A stretch of 64,000 bases of DNA from assembly GCF_000014425.1 (NCBI RefSeq), contig NC_008530.1:1302001-1366000 (forward strand). Reading direction: 5' to 3'. The translations under genes were made by a program, and so were the position numbers. A model generated the notes under the pieces. The model saw nothing but the letters and a program-made list of their open reading frames with translations. It had not been told where the DNA came from and searched no databases. The DNA comes from Lactobacillus gasseri ATCC 33323 = JCM 1131 (GTDB taxonomy: Bacteria > Bacillota > Bacilli > Lactobacillales > Lactobacillaceae). Positions 1 to 64,000 of the stretch are shown here, piece after piece (position 1 is the stretch's first letter; every line of letters starts with the position of its first letter).

Positions 1-57
1 TGGATCGCACGTAAGATTCCGGTTCTTAAAATCTGAGTTCGACTCTCAGGGGGCGCA
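1..57 (+). tRNA. tRNA-Arg (anticodon CCG), 3' part
   Basis: The window opens inside a tRNA gene. An anticodon arm is visible: stem TAAGA/TCTTA (12-16 and 24-28) around the 7-base loop TTCCGGT, giving anticodon CCG, which reads the arginine codon CGG. The T arm follows (CTGAG, loop TTCGACT, CTCAG at 33-49), then the 3' acceptor strand GGGGCGC (50-56) and discriminator A at 57. CCA is not encoded. The 5' acceptor strand and most of the D arm lie before base 1. Confidence 0.85.
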
Positions 58-64
58 TAGTACA

Positions 65-95
65 AGACAGTCAGTCAATCTGGCTGTCTTTTTTG
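65..95 (+). terminator. Terminator after tRNA-Arg
   Basis: A 10-bp stem (65-74 with 80-89, one G.T pair) and 5-base loop is followed by a T run from 89. It lies 8 bases after the tRNA end. Confidence 0.8.
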
Positions 96-194
96 TATTT
101 TTTCACTTTATTTAGAAAAAATCTATCATCTGTAAGCATTTTCGTTATAATTAAATTTGGCGTTAATTATGTACATAGACAGAAAGGTTATTTT

Positions 195-1643
195 ATGATC
201 GAAGAAGAAAAAAAGTCTAATGCCAAAAAAATGCTCTGGCCAACGCTAGCGATGATGGCATTTTCAACTGTTTGGGGCTTCGGTAACGTTGTTAACGGGT
301 ATGTTTACTTCGACGGTACCAAAGTTGTATTCAGTTGGATATTAATGTTCCTACTATACTTTGTTCCCTATGCATTAATGGTTGGAGAACTAGGTGCAAC
401 CTTTAAAAATGCTAATGGTGGTGTTTCCTCATGGGTTAATGCCACTATGGGTGCCAAGTGGGCTTATTATGCAGGTTGGACATATTGGGCCTGCCACGTA
501 GTATATATTTCAAGTAAAGGTACTGGTGGTTTAAGAGCCATGGCGTGGGGAATCTTTGGCAACACTAAATGGTACGATGGTCTTCCAACTGCTTGGACTC
601 AATTCGCTACTTTAGTAGTCTTCCTCTTTTTCTGCTGGGTTACTACTAAAGGTATTCCAGTACTTAAAAGTTTGGCTACTATCGCTGGATCATCAATGTT
701 TATTATGTCAATTTTATTCATTATTATGATGTTTGCTGCACCAGCAATTAACCCACATGCAGGATATTATTCAATCAATTTTAATTGGAAGAGTTTAATG
801 CCAACATTCAACCTTAAATATTTAACATCTCTTTCAATCTTAGTTTTTGCTGTTGGTGGATGTGAGAAAATATCTCCTTATGTAAACAAGGTTAAAAATC
901 CAACCAAAAACTTTCCAAAAGCAATGATGGCTTTAGCAATTATGGTTATGGTTTCTGCAATTTTAGGAACTTTTGCTATGGCTTTAATGTTTGATCCTAA
1001 AGTTGTTAACAGTAATCTAAATGAATATATTTCAAACGGTGCATACATGGCCTTTCAACGTTTAGGAGAATATTACCATGTTGGTGGTTTGTTTATGTAT
1101 ATTTATTCATGGTGTAACGTTATTGGTCAATTCTCTACTTTAGTTATCAGTATTGATGCTCCTTTAAGAATGCTACTAGGTAGTAAAGAAGCCAAAAACT
1201 TCATTCCTAAGAAACTTCTTAAGATAAATAAACATGGTGCTTACATCAATGGTATCTGGATGGTTGTAATTCTTTCAGGGGGGTTAATTGCAGCACAAGC
1301 TTTATTGCCTGATGCACAAGCGGTTATGGCTCAATTAGTTAAATTAAATTCAACTACAATGCCAATGCGTTATTTATGGGTCTTCGCAGCATATATTGCA
1401 CTTAGAAAGCAACAAAAGAAGTTTGATACTTCTTACCAAATGACCAAGAATCAAGGACTGGCTTACACAGCTGGAATATGGTGTTTTATTGTTACAGCAG
1501 CATGTTGTATTTTAGGAATCTACTCACCAGATCCATTTACCCTATTCCTTAACATCATTACTCCAATTATCTTGATTGTTTTAGGCTTAATTTTGCCAGC
1601 AATCAAAAAAAGAGAAGATGGCACTAACCCATTAATGAAGTAA
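195..1643 (+). CDS. Amino acid permease of the APC superfamily
   Basis: A 482-residue integral membrane protein with about 12 hydrophobic segments and an N-terminal cytoplasmic stretch MIEEEKKSNAKK. It resembles the glutamate:GABA antiporter/YjeM-type branch of APC transporters: a first membrane segment with GFGNVVNG and a GGCEK motif before the central cytoplasmic loop. It probably exchanges or imports an amino acid across the cell membrane; the substrate cannot be read from sequence. I chose ATG at 195 because AGAAAGG lies 7 bases upstream and the protein then begins like the family; an earlier in-frame start at 93 has no ribosome site and overlaps the tRNA terminator. It is a single-gene unit between two terminators. 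Confidence 0.8.
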   Translation: MIEEEKKSNAKKMLWPTLAMMAFSTVWGFGNVVNGYVYFDGTKVVFSWILMFLLYFVPYALMVGELGATFKNANGGVSSWVNATMGAKWAYYAGWTYWACHVVYISSKGTGGLRAMAWGIFGNTKWYDGLPTAWTQFATLVVFLFFCWVTTKGIPVLKSLATIAGSSMFIMSILFIIMMFAAPAINPHAGYYSINFNWKSLMPTFNLKYLTSLSILVFAVGGCEKISPYVNKVKNPTKNFPKAMMALAIMVMVSAILGTFAMALMFDPKVVNSNLNEYISNGAYMAFQRLGEYYHVGGLFMYIYSWCNVIGQFSTLVISIDAPLRMLLGSKEAKNFIPKKLLKINKHGAYINGIWMVVILSGGLIAAQALLPDAQAVMAQLVKLNSTTMPMRYLWVFAAYIALRKQQKKFDTSYQMTKNQGLAYTAGIWCFIVTAACCILGIYSPDPFTLFLNIITPIILIVLGLILPAIKKREDGTNPLMK

Positions 1644-1647
1644 CTTC

Positions 1648-1686
1648 AAATGAGCGATATGATTGTCATATCGCTCATTTTTTCTA
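1648..1686 (+). terminator. Terminator after permease
   Basis: A 14-bp stem (1648-1661 with 1667-1680) with a short loop is followed by TTTTTT, 5 bases after the permease stop. Confidence 0.88.
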
Positions 1687-1707
1687 CATAAAATTAAGTT
1701 TGATTAG

Positions 1708-1762
1708 TTGACATGATTAAAAGTAAGTGATTTAATTAGCACTGTACTTATCAGAGTGCTAA
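1708..1762 (+). promoter_or_regulatory. clpP promoter with CIRCE operator
   Basis: TTGACA (1708-1713), a 17-base spacer and TTTAAT (1731-1736) form a sigma-A promoter. Overlapping the -10 end is TTAGCACTG-N9-GAGTGCTAA (1736-1762), which differs from the CIRCE inverted repeat in one base. CIRCE is bound by HrcA, so clpP is probably repressed by HrcA and induced by heat. The RBS AGGAGG (1771-1776) follows. Confidence 0.88.
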
Positions 1763-1784
1763 TTTTGTTTAGGAGGTAAAATTA

Positions 1785-2372
1785 ATGCTCGTACCTACAG
1801 TTATTGAACAAACTGCACGTGGTGAACGTGCTTACGACATTTACTCAAGATTATTAAAAGATAGAATCATTATGCTTAGCGGTGAGATTAACGACCAAAT
1901 GGCCAACTCAATCATCGCTCAACTTTTATTCTTAGATGCACAAGACAATACTAAAGATATTTCTCTATACATTAACTCTCCAGGTGGTGTTATTACCTCT
2001 GGTCTTGCAATTATGGACACAATGAACTTTATTAAGTCAGATGTATCTACAATTGCAATCGGTATGGCTGCTTCAATGGCTTCAATTCTTTTAACTAGCG
2101 GAACTAAGGGTAAACGTTTTGCATTACCAAATTCAACAGTTCTTATTCACCAACCTTTAGGTGGTGCACAAGGTCAACAAACAGACATTCAAATTGCAGC
2201 TAATGAAATCTTGAAGAGTCGTAAGAAGCTTAACCAAATTCTACATGAAACTACTGGTCAACCTCTTGATAAGATTCTTAAAGATACTGAACGTGATAAT
2301 TACTTATCTGCAGAAGAAGCTAAAGACTATGGTCTAATTGATGAAATTTTGGTTAACCAAAAGAAAGATTAG
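1785..2372 (+). CDS. clpP: ATP-dependent Clp protease proteolytic subunit ClpP
   Basis: The 195-residue serine peptidase that forms the double-ring proteolytic chamber, fed by ClpX, ClpC or ClpE ATPases in the cytoplasm. The catalytic triad is visible at Ser97 (GMAAS), His122 (IHQP) and Asp171. Length is typical, and the start is set by a strong AGGAGG site 8 bases upstream. It is transcribed alone, from a promoter with a CIRCE operator to a strong terminator. The window also encodes a likely ATPase partner (ClpE) and adaptors (MecA, SpxH), and the typical ClpXP substrate Spx. Confidence 0.98.
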
Positions 2373-2382
2373 TTTAATTTAA

Positions 2383-2424
2383 CAAAAAATAGAGCTCACA
2401 TCTGTCGTGAGCTCTATTTTTTTT
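2383..2424. terminator. Bidirectional terminator between clpP and whiA
   Basis: A 14-bp perfect stem (2386-2399 with 2407-2420) is flanked by A on the left and T on the right, so it can end clpP (+) and whiA (-). The whiA stop is at 2427. Confidence 0.88.
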
Positions 2425-2426
2425 GA

Positions 2427-3368
2427 CTAATTTTCTTCTTTTAGCTGTTGTGCCATTTCACGAATTTTTTGAAAACGGTGGTTAACTCCTGACTTTGAAA
2501 TTGGACCATCTGGTACTTGAGCTGCAACTTCTTTGAGTGAAAGTTCAGGATGCGTCAGCCTAAAATGTGCTAAGATTGCTAATTTTTCTGGTAAATTTTC
2601 TAACCCAACTTTTTTCTCAATTAGTTGAATATCCTCAACCTGCTTAGCTGCTGCATTCGCAGTCTTTTTCAAATTTGCTGTATCGCAATTTACTAATCGA
2701 TTCACTGAATTACGCATATCTCGCATAATTCTTAAGTCTTCAAATGCTAGCATTGCATTGACGGCACCTACAATATGTAGAAAATCACCAATTTTTTCAG
2801 CCTCTTTCAAATATACAATATATCCATTACGTCTTTTCGTAGCTTTTGCATTTAAATAAAAGAAACTATTCATTAACTTTAGTAAATCATTATTATGATT
2901 TTCATAAAGAGAATAAATCTCTAAATGATATCGACTCGTTTCAGGATTATTCACACTTCCAGCTGCTAAGAAAGCTCCTCTTAAATAAGACATTGCCCTT
3001 TGTTCTGAGGTCATAATCTTCTCAGGAATTCCGGTAATCAAGCCATTATCACTGTCAAATATCTCTAAATCGCTTAAAATTTCATGAACTTGTTTTTGAA
3101 GTCTAACTAAATATTGATAATTTTTCTTTAACTTCATTTTCTTAGAAACAATTAACAGTGGCTCGATTCCATAAGCAGTTTTAATTAAAGAAAATATTCT
3201 TCTTGCAATAGCTGGATTTTCAGTTGTGATATCTAGACTAAATTGATGATCATGAAGACTAAGTACCCCGTTCATTCGCAAAAAAGCCGCTAGTTCTGCC
3301 TTAGCATGTTCTGGATGAACTGGCAGACTAGTAAGTTCTTTTTTTACATCACTTGCGTATGAAACCAT
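2427..3368 (-). CDS. whiA: DNA-binding protein WhiA
   Basis: The 313-residue WhiA protein has an N-terminal degenerate LAGLIDADG homing-endonuclease-like domain (about residues 1-210, with [11 protein letters not shown] near 128) and a C-terminal helix-turn-helix (about 225-313, with LSLKEVAAQ). In Firmicutes it affects cell division and chromosome segregation; in actinobacteria it is a sporulation regulator. It is the last gene of the conserved rapZ-yvcK-whiA operon, starting 3 bases after the yvcK stop, with AGGATT as a modest ribosome site. No operator is visible because it is co-transcribed. Confidence 0.96.
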
Positions 3369-3371
3369 TAA

Positions 3372-4409
3372 CTAATCCTGTTCCTTTTTTCTGCGGCAAT
3401 ATGCTTCAAAAGCCAAATTCAAAATTTCATCGGCTACTTTTTTACCATCATGAAAAACTAATCCACTATGCTGATCAATAAAGTCAGCTGTAATTACGCG
3501 GCAATCTTGAGCCCGTAATCCAGCGAAATCATTTCTTACCGGTTCAAGATAGGCATCATAATCGGCTGGATTAAACTTACTCATGTCAATTTTAGCCCCA
3601 TTAACCAAGGCCGTATTAATATAGTGACCACCTAAATGATCATTAATAACTTGAACGTGTTCCGCTGCCGTGAAATGATCTGTTTCACCTTGTTGCGTCA
3701 TGATATTACAGATATAAATCACTTCAGCCTTAGTTTGTCTCACAGCATCCCCTAAATTAGAAATCATCAAATTAGGTAAAATTGAAGTAAATAAGCTACC
3801 TGGCCCTAAAACTACTGCGTCCGCTTGCATAATTGCGGCTAAAACTGGCAAAACTGCTTTCGGCTCATCGTCAGAATCGGTATCAGTTACCCATACACGT
3901 TTTATGCGCTTATCCTTTGAAGTGATTTCTGTTTCACCAGCTTCAGTTGTTCCGTCAATAAATTCTGCATTTAAAGTTAAAGGCTCATTTGAAGCAGGGA
4001 AAATTCGACCATCAATTCGCATCATTCTTGATAATGATTGAACAGCATCAAAAATATTCCCCTGCATTTCATCCAAAGCAGCAATAATTAAATTTCCAAT
4101 CGCATGCCCTGCAAAAAATGAGTCAGACGAATTAAAGCGATATTGAAAAATATCTTTTTCTTCCTGTGGTAAGTCAGATAAGGAAACTAACACATTTCTA
4201 ATGTCGCCTGGTGGCACCACATTAATATAATCTCTAATTGCACCTGATGATCCACCATCGTCTGCCACAGTTACAATAGCTGTTATATCGGCATTTTGTT
4301 CTTTTAAAGCATTCAAAATAACAGGTAACCCTGTTCCACCACCAATAACAACAATCTTAGGGCGACGTCCGCGAATGACACGTACAATTTTATTTTCTCC
4401 GTACGCCAT
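3372..4409 (-). CDS. yvcK: YvcK family protein (gluconeogenesis/morphogenesis factor)
   Basis: A 345-residue member of the CofD/YvcK family. The N-terminal [10 protein letters not shown] (about residues 18-27) is the nucleotide-binding motif, followed by VADDGGSSG. In Bacillus subtilis YvcK binds UDP-sugars and is needed for growth on gluconeogenic carbon sources and for correct placement of PBP1. I chose ATG at 4409, with AGGAG 11 bases upstream; an upstream in-frame start at 4469 would overlap rapZ by 44 bases and adds 20 residues unlike the family. It sits between rapZ and whiA in one operon. Confidence 0.94.
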
Positions 4410-4425
4410 CTCCCAACAATCTCCT

Positions 4426-5301
4426 TTATTGTCCAATATAACGACTAATTTCTCGATGGGAAATATCAACAGGATATTTCTTAGCTAAATCAACTGCTAA
4501 TTGGCGAGCAATTGAAACACTTCGGTGTTGACCACCAGTACATCCAATTGCAATAGTCAATTTTTCTTTTCCTTCCGCAATATATCCCGGAATAGCCGTT
4601 TCTAACATGTCTAAAAATTTAGCATAAAACTTTTTAGTTTCTTTCTTGCTCATTACATAATCAAAAACTCGGCGATCTAAACCAGTAAATGGTTTGAGTT
4701 GAGGAATGTAGAATGGATTAGGTAAAAATCTAACATCCATTACAATATCGGCATCAATTGGAATACCATACTTAAAGCCGAAACTCATTACTTCAATTGA
4801 AAAAGTTCGAGTTTGATTATCTCCAAACTTATCTACTAATTTAGCCTTTAATTCCTTAGTAGTTAAACGGGAGGTATCAATGATTATATTAGAAATATTT
4901 TTGGTTCTTGATAAAATAGCTCTTTCTTCTTGAATTCCATCAAGTAGGCGGCCTGTATGAGCTAATGGTGGCAAACGTCTTGTTTCCTTATACCGAGATA
5001 CTAATACATCATCTGAAGCGTCTAAAAACAAGACAGTCGACTGAACATTTTGACTATCTTCTAAAGACTTAATTTCATCAACCAAATCTTTATAAAAACT
5101 TTTTACTCTTAAGTCAACAACAACTGCTGCCTTACTAAAGTCTGAAGAATTGTTAATTAATTCCCAGAAACTTCCCAATAATTCTGGTGGCAAATTGTCT
5201 ACCACAAAATATCCCATATCTTCTAAAGCTTTGATTGCCACAGTTTTACCTGCACCACTCATACCCGTAACAATTAATAATTGTTTCTTCTGTTCAGCCA
5301 T
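4426..5301 (-). CDS. rapZ: RNase adapter protein RapZ (YvcJ)
   Basis: A 291-residue P-loop ATPase/GTPase. The Walker A motif GMSGAGKT is at 13-20, and the conserved C-terminal [10 protein letters not shown] (about 262-271) is characteristic. In E. coli RapZ guides a small RNA to RNase E; in Bacillus the homologue YvcJ hydrolyses GTP and affects competence, so the role here is less certain than the family. It is first in the rapZ-yvcK-whiA operon, behind an extended -10 promoter and a strong AGGAGGG site. Confidence 0.95.
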
Positions 5302-5322
5302 AGCTATCCCTCCTTAATCGCT

Positions 5323-5331
5323 ATTATAACA
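5323..5331 (-). promoter_or_regulatory. rapZ operon promoter (extended -10)
   Basis: On the minus strand TGTTATAAT reads as an extended -10 element, 21 bases before the rapZ start and after the upstream terminator. No good -35 is seen, which fits an extended -10 promoter. Confidence 0.6.
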
Positions 5332-5353
5332 TACCGGGTGTTTCATTTTTTGA

Positions 5354-5425
5354 ATAAAAATAAAAAGTCGTTGTCACAAGTAGTTATCAAACTCAGCTAC
5401 TTCAAAAACGACTTTTTATTTTTAT
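5354..5425 (-). terminator. Long perfect hairpin between the DUF308 gene and rapZ
   Basis: Arms 5354-5372 and 5407-5425 are perfect 19-base inverted repeats (core AAAAAGTCGTT). Inside the loop a second small stem pairs AAGTAG (5378-5383) with CTACTT (5397-5402). The right arm includes the stop codon of the upstream membrane-protein gene. The A/T ends give a T-rich tail in both directions. Confidence 0.75.
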
Positions 5426-5961
5426 CTATGCATCCATGAAACAAAAATTTCATTGATTCCAAAGACCATTAACCAAAATGCTACCAAGTAAACCAAAGTA
5501 ATAGCAGCAAGCACTGGGTTAAATAACAAGGCAAAAGCGATGATCAAGCTAATAATGTTCAAAATTAAGCAGAGAACAAAATAACCAGTTGAATATTCCC
5601 GCAAGTGCCATGAAAAGATAATTCCAATAATTGAATCGGCTAAGAACCAAATAGCAAATAAAATAGCTAAAGTTAATCCACCAATTTCACGTGAACATAA
5701 GAATAAAACTCCGATTACAATATCGACAATTGCTGAAATTAGTGTTACCCAGCTCAAATCAAAAATGTTATGGAATTTTACATATGCGGAAATCCAAATA
5801 ATTCCTTGTAAAATTGATAAAATACCAAATACAAATACAAATGCTGTTAGACCACGACCTGGGTAGCGTAATAGTAAAAATGATGCAACAACAAACAAAA
5901 TTCCTGCTATAAATGAGCCCCAATCAAAGCCTTGGTGTCTAGAATTATAAATATCGTTCAT
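5422..5961 (-). CDS. DUF308 (HdeD-like) membrane protein
   Basis: A 179-residue protein made almost entirely of six membrane-spanning helices. The pattern of paired helices with small residues (GILFVVASFLLLRYPGRG, then DIVIGVLFLC) matches the DUF308/HdeD family, linked to acid stress in enterobacteria but of unknown function in lactobacilli. Its start has GGGAGG upstream. It lies downstream of uvrA on the same strand with a 55-base gap and no clear terminator between, so read-through from uvrA is possible. A long hairpin ends it. Confidence 0.82.
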   Translation of the reverse strand: MNDIYNSRHQGFDWGSFIAGILFVVASFLLLRYPGRGLTAFVFVFGILSILQGIIWISAYVKFHNIFDLSWVTLISAIVDIVIGVLFLCSREIGGLTLAILFAIWFLADSIIGIIFSWHLREYSTGYFVLCLILNIISLIIAFALLFNPVLAAITLVYLVAFWLMVFGINEIFVSWMHR

Positions 5962-6016
5962 TTTTATTTCCTCCCAGATAATATTCTACACTTAATTTAC
6001 TAAAACACCATTAACT

Positions 6017-8878
6017 TTATTCCTGATCACCCTTGCTATTCATTAGCTTTTTAGTTAACTTAGTATCTCGCTCAAGAACTGGCTTTAAGTATTGTCCTGT
6101 ATAACTTTCTTTAACCTCAGCAACTTCTTCTGGAGTACCAGTAGCCACAACTTGACCACCGCCATCTCCACCTTCAGGGCCTAAATCAATTAACCAGTCG
6201 GCATTTTTAATAACATCTAAATTATGTTCAATAATTAAAACAGTATTTCCTTCATCAACTAAGCGCTGCAAGACTTCTAATAAACGTTTAATATCATCTG
6301 TATGCAATCCCGTTGTTGGTTCATCTAAAATATAAAAATTATTACCCGTGGAAAGCTTTTGTAATTCAGAAGCTAATTTCATTCTCTGCGCTTCTCCACC
6401 AGATAAAGTTGTAGCTGACTGCCCAAGTTTTACATAACCCAGACCAACATCAACGATTGTTTGTAGCTTACGATGAATTTTGGGAATATTTTCAAAGAAT
6501 TTGCAAGCTTCATTAATTGTCATATTCAAAACTTGTGAGATATTTTTTTCACGATAAGTTACCTCAAGAGTTTCCGAATTATATCTTGTACCATGACAAA
6601 CTTCACAAGGTACATAAACATCAGGTAAAAAATTCATCTCGATTTTAATAATCCCATCGCCGTGACAAGCTTCGCATCTTCCACCCTTAACGTTAAAAGA
6701 AAATCTAGCTTTCGTATATCCACGCATTTTTGCTTCATTAGTTTGTGCAAATAAAGCTCGAATATCATCAAATACACTGGTATAAGTTGCAGGATTACTA
6801 CGTGGTGTTCGGCCAATAGGGCTTTGATCAATATCGATAATTTTTTCGATATTTTTATATCCTTTAATAGACTTGTATTTTCCTGGTTTAGCAGAATTAT
6901 TATTCAATTTTTGCGCTAGAGCACGTTTCAAAATCAAATTTACAAGAGTTGATTTTCCAGAACCTGAAACGCCGGTCACCACGATAAATTTGCCTAGAGG
7001 AAAATCTACTGAAATGTCCTTCAAATTATTTTCAGCAGCACCAGTAACAGTAATTTTCTTACCATTACCCTTTCTTCTTTCTAGCGGTACAGGAACAATT
7101 TTTTTACCTGATAAATATTGTCCAGTTAAAGATTTAGGATTCTTCATCACTTCTTCAGGCGTCCCGGCAGCCATTACTTTTCCACCATACGCTCCTGCTC
7201 CTGGTCCCATATCAACTAAGTAATCTGCTTGTTTCATAGTCTCATCGTCATGTTCAACTACAATTAAAGAATTACCAAGATCCCTCATCTTTTTAAGAGA
7301 AGAAATAAGGCGGTCGTTATCTCGTTGATGAAGACCAATTGATGGCTCATCTAAAATATACATAACGCCAGATAAATTGGAGCCAATTTGGGTGGCTAAT
7401 CTAATTCTTTGTGCTTCTCCACCTGACAAAGTTCCAGCAGAACGAGATAAAGTTAGATAATCTAAACCAACATTTTTTAAGAAAGTCAATCTATCCCGTA
7501 CTTCTTTCAAAATTGGTTTTGCTATCATTTTTTCTTGCTCGCTTAATTTTACTGAATTAAAGAATTTAAGCGACTTAGAAATTGACAGATCTGAATCTTC
7601 CGCAATATCTTTGCCATTAACTTTTACTGCTAATGCCTTTTCATTTAATCGCTTACCGTGACAAGTTGAACAAGTAAGTTCGGTCATGTACTTACCCATT
7701 ACATCACGCATAAATTTTGACATTGGGTGATGATAACGGCGACTGATATTATTTAAAATTCCTTCAAATTCTTGAACAGTATCATTTACACCAAAGTCAC
7801 CTTCAAGATGAAATTTGATTTTCTTTCCCTTAGATCCATTTAAAATCAAATCTTTTTGTCTTTTAGTCAATTTTTTGTATGGCTTGTCTATCGGTATTTT
7901 CAAAGCTTTACATGCTTGCTCAAGCATAGCCGTATAATATTTTGAATTAGACCATGGTGCTAAAGCTCCCTCTGCCAAAGTTTTATCCTTATCAGGAATA
8001 ACTAAATCTTCATCAACTGACAATTTCATTCCCAATCCATCACAATCAGGACAAGCTCCAAAAGGCGCATTAAACGAAAATAAACGTGGTTCCATTTCGC
8101 CAACAGTAAAACCACATACAGGACAGGCATAATATTCTGAAAAATTAATACGTTTACCTTTAATCACATCAACATCCATGTAGCCATCTGCTAAACGAAG
8201 AGCAGCTTCAACGGAATCAAATAAACGGCTTCGAATATTTTCTTTAACAATTAAACGGTCAACAACAATATCAATACTGTGTCGTTTATTTTTATCTAGG
8301 TCAAAATCATCAGTAATTTCATGCATTTCACCGTCTACAATTACACGAACATAACCCGCGCGTTGGATTCGTTTAAAGACTTCCTTATGTTCTCCTCTTT
8401 TAGCACGAATAACCGGAGCTAAAATCTGAATTCTACTTCTTTCGGGTAGATCCATTACTCGATCTACCATCTGATCCACGCTTTGCCTCTCAATCAAAGT
8501 CCCATCATTTGGACAAATTGGATGACCAACGCGTGCCCACAATAAACGTAAATAGTCATTAATTTCTGTTACAGTTCCAACCGTTGAACGCGGATTATGA
8601 GATGTTGTCTTTTGATCAATAGAAATTGCGGGATTTAAGCCATCAATTGAATCAACATCAGCCTTATCCATTTGACCTAAAAACTGTCTAGCATAACTTG
8701 ACAGTGACTCAACATATCTTCTTCTTCCTTCAGCATATAAAGTATCGAAAGCTAATGAACTTTTTCCAGATCCAGATAAGCCGGTAATAACTACTAATTT
8801 ATCTTTTGGGATCGATAAATTTATATCTTTTAAATTATGTTCACGCGCTCCATGAATTACGATTTTATCATTTACCAT
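6017..8878 (-). CDS. uvrA: Excinuclease ABC subunit A
   Basis: The 953-residue damage-recognition ATPase of nucleotide excision repair. Two ABC ATPase halves are visible: Walker [10 protein letters not shown] near residue 33 and GVSGSGKST near 640, each with an LSGGEAQR signature. Zinc-binding cysteine pairs occur at CPVCG/CPDCDG, CSTCHG and CEACHG/CEVCHG. UvrA loads UvrB on damaged DNA. It starts 14 bases after uvrB with a strong GAGGAGG site and forms the uvrBA operon, so it should follow the SOS control of uvrB. Confidence 0.98.
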
Positions 8879-8892
8879 TTAGCTTTCCTCCT

Positions 8893-10908
8893 CTACTTTT
8901 TCTTTTCATGTACCTGCTTTTGTAAATCCATAATTGCATCACGTAAGTTAGCTGCTTCTTCAAAATCTAGTTTCTTCGCAGCTTCTTGCATTTGGGCAGT
9001 TAAAGTTTTAATCATAGTTTGCTTTTGTTTCTTAGTTAATTCATCAAAGTTTAGATCAGCAAAACTCTCTTTATTTTCCTTTTCATCACTATCTTTAGTA
9101 ATTGAAATGACATCCCTGATAGGTTTAACAATAGTCTTAGGTGTAATTCCATGTTCCTTGTTAAACTTCATCTGCAAACTACGTCTTCTTTCTGTAGCAT
9201 CAATTGCTTCTCGCATCGAATCCGTAATTGAGTCTGCATACATAATCACCTTACCATTTGAGTTTCTGGCAGCACGACCAATCGTTTGAACTAAAGGTCT
9301 AGTTGAGCGTAAAAATCCTTCCTTATCTGCATCTAAAATTGCAACTAAAGACACTTCCGGCACATCAATTCCTTCTCGCAAAAGATTAATTCCAATTAAA
9401 ACGTCAAATTTGCCAAGTCTTAAGTCCCTAATAATCTCTAGACGTTCTAATGTCTTGATATCTGAGTGTAAATAGCGGACTTTAATTCCAAGATCTTTCA
9501 AATAATCGGTCAAATCTTCTGCCATTTTTTTAGTTAAAGTTGTCACAAAAACACGTTCATTACGGTCAATTCGCTTATTAATCTCACCAACTAAATCGTC
9601 AATTTGTCCTTTAATTGGTCTAACTTCAATCTCTGGATCAAGCAATCCAGTAGGACGAATAATTTGTTCCACTTTATGATCAGTCTGATTCAATTCATAG
9701 TCTCCGGGAGTTGCTGAGACATACATTATCTGATTTACATGCTTTTCAAATTCTTCTAATTTTAGTGGTCGATTATCTAGCGCTGAAGGTAATCTAAAAC
9801 CATAATCAATCAAAGTTTGCTTACGAGCGCTGTCTCCGTTATACATCGCCTTTAATTCTGGCATGGTAGCATGTGATTCATCAATTAAGATTAGAAAATC
9901 ATCAGGAAAGAAATCAAGTAAAGTATGCGGAGGTTGCCCAGCTTTCCGCCCTTCCATATGCCTAGAATAGTTTTCGATTCCGTTAGTGTAGCCAACTTCA
10001 CTCATCATTTCCATATCATAGGTGGTTCTTTGCTTAATTCGTTGAGCTTCTAGAAGCTTACCTTCCCCTTCAAATTTTTTGACCTGAATATTCATTTCAT
10101 CTTTAATTGAAGCCAAAGCCCTTTGCATAATTTGTTCATTAGTAACAAAGTGCGTTGCTGGGAAAATAGAAACTTGTTCACGTTCACCAATTACCTCACC
10201 AGTTAAGGAATTCACTTCAACAATCCGATCAATTTCATCGCCAAAAAATTCAACTCTAAACGCATGATCAGAATAACCAGCAGGGAAAATCTCTACCACA
10301 TCTCCGCGGACTCTAAAACGGCCACGTTGAAAATCAATATCATTGCGATCATATTGAATATTCACTAAATCCCGCAATAATACATCACGGCTAATTTCTT
10401 GACCTCCAGAGATAGATACTACACTAGCTGCATATTCTCTAGGATCACCTAAACCATAAATACAAGACACTGACGCAACAACAATTACATCATTTCTTGA
10501 CATTAAATCACTAGTAGTTTTATGACGTAACTGGTCAATTTCATCATTGATTGATGAATCCTTCTCAATATATGTGTCCGACTGTGGTACATAAGCTTCA
10601 GGCTGATAATAATCATAGTAAGATACAAAATAATCAACGGCATTTTTAGGGAAAAACTCTTTAAATTCACCATAAAGCTGTCCAACAAGAGTTTTATTAT
10701 GCGAAATTACCAAAGTAGGTTTATTTAATTTGGCAATTACATTCGCCATAGTAAAAGTTTTACCAGTTCCTGTAGCACCCTCTAAAATCTGCGCCTTTTC
10801 ACCTTGTTCAAAACCATCAGTCAACTTTTTAATTGCTTGCTCTTGATCACCTGCTGGTTGAAACTTAGAGACAAGTTCAAATTTCTTGTTTTTTTGTCGT
10901 CTAATCAT
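8893..10908 (-). CDS. uvrB: Excinuclease ABC subunit B
   Basis: The 671-residue helicase-like subunit of nucleotide excision repair. Walker A GATGTGKT is at 44-51, the beta-hairpin region contains [10 protein letters not shown], helicase motifs include DESH and QTIGRAARN, and a C-terminal UVR motif (about 630-665) binds UvrC. It verifies damage handed over by UvrA and recruits UvrC. The start is set by GGAGG at 10916-10920. A LexA-type box and an intrinsic terminator lie upstream; see the separate entries. Confidence 0.98.
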
Positions 10909-10922
10909 TTTCGATCCTCCGC

Positions 10923-10952
10923 AAAAAAAGTTGGACTAAAATAGCCCAACTT
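10923..10952 (-). terminator. Terminator of pgm, located in the uvrB leader
   Basis: On the minus strand an 11-bp stem (10942-10952 with 10928-10938, one G.T pair) and 3-base loop is followed by seven T. Its T run ends 2 bases before the uvrB ribosome site. It is placed after the LexA box and candidate uvrB promoter, so it would sit in the uvrB 5' leader. Confidence 0.85.
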
Positions 10953-10966
10953 CTATTAACGTATTT

Positions 10967-10995
10967 ATTTTACTACAGCGAACGTATTTTCGCAC
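10967..10995 (-). promoter_or_regulatory. uvrB promoter region with LexA/DinR-type SOS box
   Basis: CGAACGTATTTTCG (10979-10992) matches the Gram-positive SOS consensus CGAACRNRYGTTYG at all but one position. On the minus strand a possible -10 TAAAAT (10967-10972) lies 17 bases from a weak -35 GTGCGA (10990-10995), so the box would occupy the spacer. LexA-type repression of uvrBA is inferred. Confidence 0.6.
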
Positions 10996-11005
10996 TATTT
11001 TTGCA

Positions 11006-12730
11006 TTACTTTAATAAATTTGCTAATGCATCTTGATATTCTTCAGCTGCTTTTTCTGCAGTTTCAATATCCTTCTTATTTACACCAACATAAGCCTTAA
11101 TTACAGGTTCAGTTCCTGATGGACGAAGAGCAACCCAAGTTTCATCATCTAAGAAGTACTTTAAGACATTAGATTTAGGAAATCCAGTTAATGGTGTCTT
11201 CTTATCGCCTTCAATGGTTTCTTGAGTTTCAAAGTCTTGGATCTTAACAACTTTGGCACCATTAATTTCAGTTAAGTGTTCTTTACGCAATTTACTCATT
11301 AATTCAGCCATCTTCTTTTGGCCACCAATACCTGGCATTTCAATGGCCTTGGTGATTTCGTAAGCTACACCATACTTTTGCCAAATTTCTTGCAAGCCAT
11401 CAAAAACAGTCATGCCTTTAGATGCATAGTAACTTGCCACTTCTGCAAACATCAATGCACCTTGCATAGCATCTTTGTCTCTGGCAAATGGTTTGAATAA
11501 GTAACCGTAACTTTCTTCAAAGCCCATTAAGAATTTACCGTCATTTTCTTTATTCATGCGGTCAACTTCTTCACCAATGTACTTGAATCCAGTTAAGACA
11601 TGCTTGGTCTTAATCCCAAAGTCATCAGCGATCTTAAATGGAAGTGCACTAGAAACTACTGAAGTTACTAATTCATAATCAGGTGATAAAGTTCCGTTTT
11701 CTTTCATGTGAACTAATAAGTAGTATGCCATTAAAGTAGCAATTTGATTACCAGTTAAAACTTGGAAATCACCATCTGATTTTCTAACAGCAGCACCCAT
11801 TCTATCAGCATCTGGGTCGGTTGCAATAATAACATTTGCATCTACTTCATTAGCTAACTTAAAGCCTGGTTCAAACACATCACGGTATTCAGGATTTGGC
11901 TTAATAGTTGTAGGAAATTCAGGATCAATAATTGATTGACTTGGAACTGGAATTACATTATCAAAACCGCCTTGTCTGAATGCGCGATCGTAGAGCATCT
12001 TACCAGTACCATGCAATGGAGTATAAATAATCTTTAGCTTATCAGCGTTAGCTTTAACCATTTCAGGATCAACAGTAACATCCTTCAAATGAGCTAAGTA
12101 AGCTTCATCCACATCTTCACCAATTAATTGTAATGTACCATTAGCACGTAATTCTTCTACTGGAGCAGCTTTAACACCAAAAATATCATCAACTTTTTGA
12201 GCGTAAGCAAACAAACGATCGGCGTTTTCTGGAGCCATTTGAGCACCATCTTCACCATATACCTTGTAGCCGTTATATTGCTTAGCATTATGCGAAGCAG
12301 TGATATTAATTCCAGCAAAAGTATTTAAATGACGAACAGCAAATGACAATTCAGGGGTTGGTCTTAAATCATCAAATAAGTAAACATGAATTCCATGTGC
12401 ACCTAAAATACGAGCAGCATGCTCAGCAAACTCCCTTGAGTGATAACGTGAATCAAAAGAAATTGCGACACCACGTTTTTTAGCTTCTTCACCATTTTCG
12501 TCAATTAATCTGGCAAGACCTTCGGTTACTCTTCCCACAGTAAACAAGTTAATTCTGTTAGTACCTGGTTCAAGCCGGCCTCTCATCCCAGCAGTACCAA
12601 AATTAATATCTTGTCCGAAAGCATCTTCAATCCACTTTTCATCTTTACCTAATTTGTCTAATTGATCTTTTAAATAATCAGGTAAATTATTTGCATTAGT
12701 CCATTGACTATAAATTTCTTTTGCGTTCAT
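11006..12730 (-). CDS. pgm: Alpha-phosphoglucomutase / phosphomannomutase
   Basis: A 574-residue phosphohexomutase. The catalytic phosphoserine loop ITASHN is near residue 143, the metal loop DPDADRMG near 304, the sugar loop GFEESYG near 400 and the phosphate-binding loop RPSGTEP near 536. It interconverts glucose 1-phosphate and glucose 6-phosphate, so it links the Leloir pathway and UDP-glucose synthesis to glycolysis. It lies downstream of galKTM on the same strand after a 168-base gap that includes its own leader. GAGGAAATT precedes the ATG. Confidence 0.95.
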   Translation of the reverse strand: MNAKEIYSQWTNANNLPDYLKDQLDKLGKDEKWIEDAFGQDINFGTAGMRGRLEPGTNRINLFTVGRVTEGLARLIDENGEEAKKRGVAISFDSRYHSREFAEHAARILGAHGIHVYLFDDLRPTPELSFAVRHLNTFAGINITASHNAKQYNGYKVYGEDGAQMAPENADRLFAYAQKVDDIFGVKAAPVEELRANGTLQLIGEDVDEAYLAHLKDVTVDPEMVKANADKLKIIYTPLHGTGKMLYDRAFRQGGFDNVIPVPSQSIIDPEFPTTIKPNPEYRDVFEPGFKLANEVDANVIIATDPDADRMGAAVRKSDGDFQVLTGNQIATLMAYYLLVHMKENGTLSPDYELVTSVVSSALPFKIADDFGIKTKHVLTGFKYIGEEVDRMNKENDGKFLMGFEESYGYLFKPFARDKDAMQGALMFAEVASYYASKGMTVFDGLQEIWQKYGVAYEITKAIEMPGIGGQKKMAELMSKLRKEHLTEINGAKVVKIQDFETQETIEGDKKTPLTGFPKSNVLKYFLDDETWVALRPSGTEPVIKAYVGVNKKDIETAEKAAEEYQDALANLLK

Positions 12731-12854
12731 AATTTCCTCTTTACGTAAATTTTATGGTTTCATCTGCTATTTTAACGCAAGTTATAATGAAATTGCTATC
12801 ATAATTAACAATTTAATTATTCTGCTCGCAAAAGATCTAACACTCCTTTTCTAT

Positions 12855-12899
12855 TCAATATTAAAAAAATATCCTATCAATATTAAAAAAATATCCTAT
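12855..12899. repeat. 22-base tandem duplication after galM
   Basis: The unit TCAATATTAAAAAAATATCC plus TA occurs twice in tandem (12855-12876 and 12877-12898). It starts directly downstream of the galM stop codon (12899-12901), in the galM-pgm gap. No function is evident. Confidence 0.85.
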
Positions 12900-13885
12900 T
12901 AACTAAAGTTCCAGTTAATCTTTCGCTCAAACTCTTCATAAGGAAGTAGAGTGATTTCACCTAAGTTTATTCCCTCTGCTGGTGGACATTGTGCTTCTAA
13001 AGTAATTCCGTCATATTGACCAATATTATTTGCAATACCAGTATGATTAAAGTGGTTAGCTGTATAGGTGACAATTGCAGGAGCATTAGTTGTCATAACC
13101 ATTTTATGTTTATCAGATGTTAAAATTGCTGCTGGTTGCATCCCATTTAAGATAAAAGGATGATCTAAGCCATTGCGTAATTTAATTTGACTATCATCAC
13201 TACCTAAAGTTTCAGCTATTTTTTTACCTTGGCGAAAATCAAAAACCGTATTTTCAACACTTTGCATTCCTTGATTTGGTAGTCCATCTTTACCCACTGG
13301 TAAATAGTAGTCGGCTGCAAGTTGCAAGTTTAAATCAGTTGCTTTTTCACCCAAATTAAAATAGGTATGGTTTGCTGGATTAAAAATAGTCAATTGATCA
13401 CTAACCGCTTCAAGCTTATATGACACATTATTTTTATTATCAAGTTTGTAAGTTACATGCAATTTCATATTGCCAGGATAGCCATTGTCCCCATCTGAAT
13501 CAAAAAGGAAAAGGTCAGCTTGAGACTCCTGATCAGAATTTTTTAATTTAAAATTCCAAACCTTCATATCAGTACCAATACCACCATGAATATGATTTTC
13601 TCCATCATTTTTAGGTAGTTGATAAATATGATTTCCATGCTTCCATTGTCCTAAACGAACACGGCCACAAATTCGGCCAACTGTTCCACCTAGAAAATTT
13701 CTTTCTTTTGAATAATCTTCTGGACTATTTAATGACAAAATCATATTTTCGCTATTAAGTAGAACTTTTTCTAAAGTTGCTCCGTAATTAAGAAGCTTAA
13801 CTTTCATCCCATGATCATTTTCTAGGCTAATCTCGCATAGGTCTTGCCCATCTTTTACACCATATTTTATAAAACTTGTTTTCAC
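12899..13885 (-). CDS. galM: Aldose 1-epimerase (mutarotase)
   Basis: A 328-residue galactose mutarotase-fold protein. Conserved motifs include NYGAT near residue 33, GRICGRV near 70, the substrate-binding NHIHGG near 97 and NHTYFNLGE near 167, and a late glutamate in TLEAQCPP. It converts beta-galactose to the alpha form used by GalK. It starts with GTG one base after the galT stop; GAGGT inside the galT end serves as ribosome site. It is the last gene of galK-galT-galM. Confidence 0.95.
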   Translation of the reverse strand: MKTSFIKYGVKDGQDLCEISLENDHGMKVKLLNYGATLEKVLLNSENMILSLNSPEDYSKERNFLGGTVGRICGRVRLGQWKHGNHIYQLPKNDGENHIHGGIGTDMKVWNFKLKNSDQESQADLFLFDSDGDNGYPGNMKLHVTYKLDNKNNVSYKLEAVSDQLTIFNPANHTYFNLGEKATDLNLQLAADYYLPVGKDGLPNQGMQSVENTVFDFRQGKKIAETLGSDDSQIKLRNGLDHPFILNGMQPAAILTSDKHKMVMTTNAPAIVTYTANHFNHTGIANNIGQYDGITLEAQCPPAEGINLGEITLLPYEEFERKINWNFS

Positions 13886-13886
13886 T

Positions 13887-15356
13887 TTATTTGTCTACCT
13901 CGCTCACTAAAGCCTTAGTAAAGCTTTGCCAACCAGCTTCTCCATCTTTATTATTTTTAAAGACACCAGCGCATTCAAGAACTTGATCAAACACTTCAAC
14001 TAAAGCCTGTTGCAATATGCTATTTACATTCTCTCTAGTAATCTGATGCTCTGCTTTAATTTTCTTAGCCCACTCAAGATGGCTATCAGCTATTTCATTA
14101 TCTTCATTAAGTAAATATTTTTTAACTTCTTCTAGTTCTTTCTTAAGTCTTCCTGGTAGAATGGCCCTTCCCATAACTTCGATTAAGCCAATATTTTCTT
14201 TCTTAATGTGCCAAAGCTCAGCATGCGGGTGAAAAATTCCTAATGGATATTTATCACTAGTATTGTTATCACGAAGAACTAAATCTAAAACGAAATCTTC
14301 TCCTTCACGATGCATAATTGGAGTTACTGTATGATGTCTAGTTTCACCATCAAAAGCTTTAATTTGACGATCTTGGTCACTATAGTGATCCCAAAAATCA
14401 ATAATCTTACTGCCCAAATCAATTAAATCTAAAGAATTTTTACTAGTTAAGCGTAAATCACTCATAGGCCAGTCAACTACTCCAGCTTTAACTTCTGGGT
14501 ATTGATCAAAATTAATCACTTTTTTAATTTTCGCCTTCATCATTGGAAAGACATGACGGCCACCTTGATAGTGCTCGTGAGCGAGCATCGAGCCACCAAC
14601 AATTGGCAAATCAGCATTTGAGCCAACAAAATATTCTGGTAGTTGTTTTTCAATATCTACTAAATTAATTAAAGTTTGCTGATTAATTATCATCGGAATA
14701 TGCTTTTGATCTAAGAAAATACAATGTTCATTAAAGTAAGCATATGGTGAATACTGAAAGCCCCACGGACGGCCACCAATCATCATCCGAATTATTCGTA
14801 AATTACTACGTACATTCTTTCCATATCCGCCAACATAACCTTCATTTTCAAGACAAAGTGCACATTGAGGATACTTATTACCAGTACTATGAGCTGCAGC
14901 AGCAATCGCTTTAGGATCCTTTTCAGGTTTTGAAAGATTAATCGTAATTTCTAATTCATGATCCTTAGAGCTCTTTCCTGAAAAGACAATATTTTTAGCG
15001 ATAGCTTCTTTTTTTACGTAATTATTATCAACGCAAAGCTTATAAAACCAATCAGTTGCTGTATTAGCAGATTTTTGCATTTTTTGCCAGAAAATTTCAT
15101 TTACTTTTGAAGGCGTTGGCGTCTTTAAATCATATAACTTATCATTCAAAACTTCGCGTGAAGTATTGTCATCAGGGATAATTTTACGATCAACAGCCAT
15201 TTGAACAAGTTGTTTTACTGACGATTGTTTTCCATCATATTCTTGATCATCATCGCCTACTAAAGCCTTGATCTTATTAATTACATATACACGATCTAAT
15301 TCTTTATATGCTCCACTCGCAATGACTTCATCTGCAAATTTTTCAATAATCTTCAT
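13887..15356 (-). CDS. galT: UDP-glucose--hexose-1-phosphate uridylyltransferase (class II GalT)
   Basis: A 489-residue GalT of the Firmicutes class II type, clearly longer than the enterobacterial enzyme. Family motifs include PQCALCLENEGYVGGYGKN near residue 163 and MLAHEHYQGG near 258. It swaps UMP between UDP-glucose and galactose 1-phosphate, producing UDP-galactose and glucose 1-phosphate. AAGGGG lies 10 bases before the ATG. It sits 18 bases after galK. Confidence 0.96.
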   Translation of the reverse strand: MKIIEKFADEVIASGAYKELDRVYVINKIKALVGDDDQEYDGKQSSVKQLVQMAVDRKIIPDDNTSREVLNDKLYDLKTPTPSKVNEIFWQKMQKSANTATDWFYKLCVDNNYVKKEAIAKNIVFSGKSSKDHELEITINLSKPEKDPKAIAAAAHSTGNKYPQCALCLENEGYVGGYGKNVRSNLRIIRMMIGGRPWGFQYSPYAYFNEHCIFLDQKHIPMIINQQTLINLVDIEKQLPEYFVGSNADLPIVGGSMLAHEHYQGGRHVFPMMKAKIKKVINFDQYPEVKAGVVDWPMSDLRLTSKNSLDLIDLGSKIIDFWDHYSDQDRQIKAFDGETRHHTVTPIMHREGEDFVLDLVLRDNNTSDKYPLGIFHPHAELWHIKKENIGLIEVMGRAILPGRLKKELEEVKKYLLNEDNEIADSHLEWAKKIKAEHQITRENVNSILQQALVEVFDQVLECAGVFKNNKDGEAGWQSFTKALVSEVDK

Positions 15357-15374
15357 TTCTGTAGCCCCTTAAGC

Positions 15375-16544
15375 TTAAATTCTCTTAGTTCCATCTACAA
15401 TTTCTGCATCATAGAAGCTTGCATCGTAACCAACAGCATCACGATAAATTTTTCCAACATTTTGCTTAAACTTTTCAGCTTCATCTTTTTTTACAATTGC
15501 AATGGCACTACCACCAAAGCCGCCACCAATCATTCTGGCACCCAATACACCATCTTGCTTCCAAGCTGCTTCAGCTAAAGTATCAAGTTCTTTACCAGTT
15601 ACTTCGTAGTCGTAATGAAGAGAAATATGGGATGCATTGATTAAACGTCCTAGCTTTTCTAAATCATTATCTTCCATTGCTTTAGTTGCTCTGATAGTTC
15701 TACCATTTTCACTAACAGCATGACGAGCACGTTTTAACTCTGTCTCATCGTTAATTAAGTATGAATACTCATCAAAAGTATTGTCGTCAAGTTCACCTAA
15801 AGCCTTAATATCAAGTTTAGTTTGTAGCTTTGCTAAAGCATTGTGACATTCGCTAACACGATCATTATAGGCAGAATCTGCTAAAGTATGTTCTTTGTTA
15901 GTCGACATAATAATAATTTCGTAGTCACCTAACTTAAGTGGCTTATATTCATACTTCATTGTGTTGCAATCAAGGAAAATAGCACTATCTTTTTTCCCCA
16001 TAATGCATGCAAATTGGTCCATAATTCCTGAGTTTAATCCCACGAATTCATTCTCAGTTTTTTGACCCAGTCTTGCTAAACTAGGGCGATCTACATCTAA
16101 ATCAAATTCATCCTTTAAAATTATCCCCATTAACATTTCAATCGCAGCACTTGAAGATAAGCCTGATCCCGATGGTAAATTAGCTTTAACATATAGGTTA
16201 AAACCATGATTAATCTTTTCTCCATCTTCTCTTTGACGAAGGTAAGTAATCATTCCTTTAAAGTAATTAGCCCAAAAGCGATCATCTTTTTCTACTGAAT
16301 CATCATTTAAATCAAATTCAACAATATCCCCATCGACATTACCTGAATAAAGACGAACTTTATTATCAGTCCTTGGGCCATAAACACCATAAACACCTAA
16401 ACTAATTGCTGCTGGAAAAACATGACCACCATTATAATCGGTGTGTTCTCCGATTACGTTAATCCGACCAGGTGAGAAAAAGACATCTTTTCCTGCTTCA
16501 CCAAATATTTCTTGATAGTCTTTCAGTAATTCATCTTTATTCAT
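15375..16544 (-). CDS. galK: Galactokinase
   Basis: A 389-residue GHMP-family kinase that phosphorylates galactose at C1. The galactokinase signature PGRINVIGEHTDYNGG is at 25-40, the ATP-binding loop PSGSGLSSSAA near 124-134, and motif 3 GGGFGGSAI near 335. I chose ATG at 16544, with GAGGT 7 bases upstream; a start at 16565 lies before that site. It heads galK-galT-galM, behind a promoter with a GalR-type palindrome and a cre site. Confidence 0.97.
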   Translation of the reverse strand: MNKDELLKDYQEIFGEAGKDVFFSPGRINVIGEHTDYNGGHVFPAAISLGVYGVYGPRTDNKVRLYSGNVDGDIVEFDLNDDSVEKDDRFWANYFKGMITYLRQREDGEKINHGFNLYVKANLPSGSGLSSSAAIEMLMGIILKDEFDLDVDRPSLARLGQKTENEFVGLNSGIMDQFACIMGKKDSAIFLDCNTMKYEYKPLKLGDYEIIIMSTNKEHTLADSAYNDRVSECHNALAKLQTKLDIKALGELDDNTFDEYSYLINDETELKRARHAVSENGRTIRATKAMEDNDLEKLGRLINASHISLHYDYEVTGKELDTLAEAAWKQDGVLGARMIGGGFGGSAIAIVKKDEAEKFKQNVGKIYRDAVGYDASFYDAEIVDGTKRI

Positions 16545-16574
16545 AATTTTTACCTCGTAAATCAATTATTTATT

Positions 16575-16588
16575 TGTAATCGTTTTCA
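16575..16588 (-). promoter_or_regulatory. cre site at galK
   Basis: On the minus strand TGAAAACGATTACA matches the catabolite-responsive element consensus TGWAANCGNTNWCA at every defined position. It lies just downstream of the -10, near the expected transcript start, a placement that fits repression by CcpA with HPr-Ser-P. Confidence 0.8.
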
Positions 16589-16594
16589 TTAATG

Positions 16595-16635
16595 ATTATA
16601 AAACTATTTATCAATTTAGTAAATATATTTACTAA
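16595..16635 (-). promoter_or_regulatory. galKTM promoter with GalR-type operator
   Basis: The minus strand reads TTTACT, 17 bases, TATAAT (16623 to 16595). TTAGTAAATATATTTACTAA (16616-16635) is a perfect 20-base palindrome covering the -35. As galR is the adjacent gene, this is the likely GalR operator. Confidence 0.75.
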
Positions 16636-16640
16636 GTTTC

Positions 16641-16676
16641 ATAATAAAAAGTGTATTGACCTATTTCAATACACTT
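16641..16676 (-). terminator. Terminator of galR
   Basis: A 10-bp perfect stem (16649-16658 with 16667-16676) is followed on the minus strand by TTTTTATTAT. The stem takes in part of the galR stop codon (16675-16677). Confidence 0.82.
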
Positions 16677-17676
16677 AGTTAAAGCTCTTTCTTATAATTA
16701 AATTAGTATTCATCGTCACATGAACCTTGGGTAAATCTGAGTTGGTTATTCTCATCAGTAAAACAGAAATAGCTAATTTGCTCAAAGCAGTTTGATCAAT
16801 ATTATATGAAGTAAGCGGTGGTGAAATATATTTTGCTACTTCACTATTATTAATACTAATAATAGCAGTGTCTTTGGGAACCCTAATCCCTACCTCATTA
16901 AAGTATTGTAAAACCCCAACACTTAAGGTATCTGAAGCAATAATAAAGGCATCTGGTAAGTTTTTGCCTAATTTTTTAACTACTTCTTTTGCTAATTGAT
17001 AACCATTCTTTACACTAACAATTCCTTTAGCAAAAACTTCATTTTTTTCTATTCCTTGTGTTTTACAAAATTCTGTAAATGTAATTTCACGAATATCGCG
17101 TTGAGGTTGATGGTCTAAAGTAAAGCTTTCAGCTCCAATATAGCCTAAGTTTGTGTATCCTCGGGCAATTAACTTCTTAATTGCATCTTGTACAGTTAAT
17201 TCAAGATTAGGTTGAACTGAATCAAACAACTGTGGAGCTGGATTAATATCAATAAATACACCACTTGGTAAAACATTGTGCAATCTCTCTAGTTCTTTAT
17301 AGTTAAGTTCAGCTGTACCTACTCCAAGAAAGCCCTGAAAAAGTGAAGCTTGCTTTATCAATTCATCTACTTTCGTAAATAATGTTATCTTAATTTCTTT
17401 TTCTGCAGCTACTTTGCTAATGGCATCACGTAAGAAAGAAAAATATTCATCCTGCAGTTGCTCATTTCCGTTTACACGGTAAAGCACAGCAATTTCTGGT
17501 TTCAGATTATTAACTTTATTACTGTTCTTTTTAAAATATCCCAATTCATTTGCAACCTTTAGAATTTTACTTTTTGTTTCAGAAGTAACTGAAAGACGTG
17601 GATCGTTACTTAATAAACGTGATACAGTTGCTGGGGAAAATCCAGATTTAGCAGCGATTTCTTTAATTGTTGTCAT
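16675..17676 (-). CDS. galR: LacI-family transcriptional regulator, GalR
   Basis: A 333-residue LacI/GalR repressor. The N-terminal helix-turn-helix (about 1-25) contains TTIKEIAAKSGFSPATVSRLL, followed by a hinge near 45-55 and a periplasmic-binding-protein-like sensor domain (about 65-333). It lies between galK (downstream) and galE (divergent), so it most likely represses both and responds to galactose. GGTGG precedes the ATG. The 148-base gap to galE is shared by both promoters. Confidence 0.9.
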   Translation of the reverse strand: MTTIKEIAAKSGFSPATVSRLLSNDPRLSVTSETKSKILKVANELGYFKKNSNKVNNLKPEIAVLYRVNGNEQLQDEYFSFLRDAISKVAAEKEIKITLFTKVDELIKQASLFQGFLGVGTAELNYKELERLHNVLPSGVFIDINPAPQLFDSVQPNLELTVQDAIKKLIARGYTNLGYIGAESFTLDHQPQRDIREITFTEFCKTQGIEKNEVFAKGIVSVKNGYQLAKEVVKKLGKNLPDAFIIASDTLSVGVLQYFNEVGIRVPKDTAIISINNSEVAKYISPPLTSYNIDQTALSKLAISVLLMRITNSDLPKVHVTMNTNLIIRKSFN

Positions 17677-17734
17677 ATGTCCACCACTTTTCTCTATTCA
17701 CAAATACTTTATCACAGTCTTAAGAAATGTGCTA

Positions 17735-17797
17735 TTACTAAATTATTTACTAATTAAATAAACTATTTATTTTCGTGCTATAATGTAATCGATTCCA
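17735..17797 (+). promoter_or_regulatory. galE promoter with partial operator and cre-like site
   Basis: TGCTATAAT (17776-17784) is an extended -10. Upstream, TTACTAAATTATTTACTAA (17735-17753) resembles the galK palindrome with an intact right half and a damaged left half. TGTAATCGATTCCA (17784-17797) matches the cre consensus with one mismatch and overlaps the end of the -10. Confidence 0.6.
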
Positions 17798-17824
17798 AAA
17801 AATAATTAAGTAAAGGAGCACACC

Positions 17825-18817
17825 ATGCGAGTATTAGTTATCGGTGGGGCCGGTTATATCGGCTCTCACGCTGTTAGAAAGTTAATTGAAGAAGGCAACG
17901 ATGTCGTTGTCCTTGATTCTCTCTACACTGGCCACAGAAAGGCTGTTGACAAGAAAGCTAAGTTTTACCAAGGCGATATTGAAGATACTAATTTAGTAAG
18001 CAAGATCTTACGTGATGAAAACATTGATGCTGTAATGCACTTCGCCGCTTACTCATTAGTTCCTGAATCAGTTAAGAAACCATTGAAGTACTACGACAAT
18101 AACGTTTCAGGTATGATTTCTCTTCTGCAAGCAATGGACGACGCTAAAGTTAAGTACTTAGTATTCTCATCTTCTGCTGCAACTTATGGCATTCCAAAGA
18201 CATTGCCAATTACTGAAGATACACCGCTTGATCCAATCAATCCATACGGTGAAACTAAGATGATGATGGAAAAGATTATGCACTGGGCTGACAAGGCTGA
18301 CGGCATTAAGTCAATTGCTCTGCGCTACTTTAATGTGGCTGGCGCTTCAAGCGATGGTTCAATTGGTGAAGACCATGGTCCTGAAACTCACTTAATTCCA
18401 AACATCTTAAAGAGTGCTATTTCTGGTGATGGCAATTTCACTATTTTTGGTGACGACTATGACACTAAAGACGGTACTAATGTCCGCGACTATGTTCAAG
18501 TTGAAGACTTAATTGACGCTCACATCTTAGCACTTAAGCATGTAATGGAAACTAACAAGTCTGATGTCTTTAACTTAGGTACTGCTCAAGGTTACTCAAA
18601 CTTAGAAATCCTTGAAGCTGCTAAGAAAGTTACTGGCATTGACATTCCTTACACTATTGGACCAAGAAGAGGTGGAGATCCTGATTCCTTAGTTGCTGAC
18701 TCAAGCAAGGCTCGTAAAGTCTTAGGCTGGAAGCCAAAGCATGAAAATGTTGACGATGTAATCGCAACTGCTTGGAACTGGCACAAGAGCCACCCAAAGG
18801 GTTACGAAGATAAGTAA
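17825..18817 (+). CDS. galE: UDP-glucose 4-epimerase
   Basis: A 330-residue extended short-chain dehydrogenase. The NAD-binding GGAGYIGSH is at 7-15, and the catalytic residues are the serine of SSSAATYG near 116 with Tyr141 and Lys145 (YGETK). It interconverts UDP-galactose and UDP-glucose, completing the Leloir pathway and supplying UDP-galactose for cell-wall polymers. AAAGGAG precedes the ATG. It is divergent from galR. Its codons end in C or G more often than in the neighbours, as in highly expressed genes. Confidence 0.97.
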   Translation: MRVLVIGGAGYIGSHAVRKLIEEGNDVVVLDSLYTGHRKAVDKKAKFYQGDIEDTNLVSKILRDENIDAVMHFAAYSLVPESVKKPLKYYDNNVSGMISLLQAMDDAKVKYLVFSSSAATYGIPKTLPITEDTPLDPINPYGETKMMMEKIMHWADKADGIKSIALRYFNVAGASSDGSIGEDHGPETHLIPNILKSAISGDGNFTIFGDDYDTKDGTNVRDYVQVEDLIDAHILALKHVMETNKSDVFNLGTAQGYSNLEILEAAKKVTGIDIPYTIGPRRGGDPDSLVADSSKARKVLGWKPKHENVDDVIATAWNWHKSHPKGYEDK

Positions 18818-18854
18818 AGGTAATATTTTATAACACACATTTTTATTTTACATA

Positions 18855-18900
18855 CACAAAAAGCTGTCTATCAATAAATTAACGATAGACAGCTTTTTTT
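18855..18900. terminator. Bidirectional terminator between galE and trxB
   Basis: A 15-bp perfect stem (18858-18872 with 18884-18898), A-rich on the left and T-rich on the right, serves both converging genes. Confidence 0.9.
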
Positions 18901-18904
18901 TGAT

Positions 18905-19840
18905 TTACTTTTCATTTAAGCCTTGGTAGTAATTATATACTTCTTGACCAGCAATACTTCCCTCACCAACTGCAGTTGCAATTTGACGAAGTTCTTTAGC
19001 ACGAACATCACCTAAGGCAAAAATGCCCTTCACTTTAGTACGCATATTGTTATCTGTCAAAATCCAGCCTTGTTCATCTGTAATACCAAGATCTTTAAAA
19101 GCAGCAGTTTGTGGTTGAATACCAACATAGATAAACACCCCAGCAACCTTAACTTCTTTTTCTTCACCAGTTTCTTTATCTTTATATTTGACCGCAGTTA
19201 CTTTATTACTATCGCCGACAATTTCTTCAGTTTGAGCATTCCAGATAAACTTCATTTTATCGTTTTCAAAAGCCTTCTTTTGCAATTCGGCCTTGGCACG
19301 AAGTTGATCACGACGATGAATAACAGTTACAGACTTAGCAGATTGAGCCAAATATAGTCCCTCTTGAATAGCTGAGTCACCACCGCCAATTACTGCAACA
19401 TCTTCGTCTCTAAAGAAAGCAGCATCACAAACAGCACAATAAGATACGCCTTTTCCAGCATATTCTTCTTCTCCTGCAACGCCAAGATGCTTATGAACTG
19501 CTCCGGTTGCAATAACTACTGCAGCCGCTTCATATTCACCTGAATCAGTCTTAATAATCTTTTGATTACCATCCTGCTCAATTTTTTGTACATCGCCATA
19601 AGCAAATTCAGCCCCAGCGTTCATAGCAGTTTGATACATCTTCTCGCCTAATTCAGGACCTTGAATATCAACAAAACCAGGATAATTATCAATACCAGCT
19701 GTATTATTCATCTGACCGCCATAAATTCCGCGATCAAGAATGACAACTTTTAAGTTAGCCCGAGCAGCATATAATGCAGCAGTTAATCCACCAGGACCAG
19801 CTCCAATCACAATTACATCATAATTTTTTCTCTCAGACAT
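18905..19840 (-). CDS. trxB: Thioredoxin-disulfide reductase
   Basis: A 311-residue FAD/NADPH flavoprotein. FAD binding: GAGPGGLTAALYAARA (13-28); redox cysteines Cys135 and Cys138 (CAVC); NADPH-binding GGGDSAIQEG near 152; and C-terminal FAD contact GDVR near 277. It reduces thioredoxin in the cytoplasm and so keeps proteins such as the CxxC regulator Spx reduced. It stands alone, 71 bases from gpsA. Confidence 0.97.
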   Translation of the reverse strand: MSERKNYDVIVIGAGPGGLTAALYAARANLKVVILDRGIYGGQMNNTAGIDNYPGFVDIQGPELGEKMYQTAMNAGAEFAYGDVQKIEQDGNQKIIKTDSGEYEAAAVVIATGAVHKHLGVAGEEEYAGKGVSYCAVCDAAFFRDEDVAVIGGGDSAIQEGLYLAQSAKSVTVIHRRDQLRAKAELQKKAFENDKMKFIWNAQTEEIVGDSNKVTAVKYKDKETGEEKEVKVAGVFIYVGIQPQTAAFKDLGITDEQGWILTDNNMRTKVKGIFALGDVRAKELRQIATAVGEGSIAGQEVYNYYQGLNEK

Positions 19841-19911
19841 ATTTTCGCCTCTATTCTTACTTTTTGTAAGTATATATTACTATGAGAAAATAAAAATTGC
19901 AATCCTTTTGC

Positions 19912-20931
19912 TTAAAGTTGAATTTCAGGCTTTGGAGTTCTTCCCATCATTTGTTTAATCTCATCTTCAACATTTGCGTTTTCATATAGAACACGATAAA
20001 TTGCTTCACTAATTGGCATATCAATATTCTTTTCTTGAGCTAATTCGTGAACAGCTTTAACAGTAGTAGCTCCTTCAACAACTTGTCCCATATTCTCTAA
20101 GACATAATCTAAGCTCTTACCTTCACCAATTTGCTTACCTGCACGCCAATTACGAGAGTTAACTGAAGTACAAGTAACGATCAAATCACCAATACCAGAC
20201 AAACCTGAGAATGTCATTGGTTTTGCGCCAAAATAATTTACGCCTAAACGTGTGATTTCTGCTAAGCCACGTGTCATTAAAGCAGCCTTAGCATCATCTC
20301 CATAGCCTTGTCCAACTAAGATACCAGCAGCAATTGCGATAACATTCTTAACTGCTCCACCTACTTCAACACCTACTAAATCATCATTAGTGTAAAAACG
20401 AACATAGTTATTTGAGAATACTTCTTGGATCTTCTTAGCATTCTCTTCGCTAGTTGAAGCACAAGCAATTGCAGTCAAATCTTTTTGAGCAACATTTTCA
20501 GCATGACTAGGACCTGAAATAGCTACAATTTTTTCACTATCATTTGGATAAATTTCTTCAGTTAAAATATCTGAAATTAATTTTTTGCTTCCTGGCTCAA
20601 TTCCCTTAGTTGCAGTTACTAATAAAGGAGTAGCACCACTTTTATCTAATACTTTTCGTACATTCTTAGCAACAATTCGAACTGCCTTAGTTGGTAAAAC
20701 AAACAAAACAATCTCCGCACCGTCTAATGCTTTTTCTAAATCTCCAGTAGCTGGTACATTAGGATTAAGTTTCCAATTTTTCATATAATGAGTGTTTGTA
20801 TGGTGCTCATTGATTTCCTGATTAACGCTATCAATATTTCCATACAACACTACATCATTTCCATTATCAGCTAACATTGAACCAAGAACTGAACCCCATG
20901 ATCCATTACCTAAAACTGCAATTTTTGCCAT
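19912..20931 (-). CDS. gpsA: Glycerol-3-phosphate dehydrogenase [NAD(P)+]
   Basis: A 339-residue enzyme reducing dihydroxyacetone phosphate to glycerol 3-phosphate for phospholipid synthesis. The N-terminal NAD loop is VLGNGSWGS, with GVEVGGAVKNVIAIAAG and GLSGIGDL as further family motifs. I chose ATG at 20931 because MAKIAVLGNGSWG is how the family begins; a TTG at 20970 would add 13 unrelated residues and abut lgt. The ribosome site (GGGTAAG) is weak. It follows lgt by 35 bases in an hprK-lgt-gpsA operon. Confidence 0.96.
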   Translation of the reverse strand: MAKIAVLGNGSWGSVLGSMLADNGNDVVLYGNIDSVNQEINEHHTNTHYMKNWKLNPNVPATGDLEKALDGAEIVLFVLPTKAVRIVAKNVRKVLDKSGATPLLVTATKGIEPGSKKLISDILTEEIYPNDSEKIVAISGPSHAENVAQKDLTAIACASTSEENAKKIQEVFSNNYVRFYTNDDLVGVEVGGAVKNVIAIAAGILVGQGYGDDAKAALMTRGLAEITRLGVNYFGAKPMTFSGLSGIGDLIVTCTSVNSRNWRAGKQIGEGKSLDYVLENMGQVVEGATTVKAVHELAQEKNIDMPISEAIYRVLYENANVEDEIKQMMGRTPKPEIQL

Positions 20932-20966
20932 TTTCTTACCCAAACTTTCTATAAAAAATATTTCTT

Positions 20967-21803
20967 TCAATCTCTATTATACGGGTATTTTAATCCACTA
21001 CCAGCTAAATACCATTTAGGTTTTATAACCTTTCGGCGATAAACCCAAAGAATAATTGCTCCAAAGAATAAAATCAAGCTTAACGCTTGTGAAACTCGAA
21101 TCGTATTAGCAATATATAAACTATCCGTTCTCATTCCTTCAACAAAGAAGCGGACAGCAGCATACCAAATCACATAACTAAAAAAAACTTCCCCCCGTTT
21201 AAACAAATGTTTTCTATGCCTTAAACTCAAAATCAAAATTAAACCAACTAAATTTAAAGCCGATTCATATAAATAAGTTGGTTGATAATATGAACCATCA
21301 ATATACATTTGTTGAATAATGAAGTGCGGCAAATGTAAACTTTCTAAAAATGATAAGGTAGTTTTAGCACCATGTGCTTCCTGATTCATAAAATTCCCCC
21401 ATCGTGCAATTACTTGCGCAGCCATCACACCAGGAGCAATAATATCAAGCATCAAAAACGGGGGAAGCATTCTTTGATGACAAAAAACTAATAACACGAT
21501 TAAGCCAGCTATCAAACCGCCATAAATAGCAATTCCACCATTCCAAATAGCAATTATTTGATCGGGATGTTGTGAAAAATATCCCCACTCAAAAACTACA
21601 TAATAGATTCGCGCACCAATAAAGCCAATTGGAACTGCCCAAAGAAGGAAATCAATGAAGTCATCAGGCATAATTTGTCTTTTTTTTCCTTCATTAATTG
21701 CCATTAAAGTAGCAACCAAAACCCCAGTAGCCATTAAAATGCCATACCACTTAACCTGAATGGGCCCTAAATTAAAAGCTACTGGATTTAAAGCTAAACT
21801 CAT
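20967..21803 (-). CDS. lgt: Prolipoprotein diacylglyceryl transferase
   Basis: A 278-residue membrane enzyme with about seven transmembrane helices that attaches diacylglycerol to the lipobox cysteine of prolipoproteins. The Lgt signature reads [13 protein letters not shown] (about residues 141-153). Its ATG overlaps the hprK stop codon by 4 bases, the usual hprK-lgt coupling of lactobacilli and bacilli. Confidence 0.96.
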
Positions 21804-22759
21804 TTCTTACTTTCACCTTCGTCTTTTTTCGAATTATCTGAAATTAATTCAGTAAGATTTTGCTCAAATTTCTGACTTGCATCATAGCCCATTTTCTTAG
21901 CTCTAAAGTTCATCGCAGCAACTTCAATAATAATTGCTAGATTTCGTCCAACTTTAACAGGAACCGTTACTTGAGGTACGTCTACTTCAAAAATTTCACG
22001 TGTCTTTTCATTAAAGCCCAAGCGATCATAGTTAGCTTTTGGATCCCAATTTTGCAAGCAAATTATTAATTGTATCTCAGTACTATCCTTAACTGCACCA
22101 GCACCAAAAAGATTCATCACATCAATAATTCCAATTCCGCGAATTTCCATTAAATGTTTCAAAATCTTGGGAGCTTCACCAACTACAGTCTTATCATCTT
22201 TTTGGTAAACATCAACTCGATCGTCTGCAATTAAACGGTGTCCTCTTTTAACTAAGTCTAAGGCTGTTTCTGACTTACCAACACCAGAATTTCCAATAAT
22301 CAAAACACCCATGCCGTAAATTTCTACTAAAACACCGTGAATACTCTTTCTTGGCGCTAATTTTTCATCTAAAAACTGGGTAATCACACTTGATAAATGC
22401 GTTGTAGCCATATTGCTAGAAAAAACAGGGATCTTTTCTTTTTCAGCAGCTTCAAGCATTTCGGAAGGAATTGGCAGACCACGAGACACAATAAAACAAG
22501 GAGTCTCAGGAGTAGCCATCTTATTAAAAACACGTTCACGTAAATCATGGTCTAACCGTGCACTATAAGAAATTTCAGTTCTTCCTAAAAGCTGAATCCG
22601 ATTTTTAGGATAAAAGTCGAAATATCCTGTTAATTCTAACCCCGGACGTGAAATATCTGAAGTATCAATTAACTTTTGACTTAAATATTCTTTTCCTTCA
22701 ATAATCTTAAGTGAAGGTACATCTTTTACTAATTCGCTAACTTTAACTGCTTCAACCAT
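21800..22759 (-). CDS. hprK: HPr kinase/phosphorylase
   Basis: A 319-residue sensor kinase that phosphorylates HPr on Ser46 at high glycolytic flux and dephosphorylates it at high phosphate. The P-loop GNSGVGKS is at 156-163, and the HprK signature [17 protein letters not shown] lies near 204-220. Its product HPr-Ser-P is the co-repressor of CcpA; HPr itself is encoded in this window and carries Ser46. It overlaps the small membrane-protein gene by 8 bases and lgt by 4. Confidence 0.97.
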
Positions 22760-23030
22760 TTTTATTGTCCTCTTTATCTTCTACGTCTTTGACTGAAACA
22801 TTTCGTGCTTTCTTTCGCTTTTGATTATTGTTAGTCGGCTGCACTGGATTATGAATACCAGAATCAGTTGAATCTTTTTTATTACCTGAAAACTTAGCTA
22901 TTAACCAAATTATCAAAACAACGATTAGTGCGGCCGGTAAAAGTCCAATAAAGAACTTAAACACGGAAAATAAGATACTCAGAATAACTAATGCAGCTAA
23001 TACCAATATTAAAATAGTTACAAATCCCAT
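22752..23030 (-). CDS. Small membrane protein, function unknown
   Basis: A 92-residue protein I do not recognise. Residues 1-47 hold two hydrophobic segments (about 3-25 and 28-46) and the rest is a highly charged, Asn/Lys/Asp-rich tail. It is the gene just before hprK, overlapping it by 8 bases, and follows prfB after 19 bases. The overlap suggests translational coupling with hprK. A PspC-like or scaffold role cannot be claimed. Confidence 0.75.
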
Positions 23031-23049
23031 AAGCTTTTTTCCTTAACAT

Positions 23050-24166
23050 TTAGTTTGGATTTTTTTGACTTAAAAGCCACTGTAAATACGCATAGATAAA
23101 ATCATCTAATTTCCCATCCATTACGCCATTCACGTCACTTGTTTCAAAATTAGTTCGATGGTCCTTCACCATATTATAAGGATGAAAGACATATGAACGA
23201 ATTTGAGAGCCAAAACCAATTTCTTTTTGATTACCTTTGAGTTCTTCTGTTTGTTTCTTCTTTTTTTCCTCTTCTAGCTGGAACAATTTTGCACGCAACA
23301 TATTCATTGCAGTTTCTCTATTTTGCAATTGAGAACGTTGCGCTTGTGATGATGTAACAATTCCAGTAGGTAAGTGAGTAATTCTAACAGCACTTGAAGT
23401 CTTGTTAATATGTTGACCACCTGCACCGCTTGAACGATAAACATCAATCCTTAAATCATCTGGATTAATATCAACTTCAATGCTCTGATCAATCTCAGGT
23501 ATAACCTCAACCGAAGCAAAAGATGTGTGTCGTCTTTTAGCGGAATCAAAGGGAGAGATTCTGACTAGCCGGTGGACACCATTTTCCGACTTAAGTAATC
23601 CAAAAGCATTCTTACCTTGAATTCTGACACTTACACTTTTAACTCCTGCTTCTTCACCAGGTTCATAATCTTCGATTTCAAATTTCAAATTATGATTAGC
23701 TGCATAGCGTTGATACATTCTTAAAAGCATGTCAGCCCAATCCATGGCTTCTGTACCACCTGCACCAGGGTGGATTTCCATTAAAGCATTATGTTGGTCA
23801 TATTTATCTGATAACAATAATGATAATTCATAATCATGAAAACTTTGTGATAATGAAAACATTTCTTTAGATAGTTCTTCACTTAACTCGGGATCTGGAT
23901 CAGCTTTAAGTAATTCTAAGGCTGTCTGAGCATCTTCAAACTTCTCTTCTAGTCGTTTAAAATTTTCACTCTTTTCTTTCATCCGATTAGTTTCATTAAT
24001 TAAACTTTGTGCTTGTTCTTGATCATCCCAAAAACCAGGTTCTGCCATTTTCTGTTCATTGATTGCAATACCCTCGTTTAACGAATCAAAGTCAAAGAGA
24101 CCTCCTAAAATGCTCTAACTTAGGATTTAATTCATTTAATTTTGCTTGGATTTCACTAATCTCCAT
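23050..24166 (-). CDS. prfB: Peptide chain release factor 2, with programmed +1 frameshift
   Basis: RF2 ends translation at UGA and UAA. The gene needs a +1 frameshift: frame one runs from ATG at 24166 (GAGG upstream) for 24 codons to CTT, then an in-frame TGA at 24094-24092; frame two continues from GAC at 24093 to 23050. The joined product is 371 residues, the usual size. The GGQ loop (SSGAGGQHINKTSSAVR) and the RF2 recognition region are in the second frame. Without the shift, the long frame begins only at MAEPGFWDD, lacking the N-terminus. It follows secA after a terminator. Confidence 0.96.
24092..24107 (-). promoter_or_regulatory. RF2 autoregulatory frameshift site
   Basis: The minus strand reads AGGAGG, TCT, CTT TGA C. 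This is the classic RF2 recoding signal: an internal Shine-Dalgarno, slippery CTTT and a UGA followed by C. When RF2 is scarce the ribosome pauses at UGA and slips forward one base. Confidence 0.95.
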
Positions 24167-24212
24167 TTTTATATTCCTCACATCATCTAAATCACTTTTA
24201 CTTTAATAATAG

Positions 24213-24243
24213 CAAAAAAGAGAGACATTATCTGCCTCCCTTT
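24213..24243 (-). terminator. Terminator of secA
   Basis: On the minus strand AAAGGGAG (24243-24236) pairs with CTCTCTTT (24224-24217), one G.T pair, followed by TTTTTTG. Confidence 0.7.
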
Positions 24244-24246
24244 ATT

Positions 24247-26646
24247 TTATCGACTAATGTTTTGTCGTATTTGAGCCTTCATGAATAGACGGGTGGCATC
24301 AAATTCGATATCACTGATCATTTCTTCAAACATTCTATAGCCTGCTTCTTGATATTCAACTAATGGATTAAGTTGTCCATATCCTCTCAAACTAATAGAT
24401 TGACGTAATTGATCCATCGCATCAATATGATCAGTCCAGCGTTCATCTACGACACGCAAAATAACAACTTTTTCAAATTCTAGCATTTGCTCAGGATCAG
24501 CCAGTTGTTTTTCTTTTTCGGCGTAATTATCTTCGGCAATCTTGTAAAGACGCTTTTTCAGTTCTTCAGCACCTAAGTGCTTAATATTAAGTTTCTTAGT
24601 AGTTTCTTCATCAGTAATGGCCGATGAAATAAAGTCTCTTAATTGATCGTTACGCCAATCCTTTTTATCACCTTGCGTGTACATATCAACTTGATGATCG
24701 ATAGTTCGTTTAATCATTGGCATTAACACAGGTTTCAATGTTTTTTCTTCAGAAATAACCTGCATTCTTTCCCCATAGATAATTTCACGCTGAGTACGCA
24801 TAACATCATCATACTGCAAGGTCTGCTTACGAGTATCATAGTTATTACCTTCAACACGTTTTTGCGCTGATTCAACTTGTTTAGTGATCATACGTGATTC
24901 AATTACTTTATCATCATCATTATCAGAAATTCGATCAAGGAATAATTTTACTCGATCCCCGCCAAAGCGCTTCATTAAATCGTCTTCTAGAGAAAGATAA
25001 AATCTTGTTACACCAGGATCACCCTGTCGACCAGATCTACCACGTAGCTGGTTATCAATACGACGAGATTCATGACGTTCAGTACCAATAACTGCCAAGC
25101 CACCTAACTCTTTTACACCAGGCCCTAACTTGATATCAGTACCACGACCTGCCATGTTAGTAGCAATAGTTACTGCTCCTCTTTGACCAGCATTCATAAT
25201 AATTTCTGCTTCTTTAGCATGATTCTTGGCATTCAAAACAGCATGTGGAATACCAGCTTGATCAAGCATTTTACTTAAGCGCTCAGAACTTTCAATCGCC
25301 ACAGTACCAACCAAAACAGGTTGTCCTTTAGCGTGTCGCTCCTTAATTTCCTTTACTACAGCTTCAAATTTAGAATCTAAAGTTGGATACAAAATATCAG
25401 GTAAATCTTTACGAGCAATTGGACGGTTAGTTGGAATAGTAATTACTTCCATGTTATAAATTTCACGGAATTCTTCTTCTTCTGTTTTAGCTGTACCTGT
25501 CATACCCGCAAGTTTTTTGTACATTCTAAAGAAGTTCTGGTAAGTAATGGTTGCTTGAGTCTTTGATTCTTCTTGAATCTTAACTCCTTCTTTAGCTTCG
25601 ATTGCTTGGTGAAGTCCATCAGAATAGCGACGTCCTTCCATTACACGTCCAGTAAAGGAATCAACGATCATGACTTCGCCATTTTGAACTACATAGTCAA
25701 TATCTTTTAACATAATGTAGTTAGCTCTTAACGCTTGGTCAATATGGTGAACTAAAACTTGATTGTCAATATCATATAAGTTCTTTAAGCCGAAATGTTC
25801 ACAAGCCTTTTTAATTCCTTGATTGGTCAAATTAATAGTTTTAGTTGGCCAATCAATCTTGTAATCACCGTGATCTTCATCATCATCCGCATCATCATCA
25901 CTTTTATCTTCAGTTAAAGTCTTAACAAAACGGTCTGCACGAATATATTCACTATTAGCTTGCTCAGCTTGTCCAGAAATAATTAAAGGTGTTCTAGCTT
26001 CATCGATTAAAATTGAGTCAACCTCATCGATAATCGCATAGTTAAGCGGACGTTGTACCATTTGATCCTTGTAGACAACCATGTTATCTCTTAAATAATC
26101 AAATCCTAACTCAGAGTTAGTGGAGTAAGTAACATCGCAGTTATAAGCGTCTCGCTTTTCATCAGCAGACATAGAATTAAGGTTTAAACCTACAGTCAAG
26201 CCAAGCCACTTATATAGTTGGCCCATTTCACTTTCGTCACGGCTTGATAAATATTCGTTAACCGTTACAACATGAACGCCTTTACCTGTTAAAGCATTTA
26301 AATAAACAGGTAAAGTAGCTGTTAGGGTTTTACCTTCACCAGTCATCATTTCTGCAATATTACCGTAGTGAAGTGCAATACCACCAATGATCTGAACACG
26401 GAAAGGATATAATCCTAAAACTCTCTTAGCTCCTTCACGTGCTGTTGCAAAAGCTTCTGGTAAAAGATCGTCTAACGTCTCGCCCTTTTCTAAACGCTTA
26501 CGAAATTCAGGTGTCTTTGCTTGTAATTGTTCATCAGACAATTTCTCATATTCATCTGCTAAAGATTCTACCTTAGTTGCTAATTTTTCAAATTTTTTTA
26601 ATTCTCTTCTGTCATTGTCATAAATTTTTTTAAGAATATTAGCCAT
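24247..26646 (-). CDS. secA: Preprotein translocase ATPase SecA, without zinc-binding tail
   Basis: The 799-residue motor that pushes preproteins through SecYEG at the membrane. Walker A MTGEGKT (about 101-107), DEVD in the DEAD-like motif (207-210), the [10 protein letters not shown] motif near 535, and a helical scaffold follow in order. The protein ends at ...IRQNISR, so the C-terminal linker and CxCx(8)CH zinc motif of Bacillus SecA are absent. An Asp-rich stretch (about 246-262) is inserted in NBD1. AAGGAC precedes the ATG. The gene lies between hpf and prfB, the usual order. Confidence 0.97.
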
Positions 26647-26744
26647 TTAATCGGTCCTTAAGTTTAAATTTTGTGCACAAATCTAAAATAATACTATGTA
26701 ATTTTAACATTAATTTGGAAAAATGAGAAACCTACTATTGCAAG

Positions 26745-26780
26745 AAAAAGCCTCTTAAGCTAATTCACTACTTAAGAGAC
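26745..26780 (-). terminator. Terminator of hpf
   Basis: Arms CTCTTAAG (26752-26759) and CTTAAGAG (26771-26778), extended by further pairs, are followed on the minus strand by TTTTTCTTG. Confidence 0.8.
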
Positions 26781-26804
26781 TATCAATTGATAAGATTATT
26801 TTAA

Positions 26805-27350
26805 TTATTCGTTAGTTTCAATTAAGCCATAACGACCATCATTTCTGCGATATACAATACTTGTACCGTTAGTATCTGCATCTTCAAAAACAAAGAAGTC
26901 ATGCCCCAATAAATCCATTTGCAAAACTGCTTCTTCTGCATTCATTGGCTTCAAATCTAAGTGCTTGTTACGAACAATATCAAATTCCTTAGGAGTCTTC
27001 TTTTCTTCTTCTAAGTCTTCATAGAAGAAGTCCTTCAATCCCTTTTCACGGCTCTTTCTATTAATACGAGTCTTGTATTTTCTAATTTGACGCTCTAATT
27101 TTTCAGAAACAAAGTCAATACTCTTGTACATATCATCAGTTGTATCTTCAGCACGTAAAACTAAATATGGAAGTGGAATTGTCACTTCGACCTTAGCAGT
27201 GTGGTCTGGGTAAACTTTTAAATTGATATGAGCAATCACATCAGAATTAATTTCGAAGTACTTTTCGAGCTTATCCAATCTCTTTTGAACATAATCTCTT
27301 AAGGCATCAGTAACTTCGATATTTTCTCCACGAACATTGTATTTTAACAT
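26805..27350 (-). CDS. hpf: Ribosome hibernation promoting factor, long form
   Basis: A 181-residue long-form HPF. The N-terminal domain (about 1-105) matches the RaiA/YfiA S30AE fold that binds the 30S decoding centre; the C-terminal domain (about 120-181, with HFxF-like DFFVFEDADTNGTSIVYRR) dimerises ribosomes into 100S particles. I chose ATG at 27350, with AAGGAG 8 bases upstream; an earlier start at 27395 precedes that site and adds unrelated residues. It follows the comF genes, as in many Firmicutes, but has its own promoter. Confidence 0.95.
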   Translation of the reverse strand: MLKYNVRGENIEVTDALRDYVQKRLDKLEKYFEINSDVIAHINLKVYPDHTAKVEVTIPLPYLVLRAEDTTDDMYKSIDFVSEKLERQIRKYKTRINRKSREKGLKDFFYEDLEEEKKTPKEFDIVRNKHLDLKPMNAEEAVLQMDLLGHDFFVFEDADTNGTSIVYRRNDGRYGLIETNE

Positions 27351-27397
27351 TGTAGATTCTCCTTCCAACGTCTTATGACGTTTTTCTTTACACATCT

Positions 27398-27423
27398 AGT
27401 ATAGCAAATTGTAAGCGGTTTTA
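27398..27423 (-). promoter_or_regulatory. hpf promoter (extended -10) with weak cre-like sequence
   Basis: The minus strand holds TGCTATACT, an extended -10 (27406-27398). Just upstream TGTAAGCGGTTTTA (27410-27423, plus strand) matches the cre consensus except for one C-to-T change near the end. Control by CcpA is only a possibility. Confidence 0.5.
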
Positions 27424-27431
27424 CTAATCAT

Positions 27432-28103
27432 TTATCTACTAATTGTAAAACTATTTATTTTACAATTAGGATAAGCTTCTAATAACGCATCCCGAGCATG
27501 ATATAATGTCCGTCCCGTTGTATAAATATCGTCTAACAACAAAATCTTTCCTCGGACATTTTTGTTTCTAATTGCTGAAAATGTCTGCTTAGTTAACAAC
27601 CGCTCTTGTCTATTCTTTTCACCTTGAGCCTTTTTAGTATCCGCCTTAACCAATAAATCTGTCAAAGGAACTAGATTTTGATAAACAGAAGAAATTGTTT
27701 CAAATCCTCTTTTTCGTAAATGGCTGGGAGAACTAGGAATCGGGACATAATAATCAGCTTTTGGCAAAGAATTAACTAATTCAGCCAGTACATGACTCAA
27801 GACATAGTCGCCATAGCGTTTATACTGTACCATCAAATCATGAAAAGCTTCATTATATTGATATATAGCTTTATTGTCTAATAAATTGCCTGAGTATTTT
27901 TGTTGCCATATAACACAATCAGAGCACAATTCTTTTTTATTTATTTCTTTATTACAGCCTGAACATACGAGACCTCTCTTTTTAGTAAACTTTTGTAAGC
28001 AATCAGAACAGGCAAACTTTTCTTTAGGTTTAGCAAATGAAAAAATTCTTTCGTAATTAATTTGTCTCCTAAAGTTAGAATTACACAGTAGACATTTGCT
28101 CAT
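27432..28103 (-). CDS. comFC: ComF-family competence protein ComFC
   Basis: A 223-residue phosphoribosyltransferase-fold protein of DNA uptake. Several CxxC pairs at the N-terminus (CLLC at 4-7, CSDC near 32, CSGC near 47, CSDC near 60) suggest zinc binding; the PRT motif ILLLDDIYTTGRT lies near 187-199. It is thought to help ComFA drive single-stranded DNA into the cytoplasm. Its start overlaps the comFA stop by 4 bases. Its last codons form a perfect 12-bp inverted repeat. Confidence 0.92.
   Translation of the reverse strand: MSKCLLCNSNFRRQINYERIFSFAKPKEKFACSDCLQKFTKKRGLVCSGCNKEINKKELCSDCVIWQQKYSGNLLDNKAIYQYNEAFHDLMVQYKRYGDYVLSHVLAELVNSLPKADYYVPIPSSPSHLRKRGFETISSVYQNLVPLTDLLVKADTKKAQGEKNRQERLLTKQTFSAIRNKNVRGKILLLDDIYTTGRTLYHARDALLEAYPNCKINSFTISR
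27439..27469 (-). repeat. Inverted repeat in the 3' end of comFC
   Basis: CTAATTGTAAAA (27439-27450) and TTTTACAATTAG (27458-27469) form a perfect 12-bp stem with a 7-base loop, encoding the last residues of ComFC (NCKINSFTIS). No proper T run follows on the minus strand, so it is not a standard terminator; it may protect the 3' end or cause weak termination. Confidence 0.8.
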
Positions 28104-29368
28104 CTATTCATCATCCTAATCTGTTTCATCGCTTCTTGGATACTTTTAGTATATTTGTGATAACAAAATAAGACTAATCCATCTCGATCATCAGCACTTC
28201 TCCCCACTCTTCCTGCAATCTGAACTAAGCTCGGCGTATTATAAATTGGATCATCAGCAGCAATTACGATTACTTGAACATGCTTAAAAGTTACTCCTCG
28301 TTCTAAAATCGTTGTTGTCAACAAAATATCTGTTTCTCGCCTGCGAAAACTAGCAACTTTTGCTTGTCGATCCTTATCGCCGGCATATACACTAACAATT
28401 TTACTTGTTTTAAAAATTGAGCTTAAATACTTTTCGTAAGTTGACAATTCTTTAATTCGTGGGACAAATATTAAAAGTGGCTTTTTCATATCAAGGATTT
28501 TCTTAATTTGCTTAATCAAAGTCGGGTGAACTTTTCCCTTATTTGAAATATAAGACTTAAAAAAATATTTTTCTTTAGGTACTGGCAACAATCCTTGATG
28601 AAACCGCCTTTTAAGCAAAGAATAATTTATTGTTTTATTCTTCGCTTGTCTTAATAACTTGGAATCCGGCGTTGCTGTTAGAAAAAAAGTGCAACCCACT
28701 TTCTTTACTGCGTTTTCTGCCGCAAAATGCAACATCTTATTTTCATAAAAGGGAAAAGAATCTACCTCATCAATTACAATTAAGTCAAAAGCTTGATAAA
28801 ACTTTAAAAGTTGGTGTGTTGTACAAATCACGAATTGCTCATCCCTCACTTCGTGATGTTCACGTCCATGATATTTGCCAATTTTCACGTTTTCAAAAGC
28901 TGCTTGAAAACGTGGAAACAATTCGTCAACTACGTCAATTCTTGGTGTAGCGATCGCTATTCGGAAACCACCTTTTAAAGCTTCTTCTACTACCTTAAAT
29001 AACATTTCAGTCTTACCAGCCCCAGTTACTGCGTGAATTAAATGATTACGCCTTTCTTTAAAAGAATTTACTAATTCCCTGGAGATCAATTCTTGCTGTT
29101 CAGTTAATGTTTCCCTCCAGCTTAATGGCGTAAGTATTTTAGGATAATTACCATTCTCAACATTTCGCTCTAGTTCATCCCCTTCTGTTATTCTCCCTAG
29201 TCCAATACACTCTCGGCAATATCGTCGCCCATCTGGTAATTTTGATACTGCTTTGGTATTACACCGCTGACAAATTCCATTTATCATTGCAGGAACTTTT
29301 GTCGTTTCGCCGTTTATGTTATGGTTATTCTGATCAGATATCCACTGGCGTCCTTTTAATTTGGTCAT
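28100..29368 (-). CDS. comFA: Competence DNA helicase ComFA
   Basis: A 422-residue superfamily 2 helicase that powers DNA uptake on the inner side of the membrane. An N-terminal zinc motif CQRCNTK...YCREC (about residues 33-56) precedes the P-loop AVTGAGKTEM near 113 and the DEVD box near 195; C-terminal motifs include TTILERGVTF and QIAGRVGR. I chose ATG at 29368, with AGGGTG 6-8 bases upstream; a GTG at 29377 lies inside that site. It forms an operon with comFC and diverges from the YigZ-family gene, start codons 41 bases apart. Confidence 0.94.
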   Translation of the reverse strand: MTKLKGRQWISDQNNHNINGETTKVPAMINGICQRCNTKAVSKLPDGRRYCRECIGLGRITEGDELERNVENGNYPKILTPLSWRETLTEQQELISRELVNSFKERRNHLIHAVTGAGKTEMLFKVVEEALKGGFRIAIATPRIDVVDELFPRFQAAFENVKIGKYHGREHHEVRDEQFVICTTHQLLKFYQAFDLIVIDEVDSFPFYENKMLHFAAENAVKKVGCTFFLTATPDSKLLRQAKNKTINYSLLKRRFHQGLLPVPKEKYFFKSYISNKGKVHPTLIKQIKKILDMKKPLLIFVPRIKELSTYEKYLSSIFKTSKIVSVYAGDKDRQAKVASFRRRETDILLTTTILERGVTFKHVQVIVIAADDPIYNTPSLVQIAGRVGRSADDRDGLVLFCYHKYTKSIQEAMKQIRMMNR

Positions 29369-29394
29369 CAATATCACCCTATGTTAATTACGCA
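29369..29394 (-). promoter_or_regulatory. Candidate competence promoter motif at comFA
   Basis: On the minus strand TGCGTA (29394-29389) begins 26 bases before the comFA ATG and is followed by ATTAACATAGGGTGATA. Seventeen of 23 positions are the same before coiA. No sigma-A -10 is obvious here. The assignment to a competence sigma factor is inferred. Confidence 0.4.
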
Positions 29395-29409
29395 CTTGGA
29401 GGCGATTTT

Positions 29410-30075
29410 TTGTCATCAAAACAATTAAATTATTTAACAATTAGTAAAGCTGGTCAGCATGAACTAATTATTAAGAAAAGTAAATTTATTTGTTCTTTAG
29501 CCCGTACTAAAACGGTTGAAGAAGCTCAAGAATTTATTGAGCAAATTTCTAAAAAATATCATGATGCTACTCACAATACTTATGCTTATACTCTTGGATT
29601 AAACGATAACCAAGTTAAAGCAAGTGACAATGGTGAACCTTCAGGAACGGCTGGAATTCCAGAACTTAAGGCTCTACAACTGATGAAGTTAAAAAATGTA
29701 ACAGCAGTTGTCACCCGATATTTTGGCGGAATTAAGCTAGGAGCCGGTGGCTTAATTCGCGCTTATTCTAATTCCGTAACTGAGGCTGCACAAAATATTG
29801 GTGTTGTTAAGTGCGTTATGCAGCAGCGAATTCAATTTTCAATTCCATATAATCGAATTGACGAAATCAATCATTATTTAGAAGAAAATCGAATTTCAAT
29901 CGCTAACCAAGAATATACTACGAATGTCACTATTCAAATTTATCTAGACTTAGATCAAATTCAAAAAGTTGAAGATGACTTAATTAATCTATTATCTGGA
30001 AAAGTAGAATTTAATAAACTAGATCAAAGATTCAACGAAATTCCTGTTACTGATTTCAACTTTCATGAGCAATAA
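29410..30075 (+). CDS. YigZ/IMPACT family protein (UPF0029)
   Basis: A 221-residue cytoplasmic protein of the YigZ/YvyE family. The UPF0029 core shows ASDNGEPSGTAG (about 76-87) and VVTRYFGGIKLGAGGLIRAYS (about 103-123), followed by a small C-terminal alpha-beta domain. Members are linked to translation control (eukaryotic IMPACT) but the bacterial reaction is not established. I chose TTG at 29410 because GGAGG (29398-29402) lies 7 bases upstream, and no ATG follows near it. Its promoter must lie inside the divergent comFA coding region. Confidence 0.88.
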   Translation: MSSKQLNYLTISKAGQHELIIKKSKFICSLARTKTVEEAQEFIEQISKKYHDATHNTYAYTLGLNDNQVKASDNGEPSGTAGIPELKALQLMKLKNVTAVVTRYFGGIKLGAGGLIRAYSNSVTEAAQNIGVVKCVMQQRIQFSIPYNRIDEINHYLEENRISIANQEYTTNVTIQIYLDLDQIQKVEDDLINLLSGKVEFNKLDQRFNEIPVTDFNFHEQ

Positions 30076-30112
30076 AAAAGATTTACGTTAATATCAACGT
30101 AAATCTTTTTTA
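30074..30112. terminator. Bidirectional terminator overlapping the end of tagO
   Basis: A 16-bp perfect stem (AAAAAAGATTTACGTT pairing with its complement around ATATC) runs from the last base of the upstream gene into tagO. Its right arm encodes the last five tagO residues (KKDLR). Confidence 0.85.
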
Positions 30113-31236
30113 TCTGTATTCTTTCTGTTTAATCGTCTAACCTTTACTTCAGGGTCCGCACGTTCCATTTTATTAATAGTTCGTTGCAAGAAATGCAGAA
30201 GCGGCTTATATTTTTCACCCAATAATCCAATAGTCTCAACAAAAAGTTCAACTGCAAACAATAAGCCTAGAATTAATAACCAAATTCCCCATCTAGGTGA
30301 AACTAATGAAAGAAGTGACACAAAAGAAAAAATAAGTGAAATCCCATAAATGGCTAAGACTGTTTGACGGTGTGTCAATCCCATTCGCATTAACTGATGA
30401 TGCAAATGGTGCTTATCAGCCTGAGAAATATTCTTCTTATTCAATTTTCTGCGGATCATTGCATACACTGTATCAGTAATTGGAACACCTAAAATAAGAA
30501 TTGGCACTAATAACGATACAAAAGTTACATTCTTTAGTCCTTTTAAAGAAAAGACCGAAATCATAAAACCAATATACAGCGCACCTGTATCTCCTAAAAA
30601 AATCTTAGCAGGGTGGAAATTATATGGTAGAAATCCTAATAAGCAAGCTGCTAACATAATACACATAATTGGAACATAGTGCTGCCAACTTTTTAGAAAG
30701 AAAAAGCCTACAATTCCCATCGTTACAAGAGAAATCAAAGTAACGCCAGTAGCTAGGCCATCGAGACCATCAATTAGATTAACAGCATTAGTTAAAGCTA
30801 AAATCCAAAAAATCGTCAGGGGAAAACTCCACCAACCTAGTTGAAGATGACCCAATAATGGCAAGCTTAATTCTCTAACTTTAATTCCAGCTAAAAAGTA
30901 CACAACTAGGGACGCTATAAAGATTCCAAACATTTTTTGTCTGGGTTTTAGTTCTAAAATATCGTCAATTAATCCAGTCAAAATGATGACACTAGATGCT
31001 AGTAATACGGAAAAAAGCTCGTGAGTGGGGAAATCTTTCCTCAGCAAAACGAACTCTCCAATATTAAAAGCTACAAAGATCGCTAACCCGCCAATAGTTG
31101 GCATTGGCTTCTTATTAATTCGGCGAGCATTTGGATTATCAACTGCACCTAATACGAAAGCTAATTTTCTAATAAAAGGAGTTATAGCAGCAGTAATAAT
31201 TACTAATAAGAATATTTTTACAATTGTTTGAAACAT
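30094..31236 (-). CDS. tagO: Undecaprenyl-phosphate N-acetylglucosaminyl 1-phosphate transferase
   Basis: A 380-residue polytopic membrane enzyme of the WecA/MraY/TagO family with about 11 transmembrane helices. The loops carry NLIDGLDGLATG near 152 and FLGDTGALYIGF near 211, plus a His-rich HHLHHQLM near 273. It adds GlcNAc-1-phosphate to undecaprenyl phosphate, the first step of wall teichoic acid or exopolysaccharide synthesis. The ribosome site is weak. It stands alone between rny and the YigZ gene. Confidence 0.92.
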   Translation of the reverse strand: MFQTIVKIFLLVIITAAITPFIRKLAFVLGAVDNPNARRINKKPMPTIGGLAIFVAFNIGEFVLLRKDFPTHELFSVLLASSVIILTGLIDDILELKPRQKMFGIFIASLVVYFLAGIKVRELSLPLLGHLQLGWWSFPLTIFWILALTNAVNLIDGLDGLATGVTLISLVTMGIVGFFFLKSWQHYVPIMCIMLAACLLGFLPYNFHPAKIFLGDTGALYIGFMISVFSLKGLKNVTFVSLLVPILILGVPITDTVYAMIRRKLNKKNISQADKHHLHHQLMRMGLTHRQTVLAIYGISLIFSFVSLLSLVSPRWGIWLLILGLLFAVELFVETIGLLGEKYKPLLHFLQRTINKMERADPEVKVRRLNRKNTDKKDLR

Positions 31237-31307
31237 AACAATCTACTTTCTTAAACTTCTTTTTCTCATTATACCTAGACCCCAATCTAAACACAATAAA
31301 GCAATAA

Positions 31308-31338
31308 ACAAAAAAGACGAATCTTAAGATTCGTCTTT
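31308..31338 (-). terminator. Terminator of rny
   Basis: A 26-base perfect palindrome (31313-31338) includes the rny stop codon and is followed by TTTTTTG on the minus strand. Confidence 0.85.
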
Positions 31339-32959
31339 ATTTTGCTATTGCAACAGCACGTTTTTCTCGAATAACTGTAACTTTAATGTTACCAGGATAT
31401 TCCATATCTTGTTCAATTTGGTTTTTAATGTCATGAGCAAGAATAGTAGTTCGAGCATCCGAAATTTTATCAGGCTCGACCATCACTCTTATTTCACGAC
31501 CTGCTTGAATTGCATATGCTTGCTTTACACCAATATGTCCTTTAGCTATTGTTTCCAGTTGCTCTAAACGACGAATATAATTTTCTAGGGATTCGCTTCT
31601 AGCGCCTGGACGAGCTGAAGAAATTGTATCAGCAGCCACAACTAGTTCTGCAATAAATGATAATTTAGGAACATCATCGTGGTGAGCAGCAATCGCATTC
31701 ACAACCAAATCTGGTTCATGATACTTCCGTGCAAGTTCAACACCAATTTCTACATGGGATCCTTCAATTTCATGATCAATTGATTTCCCAATATCGTGTA
31801 ATAATCCCGCGCGTACCGCTATTTTTTCGTCTAAACCAAGTTCAGCAGCCATAACACCAGTTAATTTACCCACCTCAATAGAATGAGATAAAACATTTTG
31901 TCCATAAGACGTACGATACTTTAAGCGTCCCAAAATTTTTACTAATTCTGGATGCATCTTATGAATTCCAAGCTCCATTAAAGCGCTCTCTCCAGCTTCG
32001 TAAATATCATCATTCACTTCTTTACGAGCTCGATCAACCATTTCTTCAATCCGTGCTGGGTGAATCCGGCCATCCTTAATCAAACGCTCTAATGCTCTTT
32101 TCGCAATTTCACGTCTAATTGGATCAAAACCACTTAAGACCACTACATCCGGTGTATCATCAATAATCACATCTACACCAGTTAAAGCCTCAAATGAGCG
32201 AATATTCCTACCTTCACGACCGATGATACGACCTTTCATATCATCGTTTGGTAAATTAACTACTGAAACAGTCTTTTCAGAAACTGTATCAGCTGCACTA
32301 CTTTGAATTGCATCGACAATTACTTTACGAGCAAAATGATCTGCTTTTGCCTTAGCAAGTTGATTACTTTCTTCAATCATTTCTGCTCTCTCTTTAACCA
32401 ATTGGTCAGAAAGCTTATCTAAAACGATCTTTTTAGCATCTTCTTGACTTAACTCTGCAACTTCATAGAGCTTCTGCTCTCGCTCGGTCACTAATTGATC
32501 AGCTCTTTTTTCTTTTTCTAAAACTTGAGCCTGCAATTTTTTAATTTGGTTTTCCTTTTGTGTGAGTTGTGAATCTTTTTGATCCAACAAACTATCTTTA
32601 TGATCAATAGCATCTTCACGTTGCAGTAAGCGATTTTCTTGTCGAGAAACTTCTTGTCGCCGCTCATTCAATTCATTATCTACTCTTTCACGATAATGAT
32701 GAATTTCTTCTTGGGCTTCCAAGATTTTCTCTTTTTTCGCATCAGCTGCGGCTTTCTTCATTGCTTCTTGTTGAGAAGCAAGATCAGCCTCTACAGCTTT
32801 AGCCTTACTTTCTGCATCTGCCAAGATGTGTTTTGCATCATGGGCTGCATTCTGAGCTTGAGTCTCCCATTTATTCTTACGAAGACTATAACCCGCACAA
32901 CCTCCAACTAAGACAGAAACAATAGCGACAGCAACAGGAACTAAAATTGTATTTATCAT
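31337..32959 (-). CDS. rny: Ribonuclease Y
   Basis: The 540-residue membrane-anchored endoribonuclease that starts mRNA decay in Firmicutes. It has an N-terminal transmembrane helix (about 4-24), a long coiled coil (about 30-200), a KH RNA-binding domain (about 230-290, with [14 protein letters not shown]) and an HD domain (about 350-450, with [10 protein letters not shown]). It lies downstream of recA after a terminator, as in Bacillus. Confidence 0.97.
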
Positions 32960-33040
32960 ATCTTTTACTATCGCCTTTTTTATAGAATTATTTCACACAT
33001 TATTAATAATAAAAGTATCCGGAAGTGATGTCAATCATAC

Positions 33041-33070
33041 AAAAAACCTTGACTTTTAAAAGCCAAGGTT
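33041..33070 (-). terminator. Terminator of recA
   Basis: AACCTTGACTTTT (33045-33057) pairs with its near-complement (33058-33070, one wobble) and is followed on the minus strand by TTTTTTG. Confidence 0.82.
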
Positions 33071-33086
33071 TAATTGTATTTGTTTA

Positions 33087-34181
33087 CTAGTTTTTTTTGC
33101 TTTTCTCATTGGAAGCATCATCTTTTGCGGCTGCTGCTTCCTTCTCCTGCTTTATTTTTTCGGGGTTTTCACGTTCTTCAATAGCTTTAGCATCAATTCC
33201 ATATGCTTTACGTACTTTTTCTTTCACTTCATCGTACACATCTGGGTGCTCTTCAAGATACTGCTTAGCATTCTCACGCCCTTGACCAATTCGATCATCA
33301 CCATATGAATACCAAGAACCAGCTTTCTTAATGATATCCTTGTCAGCAGCCATATCAATCAATTCACCAGTTTGAGAAATTCCTTTACCGTACATGATAT
33401 CAACTTCTGCCACTTTAAATGGTGGAGCAACCTTGTTCTTAACAACCTTTAGCTTAACGCGGTTACCAATTACATCAGATCCTTGCTTGATCTGTTCCGC
33501 ACGACGAACTTCTAATCGAATAGTAGAATAGAACTTTAAAGCACGACCACCAGGGGTAGTTTCTGGATTTCCAAACATAACACCAACTTTTTCACGAATT
33601 TGGTTAATGAAAACAGCAATTGTCTTCGTTTTAGAAATATTTCCAGAAAGTTTACGCAAGGCCTGACTCATTAATCTTGCCTGTAAACCAACATGAGAGT
33701 CTCCCATATCTCCATCAATTTCAGCCCGTGGTACCAAAGCAGCAACTGAATCCACAACCAAAATATCAATTGCACCACTGGCAATCAAAGTATCTGCAAT
33801 TTGCAAACCTTCTTCACCAGTATTTGGTTGAGATAAAATTAATGAATCAATATCTACACCTAACGCCTCAGCATAAGCTGGATCCATAGCATTTTCAGCA
33901 TCAATGTATGCAGCTGTTCCTCCACGTTTTTGGACTTCTGCAACAGCGTGAAGTGCTACAGTGGTTTTACCAGAACTTTCTGGTCCATATACTTCAATAA
34001 TTCGTCCACGTGGATAACCACCAACTCCAAGAGCAGCATCCAAAGCTAGTGAACCGGAAGGAATAGTGGAAATTTGAGTGTCTACTTTTTCACCCATACG
34101 CATAACTGCGCCTTTTCCAAAGTCTTTTTCAATCTTCTTTAAGGCAATATCTAAGGCCTTCTTTTTATCATCTTTAGCCAA
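33087..34181 (-). CDS. recA: Recombinase RecA
   Basis: The 364-residue strand-exchange protein and SOS co-protease. Walker A GPESSGKT is at 66-73, with the family signature [14 protein letters not shown] near 215 and an acidic/lysine-rich C-terminal tail. It acts in recombination repair, LexA cleavage and integration of DNA taken up by competence. It has its own promoter with a LexA-type box. Unlike in many Firmicutes, cinA does not lie between pgsA and recA. Confidence 0.98.
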
Positions 34182-34247
34182 ATCTCTTCCTCCTTATTCA
34201 TTTACAATAATTATACTTGGTTTGACTACCTAAAAGCAAGAGAAATA

Positions 34248-34293
34248 CGAACTGACGTTCAATTATTATATTCCTCTAATTTTTATTACGCAA
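34248..34293 (-). promoter_or_regulatory. recA promoter with SOS box
   Basis: The minus strand reads TTGCGT (34293-34288), 17 bases, TATAAT (34270-34265), a good sigma-A promoter. Just downstream, CGAACTGACGTTCA (34248-34261) contains the LexA core GAAC-N4-GTTC over the expected transcript start. Confidence 0.82.
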
Positions 34294-34311
34294 AGTAACT
34301 TTATTTTTTTC

Positions 34312-34339
34312 AAAAAAAAGAAGCATCTCTGCTTCTTTT
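34312..34339 (-). terminator. Terminator after pgsA
   Basis: AAAAGAAGCA (34316-34325) and TGCTTCTTTT (34330-34339) form a 10-bp stem with a 4-base loop; T residues follow on the minus strand. It ends the long ftsK-pgsA gene group. Confidence 0.85.
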
Positions 34340-34343
34340 CGTT

Positions 34344-34907
34344 TTAAATTTCGCCTTTAAATACATCGCCACTTTGCTTAAAGTAATCATAACCTGAATA
34401 GATTGTAAAGATTAAGCAAATATACAATAAAATAGTACCGATGAAGTAAACATCACCAAGCAATAGGAAAATAATAGACAACATTTGCGTAGTTGTTTTA
34501 ATCTTACCTGGCATTTTAGCTGCTAAAACTTGACCTTTATTCTCAGCCAAAATCAAGCGCAAACCAGTAACAGCTAACTCGCGGCAAACAATAATAGCCA
34601 CTACCCATGCAGGAGCTAGATTTAAAGAAATTAAAAATACAAAAGCAGTCATTGTTAGCATCTTATCTGCTAATGGGTCAGCAAATTTTCCAAAATTGGT
34701 AACCAAATTTCTAGAACGAGCGATATGTCCATCTAAAAAGTCAGTTATTGATGCCACTGCAAAAATCACTGCAGCTAATACATGAGACCAGTAAATATGT
34801 GCACCTAAAATAGTTGCACCACCAGCAGGCCAGTTAAAGATTAAAACTAGCATAAAAACTGGAATCATAAAAATTCTAAACATAGTTAATTTATTTGGTA
34901 AATTCAT
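34344..34907 (-). CDS. pgsA: CDP-diacylglycerol--glycerol-3-phosphate 3-phosphatidyltransferase
   Basis: A 187-residue membrane enzyme that makes phosphatidylglycerol phosphate. The CDP-alcohol phosphotransferase motif D-G-x2-A-R-x8-G-x3-D-x3-D is visible as DGHIARSRNLVTNFGKFADPLAD (about 63-85). Four to five transmembrane helices are present. It overlaps the RodZ-like gene stop by one base and is the last gene of the group. Confidence 0.95.
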   Translation of the reverse strand: MNLPNKLTMFRIFMIPVFMLVLIFNWPAGGATILGAHIYWSHVLAAVIFAVASITDFLDGHIARSRNLVTNFGKFADPLADKMLTMTAFVFLISLNLAPAWVVAIIVCRELAVTGLRLILAENKGQVLAAKMPGKIKTTTQMLSIIFLLLGDVYFIGTILLYICLIFTIYSGYDYFKQSGDVFKGEI

Positions 34908-35929
34908 TAACGGTTACTTTGACCTCCATTATTTTGATTGGTATTCGTTTGCCCTTGAGTGTTTTGAGTGTTTTGAGTACCTTGTCTATTTTGCGTATTT
35001 TGATTTTGTTGTGTTTGTGTATTCACATTATTAGTAGAACTTTGGCTAGTAGAACTACTTTGCTGAGTATTAGTACTTTGACTATTTTGTCCAGTAAAAG
35101 TAAATCTTATAGTCATTGGTGAAGCAGGATTAGTCGAATTACGTGCATTCACCTTCTTACCAGCTAAAGTTAAAGTAGTCGAAACGCTATTACCCATTTG
35201 TACAGAAACATTATTTACATTCTGCGGTAATTGAATTGAATGCTTACCACTTGCCTTTAATGTTCCTTGCCAAACTGAAGAACCATTAACTAAAATTTGT
35301 GCCCAAACTTCATTCTTAGTCGTTCCTAAAGTTAAAGTACGGTCATTCTTCATTCCGCTAACTCGATAACTATTATTACCTAAACTAACAATTTTAACTT
35401 CTGAAGTCTTAGCTTTTGGAGTTGATTTCTTCTTTGATGAAGTTTTAGATTTTGAAGATTTAATACGAGAAGAAGAAACAGTTACATTCTCAGCTTGATT
35501 TGCTGATTGTTGATTAGTTCCAGTAAAGAAACGAGTATAAACAATATAAACTACTAAAATTACTAAAACAACACCAACTACGGTTGCAATCTGAGGCAAG
35601 TAACTACGCCACATCCCTTTACGACTATTTGTAGTTTCTTTAATTTTTTCACTTTTATTGTCGATGGAATTTTCAACGTATTCTTCAGGCTTTGCTTCAG
35701 GAACCTCTGATTTATAGTCCGCTAATAGTTCTTTACCATTAAGACCAACTACATCGGCAAATTGTCTAATAAAGGCTCTAACATAAAAATCTCCTGGCAA
35801 TTGATCAAAATCATTATTTTCAATTGCTGTAAGATATCTACGCTGGATCTTTGTTATTTTTTCAACATCTTCAATTGACATGCCCTTTGCCTTACGAGCA
35901 CTGCGTAATTTATCTCCAATATCTGCCAT
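34907..35929 (-). CDS. rodZ: RodZ-like protein with helix-turn-helix and extracellular domain
   Basis: A 340-residue bitopic protein. Residues 1-70 form a helix-turn-helix (GDKLRSARKAKGMSIEDVEK), 112-134 a transmembrane helix, about 140-175 a Ser/Lys linker, about 175-275 a DUF4115-like domain, and 280-340 a Gln/Asn/Thr/Ser-only tail. RodZ links MreB to the membrane in rods; here the family is clear but the partner is not shown. In Bacillus the same neighbourhood (ymfM) precedes pgsA. Confidence 0.88.
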   Translation of the reverse strand: MADIGDKLRSARKAKGMSIEDVEKITKIQRRYLTAIENNDFDQLPGDFYVRAFIRQFADVVGLNGKELLADYKSEVPEAKPEEYVENSIDNKSEKIKETTNSRKGMWRSYLPQIATVVGVVLVILVVYIVYTRFFTGTNQQSANQAENVTVSSSRIKSSKSKTSSKKKSTPKAKTSEVKIVSLGNNSYRVSGMKNDRTLTLGTTKNEVWAQILVNGSSVWQGTLKASGKHSIQLPQNVNNVSVQMGNSVSTTLTLAGKKVNARNSTNPASPMTIRFTFTGQNSQSTNTQQSSSTSQSSTNNVNTQTQQNQNTQNRQGTQNTQNTQGQTNTNQNNGGQSNR

Positions 35930-35987
35930 AATATCCTCTCAACTTTTTGCAATAATTCAAATATGAGTATACCAAACTAATCAACCA

Positions 35988-36716
35988 TTAAACAAGCCAG
36001 CCACCATCAACATAAATAGTTTGACCAGTCAAATAATCTGACCGTTCATCAAGTAAGCTTTCTACCCAAAAGACGATATCTCTAGGTTTAGCTAATCTCC
36101 CGGCAGGAATTTCATTTTTTACTTCGTTTAAAGTTTCTGCGTCAAAAATTGCGTTCATTGGTGTATCAACTGCCCCAGGAGCAATTACATTTACTGTTAA
36201 ATGAGCTGATGCAACTTCTCGTGCATATCCTTGCGCAAAGCTAGATAAACCACCCTTGCTGGCACTATACACGCTCTCTAACGCACTTGCTTGGCCACCA
36301 TATACCGAACCAATAAAGATGATACGTCCATGTTTTCTTTTTAAAAGCTGTGATTCTAAAAGAGAAGTGATCTTTATTGGCGCTAATAAATTAATTTGCA
36401 TAATTTTTTCTATTTGAGTTAATTCTTGACTACCAAGGAATTGGTAATTAGTTATTCCTTGAGTAAAAATAGCAGCACTTATTGGTAAAAGGCTTGCAAT
36501 GGTAGTTTTAATTACTTTATCTTCAGCCAAGAAATCTAACTTTAAAGGAAAAAATTCTTGATTTGGATACTTATCAATAAATTCTGCTACCATTTTTTCA
36601 GCTTCTTGACTGCTATGATTAAAGTGGATGTATAAAGACCAACCTTTTGCAGCAAGGTGGGCTGCAATGGCCTTGCCAATTCCTCCTGTTGCGCCAAAAA
36701 CTATTGCACGTTTCAT
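35988..36716 (-). CDS. ymfI: SDR-family oxidoreductase (YmfI-type)
   Basis: A 242-residue short-chain dehydrogenase/reductase. NAD(P)-binding GATGGIGKA is at 8-16, the active site is Ser in GSVYGG near 138 with YSASK near 152-156, and the C-terminus ends IYVDGGW. It resembles FabG-like 3-oxoacyl reductases, but its place after ymfH points to the YmfI orthologue of unknown substrate. It starts one base before the ymfH end. Confidence 0.88.
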   Translation of the reverse strand: MKRAIVFGATGGIGKAIAAHLAAKGWSLYIHFNHSSQEAEKMVAEFIDKYPNQEFFPLKLDFLAEDKVIKTTIASLLPISAAIFTQGITNYQFLGSQELTQIEKIMQINLLAPIKITSLLESQLLKRKHGRIIFIGSVYGGQASALESVYSASKGGLSSFAQGYAREVASAHLTVNVIAPGAVDTPMNAIFDAETLNEVKNEIPAGRLAKPRDIVFWVESLLDERSDYLTGQTIYVDGGWLV

Positions 36717-37952
36717 TTAATTAGCTTCCTCTTTACCTTTTAAAATTGTAGTAAATATATCACTTTTAGCCAAAATATTATCAATTGCTGTATAAAATTC
36801 ACTAAAACTTAAGGATTGAATTACGTAAGCAGCAGTATTGAAGTCTTCATTTTCTAGGCCATATTCAGCTTCTTCAATTGCCACTGTGCTTAAATCATCA
36901 AATTCTCTGATTGTCTGCGCTAAAGCCTCTTTCTTTTGAAATACAAATGCCTCTTTTGTTATTGGAACTTCGAGAAGCTGACTCTTGATATTTTCTAAAA
37001 ATAAATCCGGTTTATTTGAAGCACCGATAATCGTAGCGAAATTTCCTTCAGTAGTATAAGAAACTTGAAGCTCCATTGGAGAATTTAAAATTCCTTGTTT
37101 TTGCATTCTTTCAAACCAGGGACTGGTTACTCCCAACTTAGCTTGAAGCATCATTTCAAAAATTGTTTGTGCTGTACTATTTTTTAGATCGACTTTTTCA
37201 AAGTCAGGCAGTCTGATCCCTATACCAACACGTGAAGTAGCCAAATCAGATTCAATAATAGTATTATGCTGCTTTTGTGGACTCACCAAAGTTAATTTCT
37301 TGGGTGCAACTTTTTTAGAAATCAAATATTTGCTCTCAAGTTTTCCTACTTCACGCAGAACTTCTTTTGTTTGATTTTCACTAAATCCACCACATGCGAC
37401 GAATTCCATTCGACCACTAATATAATTATTGTCATAAATTTCTTGTAAAATTTCTGGCGTCATCTTTTTTAAACTAGCTTTGGTACCAGTTAAATCCTCC
37501 GCCAAATTTGTCTTAGGGAACATCATCTGCATCAGTTCATAATTTACTTGCCAATTCGGATCGTCCTGATACATCGCTAATTCTTGAGCAATAATCTTGG
37601 CTTCTTTAGTAACATTGCTTTTAGTAAAATGTGTCGTCCCTACCAATTCAAAAATCAGTGGCAATACTTGTCGCCAATGTTCAGTAAAGCTGGCATAAAA
37701 CATCGTTTCGTTATACGTAGTAAACGCATTAGTAGAAGCACCAACCGCCTCAAAGCGCTGCGATATGTCTCCATTCTTTTTGGTAAATAATTTATGTTCC
37801 AAAAAATGAGCTCCACCGCACAATTTCTGAGGATCACTTCCACCAAAATCCACAATGATTCCCATAAATTTTTGTGCAAATAATGGCCTTCTAATTACTT
37901 TTGCTCGAAATCCAGACTTATATTCTCTGGTAGTTACATCTAATTTTTTCAT
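36717..37952 (-). CDS. ymfH: M16-family peptidase, catalytic subunit (YmfH)
   Basis: A 411-residue M16 metallopeptidase-like protein. The zinc motif HxxEH is intact as HFLEH (about residues 44-48), followed by the M16 fold. It pairs with the neighbour YmfF, which lacks the motif, as in mitochondrial processing peptidase-like heterodimers; its substrate is unknown. I chose ATG at 37952, which overlaps the ymfF TGA in ATGA; a TTG at 37961 is less likely. Confidence 0.9.
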   Translation of the reverse strand: MKKLDVTTREYKSGFRAKVIRRPLFAQKFMGIIVDFGGSDPQKLCGGAHFLEHKLFTKKNGDISQRFEAVGASTNAFTTYNETMFYASFTEHWRQVLPLIFELVGTTHFTKSNVTKEAKIIAQELAMYQDDPNWQVNYELMQMMFPKTNLAEDLTGTKASLKKMTPEILQEIYDNNYISGRMEFVACGGFSENQTKEVLREVGKLESKYLISKKVAPKKLTLVSPQKQHNTIIESDLATSRVGIGIRLPDFEKVDLKNSTAQTIFEMMLQAKLGVTSPWFERMQKQGILNSPMELQVSYTTEGNFATIIGASNKPDLFLENIKSQLLEVPITKEAFVFQKKEALAQTIREFDDLSTVAIEEAEYGLENEDFNTAAYVIQSLSFSEFYTAIDNILAKSDIFTTILKGKEEAN

Positions 37953-39163
37953 TTTAAACAATAGCTTTCATTAAAGTACAATTTTTGACTAAACTCGATT
38001 AACTTATCCATTTTAAATTGCTTAACGTCATTAATTCGTTGTTCAAAAGTATAATCGCGACCTCTTAAAGCATTTGCCAGCATTTGAATTAAAATTAAAT
38101 CTTGTCGATCAGCACTTATTTGATAATTACGCTTCAAAGCAGCTTTAGCTTTATTAAAGACATCTTCATCTACTTTTCCTGCTTGAACTGCTCCTACGCC
38201 ACTTTTAATTGCCTTAGAAGCGACTGCAATTTTATCTTTAGAAATTCCTGTACTAATTAAAAAAAGCGAATTATTAACATAATTAGTTGCATCAATTGCA
38301 TACGCTGCTCCTAGTTTTTTTCTAACCTCAGTAAACAGTTTAGATGACTCATCCCCAGCAAGATATTCTCCTAAAAATAAACCACCAAATTGCTTGAAAT
38401 ACACCGGCAACGACTGATCATAGCCGTAACCAATCAAAAGTTGTGCCTGCTCACTCTTAAATTGCACTTCTTTTTCTATTGGATCTTCTATAGTTGATAG
38501 AGACAAGGTTGGCACAACGAAATCGTCAAAATAACCAGGCCAATCAATTCGATTTTGAACTAAATCAGTTAAACTGTCAGGATCTTGTGCTTGCCCCAAA
38601 CAAAAAGCAGGCGCATTTTTTAGTGTATTAAAGAATGACTTAATTTCTTCTAAACTAACATTTTTTAATGTTTTTTCATCGCCAAAAACACTATCTTGAT
38701 AATTAGGAGTATTTCGATACCAAGTATTGAAAAAGCCATTTAAAGCAAAGTTTGCAGGTAGTTCATAATATTGTTTTCTTTCCTGTTCAAGCTGTCTTTT
38801 GGCTAACTCTAATAATTGACCATCAAAAAGTGGTTCCTTTACCACCTTAAAAAAGGCATCCATTACTATCTGATAATTATAATCTGGGTCAAGAATTTCA
38901 CGAGGCTCAACAAAATTTATAGTGTAAAAAACTACAATTTGATTTCCAAATACTTCAGGAAAAATTTGTAAACTCGCATTATATAGATTAGAAAAAGTCC
39001 TTGCCTGAATATTTATCCCTGGAAAACTTTTACTAGCATTACTCTGCATACAGGCTAAAATATTCGCCAAAGCTAATGTTTTCTTATCTAAAGGCAAACG
39101 CAAAAAACAGCCTAAAGTGGCTGTTTTAAATTTTAAATTATGGTCAATTCTAATATTCGTCAT
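37949..39163 (-). CDS. ymfF: M16-family peptidase-like protein without active site (YmfF)
   Basis: A 404-residue M16-fold protein. No HxxEH is present in the N-terminal domain, so it should be the non-catalytic partner of YmfH. The C-terminal domain (about 220-400) keeps M16 sequence such as ESSKLFTEVRKKLGAAYAID. It ends in TGA shared with the ymfH ATG and starts 3 bases after ftsK. Confidence 0.88.
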   Translation of the reverse strand: MTNIRIDHNLKFKTATLGCFLRLPLDKKTLALANILACMQSNASKSFPGINIQARTFSNLYNASLQIFPEVFGNQIVVFYTINFVEPREILDPDYNYQIVMDAFFKVVKEPLFDGQLLELAKRQLEQERKQYYELPANFALNGFFNTWYRNTPNYQDSVFGDEKTLKNVSLEEIKSFFNTLKNAPAFCLGQAQDPDSLTDLVQNRIDWPGYFDDFVVPTLSLSTIEDPIEKEVQFKSEQAQLLIGYGYDQSLPVYFKQFGGLFLGEYLAGDESSKLFTEVRKKLGAAYAIDATNYVNNSLFLISTGISKDKIAVASKAIKSGVGAVQAGKVDEDVFNKAKAALKRNYQISADRQDLILIQMLANALRGRDYTFEQRINDVKQFKMDKLIEFSQKLYFNESYCLK

Positions 39164-39165
39164 AA

Positions 39166-41589
39166 TTACTGATCATCGTCCTTTTCTGGTGGAATAAGTA
39201 CTTGTCTCGGTTTAGATCCTTCCGAAGGCCCTACAATCCCTTTTGCTTCCATTGCATCCACAATTCTTGCAGCTCGATTATAACCAATTCTAAATCGACG
39301 CTGAAGCATTGATACGCTCGCTGACTGCTGTTTTCTAACTAAGGCTACTGCTTGATCATAGAATTCATCCTCAGGCTCATCTTCACCATCAGTTTGACTT
39401 TCAGAATCATTCTTTGAAGGAATCATGTCTTCGTTATATACCGCTTCTTGTTGCTCTTTTACCCACGATACTATTTTTTCTACTTCATTTACGGAAATAA
39501 AGGCTCCTTGAACACGTTCAGGTTTAGCTGCTCCAATTGGTAAGAAAAGCATATCTCCACGTCCTAAAAGCTTTTCAGCCCCAACTTGATCTAAAATAGT
39601 TCGTGAATCTACCCCACTAGAGACAGCAAATGAAATTCGAGATGGAACATTTGCCTTAATTAAACCAGTAATAACGTCAACGCTCGGTCTTTGCGTTGCC
39701 AAAATCATGTGAATACCAGCCGCACGCGCCATTTGCGCTAAACGAACAATTGCGTCTTCTACATCATGACCAGCAACCATCATCAAATCGCTTAATTCAT
39801 CTACAATTACTACAATGTAAGGCAATTTTTCCATTACCGAATTAGTCTTATCAGCATTGTTTTCAGCTACCTTTTGATTATATTCAGTAATATTACGAAC
39901 TCCTCCAGCTGCGAAAAGTTGATAACGTCTTTCCATTTCTTTAACAGTTTTACGTAAGGCATTTGTAGCCAACTTAGCATCAGTAACAACTGGAATTAAT
40001 AAGTGGGGAATCCCGTTATATACAGAAAGTTCAACCATCTTAGGATCAATTAAAACTAGCTTGACATCCTCTGGATAAGACTTCATTAAAATACTAGTAA
40101 TAATTGTATTAATTGCTACTGATTTACCAGATCCAGTAGAACCAGCAATTAATAAGTGTGGCATCTTGCGTAAATCTGCCGAAATTACTTTTCCTTCAAC
40201 GTCTTTACCTAAAGGTACATCAAGAGAAATATCTTTTGCTTTTGAATCTTGATGAAGCATTACGTCTTTGAAAGAAACAGCTGAGGTGGTTCGATTAGGT
40301 ACTTCAATTCCAATTAAAGGCTTTCCTGGGATCGGGGCTTCAATACGAATATCCTTGGCAGCTAAGGCTAAAGCTAGATCATCTGCTAAGTTTACAATCT
40401 TGCTTACCTTAACTCCAACTGCTGGTTGTACTTCATAACGAGTAACAGTAGGTCCTAAGACAGCTTTTTTGACAATGACATGTACACCAAAACTCTTAAA
40501 AGTAGATTCTAAGACTTCAGTATTTTTCTGAATTAAAGACTTATCTTGACTTTGATCAACGCTTTTTATCGGTGCTAACAAATTAATTGGAGGTTTCTGA
40601 TAATTAGCATTTTTTGTTTGAGCGTGTTGCTTAGTCTCTAAATCACCATGATCAACATCCTGAAGTTCCTGCTTCATCTTCTGATCTTCTTCCGCATAAG
40701 AATGTGAAATTGGCAAATCATCAGCCGAATTATCTCCAACTTCTGCGTCTGAAGCAGCGGTACTTTCTTGAGAAACCTCGATTGGAGGATCAAAACGAGG
40801 TGTTTCTTCAACATCTTCAGTTTTATTTGAAGTAGATGCGTCTTCTGTGAAATCAGCTGTACTTGGGAAAGTATCATCATGATCATCCAAAGGATCAGTC
40901 AATTTTTCTCGATTATTTAATTTCTCTTGCTTATTTTGCTCATGCTTTTCGACTAAATCATTATATTTACTCTTTAAAGCATCACCAGCATCTTTATTTT
41001 TCTCAATTACTAATTGCGAGCCCTTTTGAAAACCAGACAACAAAGTAGCAAACTTCACATTGCAGATCATCAAGACTCCTACTAACATCATTAGTAAAGA
41101 TATTACTTCTGAACCTACGGTACCCAAAATTGGAAAAATAAGTTGATAAAACATACTTCCAATAAAGCCACCACCAACTTTGGTCGTAATCTGAGCACGA
41201 GAAAATTCTTCACCAATTGATGTTAAAAAGGCATTGACAAATCCTTGATGGATCATCATTTGATTGAAGACACGAGAACTTTCCCAAAGGAGTAAACCTA
41301 AATAAAAAATTCCTAGGCCGCTTCCTCTTTTTAAACTAAAACGAGGTGGCTGGTTATAAATCACCATAACCAAGCCAAATAAGCCTAAAACAAGACTGGC
41401 TAAATAGTGACTATCTCCAACAAAAAAGCGAATTAAATTAATTAGTTGTTGGCTAAACAAACCGAAATGAACGCAACTTAAAACTGCTATTAAAACAAGT
41501 ACGATTCCAGTAATGACCCATTCCATACTTTGTTTTTTCTTTTTAGTAGTTGTCTTTCTCTTTGTCCTGCGTTTTCGCTTTTTAGCCAT
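39166..41589 (-). CDS. ftsK: DNA translocase FtsK/SpoIIIE
   Basis: An 807-residue DNA pump that clears chromosomes from the division septum. An N-terminal Lys/Arg-rich stretch and about four to five membrane helices (25-190) are followed by an acidic linker (about 215-330), the RecA-like motor with GSTGSGKS near 480, and a C-terminal gamma winged helix (about 735-800) that reads oriented chromosome motifs. I chose ATG at 41589, with GAAGGTG upstream; a TTG precedes it by one codon. Confidence 0.96.
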   Translation of the reverse strand: MAKKRKRRTKRKTTTKKKKQSMEWVITGIVLVLIAVLSCVHFGLFSQQLINLIRFFVGDSHYLASLVLGLFGLVMVIYNQPPRFSLKRGSGLGIFYLGLLLWESSRVFNQMMIHQGFVNAFLTSIGEEFSRAQITTKVGGGFIGSMFYQLIFPILGTVGSEVISLLMMLVGVLMICNVKFATLLSGFQKGSQLVIEKNKDAGDALKSKYNDLVEKHEQNKQEKLNNREKLTDPLDDHDDTFPSTADFTEDASTSNKTEDVEETPRFDPPIEVSQESTAASDAEVGDNSADDLPISHSYAEEDQKMKQELQDVDHGDLETKQHAQTKNANYQKPPINLLAPIKSVDQSQDKSLIQKNTEVLESTFKSFGVHVIVKKAVLGPTVTRYEVQPAVGVKVSKIVNLADDLALALAAKDIRIEAPIPGKPLIGIEVPNRTTSAVSFKDVMLHQDSKAKDISLDVPLGKDVEGKVISADLRKMPHLLIAGSTGSGKSVAINTIITSILMKSYPEDVKLVLIDPKMVELSVYNGIPHLLIPVVTDAKLATNALRKTVKEMERRYQLFAAGGVRNITEYNQKVAENNADKTNSVMEKLPYIVVIVDELSDLMMVAGHDVEDAIVRLAQMARAAGIHMILATQRPSVDVITGLIKANVPSRISFAVSSGVDSRTILDQVGAEKLLGRGDMLFLPIGAAKPERVQGAFISVNEVEKIVSWVKEQQEAVYNEDMIPSKNDSESQTDGEDEPEDEFYDQAVALVRKQQSASVSMLQRRFRIGYNRAARIVDAMEAKGIVGPSEGSKPRQVLIPPEKDDDQ

Positions 41590-41610
41590 CAAGACACCTT
41601 CTCAATCTTT

Positions 41611-42045
41611 TTACTTATCATTTTTGCCCTTTTGGTTATCTCGGTTTAATTCATTAAAGTTTGATTTAAAACTAAGGTTAACTGGGTGATCTAAAGTTAA
41701 TTGGGTAATTTCATAAGTTAAAGTTTCAATTTGTTCAACTAATGGTCTAGAAAGTAACTGGTAATCTGATGGTTCTAAATCGGTCCCATCGCCAAAATAA
41801 TCAACAAATTGAACAACTCTCGTAATTACACCACTAACGGTAAAATCGCCGGGTGCGGGAGAAACCTCGAATGGAACAGCAATTTCAAAATACTTACCAG
41901 TTTTCCCTTCATCTTGGCTACCGTCGTCTAAGTCTTGATAAACTTGTCTTAATGACACATTAACTTCATTTTTTACTTTTTGTTCATCATTTAAATCATA
42001 ATGAAAAGAACGAACAATAATTGGAGTCATATTTTTAAAATCCAT
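41611..42045 (-). CDS. DUF1149 family protein
   Basis: A 144-residue soluble protein of the DUF1149 family seen in lactobacilli and streptococci, related in fold to SecB-type chaperones. It shows YDLNDEQKVKNEVNVSLR near 16 and a central segment FEIAVPFEVSPAPGDFTVSGV. No catalytic residues are recognisable. It lies between trmL (1 base away) and ftsK (21 bases) on the same strand. Confidence 0.8.
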   Translation of the reverse strand: MDFKNMTPIIVRSFHYDLNDEQKVKNEVNVSLRQVYQDLDDGSQDEGKTGKYFEIAVPFEVSPAPGDFTVSGVITRVVQFVDYFGDGTDLEPSDYQLLSRPLVEQIETLTYEITQLTLDHPVNLSFKSNFNELNRDNQKGKNDK

Positions 42046-42046
42046 T

Positions 42047-42604
42047 TTAATTCTCTCCTAAATTTCTTTCATAACGTTCAGGACGATTATAATTATCCTT
42101 TAACTTATCATTTTCATAATGATGGCTCGTTTCCATATTTGGAAAACCTTGCTGTCTCAAAGCTTCTAAAAGAACCATCGCTACTGAATTTGATAAATTA
42201 TAGCAACGAATATTATCTGACATAGGAATCCTAAGATTACGATCATAATATTCTCGCATAAAAGTTTCTGGTAAACCAGTTGTTTCCTTTCCGAAAACAA
42301 AATAATAATCTTTATTAGGATCAGTATAGTCTACTTGAGCATAATTTTTTGAAGAAAATTTTGAAATTAAATACATTTCATCATTTGGACCAAGAGTCTT
42401 TAAAAAGGCATCTAAGTCATCATGCATTCTTATGTCTACTTTATCCCAATAATCTAATCCTGCACGTTTCATTTTTTTATTATCAATTTGAAAGCCGAGC
42501 GGTTCAATAAGATCTAAGATTGTATTAGTACCCGCACAAGTTCGAGCAATATTTCCTGTATTTGCAGGCATTAATGGCTCATAAAGTACAACGTGATTTG
42601 TCAT
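42047..42604 (-). CDS. trmL: tRNA (cytidine(34)-2'-O)-methyltransferase
   Basis: A 185-residue SPOUT-fold methyltransferase that 2'-O-methylates the wobble base of tRNA-Leu. Motif 1 PLMPANTGNIART is at 10-22, motif 2 VFGKETTGLP near 100-109, and motif 3 RCYNLSNSVAMVLLEALRQ near 132-150. I chose ATG at 42604 with GAGGAG 7 bases upstream; the longer in-frame start at 42676 would run through a hairpin and T run. Confidence 0.93.
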   Translation of the reverse strand: MTNHVVLYEPLMPANTGNIARTCAGTNTILDLIEPLGFQIDNKKMKRAGLDYWDKVDIRMHDDLDAFLKTLGPNDEMYLISKFSSKNYAQVDYTDPNKDYYFVFGKETTGLPETFMREYYDRNLRIPMSDNIRCYNLSNSVAMVLLEALRQQGFPNMETSHHYENDKLKDNYNRPERYERNLGEN

Positions 42605-42621
42605 AAAAAAGCTCCTCTTGT

Positions 42622-42659
42622 AAAAAAAGCGTAGCACCTGTAATGAGGCAAGTACCACG
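42622..42659 (-). terminator. Hairpin with T run just upstream of trmL
   Basis: On the minus strand CGTGGTAC (42659-42652) pairs with GTGCTACG (42637-42630) using two G.T pairs, with CCT/AGG inside; seven T follow (42628-42622). It ends the AI-2E transporter unit or acts as leader attenuator for trmL, whose ribosome site begins 5 bases later. Confidence 0.68.
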
Positions 42660-42678
42660 TTTAATTCTATACTCAATT

Positions 42679-43860
42679 CTACTCTTTAGACTTTAGATTC
42701 GCATCATCTGATCCCGATATCTCATCATAAAGAGTTGAAATCTTACGATAATAATTAAATAGTCTAGTCACAATAATCTTAATTACAGCATAAACTGGAA
42801 TCGCAAAAATTACGCCCCATAAGCCGGCAACAGCACTTGCACCAATTAATAGCAAAATAGTAGTAACTGGATTCATGTTCATCTTATTCCCCATTACCAA
42901 TGGTGAAATAACACGTCCCTCAAGCGTTTGTTCAATTGCAAAGACAATTAAAACCTTTACAAGCATCATAGGTGAGCTAATTAGCCCCAAAATAATTGCT
43001 GGAATAAAGGCGATAAAGGTTCCGAAATAAGGAATCATGTTTAATACACCAGCTAGAACAGCTAATGTTATTCCATAATTTAGACCAATTACCGAATAAC
43101 CAATCGCAAACATTACTCCAACCCAAAAAGCAACTGTAATTTGTCCTCTAATGTATGATGCTACAGCTCCATTAATATCACTAAGTAAACTTGAAAAACT
43201 AGGCTGTAGTCTTTGTGGAGCAAATTTGGTCACATAGGGATTTAAACGATGACCATCTTTTAACATAAAGAATAAAACAAAAGGCGCTGTTAATAACGTC
43301 ATAAAAATCATTGTAATAACATTAACAGCCGACGACAAATTACTCAAAGCTAAGTTAAAACTGTCTTGCCCAGTTTTAAACATCTTTGTCTGAGCGTCAG
43401 AAACGGCCTGATTGATTCCACCACGAACTCCATTTAAACGGGGATCTCGGATCATCTTTTCAAAGCCCTTTTGCGCATCTTGCCAATAAGCTGGCCAGTT
43501 CTTAATTAAAGAATCAGTTTGATGCTGAATAATTGGGATCAAAGTATTAATGATCCAAATTAATCCTCCCAAAACAATTACAAATAGCAAAATAATTGTA
43601 ATTATGCGTGGTACTTTTAATTTCTTTTCCATCCAGTCAACTACCGGATCCATTAAGTAATATTGAATTGATGCCACCAAAATTGGTGGCAAAATTGCAT
43701 TAAAGAATGTCCAAAAAGGATTTAACACAAAAGAAATTTGGTTAAACACCCAAATAATTAAGAAGAACAATAAAATATTAAGTAATACTATGCTAAAGCG
43801 ATTATTTAAAAACCATTTAACAAAGAAATTATTCTTCTGATGATGTTTTTCTACATCCAT
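42679..43860 (-). CDS. AI-2E family transporter
   Basis: A 393-residue polytopic membrane protein of the PF01594 (AI-2E/TqsA/YtvI) family with about eight transmembrane helices; the C-terminal half carries the conserved LNMIPYFGTFIAFIPAI and VISPLVMGNKMNMNP segments. Family members export or antiport small solutes; the substrate here is unknown and AI-2 should not be assumed. It starts 11 bases after the EIIA-Gut-like gene, in one unit. Confidence 0.86.
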   Translation of the reverse strand: MDVEKHHQKNNFFVKWFLNNRFSIVLLNILLFFLIIWVFNQISFVLNPFWTFFNAILPPILVASIQYYLMDPVVDWMEKKLKVPRIITIILLFVIVLGGLIWIINTLIPIIQHQTDSLIKNWPAYWQDAQKGFEKMIRDPRLNGVRGGINQAVSDAQTKMFKTGQDSFNLALSNLSSAVNVITMIFMTLLTAPFVLFFMLKDGHRLNPYVTKFAPQRLQPSFSSLLSDINGAVASYIRGQITVAFWVGVMFAIGYSVIGLNYGITLAVLAGVLNMIPYFGTFIAFIPAIILGLISSPMMLVKVLIVFAIEQTLEGRVISPLVMGNKMNMNPVTTILLLIGASAVAGLWGVIFAIPVYAVIKIIVTRLFNYYRKISTLYDEISGSDDANLKSKE

Positions 43861-43871
43861 AGCTTCCCCTC

Positions 43872-44252
43872 TTATCTATGTTCGTAGGTGATCCAGTCCC
43901 CCACTTTAAATTTAGGCATTTCTTCTTTAGGATCTTTTTCTAAATAAATTGCATTAGTCATTGGCTTTTTCGGAACTTCATTAGTAAATACTAAAGTTGC
44001 ATGTCCAATAGCTTGCATATTCATTTGAACCATTGGGCCAACATATAAAGCTAAATAAGTAGTTCCGTCAATCGTAATTGAATCGTCTTTTTTAAAAATA
44101 AATTTTTCTACTGGAGTTGCTTCATCAAATTTTTGTAAAACAGCAACATCTCGCAACTTATCAGTTGCTTTGTTATCAAATAAAATTACGATATTATCAT
44201 TTGGATCTAACGCTTCTGATCCAATAGCAGTAATTGTAGAATTCCACTTCAT
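43872..44252 (-). CDS. PTS glucitol/sorbitol IIA-like protein lacking the active-site histidine
   Basis: A 126-residue protein matching the EIIA-Gut fold: STITAIG at 5-11, ILFDNKATDKLRD near 23-35, and GHATLVF at 83-89. In sugar-phosphorylating homologues (remembered E. coli SrlB) the segment after this is FIHCHGEL; here it reads VLQKFDEA (38-45), so the phosphorylatable histidine is lost. No IIB or IIC genes are near. It probably has a non-PTS role. I chose ATG at 44252 with AGAGG upstream; a TTG lies three codons earlier. It begins the unit with the AI-2E transporter. Confidence 0.72.
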   Translation of the reverse strand: MKWNSTITAIGSEALDPNDNIVILFDNKATDKLRDVAVLQKFDEATPVEKFIFKKDDSITIDGTTYLALYVGPMVQMNMQAIGHATLVFTNEVPKKPMTNAIYLEKDPKEEMPKFKVGDWITYEHR

Positions 44253-44327
44253 TTTTATCAACCTCTTTACTAAATTTTACCATATCACTTTGCCTAGCTG
44301 ATAACACTTAATAACAATTGCCTATTC

Positions 44328-44355
44328 TTGTCAAAAGGTAGAGAATAAATATGTT
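44328..44355 (+). promoter_or_regulatory. Likely promoter of the lactonase-family gene
   Basis: TTGTCA (44328-44333), 16 bases, TATGTT (44350-44355) lies 30 bases before the ATG. The AGGAGG site at 44373-44378 is strong. Confidence 0.5.
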
Positions 44356-44384
44356 ACGGAAAGCTTTTATCAGGAGGTAAAACT

Positions 44385-45407
44385 ATGAAAGTTTGGTTTG
44401 GTGGCTATACTAGCCATGACTCAAAAGGAATTTATACTGCTAATGTAGAAAATAATGAAGATGATATTAAACTAGTTGATGTTAAAAATATTGTTGAAAT
44501 TGATCGTCCAACTTATTTTCAACTAGTTGGTGATTTACTATTTACCATCATTCAAAATGGTGACCAAAGCGGAATCGCTACTTATCGCATCAAGGATGGA
44601 AAAGCAAAACAGTTAGATACCTATTTCCATGAAGGAGCAGCGCCTTGTTATATTAGTGTCGACTCACAAAAGCACCTAGTCTTTACTGCCAACTATCACT
44701 TAGCAACTATTAACGTTTTTTCTTATGATGAAAATGGAAAATTAACTTTTATTACTAACGATACTCATGAAGGTCACGGACCAAGAGCAGAACAAGATCA
44801 AGCCCACCCACATTTCTTCGATGAAACTCCAGCCGGTAATCTAGTTTCATGTGATCTAGGAATTGACGCTGTTGATTTTTATAAATTAGATGGAGATAAA
44901 TTAAAACACTTAGCTCGTTATCAAATGGAAAGCGGCTTTGGTACTCGCCACCTTGTCTTCTCACCTGATGGAAAAACTATGTATATCGTTGGTGAATTAT
45001 CAAGTCAAGTTAACGTTGCTCGCTTAAATGAAAATACTTGGGAATTTGAAGATATTGCAACCTATAAGACTATTCCTGACGACTTCAGTGATCACAACGG
45101 TGCCGCAGCTATTAGAATTTCCAAAGATGGTAAATTTATTTATATTTCTAATCGCGGTCACGATTCAATCGCTGTTTTCAAAGTCCTAAACGATGGAAAA
45201 CTAGAATTAGTACAAAGAATTTCCGTCTTTGGATCATTCCCACGTGACTTTAACTGGGATAAGGACGAAAAATATCTTGTTGTAGCTAACCAAAATACTA
45301 ATAATGCTACTTTATACCGTCGTAATTCCGAAACAGGTAACTTAACTCCTATCCAAAAAGATATTCCTGTACCAGAAGCTACACGTGTCTTATTCGAAGA
45401 AGATTAG
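44385..45407 (+). CDS. Lactonase family protein (6-phosphogluconolactonase-like)
   Basis: A 340-residue seven-bladed beta-propeller of the lactonase family (YkgB/PgL type). Blade-like repeats include GHGPRAEQDQAHPHFF near 125, FGTRHLVFSPDGKTMY near 185 and SDHNGAAAIRISKDGKFIYISNRG near 230. Bacterial relatives hydrolyse 6-phosphogluconolactone in the pentose phosphate route; other lactones are possible. It is monocistronic with a strong AGGAGG site and a terminator. Confidence 0.82.
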   Translation: MKVWFGGYTSHDSKGIYTANVENNEDDIKLVDVKNIVEIDRPTYFQLVGDLLFTIIQNGDQSGIATYRIKDGKAKQLDTYFHEGAAPCYISVDSQKHLVFTANYHLATINVFSYDENGKLTFITNDTHEGHGPRAEQDQAHPHFFDETPAGNLVSCDLGIDAVDFYKLDGDKLKHLARYQMESGFGTRHLVFSPDGKTMYIVGELSSQVNVARLNENTWEFEDIATYKTIPDDFSDHNGAAAIRISKDGKFIYISNRGHDSIAVFKVLNDGKLELVQRISVFGSFPRDFNWDKDEKYLVVANQNTNNATLYRRNSETGNLTPIQKDIPVPEATRVLFEED

Positions 45408-45446
45408 TCTGATAATAGTTATCACAGATTATTAAACTCCCATTTT

Positions 45447-45474
45447 GCCATGATTTTCATGGCTTTTATTTTAT
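45447..45474 (+). terminator. Terminator of the lactonase-family gene
   Basis: GCCATGA (45447-45453) and TCATGGC (45457-45463) form a 7-bp stem followed by TTTTATTTTA. Confidence 0.72.
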
Positions 45475-45498
45475 CTTACTTAGAAAGCAAATATTTAC

Positions 45499-46710
45499 AT
45501 GCAAAATAATGCTACTGATAAACTATCACCATTAAAAAAGTTAACCGCTGAGCAAGAAGCATTGGTTAATCAAATTATTAACTTTACCAATCAGCACCTT
45601 AACAACAATTTTCCTGCCACTTTTACTATTTATGGTGACGCTGGAACTGGAAAAAGCGTAGTCCTTTCTGCACTTTTTGATCAAATACAAAAATTACGTC
45701 AAACTAAAAATAGCAATTTTTATCAAACTAATAATTATTTCTTAGTTAACCATCCAGAAATCCTTAAAGTCTATAAGCAAATTGCCGGTCCGCTTCCAGA
45801 ATTATTAAAGAAGAATTTTCAAAGACCAACTAGCTTTATTAATCAGTTAGACAAAAAGCAAAAAGAAGCTGATATTGTCATTATTGATGAAGCACACTTA
45901 CTTCTCTCAAAACCTGACCACTACAATAATTTCTATCATGATAATCAATTAGTTGAGATTATTAAACGAAGTAAGGTAGTTATTCTAGTTTTCGATCCCT
46001 ATCAAGTATTAAAAATGAAAACTCTTTGGACTAAAGAGCGACTAGAAAGAATTACGCATCTTTATCCACATAAAGAATATTACTTAAAGCATCAATTTCG
46101 AATGAATGCATCTTCAGATCTGATTGATTGGTTCAATTCTTTTACTGAAAATAAAATTATCAAGCCAATCCCAGATAATGCAACAAAGAATTATGACTTT
46201 CGGATTTTCAATGATGCGGAAGAAATGCGGAAAGAAATTGTTAAACGTAACAATGAAGTAGGCTTAAGTAGAATTCTTTCTACGTCTGGTTATCCTTCAA
46301 CATTAGATGGTGGCAAGCACTATATTCAAGAAGGTAAATTTAAAATGCCATGGGATCAGTATAATTACACCTCAACACCTTGGGCAGAAATACCTGAAAC
46401 GATTAATGAAGTAGGGTCAATATATACTTGCCAAGGTTTTGATCTAAACTATACAGGCATCATTATTGGACCGCCAATTAGTCAGATTCCTGGTCAAAAT
46501 AAAATTCAAGTCAATTTAGACAAAATCACCGATATTGAAATGTTTAAAAAAAGAAAAGATTTAACTGATCCAATTGAAATTAAAAAACTAGAAGAAAGAA
46601 TGGTACTTAATTCTTTAAATGTACTCTTTAAAAGAGGAATTATGGGAACTTATCTTTATGCACATGATCCTTTACTTAGAAAAACGCTAGTTTCGCTGTT
46701 TAAAAAATAG
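45499..46710 (+). CDS. DUF2075 domain ATPase
   Basis: A 403-residue P-loop protein of the DUF2075 type. Walker A GDAGTGKS is near 49-56, a DEAH box (VIIDEAHLL) near 129-137, and later motifs include EVGSIYTCQGFDLNYTGIIIG near 306, typical of the helicase-like family related to Schlafen group proteins. The function is unknown; nucleic-acid-dependent ATPase activity is likely. No ribosome site better than AAAGCAAA is seen upstream; the ATG at 45499 gives a natural N-terminus. It follows the lactonase gene and ends at a bidirectional terminator. Confidence 0.78.
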   Translation: MQNNATDKLSPLKKLTAEQEALVNQIINFTNQHLNNNFPATFTIYGDAGTGKSVVLSALFDQIQKLRQTKNSNFYQTNNYFLVNHPEILKVYKQIAGPLPELLKKNFQRPTSFINQLDKKQKEADIVIIDEAHLLLSKPDHYNNFYHDNQLVEIIKRSKVVILVFDPYQVLKMKTLWTKERLERITHLYPHKEYYLKHQFRMNASSDLIDWFNSFTENKIIKPIPDNATKNYDFRIFNDAEEMRKEIVKRNNEVGLSRILSTSGYPSTLDGGKHYIQEGKFKMPWDQYNYTSTPWAEIPETINEVGSIYTCQGFDLNYTGIIIGPPISQIPGQNKIQVNLDKITDIEMFKKRKDLTDPIEIKKLEERMVLNSLNVLFKRGIMGTYLYAHDPLLRKTLVSLFKK

Positions 46711-46722
46711 CAAAATAATAAT

Positions 46723-46762
46723 AAAAATAGGCGCTGGTTTTTTACCCATCGCCTATTTTTTT
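46723..46762. terminator. Bidirectional terminator between DUF2075 gene and ohyA
   Basis: An 11-bp perfect stem (46723-46733 with 46750-46760) has an A run on the left and T run on the right. Confidence 0.87.
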
Positions 46763-46791
46763 AATTCTCATTTAAATAAATTGTTACAATC

Positions 46792-48567
46792 TTAAATCAG
46801 GTTTGCTTCTTCAAGCAATTCTTCAATCCATGTTCCCTTAATCTTCTTCATCCCTGCTTTAACGGCAAGCTTTTCAGGAAGTGGCATTTCTTGATCTGCC
46901 AGCTTCTTCTTATCAGCCATGTAGTACATTGCACGAAGTAATTCACGAATGTCATAAACAGAATCCCAAACTTCTGGTACTCCGCGATCTACATTAAGCA
47001 AGGTGTAAACTGACTCCATCGCAGTTCTAACTGAATATTCAGTAGTAAAGACAGTATCTCTAGTAGGACTTTCAGCAAAGTTACCAATAAAGGCTAAATT
47101 CTTTGAACCTTCTGGTACAACAGCTGGACGGTCGCCATCATGACGCGGCATGAAGTAACTAGTTATATAAGGCATATATACTGGAACAGTATTCATATTT
47201 TCTTCTGAAGAAAGTTCTTTAATTTCACTTTCTGGAACACCTAAATGATACAGCATTTCTTCAGCGATTTCTTGTCCGGTACAGTCAACAACCTTCTTTT
47301 TAATGTAATTTCCTTCAGTATCTGAATATAAAGCATAGATCCAAACGACGATTTCATTTGGTTTTTGCGTTGGGAAGTGTGGTTGACGGTGAATGGTAAA
47401 ACTTAAGCCCCAGTTAGAATCAGTTACTGTGATAATACCACCAGTATTTACTTTGCCATCATATAAACTGCGTTTAGTCAATCTTTCAAAGTAAGGTGCT
47501 ACTTTCTTATTTTTCAAGGTTGTAGTTGCAGAAACAAACCATGATCTCTCTGGCAAGTTTTCACTAAAGACATCAGGATGACCAAATGCTGGGTCTTGCT
47601 TAGCTAGATTCTCCCATAATCTCCATGAACCACCTTTAGCATGAGTAATTGGTGCTGGTGTAGTTTGGTTACCATAAGTTGAGCTTTCAGTAATTGAACC
47701 GTTAGTCACAAAGACAAGATCATTTTCAGTTAAGTCAATATCTTCTTGCTTACCATCTTTCTTCATGACAATCTTTTTAGCAACTTTTTCGTTTCCTTCA
47801 TGATCAACTAGAACATTTTCTACTTGAACACCATACTCAAACTTAACGCCATGATCCTTTAAGTACTTAAGTAGTGGTTTTACCATTGAATCATATTGGT
47901 CATATTTGTTGAACTTTAAAGCTGTAAAGTCTGGTAAACCATCAATATGGTGAATAAACCGCATGCAGTAGCGTCTCATTTCTGCAAGAGAATGCCATTT
48001 TTCAAAAGCGAACATCGTTGACCAATAAGTCCAGAAATTAGACTTAAAGAATTCTGGAGAGAACCATTCTTCAATAGTCTTTCCTTGAATTTCAGATTCC
48101 GGTGTCAAAACTAATTTAACTATTTCACTAGCATGTGAACCTAGTTGATATAAACCATCAGTTGGCAATTCATTACCACGTTTATGAATTAACCGGCAAT
48201 TTGATGAGTTAGGATCTTCTTTGTCGAGCCAATAATACTCATCTAAGTAGGATGCCCCTGGTATTCTCAACGAAGGAACAGAACGGTACATATCCCACAT
48301 ACATTCAAAGTGGTCTTCCATTTCACGACCACCACGAACTACAAAACCAGCATTGGGACGCTTAGTTCCGTCTAAAGAGCCTCCAGCAACATCTAATTCT
48401 TCTAAAATATGAATCTTGTCACCAGCCATTTTAGCATCTCTAACTAAGAAGAATGCTGTTGAAAGACCAGCTAATCCACTACCAATAATATAAGCAGATT
48501 TTTTGTCTACATCTGCTGGCTTTTTTGTGTCTGCAAAAGCTTCATAATTTCCCTTTGAATAATACAT
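46792..48567 (-). CDS. ohyA: Oleate hydratase
   Basis: A 591-residue FAD protein of the 67 kDa myosin-cross-reactive antigen family. The FAD loop GSGLAG is at 29-34, followed by the family's [13 protein letters not shown]-like segment ([13 protein letters not shown], about 80-92). It adds water to the cis-9 double bond of oleic or linoleic acid, forming 10-hydroxy fatty acids, and protects against free fatty acids. It is monocistronic with GAGGATC upstream and a promoter that contains an inverted repeat. Confidence 0.95.
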
Positions 48568-48619
48568 ACAAGTGATCCTCTTTTCTATATTAGGATAGTA
48601 TTAACACTTCTTATATTCA

Positions 48620-48648
48620 ATTCTATGTAAAGCGGTTACAATAGTCAA
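48620..48648 (-). promoter_or_regulatory. ohyA promoter with inverted repeat in the spacer
   Basis: On the minus strand TTGACT (48648-48643), 17 bases, TAGAAT (48625-48620). The spacer holds TGTAACCGCTTTACA, with TGTAA/TTACA arms, cre-like but one base too long. A repressor bound there would block the polymerase. Confidence 0.65.
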
Positions 48649-48666
48649 TGTATTTGACTATTATAT

Positions 48667-49566
48667 TTATAATTTATTACTTATTAGGCTTTGCCACAAA
48701 CATTTCATATCAACTGGTTCTGAAATAGTAATTTCCTGCTTAAGTTCAGAAAAAGGATCATCAAACTTAAGATAAAAACAATTCAAAGCTTGTCGCTTAA
48801 AATTATCTTTAATCCCATACAATGGATCACCATACAAGGGATGTCCAAGGTATTGCATGTGAACTCTAATTTGATGGGTTCGGCCAGTTAGTAACTGTAA
48901 TTCAACTAAGCTCGCACCATTAACTTGCTCTAAAACACGGTATTTTGTAATTGAGCGTTGACCATTAGCTACTATTCCGCGTTTAACGCCAGCATCTAGT
49001 TTACCGATTGGCGCATCAATAGTCCCTGTTTCTTGCTCTTTACTAAAATTGCCATGCACAATTGCATGGTACTTCTTAATAAAACAATCCTTTCCCATCT
49101 CACTAAATCGAGCATGAGCAACTGCATTTTTTCCAACTAAAACTAATCCTGATGTATCACGATCAAGTCTTGTAATAACATGTGGCTTCAGATCTTTCTG
49201 CCCATTTTTTTGAAAATAATATATTAATCTGTTGACTACTGCATCATTATCTTCATAGCGAGATGGGATTGACAAAACGCCAGCTTCTTTATTTACGACT
49301 AAATAATCATGCTGTTCAAAAACAATATTAAGTTGATTAGTAGATGGTTTTAGCCATTGATTTTTCTTCTCTTCACCTAAGATAAAGATTACTTCATCCC
49401 CTGGATGTAAAAGATAGCTAGTATAACGGCGATGATGATTTACTAAAATCATTCCCCCATTATGCTGGCTATTAGTTAAAGCTCTTTTAGAAAAACCATT
49501 TCTTAACAAAAAACGCCCCAATTTTTGAGGTGTTTTATTTTCAAATTTTAATTTAAAATATTGCAT
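48667..49566 (-). CDS. RluA-family pseudouridine synthase (YjbO-type)
   Basis: A 299-residue pseudouridine synthase. A short N-terminal S4-like part (about 1-70) precedes the catalytic domain with the motif TRLDRDTSG near 132-140 (catalytic Asp) and LLTGRTHQIRVHM near 224. It probably modifies 23S rRNA or tRNA uridine; the exact site is uncertain. It is the last gene of relQ-nadK-rluA, as in the Bacillus yjbM-yjbN-yjbO order, and starts 2 bases after nadK. Confidence 0.92.
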   Translation of the reverse strand: MQYFKLKFENKTPQKLGRFLLRNGFSKRALTNSQHNGGMILVNHHRRYTSYLLHPGDEVIFILGEEKKNQWLKPSTNQLNIVFEQHDYLVVNKEAGVLSIPSRYEDNDAVVNRLIYYFQKNGQKDLKPHVITRLDRDTSGLVLVGKNAVAHARFSEMGKDCFIKKYHAIVHGNFSKEQETGTIDAPIGKLDAGVKRGIVANGQRSITKYRVLEQVNGASLVELQLLTGRTHQIRVHMQYLGHPLYGDPLYGIKDNFKRQALNCFYLKFDDPFSELKQEITISEPVDMKCLWQSLISNKL

Positions 49567-49568
49567 GA

Positions 49569-50372
49569 TTATTTATTCTTAGGTTGCCCAATAAAGGCAT
49601 CTTCTACCCGATTCCAAAAGTGAGTATGTTGATATTTATCAAATCGAATAACATGTTGAGAAATCCGATACTCAATTTTCTTAATGTGCTTATGATTGAA
49701 TTCATATCCATCATAGGTTACTACGTAGTGATCATCACTTTCTGGTTTAATAGTTATCCATTCATCTGGAGCAATAACTATTGGGGACGATAAGGTTCTG
49801 AATACACGGTTATTAATCGAGGCTATTTCAGTCATTTGCAGGGCTTTTAAACGGGGATGGATAACTGCGCCGCCTAATGATTTACTGTAAGCAGTAGACC
49901 CTGTAGGCGTTGAAACACATAAACCGTCTCCTTTAAAGCTTTCAAAGAATTGGTCTCTAATATAAACATCAGCCTTTAAAGTCTTAGAAACTCGTTTAAT
50001 TGTTGCTTCATTTAAAGCAAGTAACTTTTTCTTTTCACCTGAGCCAGTAGTAATAATTAATTCTAGCAGCGGATAAGAAGCGGAAGATGGTTGTTTTTTA
50101 GTTAAATTATCAACCATCTTTCCAATTTCGAAATTACGCCAATCAGTATAAAAACCCAAGTGTCCCGTGTGTACACCAATAAACCTTATCTGATCAACTA
50201 AATTTTGATATTTGTGAAAGCCAGAAATTAAAGTTCCGTCTCCTCCAATTGTGATTACCACATCAGGATTTTCAGGATCAATTTCGATCTTTCTAGAATC
50301 AAGCAATTTTTCTAATGCCTTAACTACTGCCAAGGTTTCAACTTTTTCATTATAAACGAGTGCGACTTTCAT
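49569..50372 (-). CDS. nadK: NAD kinase
   Basis: A 267-residue ATP-NAD kinase that makes NADP. GGDGT is at 43-47, with the conserved TPTGSTAYSKSLGG near 158-171. It overlaps the relQ stop by one base (TAATG) and lies before the rluA-type gene, the same order as in Bacillus. Confidence 0.96.
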   Translation of the reverse strand: MKVALVYNEKVETLAVVKALEKLLDSRKIEIDPENPDVVITIGGDGTLISGFHKYQNLVDQIRFIGVHTGHLGFYTDWRNFEIGKMVDNLTKKQPSSASYPLLELIITTGSGEKKKLLALNEATIKRVSKTLKADVYIRDQFFESFKGDGLCVSTPTGSTAYSKSLGGAVIHPRLKALQMTEIASINNRVFRTLSSPIVIAPDEWITIKPESDDHYVVTYDGYEFNHKHIKKIEYRISQHVIRFDKYQHTHFWNRVEDAFIGQPKNK

Positions 50373-50998
50373 TATTGTTCTTTTCCTTTAGATTTAGTAA
50401 AAATTCTCTGTGCTTCCTGCACTTCATCTTTGATTGATGACATTTCTTCATCTAACTTATAAGCAGCTTCGGCTGTTGATTTAAGTCGCTTAGAAATATC
50501 TTCTGGGTACTTCCCTTGATATTTATAATTTAATGTATGTTCTACCGTTGCCCAAAAATTCATTGCTAAGGTCCGAATTTGAATTTCGGCAATTATTTTT
50601 TTAGGTCCATCTGGTAAAAAAACAGAATATTCAATTACCATATGATAAGAACGGTATCCAGATGGCTTAGCATTTTGAATATAGTCCCTTTCTTCAATTA
50701 CCTGCATATCTTGACGCTGGTGAATTAGATCAACTACTCGATAAATATCATCAACAAATTGACACATAATTCGGATGCCAGCTATATCTTGCATATCATT
50801 TTCAATGACATCAGGAGCAATAACTCGCCGCGTCATTTTTTCTTTAATTGAATCGACTGTTTTTACGCGTCCGACCACGAATTCAATCGGCGAATGCTCA
50901 CCCTTGTTTAAAAAACTTTGTCTAAGTGATCGAAATTTAACTTTTAATTCAGATACAGCCTGTTGATAAGGCCATAAAAATAAATCCCAATCTTTCAT
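50372..50998 (-). CDS. relQ: Small alarmone synthetase RelQ (YjbM)
   Basis: A 208-residue single-domain (p)ppGpp synthetase. The RelA/SpoT synthetase fold shows KTVDSIKEKMTRR (about 47-59), DIAGIRIMCQFVDDI near 71-85, GYRSYHMVIEY near 114, and EIQIRTLAMNFWATVEH near 138-154. No hydrolase or TGS domain is present. It likely makes pppGpp or ppGpp under stress, as a tetramer. It heads the relQ-nadK-rluA operon and diverges from the CYTH gene. Confidence 0.95.
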   Translation of the reverse strand: MKDWDLFLWPYQQAVSELKVKFRSLRQSFLNKGEHSPIEFVVGRVKTVDSIKEKMTRRVIAPDVIENDMQDIAGIRIMCQFVDDIYRVVDLIHQRQDMQVIEERDYIQNAKPSGYRSYHMVIEYSVFLPDGPKKIIAEIQIRTLAMNFWATVEHTLNYKYQGKYPEDISKRLKSTAEAAYKLDEEMSSIKDEVQEAQRIFTKSKGKEQ

Positions 50999-51075
50999 GT
51001 ATAAATCCTTTCCGTTTCAAACAAAATTATTCTACCATAGAGAGGGATAACATTAACTAGTGAAAGGATAAAATT

Positions 51076-51699
51076 ATGAGTAAAAATTTAGAAATTGAAT
51101 CAAAAACACTCCTAGATAAAGATACCTACGAAAAAATGCGTGACGCATTTACTGCTAAATCAGATTTTATTCAAAAAAACTACTACTTTGATACACCTGA
51201 TTTTGACTTAAAAAACAGTGATGCTAGTTTAAGAATCAGAATTTTGGTTGATCATGCTGAACAAACTATTAAAGTTAAGGAAACCAATCCTAAAGAAAAT
51301 AAATATAGTGAAAGAGTAGAAATTAATGATCTTCTATCAGTAGCTCAAGCCGAGCAAATGGCTCAAAGTGCCTACGAGGGTACTTTCTTCTTATTTGGTG
51401 GTGATGTTGGTAATTATTTACAAAAACATTATTCTAATAAAGCCATTCACTCCTTAAAACTAATTTCTTGGAGCCAAACACGTAGAATATTAGCTGCGGG
51501 ACCAGAGAATTGTGAATTAACTCTTGATTTAACAGAATTTCCAGATGGTTATTATGACTTTGAATTAGAAATTGAAAACGATGATCCAGCAACTATAAAA
51601 AAGGTACTTGCTGAATTAGAAAAACAGTTTAATTTCAAAGCTGACAAGGAAAATACTAACCAAAGCAAAGTAAAACGTGCCTGGGAACATAAAAAATAA
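51076..51699 (+). CDS. CYTH domain protein (YjbK-type)
   Basis: A 207-residue CYTH/triphosphate-tunnel metalloenzyme protein. The signature ExExK is visible as EIESK (6-10), followed by RIRILVDHAEQTIKVKE near 58 and ELTLDLTEFPDGYYDFELEIEND near 156. Relatives hydrolyse triphosphates such as inorganic tripolyphosphate. It lies between divergent relQ and spxH; AAAGGA precedes the ATG. Confidence 0.9.
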   Translation: MSKNLEIESKTLLDKDTYEKMRDAFTAKSDFIQKNYYFDTPDFDLKNSDASLRIRILVDHAEQTIKVKETNPKENKYSERVEINDLLSVAQAEQMAQSAYEGTFFLFGGDVGNYLQKHYSNKAIHSLKLISWSQTRRILAAGPENCELTLDLTEFPDGYYDFELEIENDDPATIKKVLAELEKQFNFKADKENTNQSKVKRAWEHKK

Positions 51700-51769
51700 A
51701 ACAAATTTTTTTCCATTTCGTTCATTTTCTGATACAGTATTCATGAACTTGGACGGAGGAAATAACAAA

Positions 51770-52375
51770 ATGTTTGAAATATTTTTCTTTGTTAATCCGA
51801 TTGGGATTAACTGTTATCAAAATGAACAGGAAATAATTGCTGCAGTCAGTGGTTATCAACAAAATATTTCTTACCACTTTATTCCCATGACTACTATGAA
51901 CACAATTCGTAGCGATATCAGAGCAAGACATCTTTCATCAAGTAATATCGAAATTTTCAACACTTTTAGTCAAAGCGCTTATAACGCAACCAAAGATTAT
52001 CACACTCTAAAATTAATAGCTGGCAACAAAAAAGCTAGACAATATATCATCAAATTGCAACATGCTATTAATGATATGGGCAAAGTTTATTCTACAGAGC
52101 TTGTTAATGAAATTTTGAGTTCTCTAGATGTTTCAATTAAGAACTTCAAGAAGAACCGAGAATCAAATTATATTAAGCTTTCAATGGATAAAGATTTAAA
52201 ACTTGCCGATGACCTGAATGTTGTAACTACTCCAACTACGATTATTTTTAATTATGATAATGATCGTGGTGATTCAGGGATGATGATTGAAGGTTGTGCG
52301 AATCGCGAAGAAATTGAGTCCGCAATCACCGGGGATAGACAAACTAGTAGTGACAATAGTTTGCGCTTATTATAA
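51770..52375 (+). CDS. spxH: SpxH-type ClpXP adaptor (DsbA-like fold)
   Basis: A 201-residue thioredoxin/DsbA-fold protein of the YjbH/SpxH family. In Bacillus SpxH binds Spx and hands it to ClpXP. The usual N-terminal CxxC is degenerate here: FFFVNPIGINC keeps one cysteine (Cys15) and has Gly12 in place of the first. I chose ATG at 51770 with GGAGG 9 bases upstream; an earlier in-frame start at 51677 lies within the CYTH gene. It stands next to the CYTH and relQ genes and close to coiA, mecA and spx. Confidence 0.85.
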   Translation: MFEIFFFVNPIGINCYQNEQEIIAAVSGYQQNISYHFIPMTTMNTIRSDIRARHLSSSNIEIFNTFSQSAYNATKDYHTLKLIAGNKKARQYIIKLQHAINDMGKVYSTELVNEILSSLDVSIKNFKKNRESNYIKLSMDKDLKLADDLNVVTTPTTIIFNYDNDRGDSGMMIEGCANREEIESAITGDRQTSSDNSLRLL

Positions 52376-52384
52376 TTTAGTGGG

Positions 52385-52418
52385 CTAGTTGACTTTTGAG
52401 TCAGCTAGTTTTTTTTGC
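52385..52418 (+). terminator. spxH terminator inside the coiA coding end
   Basis: A 9-bp stem (52385-52393 with 52400-52408, one G.T pair) is followed by eight T. It lies entirely within the last codons of the opposing gene coiA. Confidence 0.82.
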
Positions 52419-53257
52419 AGAAAAATTAATATTGGACTCTTTTCTTTAGGCTCCCGTAATTTTAAGAAGAGTTCATCTGGGATATCTGCCACAGAATAAT
52501 GTAGTTGATATAATAGCGAAGCAATTTCTAATCCGAGTTTACTCTTTTGAGTAATTTGTTTTTGTAAATATACTTTTTGATCTTGAATATAACTCAGTTT
52601 ATTTCTTCTAGTAGATGGAATGAAAGTAAACAAACTAGCTACTCCTTTTTCATCTAATGAAAAAGTTTTTATATCATAGCTTAGTTCTGAACTAAGTGCT
52701 GCCATTAAAATATTATATTTTAACGTAATTACACAACTAAATGGATTAATTTCCAAATAGTACCATTGCCATTTTGCACTATATCTTAGAAAGATTTTTT
52801 GAGAATGGTTAATTTTATTTTTTAAATAATGCCTTTTTCCAACAATCCAAATATCTTTAATCTGCAACTTTTTATATAAGGCATGACGATGGGCAAATTC
52901 TGCCTCACTTAACGGTGCGCATTGTACTTCAAAAGATAAGTTGTTTTCTACTAATATGTCTGCTCTTAATTGCTGATCTAAAAGCGGAACTTCAACATCT
53001 GCTCGAATTCCATTTGCTTTTAGTGCAGTACACAACAACTGCTTTGCCTGTAAATGCTCCTCCTTTTCTCCGGTTCCCCTTACCTGATAAAAATGTTTAA
53101 AAAATGGCTTTTTTTCTTCTGATAAGATCAAAATCATTCGATGCTTGCAAGATGGGCAAAGATAAGATTCTTGATTTAACTTTTTTAATCCTTTACTAAC
53201 TTGTTCTGCTTCATTAATTGCTAAGACTAACTTTTGATTTAAAATAGCAGCATACAT
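52385..53257 (-). CDS. coiA: Competence protein CoiA
   Basis: A 290-residue CoiA-like protein. An N-terminal zinc-type pair CPSCKHRM (about 30) precedes a restriction-nuclease-like core with RADILVENNLSFEVQC near 120 (PD-D/ExK pattern). CoiA is needed for transformation after DNA uptake, probably in DNA processing or recombination. I chose ATG at 53257; an upstream ATG at 53269 has no ribosome site, and the chosen one has only a weak GGG. It lies after the mecA terminator with a competence-type promoter motif upstream. Confidence 0.85.
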   Translation of the reverse strand: MYAAILNQKLVLAINEAEQVSKGLKKLNQESYLCPSCKHRMILILSEEKKPFFKHFYQVRGTGEKEEHLQAKQLLCTALKANGIRADVEVPLLDQQLRADILVENNLSFEVQCAPLSEAEFAHRHALYKKLQIKDIWIVGKRHYLKNKINHSQKIFLRYSAKWQWYYLEINPFSCVITLKYNILMAALSSELSYDIKTFSLDEKGVASLFTFIPSTRRNKLSYIQDQKVYLQKQITQKSKLGLEIASLLYQLHYSVADIPDELFLKLREPKEKSPILIFLQKKLADSKVN

Positions 53258-53282
53258 TTTATCGCCCATTATTATATACGCA
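53258..53282 (-). promoter_or_regulatory. Candidate competence promoter motif at coiA
   Basis: On the minus strand TGCGTATATAATAATGGGCGATA begins 25 bases before the ATG, right after the mecA terminator. It matches the sequence before comFA in 17 of 23 positions. TATAAT is also present but there is no -35 at the right distance. Confidence 0.4.
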
Positions 53283-53311
53283 AAAAGGAGATGATTTTTT
53301 TCATCTCCTTT
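53281..53311 (-). terminator. Terminator of mecA
   Basis: An 11-bp perfect stem (53284-53294 with 53301-53311) and 6-base loop is followed by T on the minus strand. The coiA leader begins directly after it. Confidence 0.85.
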
Positions 53312-53315
53312 ATTT

Positions 53316-53969
53316 TTAATCAAAATATTGTCTTAGGTTTCCCAGAGCATCTTGTCTAATCAAGCACTTAGCATTTTTCTTTATTTTTTGGAATTGCTTT
53401 TCTGTCATTCCATTTCCATATTCATTAGCTATTACCCAAGTATCTTCTGGCTTCAGTTCAACATAATTGTCATCTAAGTAGGCTAAGTCTAAATAATATT
53501 CATGATGATATGTATATAGACTAGATGCTAAACCATCAACCTTTAATGCATCTGCTAGGGCAGCAACTAAATCAATACTATCAATCTTAAAGACTCTACG
53601 ATTATCGCTAATTAGTTTATCTTGATCATTAATTTCTGTTTTACGATCATCATTATCTGATCCAGCCCCCAATCCCTTTAACAGGTCACGTAATTGATCA
53701 TTGGGATTATCACTGACATCTTCATCACTGTCCGGTACTTTGGAAATAAGTAACTCTAATCCAGAACTACTTGGCATAACTTGAAAAGTAACTGGATCGC
53801 CTTTAGCAAAAGTATGATCTGTATCGACTTCACTTAAAATTTGATAGAAAAAATGTTGAATTTGACTTTTATTTCCTAATAAATCGAGCATTGTTATACC
53901 ACGCTCTTTAAGTTCATCCGCATCCATTGTTACACGAATGGTATTCTCACTTATTCTATGTACTTCCAC
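53316..53969 (-). CDS. mecA: Adaptor protein MecA
   Basis: A 217-residue adaptor for the ClpC/ClpE-ClpP protease. The N-terminal substrate-binding domain (MEVHRISENTIRVTM, about 1-65) and a C-terminal Clp-binding domain (about 125-217) are joined by an acidic linker. In Bacillus it delivers ComK and Spx; in lactobacilli ComX-type factors may be targets. It lies between spx and coiA, as in Bacillus. Confidence 0.93.
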   Translation of the reverse strand: MEVHRISENTIRVTMDADELKERGITMLDLLGNKSQIQHFFYQILSEVDTDHTFAKGDPVTFQVMPSSSGLELLISKVPDSDEDVSDNPNDQLRDLLKGLGAGSDNDDRKTEINDQDKLISDNRRVFKIDSIDLVAALADALKVDGLASSLYTYHHEYYLDLAYLDDNYVELKPEDTWVIANEYGNGMTEKQFQKIKKNAKCLIRQDALGNLRQYFD

Positions 53970-54028
53970 TTGTTATCACCTCGAAGTCTCTTGTCTTTAA
54001 TACATTGTAACCTATTTTCTTGTTCATA

Positions 54029-54062
54029 CAAAAACGCTAGCTTAAAAAGGCTAACGTTTTTA
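54029..54062 (-). terminator. Terminator of spx
   Basis: AAAAACGTTAGCC pairs with GCTAGCGTTTTT on the minus strand with one wobble pair and is followed by T. Confidence 0.75.
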
Positions 54063-54072
54063 CAATTTTTAA

Positions 54073-54474
54073 TTAAAGATCAGCTGTCATTGCTTGGATT
54101 TCTTCAAGTTCCAAACGACGAACCTTTCGAGGAAGAAATCTTCTAATTTCATCTTCGTTATATCCTACTTGTAAACGTCTGTCATCCATAATGATTGGAC
54201 GTCTTAATAAACTTGGATTTTTTTCAACAAGATCAATCAATTGATCAATTGATAAGTCATCTAAATTGATTTTTAAGTTTTGGAAAGTACGAGAACGAGT
54301 AGAAATTATTTCTTCCGTTCCATTCTCGGTCATACGCAAAACTTGCATGATTTCTTCTTTATTCAATGGATTAGCAAAAATATTTCTCTCCTTAAAAGAA
54401 ATATCATGCTCTTTTAACCATGCTTTTGCCTTACGACATGAAGTACAACTTGGTGATGTATATAAATTTAACAC
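54073..54474 (-). CDS. spx: Transcriptional regulator Spx
   Basis: A 133-residue ArsC-like regulator that binds the alpha subunit C-terminal domain of RNA polymerase under thiol stress. The redox switch Cys10-x-x-Cys13 (CTSC) is intact; the central [26 protein letters not shown] matches the family. GTG is the start (54474), with AAGGAG upstream, giving [10 protein letters not shown] as in homologues. It stands beside its presumed regulators mecA, spxH and clpP partners. Its 5' region holds two inverted repeats. Confidence 0.94.
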
Positions 54475-54518
54475 TTAACTCCACACTCCTTTGCGTGTAG
54501 AAAAATAACTACCGTTTC

Positions 54519-54600
54519 ACTTACAACTATCATTGTATCACAAATACTTGTTTTTTGTAAGTTGTAATTAGATTTCTTTTTATTAGCTTACAAGTATTAC
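54519..54600. repeat. Two crossed inverted repeats upstream of spx
   Basis: TTACAACT (54521-54528) is inverted as AGTTGTAA (54560-54567), and AATACTTG (54543-54550) is inverted as CAAGTATT (54591-54598). The candidate spx -10 TACAAT (minus strand, near 54534-54539) lies between them. They may be operators or merely AT-rich coincidence. Confidence 0.5.
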
Positions 54601-54640
54601 TTTATCAGTAAATAATGAAGTTTGTGTGAAGTTTTGACAG

Positions 54641-54664
54641 AAAAAAAGAGTACTTTCGTACTCT
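54641..54664 (-). terminator. Terminator of ptsHI
   Basis: GAGTAC (54648-54653) pairs with GTACTC (54658-54663), with further flanking A/T pairs, and seven T follow on the minus strand. Confidence 0.82.
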
Positions 54665-54671
54665 CTTTCTA

Positions 54672-56411
54672 TTAGTCATTAATGTTAAGCTTCTTCATAG
54701 TTTCTTCAACTAGCTTCTTATTTTCATCAGCAGTTTCTGAAACAAAACAAGCTTTATTAGCTAATTCTTTAATATCTTCAGTATTGATCTTCTTCATCAA
54801 ACTTCTGATACGTAAGATTGAAGTTGCACTCATTGAATATTCATCAAGTCCCATTGATAAAAGAATTGGGAACATAATGTCATCACCAGCAGCTTCACCA
54901 CACATACCACACCAAATACCATTTTCATGAGCACCATCAATAGTATGCTTAATCAAACGTAAAACAGATGGGTTATATGGTTGGTAAAGATAAGAAACGT
55001 TATCATTACCACGATCGGCAGCCATAGTATATTGGATTAAATCGTTAGTTCCAATTGAGAAGAAATCAACTTCTTTAGCAAATTGGTCAGCTAACACTGC
55101 AGCAGCTGGAACTTCGATCATCATACCAACTTGTAAGTCGTCACCGACCTTAACGCCTTCTTTAACAAGCTTATCTTTTTCTTCAGCTAAGATTTGCTTT
55201 GCTTCACGTAATTCTGCCAAAGTACCAATCATTGGGAACATAATTCCTAATGGACCATATGCAGATGCACGAAGTAAAGCTCTTAATTGAGTTCTAAAGA
55301 TATCCTTGTATTGCATTGAAAGACGAATAGCACGAACACCTAGGAATGGGTTCATTTCTTCTGGAAGATCCCAGTAATCTAAGTGCTTGTCACCACCGAT
55401 ATCACAAGTTCTAATGATAGTTTGCTTACCATCCATATCTTCGATAACTTCTTTATAAGCATCGAATTGAGCTTCTTCAGATGGGAAGTCTTTTGAATTC
55501 ATGTATAAGAATTCAGTTCTGTACAAACCAATTGCTTCAGCACCGTTTTCTTTTACACCCTTCATGTCATTAGGAGTACCAATGTTAGCAGCAATGATGA
55601 ACTTCTTACCGTCTGCAGTTACAGAAGGTTCATTCTTTAACTTCTTCCATTCTTCTTTTTGCTTAGCAAAGGCTTCACCCTTTTTGGTGTATTCTTCAAC
55701 TTGAGCATCAGTTGGGTTAACAATAGCATCACCGTCTAAACCGTCAGCAATAAGCATATCGCCATCTTTAACGTCTTTAGTAATGCTTTCAGTACCCACA
55801 ACAGCTGGAATTTCTAATGAACGAGCCATGATTGCTGAGTGAGCAGTTCTACCACCAATATCAGTTACAAATCCCTTAACATACTTTTTGTTAAGTTGAG
55901 CTGTATCACTTGGTGTCAAATCATAAGCCACCACAACAACTTCATGGTCAATAGCTGCAGGATCTGGTAATTTCTTACCAAGAAGGTGTGCCATAATACG
56001 CTTTGAAACATCACGTACGTCAGCTGCACGTTCTTGCATATATGCATTATCAGTCATGCCTTCAAAGATGGTAATAAACTTTTGAGCAGTTTCATCTAAT
56101 GCAGCTTCAGCATTAACTTTTTGATCTTTGATTTCTGTTTCAATGGCACCAGTAAATTCTGGGTCACTTAAGAAGAGAAGGTGAGCATCAAAAACTTGAG
56201 CTTCTTCTGCTCCTAAACTTTCCTTAGCCTTATCACGAACTTTTTCTAATTCTTTAGTTGATTCTTCAACAACTTTTTTAAAACGAGCTACTTCAGCATC
56301 AACATCGCTAACTGATGTTTTAGAAAACGAAAGGTCAGGTTCTACCAAAAGGTAGGCTGGTGCAACTGCAATACCATCACTGGCAGCAATTCCCTTTAAA
56401 GTTTTCGACAT
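54672..56411 (-). CDS. ptsI: Phosphoenolpyruvate-protein phosphotransferase (PTS enzyme I)
   Basis: The 579-residue first enzyme of the phosphotransferase system. It takes phosphate from phosphoenolpyruvate onto His191 ([13 protein letters not shown]) and passes it to HPr His15. The C-terminal PEP-binding barrel shows [10 protein letters not shown] near 296 and [15 protein letters not shown] near 450. Its ATG overlaps the ptsH stop by one base. Confidence 0.98.
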
Positions 56412-56677
56412 TATTCAGCTAAACCTTCCTTTTTCATAGTGTCAGCAATAGCTTCGATTGCTTCTTTAGCATCGTCACCATCAGCAGTAATAGTTACGTC
56501 TGCACCTTGGCCAACACCTAAAGACATAACACCCATGATTGACTTCAAGTTTACTGATTTACCATTGTATTCCAAGTTAATATCTGAGTTAAACTTAGAT
56601 GCAGCTTGTACCAACAAAGTAGCTGGACGTGCATGAATACCAGTTTCAGCAACAATATGAAATTCGCGTTTTTCCAT
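56411..56677 (-). CDS. ptsH: Phosphocarrier protein HPr
   Basis: An 88-residue protein with both HPr phosphorylation sites: His15 ([10 protein letters not shown]), used in sugar transport, and Ser46 ([11 protein letters not shown]), phosphorylated by HprK, also encoded in this window. HPr-Ser-P activates CcpA. AAAGGAG precedes the ATG, and a cre-type site lies upstream. It is the first gene of ptsHI. Confidence 0.98.
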
Positions 56678-56771
56678 TTTAAATTATCTCCTTTAAAATC
56701 AAAAATAATCGGGAGTTTTATACCCACTCGTTTATTAGGTTATCATGTTTTTAACATGAAAACAATACAAA

Positions 56772-56785
56772 TGTAAATGTTTACA
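56772..56785 (-). promoter_or_regulatory. cre-like site upstream of ptsH
   Basis: TGTAAATGTTTACA matches the cre consensus except for the central C to T, and its 6-base arms are perfect inverted repeats. It lies 95 bases before the ptsH start, suggesting CcpA control of ptsHI. Confidence 0.6.
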
Positions 56786-56796
56786 TTATAAGTTGC

Positions 56797-56979
56797 TTAA
56801 TTTTCATTATCAGATAAGGTATAAATTATATCCCCACCACGCTGAGCAATTCCAGTTATACTTTGCCTTTTACCATAGCTTCTAAGTGCTAATTGAAATT
56901 GAAAAGCATCTTTAGGACTTACTCTATATTCTTTTAATTCGCCACTCACGATCTGATCTAGTATTTTTTTATAATCCAT
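56797..56979 (-). CDS. Small protein of unknown function (60 residues)
   Basis: A 60-residue soluble protein I do not recognise. It is amphipathic, with basic and aromatic residues (EYRVSPKDAFQFQLALRSYGKR) and an acidic end. The ribosome site (AAGGAG, about 13 bases upstream) is far from the ATG but present. It lies between clpE (divergent) and ptsH on the minus strand; its transcript may run into the ptsH promoter region because no terminator is seen. Confidence 0.6.
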   Translation of the reverse strand: MDYKKILDQIVSGELKEYRVSPKDAFQFQLALRSYGKRQSITGIAQRGGDIIYTLSDNEN

Positions 56980-57076
56980 ATCTTATGAATCTCACTCCTT
57001 AAATTTTACTAGCTTAGTAAGAAATTAATTCTTTTCCTATTGTAGCAATTATTTAGCAAAAATCTAATCTAACTAC

Positions 57077-57141
57077 TTGCAATTAGTAAGTATCCGTACT
57101 ATGATATTAGCAAGTTAGCACTTAAACATCAAGAGTGCTAA
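57077..57141 (+). promoter_or_regulatory. clpE promoter with CIRCE operator
   Basis: TTGCAA (57077-57082), 17 bases, TATGAT (57100-57105) is followed by TTAGCACTT-N9-GAGTGCTAA (57115-57141), which differs from CIRCE in one base. HrcA should therefore repress clpE. The leader also has GAAAGG before the ATG. Confidence 0.87.
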
Positions 57142-57185
57142 AATAAAAATATAGCCTGTATATTATAAGAAAGGCGGAAATATTA

Positions 57186-59354
57186 ATGCTATGCGATAAC
57201 TGTCATGAACGTCCTGCCTCAATTCATCTTTATACAAATGTTAATGGGCAAGATCGTGAAATATCATTATGCCAACAATGTTATCAAGAATTAAAAAATC
57301 AACAAGGACAAATTAATAATATGAATAATAACAATGCTTTTTTTGGTGATTTTGATGATTTATTAAACGCCTTAAATAATAGTAATAATGAGCAAAATAA
57401 TTCTCAAGACCGTGATCCCCGAATGAGAATGGGCGGTGGACGTCGCGGTGGCAATAATGGTGGTCAAAAATCACTATTAGACCAATACGGAACTGATTTA
57501 ACTAATCTAGCAAAAAAAGGAAAGATTGATCCAGTTATTGGACGTGATAAGGAAATTGCTAGAGTCATTGAGATCTTAAACAGACGCACCAAAAACAATC
57601 CAGTTCTTATTGGAGAAGCCGGTGTTGGTAAAACGGCTGTTGTTGAAGGTTTAGCACAACAAATTGTTGACGGATCTGTTCCTGCTAAGCTACAAAATAA
57701 ACGTATTATTTCACTAAATATGGTTTCGATGGTTCAAGGCACTGGTATTCGTGGTCAATTTGAACAAAGAATGCAACAGCTAATCAAAGAACTTGAACAA
57801 AATGACAACATCATTCTATTTATCGATGAAATTCATGAATTAGTTGGTACAGGTAATGCTGAAGGTGGTATGGATGCTGGCAACATTATTAAACCAGCAT
57901 TAGCTCGTGGAGACTTCCAACTAATCGGTGCAACTACCATTAAAGAATATCGAAATATTGAAAAAGATTCTGCTTTAGCACGTAGATTTCAACCAGTTGA
58001 GGTTAAAGAACCAACTACTGAAGAAACAGTTAAAATTCTCCAAGGTATTCGTAAACGCTACGAAGATTATCACCATGTTCACTATACTGATGAAGCAATT
58101 CAAGCTGCCGTCGCCCTTTCCTCTCGTTATATTCAAGATCGCTTCTTACCTGATAAAGCCATCGATCTTTTAGATGAAGCTGGTTCAAGAATGAACCTTA
58201 CTATTCCATATGTCGATAGTGAAAAAATTAAGGAAAGACTAGATGCAGCTGAAAATTTAAAGCAAGAAGCTTTGAAGAATGAAGACTATGAAAAAGCAGC
58301 TTACTATCGTGATCAAATTGAAAAATATGAAAAATTAAAAGATCAAAAAGTAGATCCAGATCAAACACCTAAAATTACTGAAAAGATCATGAATAAGATT
58401 GTTGAAGAAAAAACTAATATTCCTGTTGGCGACTTACAAAAACAAGAAGAAACTCAATTAAAGAACTTATCCACTGATCTTAAAAATAATGTAATTGGTC
58501 AAAATAAGGCTGTTGAAACTGTTGCTCGCGCAATTCGCCGTAACCGAGTTGGTTTCAACAAATCTGGTCGTCCAATTGGTTCATTCCTATTTGTAGGACC
58601 AACTGGTGTTGGTAAAACAGAATTAGCTAAGCAACTAGCTAAGCAAATCTTTGGTACTGAAGATGCGATGATTCGTTTTGACATGAGTGAATATATGGAA
58701 CAATATTCAGTCTCTAAGTTAATTGGTTCTGCTCCAGGTTATGTAGGATATGAAGAAGCAGGTCAATTGACAGAAAGAGTACGTCATAATCCTTATAGCT
58801 TAATCTTATTTGATGAAATCGAAAAAGCTCATCCAGATGTACTTCACCTCTTCTTACAAATTCTTGATGATGGTCGTTTAACTGATTCACAAGGTCGTAC
58901 AGTTTCATTTAAAGACACAATTATTATTATGACTTCTAATGCTGGTCAAGGAATTAAAGAGGCGAACGTTGGCTTTGCTGCTGAAAACAGTCATCAAGAA
59001 CAATTTAAGAATGCTCTTGGTCAATATTTCAAGCCTGAATTCTTAAATAGATTAGATGATATTGTCGAATTTAATTCACTTGATAAGAAAGACTTAATTA
59101 AGATTGTCGACTTAATGCTTGCTAATACTAACAATATGGTCAAAGATCAAGGTCTTCATATTGAAGTCACTCCAGAAGCAAAGGAACTACTTGTAGAAAA
59201 AGGTTATGATCCATCTATGGGCGCTCGTCCACTTCGTCGTACAATTCAAGAAGAAATCGAGGACAAAGTTGCAGATTACAAGTTAGACAATCCAGCTGCT
59301 AAAGACTTAAAAGCTGATGTAGTAGATAACGCGATTGTAATCAGCGAAAATTAA
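57186..59354 (+). CDS. clpE: Clp protease ATP-binding subunit ClpE
   Basis: A 722-residue Hsp100 ATPase of the ClpE type. The N-terminal zinc finger (Cys3, Cys6, Cys29, Cys32) is diagnostic. Two AAA modules follow: Walker A GEAGVGKT near 144-151 and GPTGVGKT near 470-477, separated by a UVR domain (about 355-390). A Gly/Asn/Arg-rich linker (about 45-95) lies after the zinc finger. It feeds proteins to ClpP, whose gene here carries the same type of operator. Confidence 0.97.
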
Positions 59355-59367
59355 GTATTCAAATACT

Positions 59368-59399
59368 AAAGAGAGCCACATAAATGTGACTCTTTTTTT
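59368..59399 (+). terminator. Terminator of clpE
   Basis: AAAGAG and CACAT pair with CTCTTT and ATGTG around an AA loop, with a small internal loop, followed by seven T. Confidence 0.75.
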
Positions 59400-59480
59400 A
59401 TTTATTTTTATAAATCTTCTAAAAAAGGTTATACTTAAGTTGGGATTTTAAAGACACATTTATATATCGAGGTTATAAAT

Positions 59481-59762
59481 ATGATGCATTTAATTGATGT
59501 TACAAATAGCTACCGTGATTTAGTTCAAAGACAGCTAGCAGCTACAAATAGTCAATTCGTAAAAGTTTACTCTTTAGGTAATACTACAGTAGTATACAGC
59601 GAAACCGCTGATAAAATTGAAATCGTAATGGAAAATCATAAACGTCCTATCAGACAAGACGAAGTAGAGTTTGTTATTAAGCGTTTAATTCATGAAGATC
59701 GAATTTACGATATAACAGTTGATAAGAGTAGAAAGATTATTTCTATTACTTGTGATCGATAA
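59481..59762 (+). CDS. DUF1827 family protein
   Basis: A 93-residue protein matching the DUF1827 family of lactic acid bacteria: MMHLIDVTNSYRDLV at the start and a basic, beta-rich C-terminal half. Its function is unknown. GAGG lies 8 bases before the ATG at 59481. It is monocistronic between clpE and prfC. Confidence 0.78.
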   Translation: MMHLIDVTNSYRDLVQRQLAATNSQFVKVYSLGNTTVVYSETADKIEIVMENHKRPIRQDEVEFVIKRLIHEDRIYDITVDKSRKIISITCDR

Positions 59763-59772
59763 AATTGCATTT

Positions 59773-59806
59773 AAAAAGCCGTGGAAAATTCCATGGCTTT
59801 TTATTT
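59773..59806. terminator. Bidirectional terminator between the DUF1827 gene and prfC
   Basis: A 12-bp stem with one G.T pair (AAAAAGCCGTGG with CCATGGCTTTTT) has A and T runs on the two sides. Confidence 0.85.
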
Positions 59807-59815
59807 TTGACTCAA

Positions 59816-61384
59816 TTACAATCTTGAAGTTAATTCAACATCTGGATATTTGTCTTTGAACCATCTTTCTGCAAAAGCATTTTCAAATAAAAATAGTGGC
59901 TCACCATCTCTATCTTTTACTAACAAATTACGAGAAGATGACATCTTTGGATCTAACTGATCTGGATTAATCCAGCGCGCTACACGGTTACCTAAAGTAT
60001 GAAGCTCTACTTCTGAATTATATTCGTTCTTCATTCTAAAAGAAAAGACTTCAAACTGTAATTGACCAACTGCACCCAGGATATAATCATCAGTTGAATA
60101 ACCACGATAAAGCTGAATTGCACCTTCTTGAACTAATTGGTTCATCCCTTTATGGAACGACTTTTGCTTCATAACATTTTTAGCAGTTACACGCATGAAA
60201 ATTTCTGGTGTAAATTGCGGTAAAGCTGGATAAACAATTTTCTTCTTACCGGCGTAAATTGAGTCTCCAATTTGGAAGTTTCCTGTATCATATAGACCAA
60301 CTATATCGCCAGCAACCGCATCAGAAACTTGAACTCGTTCACTAGACATAAATTCAGTTGCATTATTTAATCTGACTGGCTTTCCAGTTCTAGCTAGAGT
60401 TACGTCAATCCCCTTTTTAAATTCACCGCTACCGATTCTTACAAATGCAATTCGATCACGATGGTTAGGATTCATATTAGCCTGAATCTTAAATACAAAA
60501 CCAGAGAATTCAGGATCGTCTGCAGCTAATTTTTCATCACCATTAACAATATGTTCTTGAGGAGCTGGCGCTAAATTAACAAAACTATCTAAGAAAGTCT
60601 CAACACCAAAATTAGTTAAAGCTGAACCAAAGAAGACGGGAGTTTGATCTCCTTTTAAGATTTTTTCTTTATCAAAAGTATTTCCGGCTTCTTTCAACAA
60701 GTCAATATCATCTAGAGTTGATTGATACAAGCTATCTTGCGCTAAAGGTTCATCTTCTGCCAATTTTCCATTTTTATCCAGCGGTAAATAGCGGTCATCA
60801 TCATCTTTTCGATAAAGTTCAACACGATTATTTGCAATATCGTATAATCCCTTTAATTGCTTCCCCATACCGATTGGCCAGTTCATGGCTACGCCTTCAA
60901 TACCAAGTAAATCTTCTAATTCAGCAATTAAATCTAGCGGTTCACGTCCGTCACGATCAAGCTTGTTCATAAAGGTAAAGATAGGAATGCCACGCTTCTT
61001 TACAACCTTAAATAATTTTTTGGTTTGAGGTTCGATACCTTTAGCAGAGTCAATAACCATTACCGCAGCATCAACTGCCATTAAAGTCCGGTAAGTATCT
61101 TCGGAGAAATCTTGGTGTCCTGGCGTATCAAGAATGTTGATTCTCTTACCCTGATATTCAAATTGCATTACTGAACTAGTAACTGAAATACCACGCTTTT
61201 TTTCAATTGCCATCCAGTCACTAGTTGCATAATGTCCACTTTTACGTGCTTTAACTGTACCTGCACTTCTAATCACTCCACCAAAAAGAAGCATTTGCTC
61301 AGTAATTGTTGTCTTACCCGCATCAGGGTGAGAAATAATTGCAAACGTGCGTCTTTTTTTCACTTCATCAGTTAACTTTGTCAT
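59816..61384 (-). CDS. prfC: Peptide chain release factor 3
   Basis: A 522-residue translational GTPase that removes RF1 and RF2 from the ribosome after termination. G1 SHPDAGKTT is at 18-26, G3 DTPGHQDF near 86-93 and G4 NKLD near 140-143. It overlaps the CBS-domain gene by 1 base and is co-transcribed with it. Together with prfB this window holds two termination factors. Confidence 0.96.
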
Positions 61385-62250
61385 TAATCTTTAGCTTCTT
61401 CCTTTTCTTGTTTTTCTGGAATTGTAAGTAACAGCGTTAATAAACGCGACCCCTTCATTCGTCTAGTCGTTAAAATCATTCCATTATCAAGTTTGACGCT
61501 TAGTTTTTCTCCTTTAGCCGGAATCATTCCTAATTTAGTGATTACGTAACCAGCAACCGTATCCACATCTTCCATTGCTAAATCAGTTCCAAATTCTTCA
61601 TTAAAATCAGCTAAAGGCATCTTCCCATAAATTACATATTCTCTTGGCCCAATTTTTGAAAATAGGACCTCAGCCTTATCAACCTCATCATCAATGTCGC
61701 CAACAATCTCTTCAATTAAATCTTCAATTGTTGTCAGTCCTACAACACCACCATATTCATCAGTTAAAATTGCAAGCTGTCTTTGAGTTTGCTGCATTTC
61801 AACTAATAATTCACCTAATTCAATTGTTTCAGGTGCAAATAAAGGCTTAAACATTACCTGATCGTAATCTAACTTATCAAAGCCAATCTTATGGGCTTTC
61901 CGTAAAACCGTCCTAATATGAATAACACCAACAATCTTATCCTTATCACCATCATAGACAGGTACTCTTGAATAAGGTTCTTTCAAGATTTGATCTAAGT
62001 TTTCTTGAAAATTATCATTGATATCGACCATAAAGGCATCTGTTCTAGGAACCATTACTTCTCGAGCCATTTTTTCTTCAAACTCAAGAATACCCTCCAT
62101 CATTGAAAACTCACGATCACTAATCTCTTTTTGCTCATGTAATTTATTTAAAATTTTATTTAGCTTACGTTGGCCATCAATATCTTCATCGCCGCGAAAT
62201 TTAGCTCTTAATTTGCTAAATATATCACCCGCACCGGGATCACTACTCAT
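61384..62250 (-). CDS. CBS-domain protein of the HlyC/CorC family
   Basis: A 288-residue cytoplasmic protein with two CBS domains (about 62-190, with [14 protein letters not shown] and [21 protein letters not shown]) and a C-terminal CorC/TlyC transporter-associated domain (about 200-280). It is linked to magnesium/cobalt efflux, though the partner transporter is not in the window, and older hemolysin names are misleading. It heads the operon with prfC. Confidence 0.88.
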
Positions 62251-62363
62251 CTTAATTTCTCTCTTTCTATTACTGCCTTAATCCCACTTTAATCATAATT
62301 ATCGGTAATTATATCATATGGTAATCTATGATAAAATAAGGAACAAGAAATGGGGTCTTATAG

Positions 62364-62825
62364 ATGAAAAAACAAAATATCTACTTGGTATTTACATTCT
62401 TATTATTAATTCCGTATCTTTGCAGTTTAACTTTAATCGGCATCTGCTACAATGCTTTAGTTAGACACTCTAGCGATCTTTTTCGAAGCTTTATTGGCGC
62501 CTTGGTTGGAACAATTATCATGTTTGCTATTAAGGCAACCATTCAGAGACCACTTGATTTAGTCTCTGCTAAAGTACCAGATAACTTCTTTAAACAAATT
62601 CTACGTTTTTACAGTATTCGCAGACGTAAACTTTTCTTAGTTGGTAACTGCTTAGTTGATTTCGTGCTTTGCTGGCTTGCGATGGATCTCGTGAGAAGAT
62701 GCTTCTCATTATCCTTCATTATTGGAAACTCGGTTGGCATTGTCTTATTAATCATGCTGATTTCAACATGTATTGGTGCTTATATCGAATATGACAACCT
62801 ATCTATTGACCCCAAACAGAAGTAA
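62364..62825 (+). CDS. Four-helix membrane protein, function unknown
   Basis: A 153-residue protein I do not recognise. Four hydrophobic segments (about 7-29, 41-57, 90-108, 115-140) are separated by basic loops (IRRRKLF). It resembles small lactobacillus-specific membrane proteins. TGGGGTC upstream gives a weak ribosome site. It is divergent from the CorC-family gene and convergent with the next one, whose coding region hosts its terminator. Confidence 0.75.
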   Translation: MKKQNIYLVFTFLLLIPYLCSLTLIGICYNALVRHSSDLFRSFIGALVGTIIMFAIKATIQRPLDLVSAKVPDNFFKQILRFYSIRRRKLFLVGNCLVDFVLCWLAMDLVRRCFSLSFIIGNSVGIVLLIMLISTCIGAYIEYDNLSIDPKQK

Positions 62826-62828
62826 TTA

Positions 62829-63326
62829 TTATTTAGCATTATCTTCAGAACTGGCATCCAGATATAAAATCTGTGCCAGTTCTTTTGTTTCTAAGTTCAA
62901 CTTCGCTAAAACATACGGTTTTTCACTGTCTCCCAGATTTTCATACATTGTAATACCATCTTTTGATAATTTATCTAAAAAAGTTGGAATTACAAAATTT
63001 AAAGGTTGACTAAAGAAAGCTAAATTACTATTAGGAGTATCAATTTCCGCAATTTCTGAAGTAGGCAGTTCAAATTTATTTAATCCAGCAACAGGCATTT
63101 GTTTATCATCAGCTAAAACACCATACCAAAACATAAAGTTCTCCGGTCCAAATACCACCAAACTGGCACGCTCATTCTCATAGCCATTATCTTCAATAAA
63201 CTTTTGAAAAATTGGATCATTTTCCATTTCTTGAATAGCTGCTGTATAAGTTTTATTTTCATCAATTTGGTTTGGCATAAAAACCTTACCAATAAAATTA
63301 TGTGCCGAGTATTTTTCTTTCTTCAT
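62829..63326 (-). CDS. Protein of unknown function (165 residues)
   Basis: A 165-residue soluble acidic protein I do not recognise. Sequence features are a Lys-rich start ([16 protein letters not shown]), a central [14 protein letters not shown] and an acidic end. It overlaps the DUF402 gene by 29 bases with AGGGGAG just before its ATG, so the two are translated in tandem. It ends four bases from the opposing membrane-protein gene. Confidence 0.72.
62847..62887 (+). terminator. Terminator of the membrane-protein gene inside the opposing coding region
   Basis: A 10-bp perfect stem AGAACTGGCA/TGCCAGTTCT with an inner CAGAT/ATCTG pair is followed by TTTG on the plus strand. It lies inside the 3' coding region of the minus-strand gene (62829-63326). 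Confidence 0.7.
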
Positions 63327-63888
63327 TTTCTCTCCCCTTAAAAAAACTACGATCTAAATCAGGGCGTAATTGGTTATATCTTTCATACCAAATTTGCGCG
63401 AATTTTTTGGCAAATGGACCCTTCTTTTGATCAATCCAATCTAACAATTCAAAACTAGCACTACGCAAAATACTATCAATCTCTTCGCTGTAATGCCAGC
63501 GTTTTTTGTTCATTGCATACTCGTCCGCATCTAGTAATCTAGTCTCCCCATCAGGAAACACCTTAATATCTAAATCATAGTCAATATATTTCAGCGCTTC
63601 TCGATCTAATATAAAAGGACTGGCTAAATTAGCATAATATGCGACTCCATCAGGTCTGAGCATTGCAATCACATTAAACCAAAGTTTACGATGAAAATAA
63701 ACAATTGCTGGTTCACGGCTAATCCATTTTCTACCGTCTTCTTCTGTAATCAAAGTTCGATCATTAACGCCGATAATAATATTCTGCTCTGTTTTAACCA
63801 CCATAGTGTCACGCCAATTTCGATGTAACGTGCCATTATGCTTATAACTTTGTATTGCGATATAATCGCCTTCACGAGGCATTTCCAT
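63298..63888 (-). CDS. DUF402 family nucleoside tri/diphosphate phosphatase-like protein
   Basis: A 196-residue protein of the DUF402 family (YgaC/Ntdp in Gram-positives). It shows [22 protein letters not shown] at the start, [21 protein letters not shown] near 72 and an acidic metal-binding stretch [22 protein letters not shown] near 103. Relatives dephosphorylate nucleoside di- and triphosphates. I chose ATG at 63888 because GAGGAGG lies 8 bases upstream. It precedes the unknown 165-residue gene, with 29 bases of overlap. Confidence 0.85.
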
Positions 63889-63924
63889 AATGTGCGCCTC
63901 CTCACTAAACATTATACCAGCAAA

Positions 63925-64000
63925 TTAATATTCATCTATTTCTTCTAAATCTACTATTTCACCATTTAAGAAACTATCAATTTCACCACTTGAAAAGCCG
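63925..64000 (-). CDS. recX: C-terminal end of probable RecX
   Basis: The last 25 codons of a minus-strand frame can be read to TAA at 63925: GFSSGEIDSFLNG and then an acidic tail EEIDEY. The GFSxxEI pattern fits the C-terminal repeat of RecX, which limits RecA, and recX neighbours DUF402 in related genomes. The rest lies beyond the window, so the call is tentative. Confidence 0.45.
   Translation of the reverse strand, partial: GFSSGEIDSFLNGEIVDLEEIDEY

Follow-up and report, generated by a model that had tools for sequence, protein, structure and literature searches.

A Conserved Competence Box Upstream of Lactobacillus Late-Competence Genes, Probably Read by a SigH/ComX-Like σ Factor

Results

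A Box in Front of Late-Competence Genes

In Lactobacillus gasseri ATCC 33323 (= JCM 1131), coiA and, in a weak version that has lost the T-tract, comFA are preceded by a box composed of an A-tract, YYTTTTT, a GCGTA core, an AT-rich stretch and RTG. Almost all of ca. 40 Lactobacillus genomes have this box before comGA, comFA and coiA. The box is very probably the -10 region of late-competence promoters read by a SigH/ComX-like σ factor; recognition by this factor, the transcription start sites and the induction of the genes are what we infer from the evidence below. Features of the window (the whole stretch of 64,000 nucleotides that was analyzed) are collected in Table 1, where genome positions are marked as such.

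Table 1. Features at the coiA, comFA and recA loci of the window and Rpn-family genes of the genome.
Feature	Position	Strand	Basis
coiA competence box CTCCTTTTTGCGTATATAATAATG, core GCGTA at 53281-53277	53267..53290	-	29.6 bits, best site of the genome
comFA competence box CCTCCAAGTGCGTAATTAACATAG, core kept, T-tract lost	29379..29402	-	9.3 bits, rank 32/1651
recA box-like site AGTTACTTTGCGTAATAAAAATTA, A-tract upstream	34277..34300	-	8.8 bits, rank 37/1651, this genome
coiA, competence nuclease-like protein	52385..53257	-	PF06054 CoiA_nuc, 73.5 bits
comFA, DNA-uptake helicase	28100..29368	-	DEAD/helicase C domains, PriA-like matches
comFC, gene 2 of the comF operon	27432..28103	-	TIGR00201 comF, 75.5 bits, under the model cut-off
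mecA terminator	53284..53311	-	11-bp stem, z = -5.3
mecA, adaptor protein, negative regulator of competence	53316..53969	-	PF05389, 151 bits
Divergent yigZ-like gene, GGAGG and TTG start	29398..29412	+	Sequence; TIGR00257 IMPACT_YIGZ
Rpn-family (PD-(D/E)XK) genes, genome starts	561527(-), 1621340(+), 926186(+), 686373(+), 1540372(-)		Boxed

The Upstream Regions of coiA and comFA

According to the original prediction, coiA and comFA have a promoter-like motif in common, placed equally far from the start codon of each. TGCGTA is indeed located on the minus strand, 25 nt ahead of the coiA ATG (53257), at 53282-53277, and 26 nt ahead of the comFA ATG (29368), at 29394-29389, and the two upstream stretches are identical at 17 of 23 positions. 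The accompanying warning that the hexamer is frequent by chance was also justified, with 19 copies in the window and 474 in the 1.89-Mb genome. The longer pattern TGCGTA-N8-10-RGGNGAT is present in the 1.89 Mb in two copies, which are the coiA and comFA sites themselves; the backwards control returned none. Only the 5′ half of the proposed motif stood, being the conserved box that was recovered in a blind scan of the genome, while the 3′ half is the Shine-Dalgarno sequence. Thus, the GGG(Y)GATA end, which had been counted as part of the motif, is to be read as a ribosome-binding site and predicted leader instead, and the ATRGGGYGATA segment that comprises them holds 8 of the 17 agreeing positions. 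Since TGCGTA is common and these eight agreements fall in the Shine-Dalgarno half, the resemblance of the two sites is weak when taken alone.

No σA promoter (TTGACA and TATAAT, 16-18 nt apart on the coding strand) precedes coiA, and the comFA region yielded a single 9/12 match, which is at chance level; the claim that neither gene has a convincing pair of this kind is therefore correct. The terminator said to cut coiA off from mecA is present as well (-14.6 kcal/mol; Table 1), and its T tail is the T-tract of the coiA box. A T-rich stretch upstream of the core is found in coiA and in the genus consensus but is absent from comFA of this clade. There, CCTCCAA stands in its place directly before the core, both here and in the relatives nearest to this genome; on the opposite strand this sequence supplies GGAGG to yigZ, whose ribosome-binding site (29398-29402; TTG start at 29410-29412) is overlapped by the comFA box. 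The comFA gene is present in a single copy per genome and adjoins comFC; among relatives, its core is conserved and its T-tract is intact in most.

Conservation of the Box

The coiA, comGA and comFA genes were gathered from 41 Lactobacillus genomes. In nearly every upstream region, TTTTTTGCGTA(A/C/T)TWAWTA is located right before the ribosome-binding site. A 24-bp weight matrix (consensus YYTYTTTTTGCGTAHTWAATAWTG, ca. 23 bits) was built from the boxed upstream regions of these three genes in relatives, 80 out of 84, with the genome of the window and its nearest relative excluded. Genus-wide, the box was also found before genes that had not contributed to the matrix, namely dprA (30/30 loci) and comC (at least 22/25 loci, counted by eye). 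Several comC copies score low, yet the CGTA core sits directly before the start. The core of the genus can be written as (G/A/T)CGTAHTWA. In 68 sites from non-training genes, a T-tract abuts the core and an A-tract is centered ca. 19 nt before it, and (G/A/T)CGTA is followed by an AT-rich stretch, T(G/A) at +12/+13 and then the Shine-Dalgarno sequence. Genomes of the same genus are non-independent samples, a limitation that leaves untouched the agreement seen among unrelated genes.

Inspection by eye of comGA in 38 family genera revealed a CGTA box in most of those sampled, and such a box was also seen in named Ligilactobacillus, Limosilactobacillus alvi, Companilactobacillus, Leuconostoc, Oenococcus and Enterococcus lemanii; no comGA box was recognized by eye in Weissella confusa, Lacticaseibacillus kribbianus, Sporosarcina and Halalkalibacter. 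In one genome of another genus, comGA is preceded by TTTTACGAATATA, i.e., by CGAATA, and this site is, judged by its sequence, a link between the CGTA and CGAATA forms of the box.

Blind Scan of the Genome

The relatives-only matrix was applied blind to the whole 1.89-Mb genome to which the window belongs. Nine sites exceeded 20 bits and 16 exceeded 17 bits; the corresponding counts were 0 and 1 in every control, namely the reversed genome and three Markov genomes of third order. Ten late-competence genes, seven of which were absent from training, were within the top 69 of 1651 upstream regions, a ranking built on crude gene models. The scores were 29.6 bits for coiA, 24.7 for comEA, 21.7 for comGA, 18.6 for both dprA and rpsF-ssb, 11.2 for radC, 11.1 for dut-radA, 9.3 for comFA, 8.8 for recA and 6.1 for comC. 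The enrichment that had been proposed as a check was thus observed in this genome before comGA, comEA, dprA, rpsF-ssb, radC, dut-radA, comC and, weakly, recA, and genus-wide before comGA, comFA, coiA, dprA and comC, which supports the proposed reading of the motif as a local counterpart to the late-competence box of streptococci.

One further window site, a 19.8-bit box on the plus strand at 15007-15030, lies antisense within a 489-aa minus-strand ORF and is probably the one chance match expected at such a score.

The Putative Late-Competence Promoter

Transcription is predicted to start at G53267 for coiA and at G29379 for comFA, giving leaders of 10 and 11 nt, respectively; these positions were chosen because of the conserved TG at +12/+13 and the core-to-start spacing in pneumococcus. 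In the mechanism that we propose, a SigH/ComX-like σ factor of 185 aa would bring RNA polymerase to the A-tract, the pyrimidine/T-tract and the GCGTA core, and transcription would begin ca. 13 nt past the core C, which at coiA and comFA would be the first G of the Shine-Dalgarno sequence. The boxes of the two genes would be equidistant from the ATG because this is the minimum room for box, start and Shine-Dalgarno sequence. Both promoters would be packed into their neighbors, the T-tract of coiA into the mecA terminator tail and the box of comFA over the yigZ ribosome-binding site. Accumulation of the σ factor would then switch on the scattered operons together (comG, comE, comF, comC, coiA, dprA, radC and others). 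Counting against this mechanism are the core, which is unlike the streptococcal CGAATA, and the low scores of the comFA, comC and recA copies in this genome. In addition, recA and ssb of Latilactobacillus (Lactobacillus) sakei are barely induced by SigH (PMC3364868), yet both genes have box-like sites here.

Three other explanations of the data were weighed. A chance likeness between two upstream regions, both AT-rich and both with a Shine-Dalgarno sequence, would be in keeping with the abundance of TGCGTA and with the share of agreements that fall in the ribosome-binding site, but it would leave unaccounted for both the conservation of the box, across genus and family, ahead of competence genes that are unrelated to one another and the blind scan with its clean controls. 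The enrichment of the box before other competence genes refutes it, and we regard its probability as negligible. A similarly poor, if slightly better, case can be made for an operator bound by ComK or another activator or repressor, with transcripts issuing from a σA promoter. The A- and T-tracts are superficially like ComK half-sites, and proteins of the ComK family have been reported in some Lactobacillaceae (PMC3616900). However, the AAAAN5TTTT spacing is not preferred and no ComK-like ORF was found in this genome with an approximate query sequence, so a ComK-type box was rejected; furthermore, the box leaves too little room before the start codon for a -10 element downstream of it, and TG is conserved at the distance of a start site. 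We consider an operator of any kind very improbable.

The remaining explanation concerns comFA alone. The box may be active at most competence genes but undergoing decay at comFA in this clade, which would leave comFA as less than a full member of the regulon. The exchange of the T-tract for CCTCCAA, which this genome shares with its closest relatives, speaks for such decay, but GCGTAATTAA is retained in all of them, and the exchange coincides with GGAGG of yigZ on the other strand and may be a trade-off. Decay of the comFA box is unlikely, though less so than the operator, and a functional late-competence promoter remains our preferred reading of both window sites.

The σ Factor Gene and Its Upstream Region

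The genome encodes a σ70 family protein of 185 aa (genome 370457-371014; TIGR02937 above cut-off), and homologues of its gene are present in the 20 relatives fetched. The gene comes after genes read as dut-radA-gltX-cysS-mrnC-rlmB, with a sugar-uptake insertion in this genome; we take these surroundings to be those of sigH in B. subtilis. The sigH locus of L. sakei is reported to be similarly organized (PMC3364868).

A LexA-like dyad, RAACN4GTTC, is located ahead of the σ gene at genome position ca. 370380, and also in most relatives. GAACN4GTTC with at most one mismatch was detected in 16 of 21 σ gene upstream regions, two of them with perfect copies, while the two sets of control regions yielded 1/30 each. 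In this genome, GAACN4GTTC also precedes recA and an apparent umuC-type polymerase gene, as expected for LexA. Upstream of recA, the minus strand carries both the box-like site (34292) and a perfect dyad (34249). The dyad before the σ gene suggests, as far as a sequence match can, that competence may be under SOS control.

Rpn, DUF3990 and Other Boxed Genes

The scan also retrieved genes of other kinds. In this genome, the box lies 40-55 nt before the start of five full-length Rpn nuclease genes, which belong to TIGR01784/PF12784. Genus-wide, 27 of 38 Rpn upstream regions scored at least 9 bits, in 18 groups with dissimilar flanks, compared to 0/25 for control rpoD loci at each of five offsets. 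A similar box precedes Rpn genes of two other genera and is absent from those of Ligilactobacillus. DUF3990 genes (404689(-) in this genome) are boxed in six of the eight genus genomes that have the gene, one of the six boxes being weak. Rpn genes are likely to be members of the competence regulon.

Outside genes of recognized families, a 26.6-bit box at genome position 38973 (minus strand) is followed by ca. 120 nt, to ca. 38850, that fold as a long end-to-end helix and a terminator. With no convincing reading frame in this stretch, it is a candidate for a competence-induced small RNA. A 23.8-bit box at genome position 286370(-) precedes a gene for a protein of 147-160 aa, for which no matches were obtained in Pfam, NCBIfam and PHROGs. 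Elsewhere in the genome, positions 600640-640739 recur 40086 bases on; both copies of this perfect 40-kb tandem duplication contain an integrase-like gene. The duplication is either a prophage or island present twice or an artefact of the assembly.

Discussion

The streptococcal ComX (SigX) box, also called com-box or cin-box, has the same layout as the box described here: a T-rich stretch, an (M/G)CG core, an AT-rich stretch and a start, predicted in our case, ca. 13 nt past the core C. In S. pneumoniae, the ComX motif TTTTTNHNNNYTHTTMCGAATADWNWRRD, derived from regions upstream of mapped starts, places the start at +13 from the core C, equal to the spacing deduced above (PMC6560143). The gene set (comG, comE, comF, coiA, dprA, radC, radA and ssb) and the small SigH/ComX-like σ factor are also common to both systems. 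Like the ComX box, the Lactobacillus box precedes late-competence operons and is rare elsewhere, and a SigH/ComX-like σ gene is present in the genome. The two differ in that the core here is CGTAHTWA, which does not match the ComX octamer TACGAATA (CGAATA), an additional conserved A-tract is located upstream, and the σ gene resides at a SigH-type locus. By sequence comparison, the Lactobacillus box is therefore a variant of the ComX/SigX-type box and not the same box, a classification made because of the different core.

The closest experimental counterpart is the SigH regulon of L. sakei, a member of the same family with a SigH-type locus and the same late operons. Upon overexpression of SigH, comFA, comEA and comGC were induced 286-, 261- and 421-fold, respectively, and comC and dprA 608- and ca. 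2000-fold, as measured by qPCR; that work gives no promoter motif, consensus or box and does not list Rpn or DUF3990 genes (PMC3364868). We found no earlier description of a Lactobacillus competence box in the literature searched, which leaves out most subscription journals, so that an earlier report is possible.

The Rpn proteins of E. coli, RpnA-E, belong to the same family as the products of the boxed genes; they are DNA endonucleases and increase recombination that does not depend on RecA (PMC5350276); Rpn proteins have also been proposed to be anti-phage toxins restrained by an internal antitoxin (PMC10327210). No report tying Rpn genes to competence or a competence promoter was found in the literature searched, to which the same coverage applies. 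A role of Rpn proteins in DNA uptake is a matter of speculation. More broadly, it is conceivable, though we hold it somewhat doubtful, that Rpn and DUF3990 proteins are standing members of the competence regulon that are produced during DNA uptake and act on incoming or resident DNA, either to promote RecA-independent acquisition or to police it, and that LexA controls the σ factor, with DNA damage opening the program.

To our knowledge, most lactobacilli have DNA-uptake genes, but natural transformation is not known to occur in them. A promoter box defined this precisely could serve as a reporter in the search for inducing conditions, and one trigger worth trying is suggested by the LexA-like dyad upstream of the σ gene. 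It also yields a genome-wide list of regulon members and allows one to check whether the regulon of a strain is intact. Placing Rpn nucleases at the moment of DNA uptake makes a role there testable. The box is very probably a widely conserved on-switch for the natural-transformation genes of lactobacilli.
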